DNA of 36,416 nucleotides from a virus, in the IMG/VR virus record IMGVR_UViG_3300035670_000698, positions 1 to 36,416 of that record. One strand, given 5' to 3'. The notes beneath the pieces were generated by a model. The model was not told the DNA's origin, searched no databases, and saw only the letters and a program-made list of their open reading frames with translations. Each line of letters starts with the position of its first letter. Positions within the stretch are counted from its first letter, which is position 1. This document shows positions 1 to 36,416 of this stretch, in pieces. A program made the position numbers and the translations under genes.

Positions 1-90
1 CTATGCCTAGTGGCTGTGCCCGTCGTAAGGGGCCTCGTCGCATGGTGGGAGAAACGGCATCCGGTTCCTGATGGACCAGCATTGCCATAA
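1..90 (+). CDS. Holin-like membrane protein, 3' end (partial; whole gene at 36026-36241)
   Basis: The window opens exactly on a codon boundary inside this gene. The 29 residues seen here (second membrane segment, WWEKRHP and a Pro-rich end) are identical to the last 29 residues of the complete copy at the other end of the window. It is the same gene cut by linearisation of a circular sequence, not a truncated second gene. See the entry at 36026 for the function. Confidence 0.85.
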   Translation, partial: LCLVAVPVVRGLVAWWEKRHPVPDGPALP

Positions 91-130
91 GTGCGGAAAG
101 CTCTATGGGACCTGCCCCCACACGATATGA
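71..130 (+). CDS. 19-residue Cys/His peptide, possible zinc knuckle
   Basis: An ATG inside the end of the holin-like gene opens a 19-residue frame, MDQHCHKCGKLYGTCPHTI, that stops 8 bases before the LamG gene start. It contains C-x2-C-x6-C-x-H, a spacing able to bind one zinc ion. The only base that differs between the two copies of this frame (127 here, 36278 at the other end) changes ATA to ATT, both Ile. There is no strong ribosome site, so translation would be coupled to the overlapping holin-like gene. Its function is unknown. The size alone makes a chance frame possible, but the metal-ligand spacing and the silent change favour a real gene. Confidence 0.45.
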   Translation: MDQHCHKCGKLYGTCPHTI

Positions 131-138
131 GGTAAGAG

Positions 139-954
139 ATGACCTATTCAGATGAAGTGCTAGCAGATACCCCGGTTGGATACTGGAAGCTGAACGAAGG
201 GACCGGAACAGCGGTCGATTCCTCTGGGAACAGCCACGACGGAACCTATAACGCCACGGTTAGCACAGTCACCGGTCCCAAGGGTCTGGATGGGTCGGTA
301 TTCAGCGGACAACAGCGGGTAGCGATTCCCCATCACGCCGATTTCGACCTGACCACCTTCACCATCGAAGCATGGGTATACATCGATGACGTGACCATCT
401 CAGAACGACTGGTGGTCGGTAAAGCCGGTGGAGATAGCGGTGCGGACGACAACTATGCGTTCTGGGTAGCCAACTCGACCGATGGAACGCCATGGCTAAC
501 TGTTGCCCTATACGGTGAAGTCGGATTCGCAGTAGGTGCTACCTCCGGGTATCTGACGGCTGGATGGCATCACGTTGCGATAACTCTGACCGATGGAGCC
601 CAACAGTTCTATCTGAACGGCGGCACGACCTGGGAAACCGGTGGTTCCGCTACAACTGCGGTAACCCTGACGACGAACGCTAATGACTTACACATCGGAT
701 GGGGCAAGAACGACAACGGGACCGCTAGCAGCATCGAGGCTAACGGCACCTATGCCAATGTCGCCATCTACGATTCGGTCCTGAGCGGGGCCAGAATCCT
801 AGCTCACTACGAGGCGGCTGATGACTCAGCAGCACCACCATCTACATCGTTCTCAGGATTGGATTGGCGTCCGGTAGGTGGGCTCGGTCAGAAGACGGGT
901 GGAGCGGTAACGGGTGGAGCTACAATCATCCCCCGTATAGAACCCCTATTCTGA
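139..954 (+). CDS. LamG / concanavalin-like domain protein, probable receptor-binding or virion surface protein
   Basis: This is a 271-residue protein. Residues about 8-225 form one LamG-type jelly-roll: VGYWKLNEGTG at the start, FTIEAWVYI near residue 75, GWHHVAITL near 142, and a strand ending in ANVAIYDSVLSGARILAHYE. LamG domains usually bind glycans. A Gly-rich tail follows, ending in IIPRIEPLF. The first 30 residues resemble the start of the 1482-residue fibre encoded at 30370 (VGYWRLGEASG), so the two share a module. GAGG lies six bases before the ATG. It follows the holin-like gene, where an endolysin would be expected, but I see no lytic domain in it. An adhesion or host-range role is inferred. 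Confidence 0.75.
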   Translation: MTYSDEVLADTPVGYWKLNEGTGTAVDSSGNSHDGTYNATVSTVTGPKGLDGSVFSGQQRVAIPHHADFDLTTFTIEAWVYIDDVTISERLVVGKAGGDSGADDNYAFWVANSTDGTPWLTVALYGEVGFAVGATSGYLTAGWHHVAITLTDGAQQFYLNGGTTWETGGSATTAVTLTTNANDLHIGWGKNDNGTASSIEANGTYANVAIYDSVLSGARILAHYEAADDSAAPPSTSFSGLDWRPVGGLGQKTGGAVTGGATIIPRIEPLF

Positions 955-1030
955 GTCACCAGATGGCCCAGGATGGATTCGGAATACGAACCCGGTATAT
1001 CTACCCAACTGAGCCATCTAGAAGCTTACA

Positions 1031-1047
1031 GAGGCTTACAGAGCCTC
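1031..1047. terminator. Small hairpin between convergent genes
   Basis: GAGGCT (1031-1036) and AGCCTC (1042-1047) pair around a TACAG loop, in a tandem cttacagagg duplication. It overlaps the stop codon of the leftward WhiB-like gene and lies 77 bases after the LamG gene. There is no T tract on either side, so termination is uncertain. Confidence 0.3.
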
Positions 1048-1632
1048 GAATCCCTCAGCCATCTGCAATATCTGTTCTTTGGTGAACGATTCAGGCCCAA
1101 GACCCTTCGATTTCGCGGCCACGATGGTCTCTAACAACAACAATCTCTCATCGGTAGATAGGTCAGGGATGAGCTTTCGATTCAAGACCATCTTGCGTTC
1201 CCAGTTCGTGGTGGCTCCGAACACGCCGTATTCTTCTTCCAGATTCGCGGAGAGACACTGACGACGAACGGGACATTGAAGACACTCCTGTATAGCAAGA
1301 CGGAGGCCGTGGGATTCTTCACCAGGAGACCACTTATCATCAGCAAGGAAGGCTTTATCTACCATGGCCTGATGCTGGTCAGCGGAGACACCTTCCATAT
1401 CTTGGCCCAAGAATCGCGGCGCATTGAGATACACACATCTACCTTCAGAAGCCCAATCAGAAGGGGCGATGAGTGAGGTATTGAGAACGACACTATCTCT
1501 CCAATGAGGGTGCTTAGCGTCGAGATGAAGGCGCATCTCAGAAGATTGGGAGATAGGTATGTGTTTCGAGCAGAAGCCACAGACAAGAAGCTTCGGTGCA
1601 TCGTCGCTGGTTGCGGTCAGGTTCTCAGGCAA
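1036..1632 (-). CDS. WhiB-family iron-sulfur regulator with an N-terminal C2H2-like zinc finger
   Basis: This is a 198-residue protein. The WhiB core shows the four expected cysteines: C66 (GRC), then C117-x2-C120-x5-C126 (CLQCPVRRQC), followed by the turn GVFGATTNWERK near residues 136-147. WhiB proteins bind a 4Fe-4S cluster and act on sigma-A-dependent transcription; a phage homologue, WhiB of mycobacteriophage TM4, is known to repress host whiB2 and cause superinfection exclusion. Unusual here is residues 18-41, C-x2-C-x14-H-x4-H, a classical-looking zinc finger placed before the core. The start is TTG at 1632: AAGGAG lies four bases upstream. The protein is longer than typical WhiB members (about 80-130 residues). 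It is transcribed away from the 526-bp control region, alone, and may maintain lysogeny or immunity (inference). Confidence 0.88.
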   Translation of the reverse strand: MPENLTATSDDAPKLLVCGFCSKHIPISQSSEMRLHLDAKHPHWRDSVVLNTSLIAPSDWASEGRCVYLNAPRFLGQDMEGVSADQHQAMVDKAFLADDKWSPGEESHGLRLAIQECLQCPVRRQCLSANLEEEYGVFGATTNWERKMVLNRKLIPDLSTDERLLLLETIVAAKSKGLGPESFTKEQILQMAEGFEAL

Positions 1633-1819
1633 ATAGCTCCTTCAGATGTGTACTTATCGATATCTACTGAGGGAACTAAGCCGAGACTTTACTGAGATGG
1701 ATATTGTAGGTCAGCCAATACCTAAGTGTGGGGATACGAGCTATGAATATCTATGGGGATGAAAGGAGAGTGGTAGAGAGAAGCGTCCTTGGAGAGCCTC
1801 CAGGCCCCACCCTAGCCCG

Positions 1820-1834
1820 GTGTACACTGTACAC
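1820..1834. promoter_or_regulatory. 15-bp palindrome GTGTACA-C-TGTACAC, probable operator
   Basis: The two 7-base arms are perfect inverted repeats around one base. A further half-site, GTGTAC, occurs at 1928-1933, directly after the 8-bp palindrome ACCTAGGT. The location, about 190 bases upstream of the whiB-like start, fits an operator for a dimeric repressor. Which protein binds it is not known. Confidence 0.5.
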
Positions 1835-1901
1835 TTCTTCTACTTATCCAACGAAGCATCCTAAACGCTATGGATTGCGCCGTAGGCACTCCTGATGCCT
1901 T

Positions 1902-1919
1902 AGAAACAGGCCAGAAACA
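1902..1919 (-). promoter_or_regulatory. Paired TGTTTCT site, 11-bp spacing (copy a)
   Basis: On the minus strand this reads TGTTTCT-ggcc-TGTTTCT, starts 11 bases apart. The same arrangement occurs three times around the integrase promoter (9812, 10042, 10086). Shared sites in both control regions suggest one DNA-binding protein acting at both. Confidence 0.6.
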
Positions 1920-2025
1920 GTACCTAGGTGTACGGGGGTAGCCCCATCCCGTTCATCGTGGTCCTCCCGGTGGCGCTGGACCCAACGGAGATTTCAACTC
2001 ATCAAATGTTTGAAGAGGGCCATAA

Positions 2026-2093
2026 TTAGGCCGCCATTAGGACACGATTCCTATAGATGGTCATAATTAGGCCATACTTAGGCCCACATTAGG
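2026..2093 (+). repeat. Five phased TTAGG repeats (iteron or RHH operator array)
   Basis: TTAGG occurs at 2026, 2037, 2067, 2078 and 2089, mostly as CATAATTAGGCC-like boxes. Steps are 11, 30, 11 and 11 bases, so each block puts the boxes on one face of the helix. The array ends 14 bases before the candidate -10 (TACTAT, 2107-2112) of the ribbon-helix-helix gene, so a bound protein would cover the -35 region. Autoregulation by that gene is the likely reading. An 11-bp repeat array beside an RHH gene also resembles ParR/parC-type centromeres, but no ParM or ParA gene is present. Confidence 0.7.
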
Positions 2094-2158
2094 CCGCATA
2101 ATGTGCTACTATTGCGGAGTAATGAAATACAGCCTTTCTGAAGGAGCGAATGGTTTAG

Positions 2159-2362
2159 ATGAATAGAAAGAAGTACGGAGAGAGGGTACAGGTCAAGGCC
2201 ATGGTGCCGGTGGAGCTACATGAGCGTCTACTGTCGATGCTCGAACCCGGTGTCTCGGTCAATGACCTAGTGAATCAAGCTCTGCGAGACCTAGTAGCTA
2301 AGACGTTTCGGGAGATGGACCTGAAACAGTTCCGTGAGACACCGTTGAATACCGATTTCTAA
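2159..2362 (+). CDS. Ribbon-helix-helix DNA-binding protein (Arc/CopG type)
   Basis: This is a 67-residue protein. Residues about 9-50 fit the fold: a basic strand (ERVQVKAMVP), then helix VELHERLLSMLE, a turn GVSVND and helix LVNQALRDLVAKT. Such proteins bind DNA as dimers through the strand and often control their own promoter; the phased TTAGG boxes at 2026-2093 are the probable target. AAGGAG stands at 2141-2146, 12 bases before this ATG. A two-codon frame (ATG GTT TAG, 2150-2158) sits between them and its stop abuts this start, so re-initiation is possible. It leads the rightward small-gene cassette 2159-3188. An antitoxin or partition role is an alternative; no clear toxin partner is recognised. 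Confidence 0.75.
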   Translation: MNRKKYGERVQVKAMVPVELHERLLSMLEPGVSVNDLVNQALRDLVAKTFREMDLKQFRETPLNTDF

Positions 2363-2364
2363 CT

Positions 2365-2481
2365 ATGGAACCCACACCTACACCACCTCACGAATCCGCC
2401 CCGGTCACCCATCACTTGAAGGATGGGCGTTACTGGTCTACGTGTGATGGTGAAAACTGTTGGTGTGGGGGAGAGGATTGA
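2365..2481 (+). CDS. 38-residue Cys-rich peptide
   Basis: A short frame starts two bases after the preceding stop: MEPTPTPPHESAPVTH and onwards, ending in TCDGENCWCGGED. It is Pro-rich at the start and carries three cysteines (C-x4-C-x-C) plus two adjacent histidines in the middle, which could hold a metal. There is no Shine-Dalgarno sequence, so translation probably depends on coupling to the RHH gene. The product is not recognised. The tight packing between neighbours supports it being real. Confidence 0.5.
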   Translation: MEPTPTPPHESAPVTHHLKDGRYWSTCDGENCWCGGED

Positions 2482-2483
2482 CG

Positions 2484-2549
2484 ATGGAGATTATCGCTTT
2501 GCTATTTGTTGGATTCGCTGGATATCTTTTCGGTCGTGCCCACCGCTAG
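2484..2549 (+). CDS. 21-residue single-pass membrane peptide
   Basis: The frame MEIIALLFVGFAGYLFGRAHR starts two bases after the previous stop, with a purine-rich GGAGAGG ribosome site eight bases upstream. It is one hydrophobic helix with a positively charged end, so it should insert with its C-terminus in the cytoplasm. The shape is like small toxic or regulatory membrane peptides, but no family is recognised. It lies between a Cys-rich peptide and a lipoprotein in a cassette led by a DNA-binding protein, so a toxin or immunity role is possible. This is inference only. Confidence 0.45.
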   Translation: MEIIALLFVGFAGYLFGRAHR

Positions 2550-2653
2550 ATTGCACTTTCGACCACTAGACAAACACATATCGCTTGACCGATACTGCAT
2601 CTTAAGGAGGAAGGAAGATGGTCGGACAACGACTGTTCTCAGGAGGAAGGGTT

Positions 2654-2884
2654 ATGCGGAAACTACTGGTAGGTGTGTTGTTGGCTGTGTCGTTGAGTGC
2701 TTGTGGGGGCTCCGATACCGATTCCCAGTGCGATGACCTCGCTACCCGCCATGCCGATGTCCAAGAGCAGATGGCTGCGGTGCCTCTCGATGATGCCGAG
2801 GCTTACAACGCTCTCGTGGATGAGGCCAACGCTATCCGTGACGAAGCAGAGCAGGCTGGCTGCGATGTCACCAACGGGTTCTGA
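2654..2884 (+). CDS. Small phage lipoprotein, candidate superinfection exclusion factor
   Basis: This is a 76-residue protein. MRKLLVGVLLAVSLSAC is a complete lipoprotein signal with lipobox LSAC, followed by GGS and a helical acidic domain of about 58 residues with two more cysteines (SQCDDL and AGCDV), possibly a disulfide. The start at 2654 has AGGAGG eight bases upstream. A second in-frame ATG at 2618 also has its own AAGGAGG seven bases upstream and would add 12 residues (MVGQRLFSGGRV), lengthening the n-region. Prophage lipoproteins are known to block DNA entry of related phages (for example Ltp of TP-J34), which is the suggested role. It sits in the moron-like cassette 2159-3188. Confidence 0.75.
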   Translation: MRKLLVGVLLAVSLSACGGSDTDSQCDDLATRHADVQEQMAAVPLDDAEAYNALVDEANAIRDEAEQAGCDVTNGF

Positions 2885-3027
2885 TGGCGAAGACGAAGGA
2901 TATAGACATCCTCGCCTTAGCCGCTGAGGACCCTCACTTAGAAGTGTTGGTCACCTTGGACGATGGGACCCAGTACGTGTCTGCGCTGTACGTGCTGGTG
3001 GACCTGTTCATGGGGGTGACAGAATGA
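2884..3027 (+). CDS. 47-residue protein of unknown function
   Basis: The ATG overlaps the stop of the lipoprotein gene (TGATG) and its own stop overlaps the next ATG (ATGA), so it is fully embedded in a translationally coupled chain. The sequence begins MAKTKDIDILALAAEDPHL and has a middle strand pair (VLVTLDDGTQYVSALYVLVD) without membrane segments or cysteines. It is soluble and acidic. It is not recognised. Coupling to a lipoprotein and a two-pass membrane protein suggests a shared role at the envelope. Confidence 0.6.
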   Translation: MAKTKDIDILALAAEDPHLEVLVTLDDGTQYVSALYVLVDLFMGVTE

Positions 3028-3188
3028 AGACTTGGATGCGTTTGCTCATCGGATTCATCGTGGGCATCTTGGTCGGCGTGGCCTGGGAACCGTTCGGCCT
3101 CTCACTGGCCTTCTACGTGGCGGTGTGTGTTCTGGTCGCCTGGTTCTGGCCGGGAATCGTTCGCTTCGTCAAGCGGACCACGAACTGA
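3024..3188 (+). CDS. 54-residue two-TM membrane protein
   Basis: The start overlaps the previous stop by ATGA. After MKTWMR come two hydrophobic stretches, about residues 7-22 (LLIGFIVGILVGVAW) and 27-46 (LSLAFYVAVCVLVAWFWP), then a basic end (RFVKRTTN). This is a helical hairpin with both ends probably in the cytoplasm. It resembles small holins or superinfection-exclusion membrane proteins, but it lies far from the lysis genes and next to a lipoprotein. A role with the lipoprotein in blocking infection is favoured by context only. It is the last gene of its cassette; the terminator begins at its stop codon. Confidence 0.65.
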   Translation: MKTWMRLLIGFIVGILVGVAWEPFGLSLAFYVAVCVLVAWFWPGIVRFVKRTTN

Positions 3189-3260
3189 CGGGGGGTTTTC
3201 CTTTCTCCTTCCCCCCGTCATAGGACCCCCTGGGATTATTCCTGGGGGGTCTTTCTATTT
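3187..3260 (+). terminator. Tandem hairpin terminator ending the small-gene cassette
   Basis: The first hairpin pairs GACGGGGGG (3187-3195) with CCCCCCGTC (3211-3219). The second pairs GACCCCC (3224-3230) with GGGGGTC (3245-3251) and is followed by TTTCTATTT. The T-rich side is on the plus strand, so it stops rightward transcripts. It separates the rightward cassette from the convergent leftward methyltransferase gene. Confidence 0.8.
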
Positions 3261-3764
3261 GCTTGCTTGTAGGGCGAAGGCGAAGGTGTCTTGGATACGG
3301 TCCATCCACACCAGCTTGAAGTCGGCCTTGTAGAGGCCCCGGAAATCGCTCATCGGAGTCTGGCCGACCTGCTCGTACTGGTCTTGGTCCAAGAAGGTCA
3401 GGGTCTCTGGCTGGATGACCCGCGTATGTGAGGGGTCACCCCAGGCCCACTTGGAGTCCCACCACGGACAGGTTGCCAAGAACAGCCCACCGTCCCGAAG
3501 GATGCGGTGAAACTCGCTGAACTGGGTGAAGAAGGCACGGTAGTCCCCCTGCTGTCCCAGGTGTTCGAGTACCTCGTAGGCATGAATCTCATCGAAGGTA
3601 TCGTCTTCGAAGGGGTAGGGGTACTCGGTAAGGTCCCATAGCACGTCGGGGTTGTGGCCTTCGTAATAATCCAAAGTGGTGAGTTCATCCCATTCTTCCC
3701 CTACAGACTTTCCTAGCCGCTTCTCTCGGGCGCTTCCACAGCCCAGTAATAGTTGCTTCGTCAT
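3255..3764 (-). CDS. SAM-dependent methyltransferase, class I (Methyltransf_11-like)
   Basis: This is a 169-residue protein from the ATG at 3764, which overlaps the upstream stop (ATGA); an in-frame ATG at 3776 is less likely. The SAM site is LLLGCGSAREKR near residues 5-16; DVLWDLTEYPYPFEDDTFDEIHA supplies the acidic loop and motif II, and EVLEHL plus ILRDGGLFLATCPWW are typical of the family. The substrate cannot be read from sequence. It is the last gene of an overlapping leftward operon containing a glycosyltransferase and Cys-rich proteins, so sugar O-methylation or modification of a surface or nucleic acid target is possible. The size is near minimal for the fold, with no extra target-recognition domain visible. 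Confidence 0.8.
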   Translation of the reverse strand: MTKQLLLGCGSAREKRLGKSVGEEWDELTTLDYYEGHNPDVLWDLTEYPYPFEDDTFDEIHAYEVLEHLGQQGDYRAFFTQFSEFHRILRDGGLFLATCPWWDSKWAWGDPSHTRVIQPETLTFLDQDQYEQVGQTPMSDFRGLYKADFKLVWMDRIQDTFAFALQASK

Positions 3765-4108
3765 GCCGTACACCACCCATCACAGCCCGCTTCCCCACAC
3801 TCATCACAGGTTTCGTAGTAGTAGGCCCCGGCCAAGGCTGAGCATCGACGGCACAACTCGATGTTCTTGCATTGAGCCTTGATACAGTCGTCGTAGACGA
3901 AAGCCCCTTCTATCGTCAAGTGTTCGTGGTCGCAGGGCATCTGCTGAAGCGCCTCTCGGACGTTCTCTAGGGCTTCCAAAGCTCTAGCACGGTCCTGTCT
4001 GGCAGCTATAACGAAGGTCTCCCAGACCGCCATATCGTGGTTCTGGACGTTGTTGATGAGCCACCAGGCGCTATCTATGCCACCGCGTATCGTCTGGAAG
4101 GTATTCAC
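3761..4108 (-). CDS. Cys-rich protein of unknown function (115 aa)
   Basis: The first 55 residues are helical (MNTFQTIRGG, then a long charged helix VWETFVIAARQDRARALEALENVREALQQ). The second half is metal-ligand rich: CDHEH near 59-63, then paired cysteines in CIKAQC, LCRRC, TCDEC, GCDGWC. At least two zinc sites are likely. Both ends overlap neighbours by four bases (ATGA), so it is translated with the flanking glycosyltransferase operon. The family is not recognised. A zinc-ribbon adaptor that pairs with the methyltransferase downstream is a guess from context only. Confidence 0.7.
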   Translation of the reverse strand: MNTFQTIRGGIDSAWWLINNVQNHDMAVWETFVIAARQDRARALEALENVREALQQMPCDHEHLTIEGAFVYDDCIKAQCKNIELCRRCSALAGAYYYETCDECGEAGCDGWCTA

Positions 4109-4293
4109 TGGGTTTCTCCATTCAAGGCGTCATTGACCGGGACCATGGCCCAGGTGGAACCACATCGTTCACACACCACGGCTTCAGGAGCCAACTTCCC
4201 GTATACCTCTATGAAGAACAGTGTGTGTCCATCCATACGACACCTATCTCTGTCAACCGCCATCTTCTGTTCGTATGTCGTTTCCATACTCAC
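4105..4293 (-). CDS. Small zinc-ribbon-like protein (62 aa)
   Basis: The sequence begins MSMETTYEQK. Ligands appear as C18-x3-H-like (RCRMDGH) and CERC near residues 41-44, the layout of a single zinc ribbon, with a GSTW turn after the second pair. It overlaps both neighbours by ATGA. An internal ATG (METTYEQ) two codons later is an alternative start. It is unrecognised; its ribbon resembles the ones found in many short phage proteins of this type. It is probably one of a family of zinc modules in this operon. Confidence 0.65.
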   Translation of the reverse strand: MSMETTYEQKMAVDRDRCRMDGHTLFFIEVYGKLAPEAVVCERCGSTWAMVPVNDALNGETQ

Positions 4294-4970
4294 CCCGGAA
4301 TGGCGACGTACTTGATATGGGAGACCCTGAACCGGGGGTCTACGTGGACCGGAATCTTCAGGTGCGCCAGACGGTCACAGAAGGCCATATCCTCGCGCAT
4401 ACCGCCACCCTGGTCGGCTGTGAACCACACATCGCCCAGGAGGTTACGGACCTTCTCTAGCGCCGTGCGGTGCATCAGCAGAGCCCCAGCCGGGACCGCC
4501 CCTATCTGGTAATAGTCGTCTTGCTCGGTCTCTTTGGGGTCCATCGCCTCACCGCTCAGGTGCCAGTAGGCGTACTGGGTGACGGGAGGGTTAACCGCGT
4601 AGTCGATGCGCTTGTACAAGCCGCTGACCACGGGGGTCTTCTCAGGGTCGGCTCTACGGATGAAGTCGTACAGGTCTTGCGGTTCCCACTTCTCATCGCT
4701 GTCGAGGAACAACAGCCAATCCACATCCGGCATCGTGTCGAGGAACTTGGCGACGATGTAGTTGCGGTTCACATCGAGGTTCGGACCCGATTCCTTGGCG
4801 ATGACGTGCCCATCGATAACCCGCTTGTTCTCGGGCTGGTACATGTCCTCGATGATGGTCTTCAAGAAACAACTGAACGTCCAGGCGTGAACGCCATTGG
4901 CGGGATAGACCATCCCTAGGCAGGCTAGGCGCTCCTTCTGGACTGGGCGTGGTCGTGCTTTCTTAGACAT
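4290..4970 (-). CDS. Glycosyltransferase, GT-A fold (GT2-like)
   Basis: This is a 226-residue protein from ATG 4970, which has GGAGG just upstream; the frame extends further 5' but overlaps the neighbouring gene. GT-A features are: an N-terminal strand (LACLGMVYPANG), DVNRNYIVAKFLD, the metal/nucleotide DxD motif in WLLFLDSDEKW, then GAVPAGALLMHRTAL and REDMAFCDRLAHLKIPVHVDP with a late SHIK histidine. It should move a sugar from a nucleotide donor to an unknown acceptor. Context (methyltransferase and zinc proteins in the same coupled operon) suggests modification of DNA, a virion protein or host cell-wall sugar. It is early-strand, so it probably acts before assembly or in the lysogen. Confidence 0.8.
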   Translation of the reverse strand: MSKKARPRPVQKERLACLGMVYPANGVHAWTFSCFLKTIIEDMYQPENKRVIDGHVIAKESGPNLDVNRNYIVAKFLDTMPDVDWLLFLDSDEKWEPQDLYDFIRRADPEKTPVVSGLYKRIDYAVNPPVTQYAYWHLSGEAMDPKETEQDDYYQIGAVPAGALLMHRTALEKVRNLLGDVWFTADQGGGMREDMAFCDRLAHLKIPVHVDPRFRVSHIKYVAIPG

Positions 4971-4987
4971 ACGGCCTCCGGGCTTTC

Positions 4988-5203
4988 CTATGCTGTAAAG
5001 GTTCTGGTTCTGTGCCCTCGGTAGTAGTGGTTCTCCACTGAGTGTCGAGGTATCTCGTTCGCGTCGTATCCACATGCCTCAATCAGATACTCGTGGATGA
5101 CTTTGGGGGAGACATAGGTGTTGCTCTCTCCCATCCTCGTGAATACCGCTGCGTTAATCTCATCCGCCTCTGGTAGCAGGCACACTTTGCATCTCGGTTC
5201 CAT
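4988..5203 (-). CDS. Zinc-finger / HTH-like small protein (71 aa)
   Basis: The start chosen is ATG 5203, with GGAGG and a six-base spacer; the longer TTG at 5215 would overlap that ribosome site. The sequence begins MEPRCKVCLLPEADEIN, followed by a helical section and an ending EIPRHSVENHYYRGHR. The pattern (CxVC at the start, Ile/Ala helix, HSVxxHxxxxH at the end) matches a widespread short family with a zinc knuckle and a helix-turn-helix-like segment whose last His residues may complete the metal site. DNA binding is inferred. It lies 17 bases upstream of the glycosyltransferase in the same operon. Confidence 0.65.
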   Translation of the reverse strand: MEPRCKVCLLPEADEINAAVFTRMGESNTYVSPKVIHEYLIEACGYDANEIPRHSVENHYYRGHRTRTFTA

Positions 5204-5244
5204 TTGGTCCTCCAAGTTGGCTATTCATCTGGTCACTCGCGGAG

Positions 5245-5412
5245 CTACTTGGATGGACCTACTTCACGCAGAACCTTGTCGATTCCTTCGATTGCTTCGT
5301 GTATCTCAGTCTTCAGTTTCTTTGCTCGGTCGGAGTCGAGAGGTTGCGCGTCGTCTTGTTGGTTTTGGCGCTTCTTGTGGGACTTCTGCTTCTGTAGGCG
5401 CTGGCGAGTCAT
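5245..5412 (-). CDS. Small helical protein resembling the Mpa-binding helix of Pup (55 aa)
   Basis: From ATG 5412 (GGAGG seven bases upstream) the protein is basic and disordered for about 25 residues (MTRQRLQKQKSHKKRQNQQ), then forms one charged helix: DRAKKLKTEIHEAIEGIDKV and LREVGPSK. That helix lines up without gaps with the helix of actinobacterial Pup (ERREKLTEETDDLLDEIDDV), sharing R, K, L, E, I, D, V, L and E at matching positions. It lacks the C-terminal Gly-Gly-Gln/Glu needed for pupylation. A Pup mimic or decoy is therefore conceivable, but a generic coiled coil could give the same pattern. Its 5' half overlaps the next gene by 107 bases in another frame. Confidence 0.5.
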   Translation of the reverse strand: MTRQRLQKQKSHKKRQNQQDDAQPLDSDRAKKLKTEIHEAIEGIDKVLREVGPSK

Positions 5413-5545
5413 CAAGTAGCCTCCGAACATCTAGAAGGGTGTCGAAGACCCTGCGCTTACAGCAGTCATGGATGAATGCTTCGGAGTTATCCGCTAGCAT
5501 CTTGTCGATGGTCCCTAACATCAGAATGTGTTCTCCAAGTTCCAT
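5306..5545 (-). CDS. Hypothetical protein, 79 aa, overlapping the Pup-like gene
   Basis: The first 50 residues look like a compact helical domain (MELGEHILMLGTIDKMLADN, then SEAFIHDCCKRRVFDTLLDV). The rest is a Pro/Ala/Arg-rich disordered tail (APTEAEVPQEAPKPTRRR) that lies over the start of the Pup-like gene in a different frame. It is the first gene of the leftward operon that includes the glycosyltransferase, and it follows the A/T-rich promoter region at 5560-5680. The ribosome site is weak (GGGGA). It is not recognised. One of the two overlapping frames may be shorter than drawn. Confidence 0.5.
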   Translation of the reverse strand: MELGEHILMLGTIDKMLADNSEAFIHDCCKRRVFDTLLDVRRLLDDSPAPTEAEVPQEAPKPTRRRATSRLRPSKETED

Positions 5546-5774
5546 CTCATTCCCCGATTAGCCAGAGTCTTTATGTTCATGATGCTCTCGCTAACAAGGG
5601 ATAACTGCTCATAGAACATTATATGTTGTCATATGTCAAGGTGTGTCATTATTGATAAAAAGTTTCGCCTTGATTGAGGGAAATATGATTGAATTGGAAG
5701 TACGGCCTCCATCGTCTTCCCGGCCCAGGGTGCGACCGTCTTAACAAGAGATTGACGGCCTCCCTGGGCCTCCA
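5546..5774 (-). promoter_or_regulatory. A/T-rich promoter region of the leftward modification operon
   Basis: There is no gene here. Read leftward, it contains a perfect TATAAT (plus strand ATTATA, 5618-5623) about 70 bases before the first gene and a perfect TTGACA (TGTCAA, 5634-5639), but they are only 10 bases apart, too close to form one promoter. Three TGACA boxes lie upstream of TATAAT. Base composition falls sharply compared with the flanks. A promoter is almost certainly here; which hexamers pair is unresolved. Confidence 0.6.
5722..5770 (-). terminator. Long nested hairpin, probable operon boundary
   Basis: GGCCCAGGG (5722-5730) pairs with CCCTGGGCC (5762-5770), and inside it CCGTC (5736-5740) pairs with GACGG (5754-5758). 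It starts five bases after the stop codon of the leftward 59-residue protein gene. There is no T run after it, so it would be a U-poor terminator, a processing site or a transcript-stabilising structure. Confidence 0.5.
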
Positions 5775-5954
5775 TCATTTGACTTCGTAGGGGGGCATCC
5801 ACTTCGGTACCCAGAAGTAGCGAAGGCCGGTATCGGAAGTCTTCAACTCGTAATACCCGTCCAGCCGGTTCAAGAAGTCCGCTGGGTCACGGATGTACTT
5901 ACTCTGACCGTGCTGTGGGCCTCCGATGTACGACACCATCACGGGCTTATCCAT
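5775..5954 (-). CDS. 59-residue protein, paralogue of the adjacent 62-residue protein
   Basis: The ATG overlaps the upstream stop (TGATG) and has AGGAGG six bases before it. The protein starts MDKPVMVSYIGGPQHGQ and ends RYFWVPKWMPPYEVK. The order IGGPQHGQ, then RLDGYYEL, then YFWVP parallels YGGWRDGQ, FFDGYRLM and YIYIW in the gene immediately upstream, so the pair arose by duplication. The fold is probably a small beta structure. Similar GG-x2-xG proteins are common in actinophages without known function. It is the last gene of its operon, before the hairpin at 5722. Confidence 0.7.
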   Translation of the reverse strand: MDKPVMVSYIGGPQHGQSKYIRDPADFLNRLDGYYELKTSDTGLRYFWVPKWMPPYEVK

Positions 5955-6142
5955 CAGATACCTCCTGACCAGATGTAGATGTAGGTGCCGTCCTCGTTGA
6001 GCATCAAGCGGTAGCCATCGAAGAACATGACGGGGCCGGGGATGGGGGCAATCTGCCCATCACGCCAGCCCCCGTAGAACTTGACCTTGTACCACTGGTC
6101 TGGCTCTGGTTCCCAGCCGGGACGGATTTCGAAGGTGTCCAT
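5954..6142 (-). CDS. 62-residue small beta protein
   Basis: The start is ATG 6142, which overlaps the stop of the HNH-type gene (TGATG); the frame is open further upstream but only as a shadow of that gene. The sequence runs MDTFEIRPGWEPEPDQWYKV, then FYGGWRDGQIAPIPGPVMFF, DGYRLMLNEDGTYIYIW. Alternating hydrophobic residues predict strands around a Gly-rich turn. It is the paralogue of the following 59-residue protein. The function is unknown. The close coupling to an HNH-type protein suggests early expression. Confidence 0.7.
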   Translation of the reverse strand: MDTFEIRPGWEPEPDQWYKVKFYGGWRDGQIAPIPGPVMFFDGYRLMLNEDGTYIYIWSGGI

Positions 6143-6537
6143 CAGACCGCCACCTCCTTGCGGTCGTAGTCGCGGTGGCACGGCGTACACAGGGGCATGT
6201 AGTCGCTCAGTTCGTCGCTGTAGGTCCCCGTGTAGGTATTGCCGTGGCTGCGGTAGGTGCCCTGTAGTAGATGGCCCTGAAGGGTCTCCTTGTGCTTCAG
6301 AGCCCACTGCTGGGCCATATCGCCACAGTCCAGCGCACATGCGTAGATGGAGGCAGCACCGCGCATCGCTCGCAGGGCCACATGGATGGTGGTATAGGCG
6401 ACGGTCTTCGTGGCTCCTACTGCAACCGGGGGTAACTCACCAGCTACGTAGTGGGGGTGATAGTGGGTCCAGCAATAGCCTTGGCTCGCGGCTAGATTGA
6501 TACAACCTGTTTCTGTGCATCCGGTGGTCTTCCTCAT
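6142..6537 (-). CDS. HNH-endonuclease-like zinc protein (131 aa)
   Basis: Residues 7-25 carry the ligands C-x4-C-x9-C-x2-H. The second half matches the degenerate HNH module common in actinophages: ALDCGDMAQQWALKH, then YSDELSDYMPLCTPCHRDYD, where the Cys pairs bind zinc and the early His (KH) is the probable general base position. HNH proteins cut or nick DNA; in phages they act in packaging, repair or homing. This copy is not beside the terminase, where packaging HNH proteins usually lie, but in the early leftward operon. The catalytic His assignment is uncertain. Confidence 0.7.
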   Translation of the reverse strand: MRKTTGCTETGCINLAASQGYCWTHYHPHYVAGELPPVAVGATKTVAYTTIHVALRAMRGAASIYACALDCGDMAQQWALKHKETLQGHLLQGTYRSHGNTYTGTYSDELSDYMPLCTPCHRDYDRKEVAV

Positions 6538-6624
6538 CGTGGTTCCCTTTCATGGTTTGGCACCTAGGCCGGAAAGGGGTCATGCGATGAGCGAGACCAG
6601 ATATGGCCGTGCGGGTTGGTTAGG

Positions 6625-6732
6625 TTACTTCGCTTGTTCCTTCGCCTCGATTATCTGAATCAAGGCATCCAACAGTTCCAGTTCGTATTCCTTCACAAGT
6701 CTGCGTTCTCTCAGGTCTTCTAAGGTTTCCAT
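6625..6732 (-). CDS. 35-residue charged helical protein
   Basis: A very small gene: METLEDLRERRLVKEYELEL followed by LDALIQIIEAKEQAK. It is one continuous amphipathic helix with heptad-like Leu/Ile spacing. AAGGAGG lies six bases before the ATG, a strong ribosome site, and the repeated 37-bp element at 6745-6781 lies just upstream, which makes it very likely a real gene and the first of its transcription unit. The function is unknown; a short helix like this could bind and regulate another coiled-coil protein. Confidence 0.6.
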   Translation of the reverse strand: METLEDLRERRLVKEYELELLDALIQIIEAKEQAK

Positions 6733-6744
6733 GATTGCCTCCTT

Positions 6745-6781
6745 CACCACTTAGTTCCACCCGGAGCCGTTCTTACATCAT
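6745..6781 (-). promoter_or_regulatory. 37-bp bipartite element, copy 1
   Basis: On the plus strand this is CACCACTTAG, 12 variable bases, then CCGTTCTTACATCAT. The same 10 + 12 + 15 layout recurs at 8248-8284 with both outer blocks identical and the middle unrelated. Read leftward it places TGTAAG and CTAAGT 17 bases apart, promoter-like spacing, and here the element ends just before the AAGGAGG of the 35-residue gene. Confidence 0.65.
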
Positions 6782-6899
6782 TTCCAGGCTTGCACTACGA
6801 GAAAATATATTCTTATCGGCACTCGCTTCAGAAGGGTCGGGTAGACTGGCCGTTGCAGGGGTCCTCCAAGTCCTTCCTGCCGAAAGTGCATCTGGTCCT

Positions 6900-7121
6900 T
6901 CAACGGGATGGCCCCTCTTCGGAGGGGCTTTTCCGTATCCGATTGGACCGGTTGGTAGGACCCGCGTAGTACGTGTCACCCTTGTCGTTCGGGATGTGCA
7001 TGTAGCAGTAATCGCTGAGGTTATAGCGGGATAACTTGGTTCCGCATCGGCAGAACCTAGGTGTATCGATGTGTTGTGCTGGTGTACCGCTGAGGTGCTT
7101 CAATCTCTTCGCGTGAATCAT
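6900..7121 (-). CDS. Small zinc-binding protein (73 aa)
   Basis: Central residues give FCRCGTKLSRYNLSDYCYMH, that is C-x-C-x10-C-x2-H with the LSxYN turn that is characteristic of a short zinc module very common in actinobacteria and their phages. The N-terminus is basic (MIHAKRLKHLSG), the C-terminus hydrophilic (NRIRKSPSEEGPSR). DNA or RNA contact is plausible but not shown. Its ATG overlaps the stop of the upstream 55-residue gene (ATGA). The last codons run through a perfect GC hairpin at 6911-6928. Confidence 0.65.
   Translation of the reverse strand: MIHAKRLKHLSGTPAQHIDTPRFCRCGTKLSRYNLSDYCYMHIPNDKGDTYYAGPTNRSNRIRKSPSEEGPSR
6911..6932 (+). terminator. UUCG-tetraloop terminator on the plus strand
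   Basis: GCCCCTC (6911-6917), TTCG loop, GAGGGGC (6922-6928), then TTTT. The geometry is that of a strong intrinsic terminator for rightward RNA, yet all genes here run leftward and the hairpin lies inside the 3' end of the 73-residue gene. It may stop antisense transcription or end an unannotated rightward RNA starting between about 6790 and 6900. Confidence 0.65.
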
Positions 7122-7285
7122 CGTGGTTTCCTAACCGGAATCTTCCAGAGCTTGACCAGTTGCCAGGTCTTTTCACCGTGGACATCTGTTCGTTCCTCCA
7201 AGACTTCCTTGATGTAGTAGGTCTGGGCCAAGTGCCGATAATCCTTCGGCCAACTTCGTTCAAGAATCCATACAGTCATCGCCAT
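7118..7285 (-). CDS. 55-residue protein of unknown function
   Basis: The frame reads MAMTVWILERSWPKDYRHLA, then QTYYIKEVLEERTDVHGEKT, WQLVKLWKIPVRKPR. It is open between the replication gene and the zinc protein and its stop overlaps the next start (ATGA). A second ATG two codons in is the alternative start; AAGGAG lies 12 bases before the first. Strand-like ends (TVWILER, WQLVKLWKIP) around a helical middle suggest a compact alpha/beta fold. It is not recognised. It is too short to be picked up by simple length filters. Confidence 0.6.
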   Translation of the reverse strand: MAMTVWILERSWPKDYRHLAQTYYIKEVLEERTDVHGEKTWQLVKLWKIPVRKPR

Positions 7286-7307
7286 CAGTTACAGGGTCTC
7301 CTTCTCT

Positions 7308-8159
7308 TTAGATGTCTGGGTATTCTGGGTATGACTTCAACTGAGCCTCGGCCACACAGACAGAACAATTCCTGACACCATCCCCAGTTCCAAGGCAGGA
7401 ATCGTGGTCATCGATATGTCCGCATAGGAAACACTCAAGACCTACCGAGGCTTTGTACTCAGCCAGAGAAGTAGATTGCAACGAGAGGATTGGGTCACGG
7501 CCAAGACCTGACCGAACCTTCTGAGGCTCCATATTCTTGACCACAGCCGAGAGTTGTTTAGGGCTGAGGGTCTTCCCAGAAGCAACCTGGGCCTTGAGAC
7601 TGAGCATGAACTTCCAATCTCCTGTGTACCGTTGGAGATAGGTCAACGCTTCTTGCTCTTGGTCTGGATTCAGACTCGAAACAGATTCGGAGATAGCAAC
7701 AACGGGTGTTGTTGTTGCTTCCTTAACTTGTCTTACTTCTTCTATAGGTAGCTTGCTCGGGTTTGCGGAGCGAGCGATGCTCTGGTTTACGGAGCGTGTG
7801 CTTGCTCCGGTTTGCCTGCTTTTGTTGGGGCGGCGAGAGGTGGTATTTGCCACCCGTTCACGAACCGTGTCCCACTCCGAGGGGATGCACACGGCGTAGA
7901 TGTTCTGGCCCTTGGCTTCCCTGGCTGTGCCCAGCCTCTTGCTGACCAGATACATCTTCTGGCGAAGTGACCGCAGCACCGCCTGAAGTTGGGTTCGGCT
8001 GATATCTGCGTCGAACATCAGTTGTTCCTGGGATACGAACGAATAGCCGTTCGACCGCTGGTACTCACTCAGGATTTGCCAGATGGCTTTCTCACGCCAA
8101 GTCAAGTCTTCACAACGACCAAGCCACTGCTGCATTGCGAACTTCTGGTAATACTCCAT
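7308..8159 (-). CDS. Phage replication initiator, lambda-O-like layout
   Basis: This is a 283-residue protein from ATG 8159 (GGAGG four to five bases upstream); an in-frame ATG at 8246 adds 29 residues and could serve a leaderless transcript. Residues 20-80 form a winged-helix DNA-binding domain typical of replisome organisers (LTWREKAIWQILSEYQRSNG, SQEQLMFDADISRTQLQAVL). Residues 100-155 are a polar hinge. A C-terminal domain ends in a zinc module, CFLCGHIDDHDSC then CSVC. The hinge-coding DNA contains three iteron-like repeats, as in lambda gene O. No phage polymerase, helicase or loader is seen, so it must recruit host enzymes. It heads the leftward operon after the element at 8248. Confidence 0.75.
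   Translation of the reverse strand: MEYYQKFAMQQWLGRCEDLTWREKAIWQILSEYQRSNGYSFVSQEQLMFDADISRTQLQAVLRSLRQKMYLVSKRLGTAREAKGQNIYAVCIPSEWDTVRERVANTTSRRPNKSRQTGASTRSVNQSIARSANPSKLPIEEVRQVKEATTTPVVAISESVSSLNPDQEQEALTYLQRYTGDWKFMLSLKAQVASGKTLSPKQLSAVVKNMEPQKVRSGLGRDPILSLQSTSLAEYKASVGLECFLCGHIDDHDSCLGTGDGVRNCSVCVAEAQLKSYPEYPDI
7755..7821. repeat. Three iteron-like 18-bp repeats, probable replication origin
   Basis: GCTCGGGTTTGCGGAGCG (7755-7772), GCTCTGGTTTACGGAGCG (7779-7796) and GCTCCGGTTTGCCTGCTT (7804-7821) are spaced 24 and 25 bases apart. The first two differ at two positions, and their ends (GCTC and GAGC) are inverted repeats. They lie in the hinge-coding part (residues 113-135) of the initiator gene. 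The lambda origin has the same plan: 18-bp imperfect palindromic iterons within gene O. A T-rich tract lies at about 7706-7745 next to them, a candidate unwinding site. Confidence 0.65.
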
Positions 8160-8212
8160 ACGACCTCCAATCGTGTATTGCGATGTTGCCATAACGCTTG
8201 CTTCAAAGAGCC

Positions 8213-8238
8213 GATAACTTCTGATTTCTTCTGATAAC
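8213..8238 (-). repeat. Short tandem repeat in the initiator leader
   Basis: Leftward reading gives two ATCAGAAG units 10 bases apart, bounded on both sides by GTTATC. It lies between the 37-bp element and the preferred start at 8159, and inside the optional N-terminal extension. It could be a binding site that lets the initiator control its own gene. Confidence 0.35.
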
Positions 8239-8247
8239 TGTTCCATC

Positions 8248-8284
8248 CACCACTTAGACCGGGGCAGGTCCGTTCTTACATCAT
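8248..8284 (-). promoter_or_regulatory. 37-bp bipartite element, copy 2
   Basis: The layout is as for 6745-6781: CACCACTTAG, 12 other bases, CCGTTCTTACATCAT. Read leftward, CTAAGT ends five bases before the ATG at 8246, so a transcript starting there would be leaderless and would use the longer initiator reading frame. Preservation of both blocks and of the exact gap with a changed middle argues for a protein- or polymerase-binding site. Confidence 0.65.
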
Positions 8285-8302
8285 CAGTTCCAAAAAGTTT
8301 CG

Positions 8303-8334
8303 AAAAAAAAGAGGCCCCGTCCGAAGACGGGACC
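8303..8334 (-). terminator. Leftward intrinsic terminator after the integrase/Lsr2-like genes
   Basis: On the minus strand, GGTCCCGTC, TTCG loop, GACGGGGCC, then a run of eight T (plus strand 8303-8310 is all A). It is the strongest terminator in the window. It lies 22 bases after the stop of the Lsr2-like gene and insulates the initiator promoter from integrase transcription. Confidence 0.9.
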
Positions 8335-8355
8335 CCTTAGGGAAGCTATGAAGTT

Positions 8356-8595
8356 CTAAGCCTTGACAGCGACCTTCTTTGCAGGGGACTTACGGCGAGT
8401 GGTTTTCTTCGTGGTGGCCTTGGCCCCAGGCTGCCTTCCCCTACGGGGGGCATGACCATTGCGGGCAAGCATGCCGAGGTGTTCTTTACACAGGTCGTTC
8501 TGGATGGTGCCCTGTGAGCCCTTCCAGTTGATTGCCGAAACGGCGGGTCTACCACATTCAAGGTCACAGACCCTCGCCTGAACGGTCGCTTCCAT
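8356..8595 (-). CDS. Lsr2-like zinc protein with a basic, histone-H1-like tail
   Basis: This is a 79-residue protein; AAGGAGG stands five bases before ATG 8595. The N-terminal half combines zinc ligands (VCDLECGRPA, then DLCKEHLGML) with a strand pair that recalls the Lsr2 dimerisation region (AVSAINWKGSQGTIQNDLC). After it comes RRGRQPG, an AT-hook-like motif, and a Lys/Arg/Ala tail (KKTTRRKSPAKKVAVKA). Lsr2 is the actinobacterial xenogeneic silencer. This protein probably binds A/T-rich DNA and may compact or silence prophage or host promoters. Its start overlaps the end of the integrase gene by 32 bases, so the two are co-transcribed. Confidence 0.6.
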   Translation of the reverse strand: MEATVQARVCDLECGRPAVSAINWKGSQGTIQNDLCKEHLGMLARNGHAPRRGRQPGAKATTKKTTRRKSPAKKVAVKA

Positions 8596-9778
8596 CGTTC
8601 CCTCCTTGTGGGGATTCCGATGGCAATGTAGCGATTTGGGACGCTGTAATCAACCCCTCGATGGATGTCAAGTGAGAAGCAGCCACATCCTGAGTGATGT
8701 GATGGTAGGTGGAAAGCATCGTTTCCACGGAGTTACCGAACTGCTCGGTCACCCACTTGGTATCCCCACCTGTTGCGTTCATGGCGTTCACGGTGGCGCT
8801 ATGGCGCAGGTCATAGGTGGTGACTTTGAGACCAAGCCTCTGACCGGCATCGTGGATGATGGTGCGGAGATAGGTGGTGTTCAGGTAACGCTTCAGCCGC
8901 TCCCCACAGAACACCAAGGCGTTCTCATCGGTGGGCTCATCCACGAAGTTGGTGATGTGTTCGATGAGGGCATCAACCATGGATGGGGGAAGGTTCACGC
9001 GACGGGTCTTGTAGGTCTTCGTCGTGTCGTTGGCTGTCATCTTGCCTTCGACCGAGACCACGGAGCGACGAACCATCAGATAGCCCTCGGTGAGATTCAG
9101 GTCCCCGATACGAAGCCCGATGGCCTCACCGGGACGAAGCCCCAAGAATCCAAGCACCATCACCAGGGCCTTGTACCGGGGCCGTACCGCATCTGACAGC
9201 ATCGATATCTGCTCGGGGGTCAGGATGCTGATTTCCCTCTTCTTAGCTCTCTTCGGTAGGAGCCCCTGGACGAACTTCTTGCCCTGAATCGGGTTCTCAG
9301 GGATAAGGTCGTGGATATCGGCTGCGTAGGTCAGTGACGAGCGCAGGACCACGAAGGCGTATTCGATGGTGCTAAGGGCGAACCCCTGGTCTTGTGCCCA
9401 GTGCGACCACTTGACCACCACCGACTTGTTGATGTCGCTCAGGTAGGTCTCGGCTAAGAACGGCAAGATGTTGCGCTGCCCATACCTCTTATAGCCCGCA
9501 GCCGCCTTGGGGGACAGGTTGCGCTCGATGTGTTCGGGCAGGTAGGTCTCGTTCCAGTAATCCCCGTACTTGATACGACCGGGGGCTACCTCTTTGTGGA
9601 TGCCCTTGGCCATCTCACCTTCCAAGATGGCCTTGCGCCTCAGGGCCTCGTCTTTGTCCTCGTAGGTCTCAGCACGTTGATTACGGGCAATCGGCTCCCG
9701 CCACTGAATCTTGTAAGCAACGCTGCCGTCCTTACGGGGGACCTCGTACAGATACACCTTCGGGAGCTTGCTTCCCAT
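8564..9778 (-). CDS. int: Tyrosine site-specific recombinase (integrase)
   Basis: This is a 404-residue protein. Residues 1-65 form an arm-binding N-terminal domain (VYLYEVPRKDGSVAYKIQW), 70-170 a SAM-like core-binding domain, and 185-370 the catalytic domain. Catalytic residues are R215 (GLRPGEA), a lysine near 257, R325 in YDLRHS and the nucleophile Y358 (STYHH). The His of HxxR is Tyr322, seen also in other actinobacterial integrases, and the GH position of box III is Asn349 (FGNS). It inserts the phage into an attB site in the host. GGAGG precedes the ATG. It reads away from the repeat-rich 9779-10142 region, which probably holds attP and its promoter. Confidence 0.95.
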   Translation of the reverse strand: MGSKLPKVYLYEVPRKDGSVAYKIQWREPIARNQRAETYEDKDEALRRKAILEGEMAKGIHKEVAPGRIKYGDYWNETYLPEHIERNLSPKAAAGYKRYGQRNILPFLAETYLSDINKSVVVKWSHWAQDQGFALSTIEYAFVVLRSSLTYAADIHDLIPENPIQGKKFVQGLLPKRAKKREISILTPEQISMLSDAVRPRYKALVMVLGFLGLRPGEAIGLRIGDLNLTEGYLMVRRSVVSVEGKMTANDTTKTYKTRRVNLPPSMVDALIEHITNFVDEPTDENALVFCGERLKRYLNTTYLRTIIHDAGQRLGLKVTTYDLRHSATVNAMNATGGDTKWVTEQFGNSVETMLSTYHHITQDVAASHLTSIEGLITASQIATLPSESPQGGNDGSDRSGEGL

Positions 9779-9811
9779 GACCGGCCTCCAATCCTTCGGA
9801 GACCATCGTAC

Positions 9812-9829
9812 TGTTTCTGAGGTGTTTCT
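9812..9829 (+). repeat. Paired TGTTTCT site, copy b
   Basis: TGTTTCT at 9812 and 9823, starts 11 bases apart, 34 bases upstream of the integrase start. It is identical in both halves and in spacing to copy a at 1902-1919, preceded by the same GTAC trinucleotide context. It may be an integrase arm site or an operator over the integrase promoter. Confidence 0.6.
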
Positions 9830-9959
9830 GTCTAGGGAGGGGCTGAGGCGAATACTTAAATCTAACTTTCGGGCAACACCCTCTGACCTGCGCCTTCGAG
9901 GATGGAGGCGAGCCGTTTTGCCATTTCCGGTGAAGCGCCCTCGTCCTCGTGCTTGAAGT

Positions 9960-9983
9960 GCGCTTTATGGCGGGATTAAGCGC
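9960..9983. other. Inverted repeat, candidate attP core
   Basis: GCGCTT and AAGCGC flank a 12-base spacer, TATGGCGGGATT. Core-type integrase sites are inverted around a short crossover segment, and the position between paired site b and pairs c and d fits. The arms are only 6 bp, so this is weak on its own. Confidence 0.3.
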
Positions 9984-10041
9984 GAATAGGGCTCATCTGT
10001 CAAGTAGGGAAAACGCTCTGACCTGCGGGTTTGCTAACATC

Positions 10042-10103
10042 TGTTTCCAGTTTGTTTCTTTCTCAATCTAAGATTCGCTGACCTGTGTTTCCGCGTTGTT
10101 TCT
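10042..10103 (+). repeat. Two paired TGTTTC sites, copies c and d
   Basis: Copy c is TGTTTCC (10042) and TGTTTCT (10053); copy d is TGTTTCC (10086) and TGTTTCT (10097). Each pair has an 11-base step, and the pairs are exactly 44 bases apart, four times 11, so all four lie on one face of the helix. CTGACCTG occurs before each pair (10018, 10078). Confidence 0.65.
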
Positions 10104-10142
10104 GCCAATTCAACGAGCCTTAGCGACTCGTTCCTAGAATCA

Positions 10143-10160
10143 ATGACCTATGATGGTCAT
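10143..10160 (+). promoter_or_regulatory. Operator-like inverted repeat over a TATGAT -10, leaderless start
   Basis: ATGACC and GGTCAT form a perfect inverted repeat around TATGAT (10149-10154), which is one base from the TATAAT consensus. Transcription would begin six to seven bases downstream, on the ATG at 10161, giving a leaderless mRNA as is common in actinobacteria. A protein bound to the inverted repeat would block the promoter. No clear -35 is seen. Confidence 0.5.
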
Positions 10161-10358
10161 ATGAAACTAATGACTGTCTCCGAAGCGGCGGGCTTCCTAG
10201 AAGTCTCCAAGCCAACCATATATCGCTGGATTAATGATGAACGCATCCCATACATCCGGCACGGGCGTTACATCAGGTTCGTGCAGTCTGACCTCGAACA
10301 GTGGATTGAGGCACGACGGGTAAAGGCGGCGTTCGACGCTGATGGCAACCCAATCTAA
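10161..10358 (+). CDS. Excisionase/MerR-type HTH protein
   Basis: This is a 65-residue protein from ATG 10161; an upstream in-frame ATG at 10143 lies inside the operator-like repeat and has no ribosome site. The sequence MKLMTVSEAAGFLEVSKPTI, then YRWINDERIPYIRHGRYIRF is the winged-helix excisionase (HTH_17) domain: helix-turn-helix residues 5-22, wing at about 30-40. Such proteins act as recombination directionality factors or as small transcription regulators. It is divergent from int across the repeat-rich region, which fits control of integration versus excision. It is also the first gene ahead of the packaging genes and overlaps the next start by 17 bases. Confidence 0.8.
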   Translation: MKLMTVSEAAGFLEVSKPTIYRWINDERIPYIRHGRYIRFVQSDLEQWIEARRVKAAFDADGNPI

Positions 10359-10866
10359 CGGTAAATCCAACCTACCCAAGATTACCGACCCTGCTGAGCA
10401 ACAGAAGCGGGTCGATGCGATGGTTGCTGCCAAGAAGCGGAATGTCGCCAACGCCAAAGAGTTCGAACGCCTGGTTGAAGAAGATTCGGTCGGAGCGTTG
10501 GAGTTCCTTGCCGGTGAGTTGGCAATCCTTGTCTACAAAGAAACCAAGCGGCAGCAGCGCAAGACGGACGGTATCGACAAGACCTACCTCGATGCCCTCG
10601 GGCGTCTACAAGCCACCATCAAGGACATCAATAGCTACCTCGCCCTACGAAGCCAGGAGGAAGCCGCTGCCGACCTATTCGCTGCGGTAGACAAACGACT
10701 TGAAAACTCTGACATCTACACCCTCATCCCCGTTGACACAGGAGAGAAAAAGACCGTTCATCGACAGCGGAAGCTCATTGCCGGAAGAACTTCTCTGGAC
10801 ACCCAAAAGGGTGAGGGAAGTATTCCTGACGAACTGCCCGCCGAGGCTCCTGAGCCTTCTGCTTGA
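10342..10866 (+). CDS. Terminase small subunit (by position)
   Basis: This is a 174-residue, highly charged, mostly helical protein. A central segment has helices KRVDAMVAAKKRNVANAKEF, VGALEFLAGELAILVYKETK and YLDALGRLQATIKDINSYLA, with a disordered C-terminus (GSIPDELPAEAPEPSA). I do not see a sharp family motif; the assignment rests on its place directly before the large subunit and on helical, oligomer-forming character. The small subunit recognises the packaging site and hands DNA to the motor. The start overlaps the HTH gene by 17 bases, and the 3' end overlaps the large subunit gene. Confidence 0.65.
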   Translation: MATQSNGKSNLPKITDPAEQQKRVDAMVAAKKRNVANAKEFERLVEEDSVGALEFLAGELAILVYKETKRQQRKTDGIDKTYLDALGRLQATIKDINSYLALRSQEEAAADLFAAVDKRLENSDIYTLIPVDTGEKKTVHRQRKLIAGRTSLDTQKGEGSIPDELPAEAPEPSA

Positions 10867-12190
10867 CCCGGTTTACTTCTACAGCCTGTTCTGTACGTGG
10901 CAACACGAACCCATCCGGTTCGACGGATGGCAGATGGACTTTCTCCGTTCGCGGGCAAGGTTTCGCTGCCTAGAGAAGTCGGTCCAGATTGGGTTCTCTT
11001 GGGTGACCGCAGCCGAGGCCCTACATGACGCCTTCATGTATGAGAACCGTGAATCAGCCTTCGTTTCCCTGAACGAGCGTGATGCCCAGCAGAAGATTGA
11101 CTTCGCCTATCAGTTGTACCTGGGTATCCCTCCGCAGTTCCGTCAGTTCGTCCCGGTCATCAACCAGTCGAAGGAAGAACTGATTATCGGGCACGACGTG
11201 AACAAGTCGAAGCTTCAGTCTCGCCCAGCCTCCAACGCCCTTCGTGGTGTGTCAGCCAACATCTATCTAGACGAGACCGACCTGTATAAGCCCGGACAGG
11301 ACAAAGAGGTGTACACGGCTGCTATCGGTCGTGTGACCCGTAAGGGCCAGAGACTCACCTTGGGCTCATCGGTGTTCGGAGAGGCCACCTTGCTTTCCTC
11401 GCTGATGGCCGATGACAACAACGATTTCGTCAAGGCGCGGCTGCCATGGTGGGTGACCGATAACCAAGACATCCTTGAGTCTATCGACATCCAGCGCCGC
11501 AATATGGATGAATTGTCGTTCCAGCAAGAATATGAATGTCACCGTGGAGATGTAGCCGGTGCAACGTTCAGCCAAGAGTTAATACGCAAGTCATGGAACG
11601 ACAACGATTCGATATCAGCAGGTCTCCTTAATTCCGCTGATACGCTTGTCTTAGGGTACGACGTTGGTGGGGGCGTCAACCCAGCGGCGATGACGATTCT
11701 TCGTCAAAGCGGTACACGCTGGGAAATGACAACCCTAGAGTCATTTATGGGTGACACCCTAGCTGCACAGGAAGACATGCTGAATACGATTCTAGACGAG
11801 CATCCGAATGCGGTTTGCGCTCTGGACGCGACAGGGCTTGGGCGTGGTATCGCCCAGAACTTGGAGAAGCGTTGGGGGAAGCGCCGGTTCAAAGCCGTCT
11901 ACTTCAATCCGAGAAATAAGAACGAGATGGTGAGTAACCTGAAGCGGAATCTTGAAGATGGCTTAGTCACGATTATCAGGGACTCGCAACTGACACGGGA
12001 ACTGAACAGGACACAACTGACACCGACTGGCGTTGTGGAACAGAAGGGCAATTCACGCCGAACGCACTTCGACTTGTTCTGGGCACTGGCGCTGGCTAAC
12101 TCGCTAACGATGCAAGTCAGTGGAGCCTACTGGAACCTTCAGAAGCGGTATGTGGACCTGTACCCCGAAGATGAAGATGAGGTGCGTTGA
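10811..12190 (+). CDS. terL: Terminase large subunit (ATPase and nuclease)
   Basis: It pumps DNA into the prohead and cuts the concatemer. The ATPase half shows the Q motif FDGWQ, a degenerate Walker A in CLEKSVQIGFSW (about residues 54-64) and Walker B NIYLDETD (about 150-157). The RNase-H-like nuclease half shows acidic residues in LGYDVGGG, CALDATGLG and HFDLFWALA. The GTG at 10811 is chosen because it limits overlap with the small subunit to 56 bases and retains all motifs. The frame is open from ATG 10700, and TTG 10778 is a third option; the extra N-terminal residues look like an out-of-frame shadow. The gene is 459 codons from this start, normal for the family. Its stop overlaps the portal ATG. 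Confidence 0.92.
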   Translation: MREVFLTNCPPRLLSLLLDPVYFYSLFCTWQHEPIRFDGWQMDFLRSRARFRCLEKSVQIGFSWVTAAEALHDAFMYENRESAFVSLNERDAQQKIDFAYQLYLGIPPQFRQFVPVINQSKEELIIGHDVNKSKLQSRPASNALRGVSANIYLDETDLYKPGQDKEVYTAAIGRVTRKGQRLTLGSSVFGEATLLSSLMADDNNDFVKARLPWWVTDNQDILESIDIQRRNMDELSFQQEYECHRGDVAGATFSQELIRKSWNDNDSISAGLLNSADTLVLGYDVGGGVNPAAMTILRQSGTRWEMTTLESFMGDTLAAQEDMLNTILDEHPNAVCALDATGLGRGIAQNLEKRWGKRRFKAVYFNPRNKNEMVSNLKRNLEDGLVTIIRDSQLTRELNRTQLTPTGVVEQKGNSRRTHFDLFWALALANSLTMQVSGAYWNLQKRYVDLYPEDEDEVR

Positions 12191-14163
12191 TGGCGTTGTT
12201 CGAGCGCAGGGGTAAGAAGGTTGACACGACCGCTGCCCCAAGAAAGAAAGCGTGGCATGAGGTATTCACCACGTCAGGTAGCGGAGGCAATGTCAGCGTC
12301 AATCTGAAGAACCCCTCACAGACCTACGCTGATACTTCATTCGTTTATGAAATCGCTAGCAATATCGCGTCGGCTGGGGCACTCCTGCCGCTGAACATCT
12401 ACACAATCGACCCGGAAACGATGGTTCGTGAGAAGGCTTCTCAGCATCCCGCATATTCCTTGCTGCGTCGGCCCAACACCTCTACAACTCGGGGGCAGTT
12501 CATCGAATCCACGATTCTGGACCTATCGCTTCACGGCAATGCCTACTGGGTGAAGGGTCGCCTTGGCAACGAGGTGTTCGAGCTTCAGCGGGTCCGTCCT
12601 GAGTACATGGTCCCGTTGACCAACAACGGTGAATTGGTCGGCTGGCTGTGCCGGGTCAGTGGGGTAGACCAGTGGACACGCCCTACTGATGACATCGTTC
12701 ATTTCCGTCGTTCCAACCCGGTGGATGACTTCATCGGGCTTTCGCCTATCGCTGCGATGCGTATAGAAATCGGACTGGGTGTATCCGCACAGAACGCAAA
12801 CACTGATTTCATGCTGAACGGGGCCATGCTTCAGGGATTCCTGTCTGTTCCTGAAGACATCACCGATGAGCAGTTCGAGGTTCTGCAAGGGGAGTGGAAG
12901 GCGAACAAGTCAAAGAAGTTCCGTACCCCCATCCTTCCCAAGCCGACAGAGTTCGTTCCTACGAACATGAACCCTGCGGATGCTCAGTTCATCGAGACCG
13001 CCAAGGTGAGCCGGGAGCGTCTGTCTGCTGCCTATCGGTATCCGTTACCTGAGTTGAATGTGAACAGCACGCCAGACATCTTGCGCCGTGCCCTGTACCT
13101 CGATGCGGTCAAACCACTGACGACCATCATCGAAGAGGGTATCGAGGCGTTCTTGATGCCTGAGTGGGATGACGAAGCGTTCCCCCAGTTCCAGTTCCGT
13201 GAAATCGTTCTGGGTGATTTCGAGGTTGTCGCCAAGTCGGGTCAGGCTTTGTCGTACTCGGGTCAGTGGACCCTGAACGAAATCCGTCGTGACCTGTGGG
13301 ACCTGCCACCTATCGAGGGTGGGGACAACCTCATGCTGCCGAACAATATGAGCCAGGTGGACGATGACGGGAACCTCGTCACCAACCCCAACGCCAACAC
13401 CGAGAATGACACGACCGGTGGGATGGGCGGGAACCAGGGCCAGGGAATCGGCGGAACGACCGGAAGCGGGGACGGCAAGGACTACAACATCACCATCGAT
13501 ATGAAGGGCTATCCACAGGATTCCTTTCGGTTGATGGAGAAACAGTCCGAGGCCCTGAATGCCCGTATCCGTGGTGTGCTGAAGCGTGAGGCTCAGACCG
13601 TCCTTCGTGCTGCCGGTGCTAAGGGCCTGAACGTCAGCCTTCCTGACATCGAAAGATTGATTCGGGAATCTGACCAAGAGATTGCGGACCTCATCAGGGA
13701 CTTCTCTCTATCGACCGCAACCAAGTCGGCCAAGCTCGCACAGAAGCTCATCCCGGCTTCGGTGGATGAAGCGGCCATCGCTGCGCTGGTTGAAGGGCGT
13801 ATCCCGAATGCCGTGAGTTATCTGCGTCTGACCGACGTGCCCGTGGTGGACCTGTTCAAGCAGACCATCGCCGGGGGCATGGACACTCGGACCCTTCAGA
13901 ACACGCTTGAAGACCTGTATGGGGCGGCTCGCAGTCGTGCCGAAGGAGTGGCCCGCACAGAAGTTGCGTTCTCCGCACAGAAGGCATCCCTTCAGGTGTT
14001 CTCCAATGGTGGTGCCTCGCAGGTCGAATGGGTTCTAGGTACCGGTCCCTGCTCCACCGGTAGCTGCACTGAAAAGTCTGGACAGACTTTCTCCATCACT
14101 GAGGCACCAGAGCTTCCTGACCACCCGAACTGCACCTGTGCTTATGCGCCGGTAGCCCCTTGA
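12190..14163 (+). CDS. Portal protein fused to a MuF-type minor head domain
   Basis: This is a 657-residue protein from ATG 12190 (TGATG with terL). Residues 1-410 are an HK97-type portal: ASNIASAGALLPLNIYTID, LHGNAYWVKGRLGNEVFELQ, DIVHFRRSNPVDDFIGLSPI, and the late LNEIRRDLWDLPPIEGGDNL. A Gly/Asn-rich linker (about 415-435) follows. Residues 470-657 are a MuF-type (Phage_Mu_F) domain with GVARTEVAFSAQKAS, CSTGSCTEKSGQTF and the diagnostic PDHPNCTCAY end. The portal forms the 12-subunit vertex; MuF proteins are head-associated and often delivered with DNA. In most phages these are two genes; here one frame spans both without a stop. Confidence 0.88.
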   Translation: MALFERRGKKVDTTAAPRKKAWHEVFTTSGSGGNVSVNLKNPSQTYADTSFVYEIASNIASAGALLPLNIYTIDPETMVREKASQHPAYSLLRRPNTSTTRGQFIESTILDLSLHGNAYWVKGRLGNEVFELQRVRPEYMVPLTNNGELVGWLCRVSGVDQWTRPTDDIVHFRRSNPVDDFIGLSPIAAMRIEIGLGVSAQNANTDFMLNGAMLQGFLSVPEDITDEQFEVLQGEWKANKSKKFRTPILPKPTEFVPTNMNPADAQFIETAKVSRERLSAAYRYPLPELNVNSTPDILRRALYLDAVKPLTTIIEEGIEAFLMPEWDDEAFPQFQFREIVLGDFEVVAKSGQALSYSGQWTLNEIRRDLWDLPPIEGGDNLMLPNNMSQVDDDGNLVTNPNANTENDTTGGMGGNQGQGIGGTTGSGDGKDYNITIDMKGYPQDSFRLMEKQSEALNARIRGVLKREAQTVLRAAGAKGLNVSLPDIERLIRESDQEIADLIRDFSLSTATKSAKLAQKLIPASVDEAAIAALVEGRIPNAVSYLRLTDVPVVDLFKQTIAGGMDTRTLQNTLEDLYGAARSRAEGVARTEVAFSAQKASLQVFSNGGASQVEWVLGTGPCSTGSCTEKSGQTFSITEAPELPDHPNCTCAYAPVAP

Positions 14164-14185
14164 ATGACTGAAGGATGATGAATCT

Positions 14186-14863
14186 ATGAGCAATATCGAA
14201 ACCAAGTCACTGGCCTTCCAACTGAAGGCTGTCGATGAGAGCGAGGGTAAGGCAACGTTCGTTGCTGCGGCTTACTCAGTTGACCTCGGTAAAGACCGCA
14301 TCGTTCCCGGTGCGTTCGGGAAGTCGTTGGAATCCAAGCTCCCGCTGTTCTTCATCGACCATCAGCATGACGCTCGAAACAAGCTGGGGAAGGTACTGAG
14401 CGCATACGAGGCACCTGAAGGACTGGTCGTAGATGCCCAGTTCAACATGGAGAAGCAGCTTGCCCGTGAAACGTTCTCCGATTTGGCCTTCGACCCAGAT
14501 AACGCACAGTTCTCCATTGGGTACCGCGTCCCGAAGGGTGGGGCTGCGTTCACCAAGGACGGCATCCGTGAGTTGAAAGAAATCGACCTCATTGAAGTGT
14601 CGGTCGTGGCTATCGCCATGAACCCCGACACCCGACTGGTAGGTGTGAAGACTCTTCTAGAGAACGCGGATGCCGATGTTATCCAGGCCATCCATGACCT
14701 GACCGGCAATCTCCTGGCTGAGAAGGAACCTGTCGTAGAGGATGTTGTCGAGGTTGAAGCTGAGGCCGAGGAAGAAGTAACTGAGGAACGGCTTGCAGAG
14801 CTTGTGGCCCTTCGCCAGCAACTCGATGAGCAGATTGCTGCACTTGAAGAACTTCTTCCATAA
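14186..14863 (+). CDS. HK97-family prohead maturation protease
   Basis: This is a 225-residue protein. Residues 1-160 match the S78/U35 serine protease fold: ATFVAAAYSVDLGKDRIVPG, the catalytic His in FFIDHQHD (about 54), and the catalytic Ser in FSIGYRV (about 111) followed by EIDLIEVSVVAIAMNPD. The last 50 residues are acidic and coiled-coil-like (EEEVTEERLAELVALRQQLD), perhaps scaffold-related. It cleaves the capsid scaffold segment during maturation. AAGGA lies about 10 bases before the ATG. It stands directly between portal and capsid genes, as expected. Confidence 0.9.
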   Translation: MSNIETKSLAFQLKAVDESEGKATFVAAAYSVDLGKDRIVPGAFGKSLESKLPLFFIDHQHDARNKLGKVLSAYEAPEGLVVDAQFNMEKQLARETFSDLAFDPDNAQFSIGYRVPKGGAAFTKDGIRELKEIDLIEVSVVAIAMNPDTRLVGVKTLLENADADVIQAIHDLTGNLLAEKEPVVEDVVEVEAEAEEEVTEERLAELVALRQQLDEQIAALEELLP

Positions 14864-14875
14864 AGACCGCTCACC

Positions 14876-15214
14876 ATGGCTAAGACGTACAAGCCCGCCA
14901 AGGCTGGCTGGGACATCTACACGTTATCCCGGCTTCTACAGAACTACGCCGTGTGGTGGGAACTGTACGTGAAGTACGGGGTCGAGGAAATCCAGATACG
15001 TAACCAGCGTGTCAACATCCATGATGTGATGCCAGCCATCAGGCGTCTGACTCCCACCCAACAGCGCATCCTGCTTGCCACCGGACTCCTCGATATGTCT
15101 GGGTATGATGCCGCCCCCATCCTCGGATATATGGGGTCCAATTCCGTATCTACGCACAAATCCTTCTGTCTTCGGAAACTCTTGAAAGAACTTTCTGACG
15201 AAGCCTCGGATTAA
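14876..15214 (+). CDS. HTH protein resembling sigma-factor region 4, inside the head operon
   Basis: This is a 112-residue protein. The C-terminal 55 residues have the outline of sigma region 4 or LuxR-type HTH: RRLTPTQQRILLATGLLD, then a helix-turn-helix YDAAPILGYMGSNSVSTHKS and FCLRKLLKEL. The N-terminal half is aromatic and helical (GWDIYTLSRLLQNYAVWWEL). The location between protease and major capsid is unusual for a regulator; a late-gene activator or a structural protein with an HTH-like fold are both possible. The ATG has no clear Shine-Dalgarno sequence, and the gene is followed by 151 untranslated bases. Confidence 0.6.
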   Translation: MAKTYKPAKAGWDIYTLSRLLQNYAVWWELYVKYGVEEIQIRNQRVNIHDVMPAIRRLTPTQQRILLATGLLDMSGYDAAPILGYMGSNSVSTHKSFCLRKLLKELSDEASD

Positions 15215-15365
15215 CTCCTTGGATGAGGGTTCTATTCTGAAGATAGCTTCATGGAGGTAGTTGCGTTATCGGTTGCGGCATGCAAAGCCCCGACCGCTCT
15301 GGCCCGACTTACAACGGAAGCAATTGTTCGTTGTATCTGTCTATCTCTACAGAGAGGTAATATCA
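15215..15365 (+). promoter_or_regulatory. 151-base leader of the capsid gene
   Basis: There is no convincing gene here. It contains a small hairpin TGAAG-ATAG-CTTCA (about 15239-15252) and a pyrimidine-rich stretch near 15320-15350 before GAGAGG, the capsid ribosome site. A separate capsid promoter may lie here, since the capsid needs far more product than its neighbours, but I could not fix its hexamers. Confidence 0.4.
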
Positions 15366-16541
15366 ATGTCCGACAAAATGGTTGAGAGCTACAAGGCTCT
15401 CCTAGAGGCCCGCGCAAAGATTGATGCCGGTAACCTCAGCGCAGAGGACCAGGCTTTCGTAGACCGTGCGCTGGCTGACAGCGCCGAGAAGCTTGACTCC
15501 ATCCAGCGTGAGGCGAAGGCCGCGCAGGTTGCGGAGAACATCGCTGCTTTCGAAGCTAGCGTGAACGTTCCCCAGACCAAGGGCTTCAACATGGAGGAAG
15601 GCGACGTTCTCGCCACTCCTGAGTACAAGGATGATTTCTACCGCTTCCTGAAGACCGGCGAGCGTTCTGACCTCATCACCAAGGCTGCTACTTGGTACGA
15701 GGGTTCTGACTCCGCTGGTGGTGCGATGGTGCCGAAGGACTTCGTTGCGGAAATCGCCTCGGTCCTGTTCGACGCTGCTCCGGCACTGGGTCTTGCTCGC
15801 GTCATCGACGTGAACACGAACAGCGTAGACATCCCGCAGATTACGGCCCACGGCGCTTCTGCCGCAGTCGTAGGCGAGGGTGTAGCCGTTCCTGACAGCA
15901 ACCCAACGTCGGCGCGTAAGACCGTAACCGTGTTCAAGACTGGTGCTTCTATGAAGGCCACCGCTGAGCTTGTGTCTGACGCCCCGTTCCTGATGGAACA
16001 GGTCATCGCGCAGGAGCTTGGTGGACAGGTTGGTGCGCTGCTTAACACCGACCTCACCATCGGAACCGGAACCGGTGAGCCCCAGGGTTACGTCGCTGGT
16101 GCGACAACTCTGTTCACCGTATCGGCCACGAACACCTTCACGGCAGATGAGCTTTATTCCGTGAAGAACGCTCTGCTGTCCCCGTACTGGCGTAACTCCG
16201 CCTGGACGATGAACCAGACGACCTACAAGTTCATCGCTACCCTGAAGGACTCGAACAGCCGTTACCTGCTGGGCGACCTTGCTACCGGTGGCGGGATGAA
16301 CCTGATTGGTCATCCGCTGGTTCTGAACCCGGATGTGGCGAACTACACCACAACGGCGTACAAGTTCATCTCGTTCGGTGACCACAAGAAGGGCCACTGG
16401 GTGCTTCGTCGCCCGACCCTTTCGGTCCAGCGTTCGGATGACCGGTACTTCGACACAGATGAAATCGCGTTCAAGCTGACCGTGCGCTACGGCGCTGGCG
16501 TGGTTGACGCGAAGGCCATCGCAATCGGTAAGACCGCCTAA
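15366..16541 (+). CDS. Major capsid protein, HK97 fold
   Basis: This is a 391-residue protein from ATG 15366; the frame is open 105 bases further up but without a ribosome site. Residues 1-100 are a helical scaffold-like delta domain (MVESYKALLEARAKIDAGNL), which the protease probably removes. The mature part begins near GFNMEEGDV/TKAATWYEGSDSAGG and shows the family landmarks GGAMVPKDFVAEI, DIPQITAHGASA, VFKTGASMKATAELVSDAPF, LNTDLTIGTGTGEPQGYV and KGHWVLRRPTLSVQRSDDRY. It forms the icosahedral shell. A strong UUCG hairpin follows the stop. Confidence 0.95.
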   Translation: MSDKMVESYKALLEARAKIDAGNLSAEDQAFVDRALADSAEKLDSIQREAKAAQVAENIAAFEASVNVPQTKGFNMEEGDVLATPEYKDDFYRFLKTGERSDLITKAATWYEGSDSAGGAMVPKDFVAEIASVLFDAAPALGLARVIDVNTNSVDIPQITAHGASAAVVGEGVAVPDSNPTSARKTVTVFKTGASMKATAELVSDAPFLMEQVIAQELGGQVGALLNTDLTIGTGTGEPQGYVAGATTLFTVSATNTFTADELYSVKNALLSPYWRNSAWTMNQTTYKFIATLKDSNSRYLLGDLATGGGMNLIGHPLVLNPDVANYTTTAYKFISFGDHKKGHWVLRRPTLSVQRSDDRYFDTDEIAFKLTVRYGAGVVDAKAIAIGKTA

Positions 16542-16557
16542 CAAGGCTGAATAGGTT

Positions 16558-16581
16558 GGGGTAGGGCTTCGGCCCTGCCCC
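16558..16581 (+). terminator. UUCG hairpin after the capsid gene
   Basis: GGGGTAGGGC, TTCG, GCCCTGCCCC: a 10-bp stem with a tetraloop, followed by TTCCTG. The short weak tail suggests partial termination or 3'-end protection, which would raise capsid mRNA over the downstream connector genes. Confidence 0.75.
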
Positions 16582-16603
16582 TTCCTGCCAATGAGGGAGT
16601 TCG

Positions 16604-17194
16604 ATGGCATATCTAACTGCTGCCAATCTGACGGAGGGAACTGCCCTGTTTCCAGATGTGGCATTCAAGCCATCTGAGGCAACTTCAACCCGTCTGACAA
16701 CCGAAATCGCATCTCAGTCCGCTGCGTTCGACCGTCTGACAAAGAGCAGGTTCGAGACCACTTCTGCTGCGAGTGCGGAGTATTACGGTTCAGGCACATC
16801 ACTGCTTCGTACCTACGACCATCCCAACCTTCAGTCCGTTACGTCCGTTGCTTGGACCGCTGTGGGTGGAGACACCGGAACGGTTGATTCGACCTCGTAT
16901 CGGGTCCGCAAGTTCGGCCTAGAGATGGTCGGGTCGGAGTGGCATGAAGACCTGAAGTACACGCTTACTACGGTGTCCTACGGCCTCACCTCATGCCCTG
17001 CTGATGTACAGCGAGCGGTGGCCCTGATGGTGCTGTTCGCAATCAAGGGAACCAACATCGGTCATCACCGTGCCGTCCGTTGGCAAATCGGAGATGTCGT
17101 GTATGAGGCCCCTGAGAATTCTGAAACAGGGATTCCTGAGGTGGACCGCATCGTAGACCGGTACTGCGCCAAGACGCCTGTGAGGTTTGCCTAA
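16604..17194 (+). CDS. Head-tail connector / adaptor protein
   Basis: This is a 196-residue protein with the helical bundle start typical of gp6/gp15-type adaptors (ATSTRLTTEIASQSAAFDRL), a middle beta section (SLLRTYDHPNLQSVTSVAW), and a late helix VQRAVALMVLFAIKGTNIGH followed by IPEVDRIVDRYCAKTP. Adaptors bind the portal ring and seal it for the tail. The identification rests on position after the capsid gene and on this secondary-structure pattern rather than on a sharp motif. GAGGGAG lies upstream of ATG. The 3' end overlaps the next gene by eight bases. Confidence 0.7.
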   Translation: MAYLTAANLTEGTALFPDVAFKPSEATSTRLTTEIASQSAAFDRLTKSRFETTSAASAEYYGSGTSLLRTYDHPNLQSVTSVAWTAVGGDTGTVDSTSYRVRKFGLEMVGSEWHEDLKYTLTTVSYGLTSCPADVQRAVALMVLFAIKGTNIGHHRAVRWQIGDVVYEAPENSETGIPEVDRIVDRYCAKTPVRFA

Positions 17195-17579
17195 CGTGTA
17201 CTGGAACCCCGGCAGTGTGTATGGGCCTCTGACGCAGGCATTCAAGACAGCCCTTACCCAGACAGCGGCACAAGCCGTCAAGACTGCTCCGGTATCCACG
17301 GGGCAGCTTCGGCGTTCCATCAGGCCGCTTCAGACCGGGGTGTTCAGCGCACAGATAATCGCAGCAGCCCCCCATGCGGAAGCGGTCGAATACGGCACCA
17401 AGCCGCACACCATCAGACCCATCCGTAAGAAGGTGCTGGTCAATAGCAAGAAGGGCTTCGGTCCAGTCAGGGGAGAGGTACAGCACCCCGGAACCAGCGG
17501 GCAGCCCTTCATGCACCTGGCAGCAGCGTCTTTCCGCAACTACTTCATCTCTAACGCTAAGACAAGGTTCAGGCTATGA
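17187..17579 (+). CDS. HK97-gp10-like head-tail joining protein
   Basis: This is a 130-residue protein. The segment QAVKTAPVSTGQLRRSIRPL followed by AAAPHAEAVEYGTKPHTIRP and QPFMHLAAASFRNYF is the recognisable HK97_gp10-like family pattern (TGxLRxSI, HAxxVExGT, PFMxxA). These small proteins sit at the neck or act in tail completion. The TTG start at 17187 overlaps the upstream stop; GTG at 17196 is an equally possible start and removes three residues. It ends overlapping the next gene by four bases. Confidence 0.8.
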   Translation: MPNVYWNPGSVYGPLTQAFKTALTQTAAQAVKTAPVSTGQLRRSIRPLQTGVFSAQIIAAAPHAEAVEYGTKPHTIRPIRKKVLVNSKKGFGPVRGEVQHPGTSGQPFMHLAAASFRNYFISNAKTRFRL

Positions 17580-18079
17580 CTGTCGCCATCGATTTGGTTG
17601 ACCATTGGGCCGAAGAGTTGACCTCGGTACTTCCGGCTCTGCATGACGTTCAAGTGCATAAATATGCACCGCTATCAATCGAGGCGCTGATGGCGGATGG
17701 ACGCAAACACCTGGCTATCTGGCCTGTGTCCAACGTCCCATCAGAGCAGCCCACACCTTTTGCCCAAGGGTTCACTGCCACGACCGGCTCCTTGAACATC
17801 CAGTACGACTTCATCGTTCTGTATTGGGAGCCATCGGCAGAAGGTGAATTCCTGAAGACCGAAGAGAGCGCAGCCAAGGACTTCCTTGCGTTAGGTGAGG
17901 ATATCCGAGACAGATTCTTGGTCGAAAGCAACAGAACGCTGACCACAGATAGCGGATTGGTGTGGCGTACTGACTGGACCGCAACCCAGTACGACATCGG
18001 GGGTCAACAGGCTCCTGCGATGGTGCGTTCACTGGTGATTGGGTTTAGCGCACAGGTGGCTTTCGATAGGACTCCTTGA
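17576..18079 (+). CDS. Tail terminator / completion protein (by position)
   Basis: This is a 167-residue protein with an alpha/beta layout: an N-terminal helix (DLVDHWAEELTSVLPALHDV), strands SLNIQYDFIVLYWEP and MVRSLVIGFSAQVAF, and a helix ESAAKDFLALGEDIRDRFLV between. That order and length fit the tail terminator family (gpU-like), which caps the tail tube and joins it to the neck. There is no diagnostic motif; gene order (gp10-like, terminator, tube) supports it. Its start overlaps the previous stop by ATGA. Confidence 0.65.
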   Translation: MTVAIDLVDHWAEELTSVLPALHDVQVHKYAPLSIEALMADGRKHLAIWPVSNVPSEQPTPFAQGFTATTGSLNIQYDFIVLYWEPSAEGEFLKTEESAAKDFLALGEDIRDRFLVESNRTLTTDSGLVWRTDWTATQYDIGGQQAPAMVRSLVIGFSAQVAFDRTP

Positions 18080-18105
18080 ATGCCTGGGATACGATTGGAC
18101 ATAGG

Positions 18106-18309
18106 ATGAGCAAGAAAATCAGGTTTATCGCTGACCCGGACACGAGGATTGGGACGGGTCTAAACGGCAAGAATATCGTTGTCGAGTTCGAAGATGGGGT
18201 CTTCGAAACCGATGATATCGCTCTTGCCGACCTTCTGATGACTATTGGCGTTGAAGTCGAGGATGAGCCTCGCAAGCCTAAACCCGTAAAGACGGAGGAA
18301 CCTAACTAA
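18106..18309 (+). CDS. Small protein before the tail tube gene (67 aa)
   Basis: The ATG at 18106 (MSKKIRFIADPDTRIGTGLN) is preferred; a TTG at 18076 would overlap the previous gene. The protein has a strand-rich core (NIVVEFEDGVFETDDIALAD) and a Lys/Pro/Glu tail (EPRKPKPVKTEEPN). It is compact and acidic. Its stop overlaps the tail tube ATG. It is not recognised, but small proteins with a similar shape sit at this site in other siphophages and may help tube assembly. Confidence 0.6.
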   Translation: MSKKIRFIADPDTRIGTGLNGKNIVVEFEDGVFETDDIALADLLMTIGVEVEDEPRKPKPVKTEEPN

Positions 18310-19331
18310 TGACAATCGCGCAGAATGCTGCGGCCTTCGAGCTAGCACTAGGGAAGCAGGCTTCCGAGGGTACCGCACAGACCACGGCAGCGAACCTTAA
18401 CGCTATGCCGATTTCGAGCGGGAACATCACTCCCGTTCAGGAAGTCAACCCCATCGTCGTTACTGACGCCAACTCCTACGACAACCTTGCTGTCTACAAG
18501 GCACAGGAATCGTGGACCGCTGATATCACGTTGCCGGTATTCTCTGCAACGCACGGGATGTTCCTACAGGGACTCCTGCCGACAGACACTTACGGCACGG
18601 GTACCCACACGTTCACCCCTGCTGGTACGGATGCGTTCTACACGCTCCACACCAAGCGCCCCGGTGGTCCGTTCTACGAGCGGTACGTAGATGGTCTCGT
18701 TGAGGAAATCACCTACACCTTCAACCAGGGTGAAATCGTCCTGGCGAACGTGAAGGCCAAGGGTAAGACCATCGTTTCTGGTACTTCTTCGTACACCGCA
18801 TCGGGCACCATCGTTTCTGGTTCCACAGAGAAGCTGGCAACCGGTGAGTACATGCACTCGCAGGGTGGAACCTTCATGCTGGACCTGGCGGCGACCCCTG
18901 CGGCTACGACCATCACGAACGTTGTGAGCGGGTCAATCACGCTGCGTCGTGGCACAGAGTTCGTCCACACGGCTGACAGCCTCACGCCGGTATTCATCCA
19001 GCGTGGTAAGTGGGCCGCTGACGTGGCTTTGGACCTCGTTTGGTCCAGCTACGGCGAGTACCGCAACTCGTTCTTCGGTGCCGCAACTGGAACAGGCGCA
19101 AGCTCAACGGTGGCAATCGGTGCCTTGGACTTCAAGTTCCCGGCATACGCCAACGCTGCCCGCTACCTGCAAATCAAGCTGCCTAGCGTGGCCTTCTTGC
19201 TGGATGCGGCTCCCGCTCCGAACGCTGATGGCTCAGCCCTGACGCAGAGCGTGAACGGGATGGTGACGGTGCCTTCGTCTGGTTCACCGATGACGGTGGT
19301 TCTGTCCAACGCCTACACAGGGACGTTCTGA
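18309..19331 (+). CDS. Major tail tube protein
   Basis: This is a 340-residue, nearly all-beta protein that polymerises into the tail tube. The sequence alternates hydrophobic strands and Gly/Thr/Ser turns (SWTADITLPVFSATHGMFLQ; LVEEITYTFNQGEIVLANVK; GSITLRRGTEFVHTADSLTP), as in lambda gpV-type and phage_tail_2-type tubes. It is long for a simple tube subunit, so a second surface domain in residues 200-340 is likely. It is the largest gene between tail terminator and tape measure apart from the fibre gene, and no other candidate tube gene exists in the window. Confidence 0.75.
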   Translation: MTIAQNAAAFELALGKQASEGTAQTTAANLNAMPISSGNITPVQEVNPIVVTDANSYDNLAVYKAQESWTADITLPVFSATHGMFLQGLLPTDTYGTGTHTFTPAGTDAFYTLHTKRPGGPFYERYVDGLVEEITYTFNQGEIVLANVKAKGKTIVSGTSSYTASGTIVSGSTEKLATGEYMHSQGGTFMLDLAATPAATTITNVVSGSITLRRGTEFVHTADSLTPVFIQRGKWAADVALDLVWSSYGEYRNSFFGAATGTGASSTVAIGALDFKFPAYANAARYLQIKLPSVAFLLDAAPAPNADGSALTQSVNGMVTVPSSGSPMTVVLSNAYTGTF

Positions 19332-19477
19332 TGAAGAGACTCTGGGCGAAGTTATTCGGTCCTAAGACCAGGGGAACCGTCACGGTGTCTGCGGTCGTAA
19401 CGAGGGCTGACGGGACCGTAGAGAACCTTGGTGTTATCGCTAAGGGACCCATGTACGTAGAAGCTAAGAAGAACTAG
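19331..19477 (+). CDS. 48-residue protein after the tail tube
   Basis: The start overlaps the tube gene stop by TGATG. The sequence MKRLWAKLFGPKTRGTVTVS, then AVVTRADGTVENLGVIAKGP, MYVEAKKN has a basic amphipathic start that resembles a membrane-surface helix, then a beta hairpin. There are no cysteines. It is unrecognised. It ends 11 bases before the next gene and shares its ribosome region (TAGGAGATA). Confidence 0.6.
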   Translation: MKRLWAKLFGPKTRGTVTVSAVVTRADGTVENLGVIAKGPMYVEAKKN

Positions 19478-19488
19478 GAGATATATCA

Positions 19489-19881
19489 ATGGCAACAGTT
19501 CTGACGAACGACGGAGAAGAATGGGTCGCTGAGCGTATCGCTGGTACCCAGGGCGCTGGTACGAACAACGTGGCTACCAACGCCGGAACACACATCGGTA
19601 TCGGCACTGACGCGACCGCTGCTGCGAAGGGCGACACTGCTCTTGGCACTGAAGTTGAGACCCGCGCAACCACGACCGTTACGGTGACTGGTACTGGGTC
19701 GTCTGCGAAATATCAGGCCACAGGTGCAGCGATTACCGCAACAGGTGCCCGTGCGGTCACCGAGGCTGGACTGTTCAGCGCATCGACCACAGGTGTCATG
19801 TTCATCAGCGCCGACTTCTCGGTTATCAACCTGGCGACGAACGACACCCTCGCAGTGACATTCACGCTAGACCCTTCATAA
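19489..19881 (+). CDS. Small virion structural protein (130 aa)
   Basis: The sequence starts MATVLTNDGEEWVAERIAGT and contains HIGIGTDATAAAKGDTALGT, then EVETRATTTVTVTGTG and a beta-rich end (GVMFISADFSVINLATNDTL). The opening 'MATVLTNxGxxWV' plus 'GTG...DTALxTE' is a pattern I recognise from uncharacterised phage virion proteins encoded in tail and fibre regions. It is rich in Ala/Thr and lacks cysteines. A decoration or fibre-base role is likely. AGGAGATA lies upstream of ATG. A terminator hairpin follows the gene. Confidence 0.6.
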   Translation: MATVLTNDGEEWVAERIAGTQGAGTNNVATNAGTHIGIGTDATAAAKGDTALGTEVETRATTTVTVTGTGSSAKYQATGAAITATGARAVTEAGLFSASTTGVMFISADFSVINLATNDTLAVTFTLDPS

Positions 19882-19908
19882 CCAGCATTCCTATAAGGAG
19901 GGAGGGAG

Positions 19909-19934
19909 GGGCGGCTTCGTGCCGCCCTTCCTTG
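19909..19934 (+). terminator. Hairpin after the small structural gene
   Basis: GGGCGGC (19909-19915), loop TTCGT, GCCGCCC (19921-19927), then TTCCTTG. A long purine run (AAGGAGGGAGGGAGG) precedes it. It probably reduces transcription into the very large downstream fibre gene and may also act in its translation, since the next ATG is only 10 bases beyond the tail. Confidence 0.75.
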
Positions 19935-19944
19935 TGATTGACCT

Positions 19945-22900
19945 ATGGCCGTAGCCTATGACTTCCATACCCAAGCGACGAACTATCCCTATGCCAGCGT
20001 TGCGTCATACTCTTGGTCACATAACCCGACCGGAACGCCTCGCGGGGTGTTTGTCTTCGTCTACACAAACTCCGCAACCAAGACGGTCACGGGTGTTACC
20101 TACGACGGGACTTCGCTAACAGAAGTAACTTCCGCCGCTGCGGTGGACACCTCGACGGAACCTGCCCGAATCGACGTGTTCTTCCTCGGGTCCTCGGTCC
20201 CGACGACTGACCCGGCTACGGTTGTCGTTTCTAGGACGAACAACACCGTGGGTATGGGTGGCGTTGCCGTGACTGTTACGGCGGGAGCCGACACCGAGAT
20301 ATACGAATCAGGCATCGTCCTCCTTCAAGAAAATGGGACGTTCTCCGAACAGTCGGTCACCGATGGAGGCGCGGCTACCGACAGCCTCCGGTTCGCGTCG
20401 GGTTACGCCGGGACCAACTCCCCGCCAGGAGCAGGGTCAAGCAGCACGGTCCTAGATGGACAGGACTGGGGTTCCTACGGTTGGAGGATGGTCCGCGAGA
20501 CTACGGCGGGAACGGGGTCTCGTAGTGTCGGCTTCTCTACGACGGTATCCGACGACCGTGCAGGAACACACTTCGCCATCCGCGAGGTTGCCGGTACTCC
20601 CTACACCACTACGTTGGATGCCACTACGACGGTCACAGCGGGGTTAGTTAAGAATCCCAAGAAGATTGGTGATGCAACCTCCACAGTTACAGCAGCAGCG
20701 ATTAGGGCAGCGAAGAAAGTCCTCGATTACGGCGGGATAGGCTACGCTGATGACTCGGGATATGATGTCAATTACAGCTTCGATGGCTATTCGGACGCTA
20801 CGACCATCCAGACCTCCGATACCCTGGCTGGGACTTCGCCGTTCGCAGTTACCATCGGTTCGGGGAACACGGTTGAATACGACACCGTTCGCTCTCTCCA
20901 CGGCACTTCGGCTTCGGGGCACTTCAAGGCTGTAACGAACAGCAACGCGAACGTGGTTTGGAGTGGTTTGGATGACGGTGGTAGCGGTAATATCCGCTGG
21001 CGCTTCTATATCTATCTCGGTCAAGTAGACGCTCAGACCCGGCTCATCCGATTCATCAACTCCGCAGGTGCCCTTATCGGAACATGGCGGTTCTTGTCTG
21101 ACCGAACCATCGCGTTGCTTGATGGAAACGCGACCCTCGTTTCTGGGACGACCTTCGCTGCTTTGAGCCTCAACACTTGGTACAGGTTCGAGGGTTATTA
21201 CACCCAAGGCACGACAGCAGCCAACGGAGCCTCGAAACTCAGTATCTATGAGGGCGAGTCTTCAACCCCTGTCGAAGAGAAGGAGACCACGGGGGTTGAC
21301 TTCGATGGAGATGCCACGACATTCGACCGGTTCAGTGTTGGGACCGTAGGAACGGACTCGGAATTCTGGATTGAATCTCTGGCTGTAGATAACGCATCTA
21401 CCACCTACATAGGTGCCAAGGAGCAGTCAGGTACTCCGTGGATTACGGCTGTGACTTCCAAGGCTGTCTCGGCGCTGCGTTCCGTTGGGGCAACCCTCAC
21501 CGCTGCGTTCGATTATGTGAAGACCCCTGCTTCTGGAACGCCATACACGGTCACCTTGGACGCCACGACTGCCCTGACAGCAGGAATCGTGAAGGCGGCT
21601 ACGGCCACGAGAGCGGCTACCAGCACCATCACGGCAGCTATCACGAAGGTAATCGTGAAGGCGGCATTGGCTGCTACGACGACCCTGACGGCTGTTGGAC
21701 AGAAAGCTGTGGCGGCTACTCGGGCAGCCACGTCTACGGTTACCGCTGCTATCACGAAGGCCATCGCTACCACGAAGGATGTAGCAACGACCCTGACCGT
21801 GGCTGGTGTGAAGAACACAGTCAAGGCCCTTGCAGCGACCACAACCCTGACTGCTGCTAATACCTACCAACTTGGTAAGGCCATCGTTCTCGATGCCACC
21901 ACGACGTTAACCGCAGGGCTATCGAAGGCAGTCACGGCTACCCGTGCTGCGACATCAACCGTGACCGCAGCTATCTCGAAGGTTGTTTCGATGAGCCGTG
22001 AGGCCACCACTACGGTCACCGCTGCTGTTACGAAGGCGGTAGCCACAACGAAGGATGCCACCAGCACCGTTACGGCAGCCCAAACGAAGTCTGTCGGCAA
22101 GCCACTGGGCGTGAATGTCCACACAGCACTTCAGCAGAGCCCTGATGACATCGCCAACCTCGTTGCGTGGTGGAAGGCTGATGACCTAGTTCTCAGCGAT
22201 GGTGACCCAGTATCGACGTGGACCGATGCAGCCAATGCTATCGACCTGACCAACAGCGGTTCGAACCGTCCTACCTATGTGGCCTCGTCCATCATCGGCG
22301 GAATGCCTTCGGTCTACTTCAACAACGCCAACTCCACGTTCCTCAGCACGACCAACTCAACCATCGTCAACGTGTCGAATGGGGAAGACCTGCCAAGAAC
22401 TATCTTCGTCGTGGCACGCGAAGAACTGGGTGGGTCCTTCGGGGCATGGGGGTCAAGCCTCAACAACCAATCGCGTTGGGAGATAGGCGCAGACAACTCA
22501 ACGACCTGGGTGGTTGCCACCTACGATGCCTCCAACAACGGGGTGTCCTTGTATGGAGGCCCCGCACGGCTCGGTGAGGGATTCCCAAGGACTCGACTAT
22601 TCACGGTCGTCTATCCCGGCACGACCATGACGATGCGCCGTGACCGCACCATCGACCAAGACACCCAGGCGTTCAACAACGGCAACTTCACTCCGAACCG
22701 CTTCGGTATCGGCGCAATCATGCGCCAAGCGATGACCAACTATATGACCGGATACATCTCCGAAGTCATCGTTTACGACCGTGCTTTGACCACGGCAGAA
22801 GTCACTGATGTCGAGAGTTATCTGTACGACAAGTACAACCTCGGCTTACAGGTCATGACTAAGAAGACCGTAACTGTCAAGCATCAGGTCAACGTGGATG

Positions 22901-24540
22901 TTTCTCCCACCCAGCCCGATTCCATCAGCGGACTGGCCGCATGGTTCAAGGCAGATTCGCTGGCTCTGAGTGATGGCGATGCAGTCACGACGTGGAACGA
23001 CTCTTCATCCAACGCCTACAACGTGACCCAGGCAAGCGCAGGAGCGAAGCCGACCTACAAGGCCACGGGGCTGAACGGACAGCCGACTGTCAGGTTCGAC
23101 GGCAGCGACGTACTGGTATCTACCGCAACGCCCACGTTCAGTGGCCCCATGACGGCCTTCTTCGTGGCGAACCTGGCGCAGAACCCTGCAACACAGACCA
23201 TCTTGGTTGGTCCTGTGAGTACGTTCAACGGCTTTGGGGTCTTCTACAACGGACAGGTTCACCAATACTGGGGCAGCAACCTCAACGGGACGACCACGCC
23301 ACCCGGCACTCCCTACCTAGGTAGCTTCTTGGCGAATGGTGCGAGTTCGAGCGTAGCCGCGAACCGGGGGACAACCAGCACAGGGAACCCAGGGGCATTC
23401 TCGTGGTCATCGAAGGCCATCAGTCTCGGTGGTAATAACGGGCGGTACCTGAACGCCGACATATCCGAAGTCATCTTGTACGACCGTGACCTCACCGATG
23501 CGGAACAAGCAGAAGTAGAGACCTACCTGTACCAGAAGTACGGGCTGGGTCTGGGCACGGGCATCAAGAAGACCACAGGCAAACTGTCTGAGGCCACATC
23601 AACCCTGACCGCCGTAGCGCAGAAGGCTGCGACCATCGCCAGGGATATCTCTTCTACGGTGACGGCTGCTGCACAGAAGTCTGTTTCGATATTCCGCGAG
23701 GTAGGGGCTACGCTCACAGCGGCCTTCGATTACGTCAAGAACGCTGGTGGCACGGCTTACACCGTCACCCTTGATGCGGCCACGACACTGACGGCAGGAA
23801 TCGTCAAGGCTGTAGGGGCTACCAGGGACGCCACAAGCACGTTGACCGCTGCGATGACCAAGGCTGTAACCACAACGAAGAACGTAGCAGTGACGGTCGC
23901 TGCCAATCTCGTGAAATCGGTCACTAAGCCGCTAGCACAGTCGATAACCATGGACGCTGGGGCCAAGAAGGATATTTCCATCTTCAAGGCGGCGACCTCA
24001 ACCTTGACGGCCTTCTTCGATTATGTGAAGAACGGTGGGACACAAGCGTTCACCATCACCCTCAACGCTGCGACAACGGTAAGCGCAGCAGTTACCAAGG
24101 CTGTAGGAGCGACCCGCGACACGACTAACTCTGTATCGGCAGCGGTTACGAAGGCTGCTGCGAAGACCTTCGATGCCTCTACAACGGTTGTGGCGAGTGC
24201 CCTTAGAGCGGTTCAGAAGTTCGCGGCTGCGTCTGTATCGGTAGCAGCAGACATCGTGACGGCGGTTGGGGCTCGGGCACTTGAAATCGTGCTGGAAGCG
24301 ACCACAACCCTCGTAGCAGGCACGCAGAAGAACGTCACGAAACTGGCTGCGGCCACCACAGAGCTTGTCCTGACCTTCTACAACACGGCCAAGGGTGCGG
24401 TAATCATCGTTATCCGCCATCTGGTGCCGAACAACCAATACCGCTCTGAAACACTCGGACGTATCGGTGTCAAGGTTCGGGGCGCATTCACGTCTATCAC
24501 AGGCTTCGTGTTCCGTTCGAAAGTGGATAAGAAGCCATAA
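19945..24540 (+). CDS. Giant tail fibre-like protein with LamG-type domains and 18-residue repeats
   Basis: This is a 1531-residue protein. Residues 1-225 are a beta domain of unknown family; about 265-495 is a concanavalin-like domain; 545-725 is the first block of repeats (consensus ATTTVTAAxTKAVxxTRD, 18 residues); about 735-965 and 985-1190 are two similar LamG_3-type domains (LVAWWKADDLVLSDGDPVST and LAAWFKADSLALSDGDAVTT); 1205-1490 is a second, more irregular repeat block; the last 40 residues are basic. There are no lytic motifs. It is probably a long fibre or surface adhesin that reaches for a glycan receptor. Its place upstream of the tape measure, rather than after the tail tip genes, is unusual. 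Confidence 0.75.
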   Translation: MAVAYDFHTQATNYPYASVASYSWSHNPTGTPRGVFVFVYTNSATKTVTGVTYDGTSLTEVTSAAAVDTSTEPARIDVFFLGSSVPTTDPATVVVSRTNNTVGMGGVAVTVTAGADTEIYESGIVLLQENGTFSEQSVTDGGAATDSLRFASGYAGTNSPPGAGSSSTVLDGQDWGSYGWRMVRETTAGTGSRSVGFSTTVSDDRAGTHFAIREVAGTPYTTTLDATTTVTAGLVKNPKKIGDATSTVTAAAIRAAKKVLDYGGIGYADDSGYDVNYSFDGYSDATTIQTSDTLAGTSPFAVTIGSGNTVEYDTVRSLHGTSASGHFKAVTNSNANVVWSGLDDGGSGNIRWRFYIYLGQVDAQTRLIRFINSAGALIGTWRFLSDRTIALLDGNATLVSGTTFAALSLNTWYRFEGYYTQGTTAANGASKLSIYEGESSTPVEEKETTGVDFDGDATTFDRFSVGTVGTDSEFWIESLAVDNASTTYIGAKEQSGTPWITAVTSKAVSALRSVGATLTAAFDYVKTPASGTPYTVTLDATTALTAGIVKAATATRAATSTITAAITKVIVKAALAATTTLTAVGQKAVAATRAATSTVTAAITKAIATTKDVATTLTVAGVKNTVKALAATTTLTAANTYQLGKAIVLDATTTLTAGLSKAVTATRAATSTVTAAISKVVSMSREATTTVTAAVTKAVATTKDATSTVTAAQTKSVGKPLGVNVHTALQQSPDDIANLVAWWKADDLVLSDGDPVSTWTDAANAIDLTNSGSNRPTYVASSIIGGMPSVYFNNANSTFLSTTNSTIVNVSNGEDLPRTIFVVAREELGGSFGAWGSSLNNQSRWEIGADNSTTWVVATYDASNNGVSLYGGPARLGEGFPRTRLFTVVYPGTTMTMRRDRTIDQDTQAFNNGNFTPNRFGIGAIMRQAMTNYMTGYISEVIVYDRALTTAEVTDVESYLYDKYNLGLQVMTKKTVTVKHQVNVDVSPTQPDSISGLAAWFKADSLALSDGDAVTTWNDSSSNAYNVTQASAGAKPTYKATGLNGQPTVRFDGSDVLVSTATPTFSGPMTAFFVANLAQNPATQTILVGPVSTFNGFGVFYNGQVHQYWGSNLNGTTTPPGTPYLGSFLANGASSSVAANRGTTSTGNPGAFSWSSKAISLGGNNGRYLNADISEVILYDRDLTDAEQAEVETYLYQKYGLGLGTGIKKTTGKLSEATSTLTAVAQKAATIARDISSTVTAAAQKSVSIFREVGATLTAAFDYVKNAGGTAYTVTLDAATTLTAGIVKAVGATRDATSTLTAAMTKAVTTTKNVAVTVAANLVKSVTKPLAQSITMDAGAKKDISIFKAATSTLTAFFDYVKNGGTQAFTITLNAATTVSAAVTKAVGATRDTTNSVSAAVTKAAAKTFDASTTVVASALRAVQKFAAASVSVAADIVTAVGARALEIVLEATTTLVAGTQKNVTKLAAATTELVLTFYNTAKGAVIIVIRHLVPNNQYRSETLGRIGVKVRGAFTSITGFVFRSKVDKKP
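21562..22107 (+). repeat. Tandem 18-residue (54-bp) repeats, block 1
   Basis: Successive units begin ATTTLTA, ATSTVTA or ATTTVTA and are 18, 18, 18, 20, 18, 18 and 18 residues long, ending TRA, TRE or TKD. The DNA diverges more than the protein, so selection acts on the protein. Similar units return at 23590-24360, separated from block 1 by two LamG domains. Confidence 0.75.
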
Positions 24541-24574
24541 AGACCTTGTTCACCTAGACTAAGATAGGAATAGG

Positions 24575-24916
24575 ATGTCTCAGCAAACAATCACTGTCGC
24601 ACAGGGTAATGACCCTTTATTGGATATCTATCTGACGGTAGCTGGGTCAACCACGGCTTATGACCTCACTGGTGCAACCATGACGTTCTACGTCAAGACC
24701 GACCCAACCCAATCAGATGGCTCGGCAACCGGTACCTACACCTCGGGTGGGGGAGAAATCACCGTGGTTGGCAGTGCCAGCGAAGGTCATCTTACGGTCC
24801 AGATGTCTTCGACACATCTAACGAACGCTGGGACCTACTGGTACAAGCTGGATTCGGTCAAGAACACCAAGAAAGAAACGGTTATGTACGGACCACTCAT
24901 CGTGGTCGATGTTTAG
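24575..24916 (+). CDS. Small Ig/BppU-like virion protein (113 aa)
   Basis: This is a 113-residue all-beta protein: SQQTITVAQGNDPLLDIYLT, AYDLTGATMTFYVKTDPTQS, ITVVGSASEGHLTVQMSSTH, GTYWYKLDSVKNTKKETVMY. The phrase 'YDLTGATxxFxVK' followed by 'GTYWYxL' is typical of the BppU-type N-terminal or Ig-like modules that attach fibres to tail tips. It is placed after the giant fibre gene and probably helps to attach it. GATAGGAATAGG precedes the ATG. Confidence 0.65.
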   Translation: MSQQTITVAQGNDPLLDIYLTVAGSTTAYDLTGATMTFYVKTDPTQSDGSATGTYTSGGGEITVVGSASEGHLTVQMSSTHLTNAGTYWYKLDSVKNTKKETVMYGPLIVVDV

Positions 24917-24946
24917 AAATATCGCTCAAGTCGATGGAGGCAAGAA

Positions 24947-25336
24947 ATGGTAACGAAGTTGTCTGCTGTAGAGCAATGGAAGGCACGTTCAGCCAGAGAG
25001 GTTGAACTTCCTTCAGGAACGAAGGTAACGATTCGCTTAACAACGATTCGTGACGAGATTTTGGCAGGGTCGTTCTCAACGCCGGTCCTAGCTCTGGCTC
25101 GGAAGATGGAAGCGGGAACGCTCAATGCCGAGGAAGACCTGACTGATGACACTCTTCGTGAGTTCAGTGAGTTCATCCACACGATGGTTGCGCGTGCTGT
25201 AGTAGCCGTCGATGGTGAGCCGATTGAGCTTGCAGCAGAAGACATCGCTGGGCTCCCCGGTGATGATGTTGATGAAATCTGGGCTTACGTACAGCGACAG
25301 AAGCGACTTCCCAAGGACCCTCAGGGAAAAGCGTAA
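24947..25336 (+). CDS. Tail assembly chaperone, short form (gpG-like)
   Basis: This is a 129-residue protein: MVTKLSAVEQWKARSAREVE, ELPSGTKVTIRLTTIRDEIL, a helical core ending VDEIWAYVQRQKRLPKDPQG. It binds the tape measure protein and recruits tube subunits. Upstream of the stop lies a slippery site at 25324-25330 that makes a longer product. Gene order (chaperones directly before the tape measure gene) is the most conserved feature of siphophage tail operons. The early VELPSGTxVxxR segment is typical of this family. Confidence 0.85.
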   Translation: MVTKLSAVEQWKARSAREVELPSGTKVTIRLTTIRDEILAGSFSTPVLALARKMEAGTLNAEEDLTDDTLREFSEFIHTMVARAVVAVDGEPIELAAEDIAGLPGDDVDEIWAYVQRQKRLPKDPQGKA

Positions 25337-25626
25337 GCGGTGATGAGCCGCAGTTACTCCTGGGTGACCTGGCGAAGTTCCTGAAGTCCGAATCGGCGCT
25401 CTCCTACGCGGGGGCATGCCGACAGTGGGGGATAGACCCTGCTGAAGAGATTGATGACCCATGGTTGGCTCATCAGTTGCGGGTAGGTCTGCTGGTGCGT
25501 TTGAACCAGTACGAAGAAGAACACAGCAAGCAATCAGAAACGGCGAAACAGGCACAAGTGGATGACCACCGAATGCGGATGGAACGCACCAGACGCATCC
25601 TCACCCAACAGGGATACAGCGGCTAA
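24947..25626 (+). CDS. Tail assembly chaperone, -1 frameshift form (gpGT-like)
   Basis: Ribosomes that slip by -1 at 25330 read on in a frame open to 25626 and add 98 residues: SVSGDEPQLLLGDLAKFLKS, LSYAGACRQWGIDPAEEIDD, then a helical charged end finishing ILTQQGYSG. The full product is join(24947..25330, 25330..25626), about 226 residues. The stop TAA overlaps the tape measure ATG. The extension has no good start of its own and has the helical, charged character expected of the T domain that contacts the tape measure. Confidence 0.85.
25324..25330 (+). promoter_or_regulatory. Programmed -1 frameshift site G GGA AAA
   Basis: The heptamer GGGAAAA is in the correct phase (CAG GGA AAA), fits X XXY YYZ, and lies one codon before the zero-frame stop. 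It differs from the lambda G-T site (G GGA AAG) only in its last base. Downstream pairing was not modelled. Confidence 0.88.
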
Positions 25627-27824
25627 TGGCAGGTATCACTAATCTTCTCGGAAATCTAGGTAGTAGCACCTTAGGGGCCGTATCGGTTGCGGTTGGGCTA
25701 GATACCTCAGCCGTAGATAAGGGTCTGATGACCACCAAGGCTCAGATGACCTCGCTGGAACATTCTGGTGTGACCACATCCAGCAAACTGACGGGGGCAT
25801 TCGGGAAGTTCTCTGCGTTCATGACCGGCCCATGGGGTGCAGCAATCATGGCTGCGGGAGCCCTCGTGGTTGGGGTCGGTATCGCAGCGGTCAATGCGTT
25901 CCGTGAGGCTGAGAAGGTCATGGCTCAGACCGAATCGGTCATCGAATCCACTGGTGGGGCTGCCAACGTCACCGCAAACGATGTATCTACACTAGCCTCT
26001 AATCTTGCATATATGTCTGGTGTGGATGATGACCTCATCCAGTCGGGCGAAAACTTGCTCTTAACCTTCGTCAACATCCGCAACGAGGTGGGCAAGGGCA
26101 ACGACATCTTCAACCAGGCCACAGGCACCGTCTTGGATATGTCGGTTGCTCTGGACCAAGATATGAAGTCATCTGCCATCCAGCTTGGTAAGGCTCTGAA
26201 CGACCCAATCAAGGGCATCACGGCCCTTCAGCGTGTCGGTGTGTCCTTCACTGAGGAACAGAAGAAGCAAATCGAGGTGATGGTTGAGAACAATGACATC
26301 TTGGGTGCCCAGAAGATTATCCTCGGTGAGCTTCAAACAGAGTTCGGCGGGTCCGCTGAGGCAGCCGGAAACACGTTCGCCGGGGCTATCGGGAAGCTGA
26401 AAGTTGCCTTCGGTGACCTACTCGAAATCATCGGTAAGCCGATAGCCACAGCCCTGACCTTCTTGGTGAATGGGTTCACGGCACTCATCGGCATGTTCAC
26501 ACAGACAGGTGACAAGGCCGCGCAGATGTCTGGGCCGATGTCATACCTCGTAACGGCCTTCAAGCTGCTGACGTTCACTGGTCAGACGTTGTGGAATTTC
26601 CTGAAGGGATTCTTCCAGACCATCGAGCCAGGGATACAGAAAATCGTGGGACTGGCACAGGCACTGGGAGACAAGCTAGCCCCGGTGTTCTCATGGATTG
26701 GTGACGCCATAGATTTCGTGATGCCTCTGTTCGAAGAGTTCGGCAAGGTGGTCGGAGAGGTGTTCAACGGAATCATCGACTGGGCTGTGAGGTACACCGA
26801 AGATTTCGTCAACGTCATCATCGACGGTATCAACCTCGTCATCCACGCTATCAACGGCCTCATCCGCGCCTACAACCTGCTGCCCGGTCACGACGATATC
26901 GAGACCATCGAAGTCATTCAGGACTTGGAGATTGCCCAAGACGACACAGCGGAATCGGCTGATGTATTGGCTGAGAAGGAAAAGAAGGCTGGTAAGGAGG
27001 TTGAGAAGACCGGCAACAAGGCAGCCAAGGCAGCACACAAGTTCCGCCAGTGGGCCAGGGATATCAACGAGTCTGCTCAGGAATCCATCACCAGCCTCGG
27101 TGGTATCGAAGTTGCCACGAATAGGACGGCAAGAACCTTCCTACAGGATTCTCACTCGATGCTCAGGGCTGCTCAGCAGAGCGCCAGGGGTATCAAGCAG
27201 CTTTCGAGGCAGGACTGGGTTCCGAATGCCTATAAGCGTTGGCTGGTGTCGGAGGGTCCTGAGGCTGTCGCCAACTTCCAACGCCTGACCCGCAGGCAGC
27301 AGGAAGCGGCTATCTCCGACTGGAAGGATACCCAAGAAGCTGCGGAAACCTATGAAACAGGCGTGAACGCACTTGAGCCCAAGGTAGAAACGGAGACCCA
27401 AGAGGCCACCTCGAACTTCAGGACTCTGAATGAGGAAGTGGCATGGCTCAAGCAGAACAACTACATCGGGGTCTCGGTCCACACGTCGTACACGTCATCT
27501 GGCACACCACCGCAGATTCCGCAAGGTGTGGCTAGCGGGGGAATCCTCGGTATGGCTGCGGGTGGTATCACCCAGCGCCCCGTCTTCATGGTTGGTGAAG
27601 GCGGTTCGATGACCTTCGCTGGTAAGGGAGCCGAGGCTGTCATCCCTCTGAACAACAAGGGAATCAACATCTTGGCCGAGGCCGTGCGTCGTGGTCAGGA
27701 AAGCTCTAAGCCGACTCCTGCCCCAGTCATCAACCTGACCGTGAACGGGTTCGCAGGAGATGAAGAGAAGCTGGCGAACCTGATGTCTCGCAAGCTCGCC
27801 ACCATGATTAGGGACGGACGATGA
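25626..27824 (+). CDS. Tape measure protein
   Basis: This is a 732-residue protein that sets tail length and is ejected ahead of DNA. Features: SLEHSGVTTSSKLTGAFGKF near the start, a hydrophobic helix at about 64-88 (GPWGAAIMAAGALVVGVGIA), long helical stretches, a second hydrophobic block at about 255-300, a coiled section (DVLAEKEKKAGKEVEKTGNK), and the typical Gly-rich C-terminus GGILGMAAGGITQRPVFMVG followed by GKGAEAVIPLNNKG. No peptidase or lytic domain is seen. At about 1.5 angstroms per residue, its length implies a tail of roughly 110 nm. Confidence 0.93.
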   Translation: MAGITNLLGNLGSSTLGAVSVAVGLDTSAVDKGLMTTKAQMTSLEHSGVTTSSKLTGAFGKFSAFMTGPWGAAIMAAGALVVGVGIAAVNAFREAEKVMAQTESVIESTGGAANVTANDVSTLASNLAYMSGVDDDLIQSGENLLLTFVNIRNEVGKGNDIFNQATGTVLDMSVALDQDMKSSAIQLGKALNDPIKGITALQRVGVSFTEEQKKQIEVMVENNDILGAQKIILGELQTEFGGSAEAAGNTFAGAIGKLKVAFGDLLEIIGKPIATALTFLVNGFTALIGMFTQTGDKAAQMSGPMSYLVTAFKLLTFTGQTLWNFLKGFFQTIEPGIQKIVGLAQALGDKLAPVFSWIGDAIDFVMPLFEEFGKVVGEVFNGIIDWAVRYTEDFVNVIIDGINLVIHAINGLIRAYNLLPGHDDIETIEVIQDLEIAQDDTAESADVLAEKEKKAGKEVEKTGNKAAKAAHKFRQWARDINESAQESITSLGGIEVATNRTARTFLQDSHSMLRAAQQSARGIKQLSRQDWVPNAYKRWLVSEGPEAVANFQRLTRRQQEAAISDWKDTQEAAETYETGVNALEPKVETETQEATSNFRTLNEEVAWLKQNNYIGVSVHTSYTSSGTPPQIPQGVASGGILGMAAGGITQRPVFMVGEGGSMTFAGKGAEAVIPLNNKGINILAEAVRRGQESSKPTPAPVINLTVNGFAGDEEKLANLMSRKLATMIRDGR

Positions 27825-28276
27825 GTATCACTCTAACCACAAGGAACGGACCACTCGACCTGAACAACGGGACGAGTTATTTCATCCAGTCAATCGACCT
27901 GGGCCAACCCAATCGTGACGAGGTATGGATTGAGCCCAACATCTCCGGTGTATTCATCGAACCAACCCTAGTGGCATCGGTGGATAAGAAAACCGCGTGT
28001 GCCATCACCATCGCCGTGAAAGGTACGTCCGTGTCGGACCTTCGAACCAAGGTCCAGGCTGTGGCTGATGAGTTCGATGCGGCTAATGCGATTACCTGGG
28101 CGCTCAACGGGCTTTCGACCAAGACGTTCAATACCTATCCAACCGCTATCGAGATTCCCGACCTCGCTGACAGAGAGAAACTGTACGTAGCTAACTCCCA
28201 GTTCTGGATTCCCACTTGGACGTTCAGCGTATGGCGTAGTGCTGTCGCAACCTCCGGGTCTCGCTTCGCTATCTGA
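27821..28276 (+). CDS. Distal tail-type protein (151 aa)
   Basis: This is a 151-residue beta-rich protein that overlaps the tape measure gene by four bases. It starts MSITLTTRNGPLDLNNGTSY and includes VKGTSVSDLRTKVQAVADEF, a pattern seen in minor tail proteins located after the tape measure (the 'xxLRxkvqalxxxf' helix between strands). It lacks the C-terminal galectin-like half of large Dit proteins. It probably forms the ring at the tube end to which the hub protein binds. Confidence 0.7.
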   Translation: MSITLTTRNGPLDLNNGTSYFIQSIDLGQPNRDEVWIEPNISGVFIEPTLVASVDKKTACAITIAVKGTSVSDLRTKVQAVADEFDAANAITWALNGLSTKTFNTYPTAIEIPDLADREKLYVANSQFWIPTWTFSVWRSAVATSGSRFAI

Positions 28277-30003
28277 TGCCGAACTATCCGCAGCTACCAC
28301 TTATCGGGGTACGCATCCGCAATACAGCGGGTGGAGACCACTACCTCAACGACAGACCCTCAGATGGGGTCGGCTCCGGTGTGGGGTTGGCTGACAACAT
28401 CACCTTCTCATCCATCATGAACGGTGGCTTCGAAGCCGCAGAGTTCCGTATCGCTGGCTCAGAGAAGACCGCCTATTCAGGCTGGTACGCCTATGGCGCT
28501 CAGGTCACCCTGTTCATCTCATCTGCGTCATCGTTCGATACGTCCAACCAACCCAAGCATGTGGTGTGGGATGGGTTCGTCAAGACCCCAACGCCCAACC
28601 AAGACGGCACATGGACCATCAAGTGCGTCGGTTGGTACACGCTGCTGGAATCCATGAATACTCCGCTGCTGTGGCGCGAAGAAGATTATGACGAGTGGAC
28701 CGAGGGAGGCTCTGAACCCTTCGAATCTGCCGCGTACAAGCCCCACGATGCCGTAGATATCTCCGTCAAGAAGGGCATGATTCGATTCTCTATCCCCAAG
28801 GGCTCGGACGTGATGGCTGCGAACGACCCCGATGCCACTTTAACTGGTGCCAAGAAGGTCACAGGTGCCCGCGTTCTGTGGAGTTATCCGGGCGTGAAGA
28901 TATATCGGGTGGAGTTCACCTTGGAGAACGACAAGATTCCGGGTGGGTCCACAACCCCTGCCTACGACTTGAAGCTTCAGCGTGGGGATTCAGATGGGGT
29001 GGCTGCGACGGACCTAGTGAATGTAGCCAGCTATCAGGCTGACCTCGTGACCAAGGGGGATAACTCCAAATCGACCCTGCTGGATACCCCCAGAGGATTG
29101 GTTGGGTTCTACTTCTTCCGGTCTCGGGACAGTGAGGATGCGACCCAGCAGCCATTCGCCGTGCGTATCAAGCGCCCAGCCATCAACGGGGATGCCTACC
29201 GCAACGCCAACGCCTATGCCGTGGGTAACGCCAACTGGGGTGCATACGAATCGTCCCAGGTGGTCAAAGACCTGGCCGACAAGCTCGGTGTAGACACGCC
29301 AGCCGCGTTGGTTCCTGATTCGGGTGATAACGCACTGCCGTTGTTCTGGACGGAAGGCTCTTGGTTCGACCTCATGGAAGAACTTGCCCAAGACACGGGC
29401 AACAAGTGGGGGATGTGGGAGAACGGTCAATTCGAATTCCGTGGGTGGAGCGCATCCAACACGACGTGGAAGGTGAAGGCGTTCGGTGCTGGTGCCCATG
29501 CCATCGCTGAGTTGGCCCCATCCGATGACCAGTACCACAAGGTTGTAGTTACCTACCGCAACAAGAAGAACGGCAAGCGGCGAGCCTACGAAGTAGACAC
29601 GGGCGTTACCTACCCCAAGGGTAAGCCCAACCGTATGAGGGTCTATCGCCACCACATCAAGCGGCCCTTGAAGGTCCCTAGCGGTGGTGGACATCCGGCC
29701 AAGGTCATCGACGTGGCTGCCAAGCTTGCAGCGAGGTTCAGCGCAGAGGTGTACTCGGGCACGGTTCGCCTGTCCTACGCATTGGATTCCACCCGTAACG
29801 ACACACCGTTCTCTGCGGTGAAGATTCGTGCCGGTCAGAAGCTCCACATCACGGACTGGACCGGGCTCGGAACGGGCATCTTCGAGATTCAAGGGGCCGA
29901 GGCTGACGATGACGGAGTAACCCTGACCATCGGCATGGCCCCTGGTTCAATCAGCAAATACTTCCGCAAGATTCGTCTGATAATGGGATACGTGGAGATA
30001 TGA
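28276..30003 (+). CDS. Tail tip / baseplate hub-like minor tail protein (575 aa)
   Basis: The N-terminal section contains FEAAEFRIAGSEKTAYSGWY and HVVWDGFVKTPTPNQDGTWT followed by IKCVGWYTLLES, the 'vw.G.v......g..i.c.G....L' pattern of tail hub proteins. A middle domain (MIRFSIPKGSDVMAANDPDA) is beta-rich. The part near 385-450 (LAQDTGNKWGMWENGQFEFR; YHKVVVTYRNKKNGKRR) again matches hub folds. It ends in ITDWTGLGTGIFEIQGAEAD. It should plug the tube and trigger DNA release. It overlaps both neighbours, by one and four bases. Confidence 0.7.
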   Translation: MPNYPQLPLIGVRIRNTAGGDHYLNDRPSDGVGSGVGLADNITFSSIMNGGFEAAEFRIAGSEKTAYSGWYAYGAQVTLFISSASSFDTSNQPKHVVWDGFVKTPTPNQDGTWTIKCVGWYTLLESMNTPLLWREEDYDEWTEGGSEPFESAAYKPHDAVDISVKKGMIRFSIPKGSDVMAANDPDATLTGAKKVTGARVLWSYPGVKIYRVEFTLENDKIPGGSTTPAYDLKLQRGDSDGVAATDLVNVASYQADLVTKGDNSKSTLLDTPRGLVGFYFFRSRDSEDATQQPFAVRIKRPAINGDAYRNANAYAVGNANWGAYESSQVVKDLADKLGVDTPAALVPDSGDNALPLFWTEGSWFDLMEELAQDTGNKWGMWENGQFEFRGWSASNTTWKVKAFGAGAHAIAELAPSDDQYHKVVVTYRNKKNGKRRAYEVDTGVTYPKGKPNRMRVYRHHIKRPLKVPSGGGHPAKVIDVAAKLAARFSAEVYSGTVRLSYALDSTRNDTPFSAVKIRAGQKLHITDWTGLGTGIFEIQGAEADDDGVTLTIGMAPGSISKYFRKIRLIMGYVEI

Positions 30004-30377
30004 GATGGCGAGCCGTGTATGACGACGGCTCCTATCAGGAGTCTTTAGTCCCGAATGCCTATGCGAACATCGATAGGACGCGGCTTGAAACCTTCGAAGT
30101 TTATCCAGATGAGATAAGCCTCGAACCCATGTACACCGTGGATGTGCCAAGCGGGAAAAGACTCGTATATCGGGCACGCCATCAGATGTCGATGTCAGGT
30201 AATAGGGCATTAACCATCCTCATAGCCCTAGAGTCAGAAGATAGAATGGAAGTAGACCTATACATGCTTCGTGCCTTGTCAGACGGCACCGAAGTTATCC
30301 ACCAACGGGGCTACGGCCCAGATGTGGAATCGTCTGAGCCGCCACTGTTCGACCATGAAATCGTGACATATGCCTAG
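30000..30377 (+). CDS. Minor tail protein (125 aa)
   Basis: This is a 125-residue beta protein: MRWRAVYDDGSYQESLVPNA, TRLETFEVYPDEISLEPMYT, KRLVYRARHQMSMSGNRALT. The opening 'W.a.Y.DG......' is a pattern common in short tail-tip proteins. It overlaps the hub gene by four bases and the fibre gene by eight, so all three are translationally coupled and probably form one complex. No enzyme motif is seen. Confidence 0.65.
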   Translation: MRWRAVYDDGSYQESLVPNAYANIDRTRLETFEVYPDEISLEPMYTVDVPSGKRLVYRARHQMSMSGNRALTILIALESEDRMEVDLYMLRALSDGTEVIHQRGYGPDVESSEPPLFDHEIVTYA

Positions 30378-33300
30378 AGTGCTTGATTATGTAGATGTTA
30401 TCCAGGGTGACCTGCCTGTTGGCTATTGGCGTCTGGGTGAGGCTTCAGGAACCACTGCTGTTGACTATGCAGGTGGATACCACGGTACCTATATCAATAC
30501 CCCAACCCTTGGCGTCACGGGAGCCATCTCCAACGACGACGACACAGCGATAACCACGGTATCCGGTTCGTCTGAGCATGTTCAAGTCGCCCACGATGCC
30601 GCCCTACAGACGCTTCCAATCACGATTGAAGCCTGGGTCAAGGGTTCGACCATCGGCTACATCTCCAAGTACGTCAACGGGTCCAGCAACGGGTGGTACA
30701 TCGGGACCGGCACGGCGGGTAACACCAACGTTCTGTACGGTTTCAACAGTGGCAATCGCATCTTGAAGTCCACGGCTGGAACCGTCAGTCTGCTCGATAA
30801 CGTTTGGCACCACATCGTATTGACCGTTGATACTTCGGGCGGTCTGTTCTACATCGACGGCAAACTTAGCGACACCATCGCGTGGACGGGCACACCCACG
30901 GTTAGCACCTCCACCGCGAATATGTCCATAGGCTCGTATGCGGATGGAACGTCCTACACCAGCCACAGCTACGACGAAGTTGCCGTTTATCCCTACGCGC
31001 TCGATGCGAATCAGGTCAAATCTCACTACCTGTACGGCAAGCGCACCAACGTCACGCTGACATCCACCATCGTTCGCCGGTTCTCCAAGACGGCCACCAT
31101 CAAGGGCTACCTGGGCAAGCGCATCAAGACCGCGACCATCAAGGGGTTCCTGGCTGAACCTGATGGAGAGTTCCGTGGGTCCTACACCACGGCTGAGCGT
31201 GACGCGCTGGGCTACGTCTACACCAACGACACCATCCAGAACCTCGATACCGAGACCATGCAGCGGTACAACGGGGCTACGTGGGATGAGATATCTGCGG
31301 AGGGCACAACGGGTCCGACCGGTCCAACTGGTCCTGGCGGTGCTACTGGTCCTACAGGAGCGACAGGTGGAACTGGTGGTACCGGAGGAACGGGAGCTAC
31401 TGGTCCAACAGGTGCGGCTGGTGGGGTCTCGATTCGCTACACCTTCTCAACCACGACCACGGACGCTGACCCTGGTACTGGAACACTTCGACTGAGCAGC
31501 GCCACCCAGAACGCATCCACAGTCATCCGTGCAGACCTGCTAGATGTCAATTCGGTTGACTGGACCACGGTTCTCGACACGTTCGATGACGCAACAGGAA
31601 CGGTCAAGGGTGCTATCCGCCTGTTCAATACGGTTGACCCAACCAAGTGGCTGACGTTCAACGTGACGGCCCTGGCATCACCCACGGGATATAAGAACAT
31701 CACCGTTACGAATACCGGTTCGTCTGCTGCATCTCCGTTCTCCAACGGTAACGACATCACCTTGACGTTCTCTCGTGCGGGTGATTTAGGTGCTTCTGGT
31801 CCGACCGGTCCAACAGGAGGTACCGGCGGAACTGGTCCTACCGGACCTACCGGACCTACGGGTGGAACGGGTGGAGTAGGAGCCACTGGCCCAACTGGTC
31901 CAACGACCGGGGCATCAATCCGCTACACGTTCTCTACGACTACGACGGATGCGGACCCAGGCAGCGGAATCCTTCGGTTGAACCAGGCCACCCAGAACAC
32001 GGCAACCCTTATCTACGCTGACCTCAACGACCGGCTAGCCGTGGACTGGACAACGACCCTCGACACCTTCATCAACGGCATCCTGCGACTGCACGTTGAA
32101 ACCGACACGACGAAATGGTTGAAATTCACGGTCACGGGTGTCACCACAGCTACGGGCTACCGCAAGATTAGCGTTGTCAACACTGGCTCATCTACTGCCA
32201 GCCCGTTCGCCAACTCAGACAACCTCATCTTGACGTTCATCCCGTCGTCTGACGCGATAGCGCCATCCACATCTCCGACCCCGAATGTTATCGGTGGGGC
32301 CGGATACCTCGCTGTGGACTGGGACCCCATCACGAACAACGACCCCGTTACCTACGAGGTTCACGTATCGACCACTACGGGGTTCACGCCTTCTGCCTCT
32401 ACGAAGTCTGGTCAGTTGAACGGAACCCTGTTCTTCATCAAGGCGATGCCTGATGGAACGCCGCTGGACTATGGGGCTCCGGTGAACGGTATCGGTTCAA
32501 CCGAATACTTCGTCAAGGTTGTCGCTAAGGACGTAGACGGAGCCCATGGTGGAGGAACGTTCGGTACGCCCACCTACGGGGGCTCATATACCCAGGATTC
32601 AGCCTTCCTGAATCAGAACAACTCGTCTGATATCGCGGCCCTAGCAATCAAGGCTGAACACATCGAGGCCGGGGCAATCGAATCCGAGAAACTGTCTTCG
32701 GCAATCATCCTCGGTGGTGTAATCGTCGGTGGTGACCCTGCTGCTGCCCGTGTCCAGCTAGGAACCGGTGGTATCGAGGTATGGGCCGACGCAGACAACC
32801 AGACCATCAACATCCCTTCAGACGGGACCGATGCCAGTTTCGATGGTTCCATCAGCACGGGTGGTCTGAACGTCTACGGAGATGCGTCCCTATCTGGTGG
32901 TGCTGACCTACCGACACGAGTGATGGGAAACACGAAGCTCGTGTTGGATAGTTACCAGCCCGCACCTTCTACCGCGCCTACTGCAACGCTGTCCTGGCGC
33001 AGCTACGCACTGGGTACTAGCGGAACCGACGATGAAAATCGTTACGGCGGTTGCTACACGACATCTGGTGGTGCTGGTGGTGCTACCGCGTCATTCGCCT
33101 TCATGAACAAGAATGATAGTGACGAATCGAAACTCATCGAGGTAACCGCTGCTACACCTGCGACAATCGCTAGGTCGTACACGTTATCTACAAACGCGAA
33201 TGTAGTCCCTTGGGGTGTTACCAAGCTGGGGTCGTATTACTACATCCTGTACACAAACACCTCAACTACGAAGGTCTATATTCGCAAGTTGCTGGCCTCC

Positions 33301-34818
33301 GACCTGTCCACGGTGGCAGACACAGTGGAAATCACGGCGGATGTGAACACGAACATGACAAGGATGGCTATCGGGGACGATGGTGCGAACCTCTATGTAG
33401 TGGACCGTGCTGGTGGTGCTTCGCCAACCTACTACCGCTTCCATAGCTATAACACCAGCATCGCTGGTCACACATCGACTAACTCCGACTATAACCCCGG
33501 AAATACATATGACTATCCCAAGGACCTCGTTTATTACAACGAGGACGGAGATACGAACCGTTGGTGGCTCTCCACCAGGATGGTGGTTGTGTCTACCCAT
33601 GGGTATGAGAGCGTTCACCGATTCAGCACGGCGTATGTACACGCCTACACGTCAGACAGCAACCACAAGTGCTTTCCTGGTGCCTATTCTGACTATGCCT
33701 ACATCTACGGCGGCTTGGCCCACGACGGAACCAACTTCTGGACGCTTTATGGCAATTACTACGGCATGATGTACAAGCATTCGAACTGGAAGTGGACATC
33801 GGAATCTGATAAGTATTGGGTCGGATACACCTATTACGACGATGACGCGACTGGTGGCACCCATGAAACAACCATCAGTCCACGCACGTCCCTCACGATG
33901 AAGAAACGCGCTCACTTGTATGTGAGTGCCGGTACCTCCTTCAATCTGGACAATGGTGGCACGGATGACCCGAACAAGGTCCGCTGGTACATCAACCGCA
34001 ATGCGACTGAACCCACGGGAGGTTCACCAACCCGCTTCTCTGGTTACCTTCAGGACCCAACATCGTCCACGTACTGCTATTCCTACGACGCCACGAACCA
34101 CAGGTACGCCTATTGGCTGAACTGGGATAGCGCCGGTACACCACCTGAGAACCCAGGTACCAACGGCTTCTCAACGGTAGCGGGTGCTGGATATCTGTAC
34201 TGGGGCGGCACGACCAACCAGTTCCTCTCGGGATTCGGTCAACTCACCATCCCGAAGTTCGCTGGTGCCATCTCGGGCTTCACAGCCGGTGAAGGGGACG
34301 CCTACTACGACACGACCGATAACGCCATGTACCTGTACGACGGGAGCCTCTGGTACCCAGCCCAATCCTTCGTGGGTGGACGGACCACCAAGGGAGCGAA
34401 CGAGGCCACCTTCAATGCAGGATTCGCTACGGTGGCGTTCGGTTCGGCAGTCTTCGAGAACCCGACCAGCACATGGGACGCGGCCAACAACCGCTGGGAC
34501 CTACCACGCACAGGGGTTTGGAGGCTCAGGGCCACCGTGCAATGGGATATCCCGGTTGCCAGCCATACGCAGCGTGAAATCCGCATCTATGACATCACCG
34601 GGACGGCAGCCGTTCACACGGTCTCCAACGTCGTGTCAGGGACCACCGATGAATACACCCAGCACATCGAAGTCCTCGTGAACGTCACGGCATTGCCGCA
34701 GCGGTACCGCCTAGAGGCATCAAGCCAGGACACTGGGGGCGCTGCCGGATACCGCATCCTCGGCGGGGCAGTATCGATGTTCTCGGCTGAATACCTTGGA
34801 CCGAAGGGTGCCCTGTGA
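30370..34818 (+). CDS. Long tail fibre with LamG, collagen-like and C1q-like modules
   Basis: This is a 1482-residue protein. Residues 1-225: LamG-type domain (LPVGYWRLGEASGTTAVD; LPITIEAWVKGS; HHIVLTVDTSGG). About 314-352 and 475-515: Gly-x-y collagen-like repeats (GPTGPTGPGGATGPTG), each followed by a copy of one domain (IRYTFSTTTTDADPG ... TVTNTGSSAASPF). About 630-750: fibronectin-like domain and fibre shaft. About 840-1290: a beta-propeller-like receptor region (Tyr-rich). About 1335-1475: C1q/TNF-like trimeric head (RWDLPRTGVWRLRATVQWDI). It is the best candidate for the host-recognition fibre. The start overlaps the previous gene. Confidence 0.8.
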   Translation: MPRVLDYVDVIQGDLPVGYWRLGEASGTTAVDYAGGYHGTYINTPTLGVTGAISNDDDTAITTVSGSSEHVQVAHDAALQTLPITIEAWVKGSTIGYISKYVNGSSNGWYIGTGTAGNTNVLYGFNSGNRILKSTAGTVSLLDNVWHHIVLTVDTSGGLFYIDGKLSDTIAWTGTPTVSTSTANMSIGSYADGTSYTSHSYDEVAVYPYALDANQVKSHYLYGKRTNVTLTSTIVRRFSKTATIKGYLGKRIKTATIKGFLAEPDGEFRGSYTTAERDALGYVYTNDTIQNLDTETMQRYNGATWDEISAEGTTGPTGPTGPGGATGPTGATGGTGGTGGTGATGPTGAAGGVSIRYTFSTTTTDADPGTGTLRLSSATQNASTVIRADLLDVNSVDWTTVLDTFDDATGTVKGAIRLFNTVDPTKWLTFNVTALASPTGYKNITVTNTGSSAASPFSNGNDITLTFSRAGDLGASGPTGPTGGTGGTGPTGPTGPTGGTGGVGATGPTGPTTGASIRYTFSTTTTDADPGSGILRLNQATQNTATLIYADLNDRLAVDWTTTLDTFINGILRLHVETDTTKWLKFTVTGVTTATGYRKISVVNTGSSTASPFANSDNLILTFIPSSDAIAPSTSPTPNVIGGAGYLAVDWDPITNNDPVTYEVHVSTTTGFTPSASTKSGQLNGTLFFIKAMPDGTPLDYGAPVNGIGSTEYFVKVVAKDVDGAHGGGTFGTPTYGGSYTQDSAFLNQNNSSDIAALAIKAEHIEAGAIESEKLSSAIILGGVIVGGDPAAARVQLGTGGIEVWADADNQTINIPSDGTDASFDGSISTGGLNVYGDASLSGGADLPTRVMGNTKLVLDSYQPAPSTAPTATLSWRSYALGTSGTDDENRYGGCYTTSGGAGGATASFAFMNKNDSDESKLIEVTAATPATIARSYTLSTNANVVPWGVTKLGSYYYILYTNTSTTKVYIRKLLASDLSTVADTVEITADVNTNMTRMAIGDDGANLYVVDRAGGASPTYYRFHSYNTSIAGHTSTNSDYNPGNTYDYPKDLVYYNEDGDTNRWWLSTRMVVVSTHGYESVHRFSTAYVHAYTSDSNHKCFPGAYSDYAYIYGGLAHDGTNFWTLYGNYYGMMYKHSNWKWTSESDKYWVGYTYYDDDATGGTHETTISPRTSLTMKKRAHLYVSAGTSFNLDNGGTDDPNKVRWYINRNATEPTGGSPTRFSGYLQDPTSSTYCYSYDATNHRYAYWLNWDSAGTPPENPGTNGFSTVAGAGYLYWGGTTNQFLSGFGQLTIPKFAGAISGFTAGEGDAYYDTTDNAMYLYDGSLWYPAQSFVGGRTTKGANEATFNAGFATVAFGSAVFENPTSTWDAANNRWDLPRTGVWRLRATVQWDIPVASHTQREIRIYDITGTAAVHTVSNVVSGTTDEYTQHIEVLVNVTALPQRYRLEASSQDTGGAAGYRILGGAVSMFSAEYLGPKGAL
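31309..31425 (+). repeat. Collagen-like Gly-x-y repeat, first block
   Basis: It codes for about 39 residues of GTT/GPT/GAT/GGT triplets. It should form a triple helix and joins the N-terminal part of the fibre to the first copy of the duplicated domain. Confidence 0.85.
31792..31914 (+). repeat. Collagen-like Gly-x-y repeat, second block
   Basis: It codes for about 41 residues of GPT/GGT/GAT triplets. Block plus following domain repeats the arrangement starting at 31309, so a unit of about 480 bases was duplicated in tandem. Confidence 0.85.
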
Positions 34819-35081
34819 TGGATGACCTAGAGCGTATCTACGAAATCAAGAAGAAGGCCAAACCACCGAAGGCGTTCACGGACAAGGTTGCGACCCTCGA
34901 TAAGTCCAAGTTGGGCGATGTGCTGGTGGTGCTGGCTGAGTTGTTCGATTCGGACGATGAGGTATTCATCAGGTCCAGCTACTCGGCCTGGTACGACGCA
35001 TTGCGCGAAGAAGACAGAATCAAGCGGCGCATCGAAGAAGGCTCTGCGGTAACTGACCCAGACGCCGACCCATCGATATAG
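34818..35081 (+). CDS. 87-residue helical protein of unknown function
   Basis: ATG 34818 overlaps the fibre stop (TGATG); a GTG one codon earlier is less likely. The sequence is charged and helical: MDDLERIYEIKKKAKPPKAF, LGDVLVVLAELFDSDDEVFI, SAWYDALREEDRIKRRIEEG, with an acidic end. It has no cysteines or membrane segments. A small fibre-assembly chaperone is a reasonable idea for a gene directly after a long fibre gene, but this is inferred from position only. Confidence 0.6.
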   Translation: MDDLERIYEIKKKAKPPKAFTDKVATLDKSKLGDVLVVLAELFDSDDEVFIRSSYSAWYDALREEDRIKRRIEEGSAVTDPDADPSI

Positions 35082-35112
35082 ATGCCTTGTTTAGCTAGGA
35101 GATAATGAACTT

Positions 35113-35661
35113 ATGGCAGCAACAATCACTGTTAGACGCTGGACCGGAACATCAGGGTCCCCAACCAAGACCGATGTGACTTCTGGAACAGTCGTATTCG
35201 TCACCGCCGATACTCAGTATTCGGCTGGTTCTGCCTACCCCATCCCGATTCCATCTTCCAGCAGCAACTATTCGTACTGGGTGGCCTTCAGGCTGTCCGT
35301 AGACGTTACTCCTACTGGAACCGTGAATAACATCAAGGCGTACTCGGATGGGGCTTCGTCGCTTCCTACAGGGGTCACGCTGGTCGGGAATACGGCAACA
35401 TCGTATATCCAGGCCACAGGAACGCCGGGAACGACCGGGCTGTTACTGAACACCACGAACTACTCGACGCTGGCAGGTGCGACGGCGGATGTGTTCGGGT
35501 GGACCTCAGGAGCGTCGAAGTCGATTACAGGAACCCTATCGAACCCATCCACGGGTGATTTCGGAGATTTCTTAGTGTTGCAGATGGCAGTCGCCTCTAC
35601 CGCTACCACAACGGGAGAAACCACAGGCGAAGTGATGACTTGGGTGTGGGACGAGACCTAA
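35113..35661 (+). CDS. Beta-rich virion protein (182 aa)
   Basis: The sequence starts MAATITVRRWTGTSGSPTKT and is almost wholly Thr/Ser/Gly-rich strands (SSNYSYWVAFRLSVDVTPTG; TGEVMTWVWDET at the end). Thr-rich all-beta proteins in this region are normally fibre or tail-surface subunits. The end 'GxxxxxMTWxWDE' resembles short phage tail proteins that I have seen without assigned function. The ribosome region TAGGAGATAATGAACTT resembles that of the 19489 gene. Confidence 0.65.
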   Translation: MAATITVRRWTGTSGSPTKTDVTSGTVVFVTADTQYSAGSAYPIPIPSSSSNYSYWVAFRLSVDVTPTGTVNNIKAYSDGASSLPTGVTLVGNTATSYIQATGTPGTTGLLLNTTNYSTLAGATADVFGWTSGASKSITGTLSNPSTGDFGDFLVLQMAVASTATTTGETTGEVMTWVWDET

Positions 35662-35670
35662 GAAGGACGG

Positions 35671-36054
35671 ATGGAGATGAGCGATGCGATATGGGTTGCA
35701 TTAATCGCAGCCGTACCGTCTTCGCTCGCAGCTATCACCGCTATACGGGGTAAGCGCCAAGCGAAGGCTACAGGAGACGAATTCAGAGAGGCCATCTACG
35801 ACGGTAATGGTGGAACGGCCATCGGGCGCAACGTACAAGAGATTAAGGAAGCGGTTCGGAATCTCCAAGACACGAGCCACATGCTGGTACAGGCCCAAGA
35901 GATAACCGCAGCACAGATTCATACGAACACGAAAGAAACGGTAGACCTCTCAGAGAAGCTGGACAGAGCGATATTCGACTTCCAGCGTCACACGTCAACA
36001 TACCAACACAATAGGATTCTAGAAGATGAGTGTGAAAAGGACAGTTCGGAATAA
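35671..36054 (+). CDS. Membrane-anchored coiled-coil protein, lysis region (127 aa)
   Basis: There are two possible ATGs (35671 and 35677). Residues about 5-25 form one membrane helix (AIWVALIAAVPSSLAAITAI) followed by a basic GKRQAK. The rest is a long helix with heptads (VQEIKEAVRNLQDTSHMLVQ; VDLSEKLDRAIFDFQRHTST) and an acidic tail. The layout, one N-terminal anchor and an outward or inward coiled coil directly before a holin-like gene, fits an antiholin, a pinholin partner or a membrane-tethered lysis regulator. It overlaps the holin-like gene by 29 bases. Confidence 0.6.
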   Translation: MEMSDAIWVALIAAVPSSLAAITAIRGKRQAKATGDEFREAIYDGNGGTAIGRNVQEIKEAVRNLQDTSHMLVQAQEITAAQIHTNTKETVDLSEKLDRAIFDFQRHTSTYQHNRILEDECEKDSSE

Positions 36055-36241
36055 CCCCGCAACGACCGCAGGAAGCATCGGAGCGGTTGTCACCATCGTC
36101 GGTGGTAGGTGGCTCGGATGGGATGCACAACTACAAGCAGACGTAGCGACCCTATGCCTAGTGGCTGTGCCCGTCGTAAGGGGCCTCGTCGCATGGTGGG
36201 AGAAACGGCATCCGGTTCCTGATGGACCAGCATTGCCATAA
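36026..36241 (+). CDS. Holin-like two-TM protein (71 aa)
   Basis: The N-terminus is basic (MSVKRTVRNNPATT); two hydrophobic stretches follow, about 16-31 (AGSIGAVVTIVGGRWLGW) and 39-56 (VATLCLVAVPVVRGLVAWW), then EKRHPVPDG. Length, two helices and charged ends fit a class II holin, and it sits at the end of the late operon, the usual lysis position. It would permeabilise the membrane to release or activate a lysin. The start overlaps the previous gene by 29 bases. Its last 29 residues are repeated at the start of the window through circularity. Confidence 0.7.
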   Translation: MSVKRTVRNNPATTAGSIGAVVTIVGGRWLGWDAQLQADVATLCLVAVPVVRGLVAWWEKRHPVPDGPALP

Positions 36242-36281
36242 GTGCGGAAAGCTCTATGGGACCTGCCCCCACACGATTTGA
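36222..36281 (+). CDS. 19-residue Cys/His peptide, second copy
   Basis: This is the same frame as 71-130, reached through the terminal overlap; protein sequence is identical, with ATT in place of ATA for the last residue. Bases 36222-36241 overlap the holin-like gene in another frame. Confidence 0.45.
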   Translation: MDQHCHKCGKLYGTCPHTI

Positions 36282-36289
36282 GGTAAGAG

Positions 36290-36416
36290 ATGACCTATTC
36301 AGATGAAGTCCTAACAGACACCCCCGTTGGATACTGGAAGCTGAACGAAGGGACCGGAACAGCGGTCGATTCCTCTGGGAACAGCCACGACGGAACCTAT
36401 AACGCCACGGTTAGCA
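36290..36416 (+). CDS. LamG protein, 5' end (partial; whole gene at 139-954)
   Basis: The first 42 codons of the LamG gene appear again and run off the window. Compared with the complete copy, residue 9 is Thr instead of Ala; all other residues match. It is the same gene from a slightly different genome copy. Confidence 0.85.
   Translation, partial: MTYSDEVLTDTPVGYWKLNEGTGTAVDSSGNSHDGTYNATVS

Follow-up and report, generated by a model that had tools for sequence, protein, structure and literature searches.

A probable attP with paired arm-type sites in an uncultivated, WhiB-encoding temperate phage

The 364-bp gap that separates the integrase gene of this phage from a divergently transcribed HTH_17 gene is, in our assessment, quite likely an attP in which paired integrase arm-type sites are arranged around a core, with the HTH_17 protein as the likely excisionase and the pair nearest to int in an autoregulatory role. 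A first-pass annotation had read three pairs of TGTTTC words as integrase arm sites flanking the core of an L5-like attP. Their position, their orientation, the 11-bp step, the neighbouring genes and the geometry of the attP regions of CrimD and Pixie support that proposal well, while attB, attL and attR were not found. A probable attP, with the exact positions of its proposed arm sites, is thereby located for an uncultivated temperate phage that encodes WhiB and for which no close relative turned up in the collections searched.

The TGTTTC pairs and their surroundings

The window is the whole viral contig that was analysed (36,416 bp). Its first 265 bp recur as 36152-36416 with five mismatches, which makes a circular or terminally redundant genome of ~36,151 bp probable, with ends imperfectly closed by assembly; the attP should then be intact. 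Structural genes (terminase, portal, capsid, tail) run rightward from ~10.3 kb and take up the remainder of the record, and the leftward block holds int (8564-9778, minus strand) and an O-like replication initiator gene (7308-8246). The product of int is a tyrosine integrase of 404 aa (Phage_integrase, 2.2e-15; phrog_1, 7.9e-47) that contains the catalytic family domain and an N terminus alignable with those of actinophage integrases; a single-sequence AlphaFold model, consulted on the question of the N-terminal domain, had a mean pLDDT of 39 and was uninformative. The 5' side of int adjoins the gap that contains three of the pairs, and on the other side of the gap the HTH_17 gene (10161-10358, plus strand; HTH_17, 2.3e-17) runs in the opposite direction. 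Annotated excisionases are among the best phage matches of its product, a probable excisionase by this likeness. Far to the left, a WhiB-like gene (1036-1632, minus strand) diverges from a small gene on the plus strand (2159-2362) whose product appears ribbon-helix-helix-like by eye and has no Pfam match. Carriage of a WhiB gene suggests that the host belongs to the Actinomycetota.

The pattern TGTTTC(T/C)-N4-TGTTTCT can be read directly at all four positions first reported for it. Pair 1 (TGTTTCT-GAGG-TGTTTCT, 9812-9829, plus strand) lies 33 bp upstream of the int start codon, pair 2 (TGTTTCC-AGTT-TGTTTCT, 10042-10059) and pair 3 (TGTTTCC-GCGT-TGTTTCT, 10086-10103) stand on the far side of the gap, also on the plus strand, and pair 4 (TGTTTCT-GGCC-TGTTTCT, 1902-1919) is remote and inverted, on the minus strand ~270 bp upstream of whiB. 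Pairs 1, 2 and 3 are thus all in direct orientation, the step is 11 in four of four, and pairs 2 and 3 start 44 bp apart, as had been noted. When both strands of the whole record were scanned, these were the only exact TGTTTC-N5-TGTTTC pairs, against a mean of 0.001 and a maximum of 1 in 1000 dinucleotide-preserving shuffles, which upholds the earlier judgement that chance recurrence is very unlikely. Among all hexamers at steps of 7-15, none recurs in the genome as often as TGTTTC/GAAACA at step 11; its four pairs are equalled by no other combination of hexamer and step, and shuffled sequences reach 1 or 2. Frequent similar pairs throughout coding regions, which the first-pass annotation had named as the observation that would tell against it, were not seen in the whole-genome search: all four pairs lie between genes, and with two mismatches allowed the count rises to only six sites (mean expected 2.2), the two extra sites being about the chance number.

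The gap as a probable attP

In the proposed mechanism, the gap (9779-10142) would be the attP of a tyrosine integrase of the lambda/L5 type, and the pairs at 9812, 10042 and 10086 would be arm-type sites that this integrase (8564-9778) contacts through its N-terminal domain, pair 1 forming the P side and pairs 2 and 3 the P' side. Each 11-bp unit would hold one integrase, all on one face of the DNA, and the arm pairs would flank a core, probably near 9960-9983, as the place of strand exchange with the host attB; the HTH_17 protein encoded from 10161 would be the likely excisionase. The features of such an attP are present in that a tyrosine integrase gene adjoins the gap, arm words are paired on both flanks at a helical-turn step and a probable excisionase gene is nearby. 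Pair 4, which lies 7.9 kb away and is not expected of arm sites, is a point against it. Taken together, the gene order, the geometry of the pairs and an integrase with both the N terminus and the catalytic domain make arm-type sites the best explanation of the three pairs, and we infer that the integrase binds them.

The closest match in geometry is to the attP regions of the mycobacteriophages CrimD (subcluster K1) and Pixie (K3), in which 7-8-mers are likewise repeated in tandem pairs (PMC3203893). In both, as here, one set lies ~20-35 bp upstream of int and the other ~185-220 bp away with the core between them, and the distance between the inner units of the sets is ~185 bp in CrimD, 211 bp in Pixie and 219 bp in this phage. 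The arm sites of CrimD have the form GTTGATG-N4-GTTGATG on the left, with a step of exactly 11, and a step of 12 on the right, ~20 bp before int; those of Pixie (GGGTACAC) are found at steps of 12, 13 and 14. There are also differences. The arm word of both phages differs from TGTTTC, the two sets of CrimD are mutually inverted whereas those of this phage are direct, and neither the CrimD nor the Pixie genome has an arm-word pair outside attP, unlike this phage with its pair 4. Furthermore, the cores of CrimD and Pixie correspond to a tmRNA or tRNA gene of the host, whereas no RNA gene match was obtained here; a tRNA gene search across the whole 36,416-bp record also found none. Giles offers the same gene order, with int on the minus strand, a short gap and an HTH_17 excise gene on the plus strand, and directly oriented pairs of arm sites are described for both Giles and L5 (PMC3203893). 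The likeness to Giles is one of gene order; its pairs did not come up in an exact-word scan.

The region is therefore read best as what may be an ordinary attP of the L5, Giles and Pixie type in a phage without sampled relatives. Exact peptide words from int, large terminase, portal, capsid and the HTH protein, a search that favours close relatives, found no relative in the viral_contigs collection, nor did pattern scans of the same collection for TGTTTC pairs turn up one that conserves the attP. The integrase alignment proved too divergent to serve as a search query, and when other high-GC phage genomes were scanned de novo for pairs, codon periodicity swamped the result.

Between pairs 1 and 2 lies the best inverted repeat of the gap, GCGCTTTAT-GGCGGG-ATTAAGCGC (9960-9983, 24 bp), of which ~0.12 would be expected in such a gap from the whole-record count; it is the best, if weak, candidate for the attP core. 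Its central 18-mer, used to look for attB in 84,980 prokaryote species represented by one genome each, gave three unrelated matches only. Common cores may be as short as ~10 bp (PMC10865867), so this outcome counts little against an attP. A short open frame on the minus strand at ~9866-9976 (SRHKAHFKHEDEGASPEMAKRLASILEGAGQRVLPES) was considered as the captured 3' end of a host gene and was set aside when no credible homologue emerged.

Pair 1 also bears on the expression of int. A promoter-like site for int (TAGACA, 18 nt, TACGAT; 9805-9834, minus strand) was identified by its match to the consensus, and pair 1 is its spacer; one such site was found in the region, where 0.4 were expected. As pair 1 overlaps this predicted promoter, an integrase bound there should repress its own gene, and the arrangement suggests autoregulation. 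At the attL/intS promoter of the KplE1 prophage, arm-type sites likewise overlap the int promoter and make the integrase gene self-repressing by negative autoregulation (PMC2951348); for this phage, the autoregulation is predicted from a consensus promoter match only.

A second repeated word, CTGACCTGYG, occurs three times in the gap (CTGACCTGCG at 9883-9892 and again at 10018-10027, and CTGACCTGTG at 10078-10087, abutting pair 3; all plus strand) and nowhere else in the whole record. Excisionases also bind short direct repeats in attP and can regulate promoters. It is accordingly conceivable, if very unlikely in our view, that the HTH protein encoded at 10161 binds the TGTTTC pairs and bends attP, and that the CTGACCTG repeats are the integrase sites instead. 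The position of the HTH gene beside the gap and the confinement of CTGACCTGYG to it would suit such an exchange of roles, but the CTGACCTG copies are unpaired, whereas the TGTTTC pairs stand on both sides of the core at an 11-bp step and match known arm sites. Moreover, half-sites resembling CTGACCTG form an inverted repeat immediately ahead of the HTH gene (10143-10160, ATGACC-TATGAT-GGTCAT), an arrangement that suits the HTH protein better; the TATGAT at its centre is -10-like. The CTGACCTGYG repeats and the inverted repeat may be excisionase or accessory sites, the copy at 9883-9892 being a possible excisionase site.

The remote pair and a possible shared regulator

Pair 4 lies in the divergent intergenic region between whiB and the gene at 2159, ~270 bp upstream of the former and 240 bp upstream of the latter. 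It most resembles pair 1, with which it has flanks in common (GTACTGTTTCTGNNNTGTTTCT). Because TGTTTC at step 11 tops the genome with four pairs and shuffled sequences reach 1 or 2, pair 4 is by itself also unlikely to have arisen by chance. The extended motif common to pairs 1 and 4 returned three unrelated coding matches in viral_contigs, about the chance number.

The first-pass annotation took the fourth pair to argue for a shared regulator, possibly a repressor. That pair 4 is not a chance occurrence and is placed in a second divergent intergenic region was borne out, and no candidate repressor was identified; the alternative is kept only because of these two properties of pair 4. Stated in full, it holds that all four pairs are the target of one regulator, either a phage repressor or a host response regulator of the OmpR/PhoB type such as GlnR (in whose box GAAAC-n6 units recur every 11 bp), and that this regulator governs the divergent int/HTH and whiB/2159 promoter regions. 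Direct repeats in a 7+4+7 format are usual for OmpR/PhoB-type sites, and the pairs are tandem direct repeats with an 11-bp step. Such a regulator would account for pair 4, with its non-random occurrence and the flanks in common with pair 1, and pair 1 overlaps a promoter-like site. We nevertheless regard it as unlikely: the scan of left-arm proteins revealed neither a response regulator nor a repressor, no GTnAC unit stands in register beside the GAAAC of the pairs, and pairs 2 and 3 are at the places expected of arm sites, where no promoter is predicted.

Pair 4 may be a remote integrase site, a shared-regulator site or a remnant. Within the attP model it enters solely as a further potential integrase-binding site. 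A bolder version, in which pair 4 is a genuine binding site 7.9 kb from attP and the integrase, a recombinase that would also regulate at a distance, links attP and int with the whiB control region, we consider distinctly unlikely. Were pair 4 bound by the integrase, arm-type sites would exist outside attP and integration would be tied to a regulatory region.

The whiB/2159 intergenic region contains two further elements. A perfect palindrome at 1820-1834 (GTGTACA-C-TGTACAC) is operator-like. A second word with an 11-bp step, TTAGGCC-N4-TTAGGCC-N4-TTAGGCC, occupies 2062-2095, ~65 bp upstream of the gene at 2159-2362, and is a possible autoregulatory operator.

TGTTTC arrays in other phages

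The same hexamer with the same step is found in other phages in a different setting. A scan of viral_contigs with the tandem-pair pattern returned 25 loci, none of them a relative of this phage and most of them arrays within initiator genes. Arrays of TGTTTC(C/T) with an exact 11-bp step were recorded at L011, L012, L015, L017, L018, L020, L021, L022, L025, L028, L032, L034 and L035; there the initiator gene is always antisense to the TGTTTC strand and the array follows just after the N-terminal domain. Ten array-bearing genes were tested, and every one has matches in replication-initiation or DnaD-like families, with several different kinds represented.

It might be supposed from these exact 11-bp-step arrays, present inside the replication-initiator genes of many other phages, that the TGTTTC pairs are iterons for the O-like initiator of this phage (7308-8246), a reading that we hold to be most improbable. 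The iterons in DnaD-like and O-like initiator genes have the hexamer and the step in common with the pairs, but they form arrays of at least five units within the initiator gene, whereas this phage has isolated dyads between other genes and none within its initiator gene. That gene also has repeats of its own, an imperfect series of period ~24 at 7751-7813 that is unlike TGTTTC. The series spans codons 145-166 of 312, a place comparable to that of the TGTTTC arrays of other phages (codons ~110-150), which makes it unlikely that the pairs are iterons of the phage's own initiator. The repeats at 7751-7813 are the probable iterons of the replication origin.

The use of one iteron word across different initiator families may merit separate study. 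At two loci on other viral contigs, L014 (2534-2583) and L033 (3673-3744), arrays of CTGTTTCRCA with an 11-bp step lie outside initiator genes, between a large gene of ~710 aa and the next structural-type gene.
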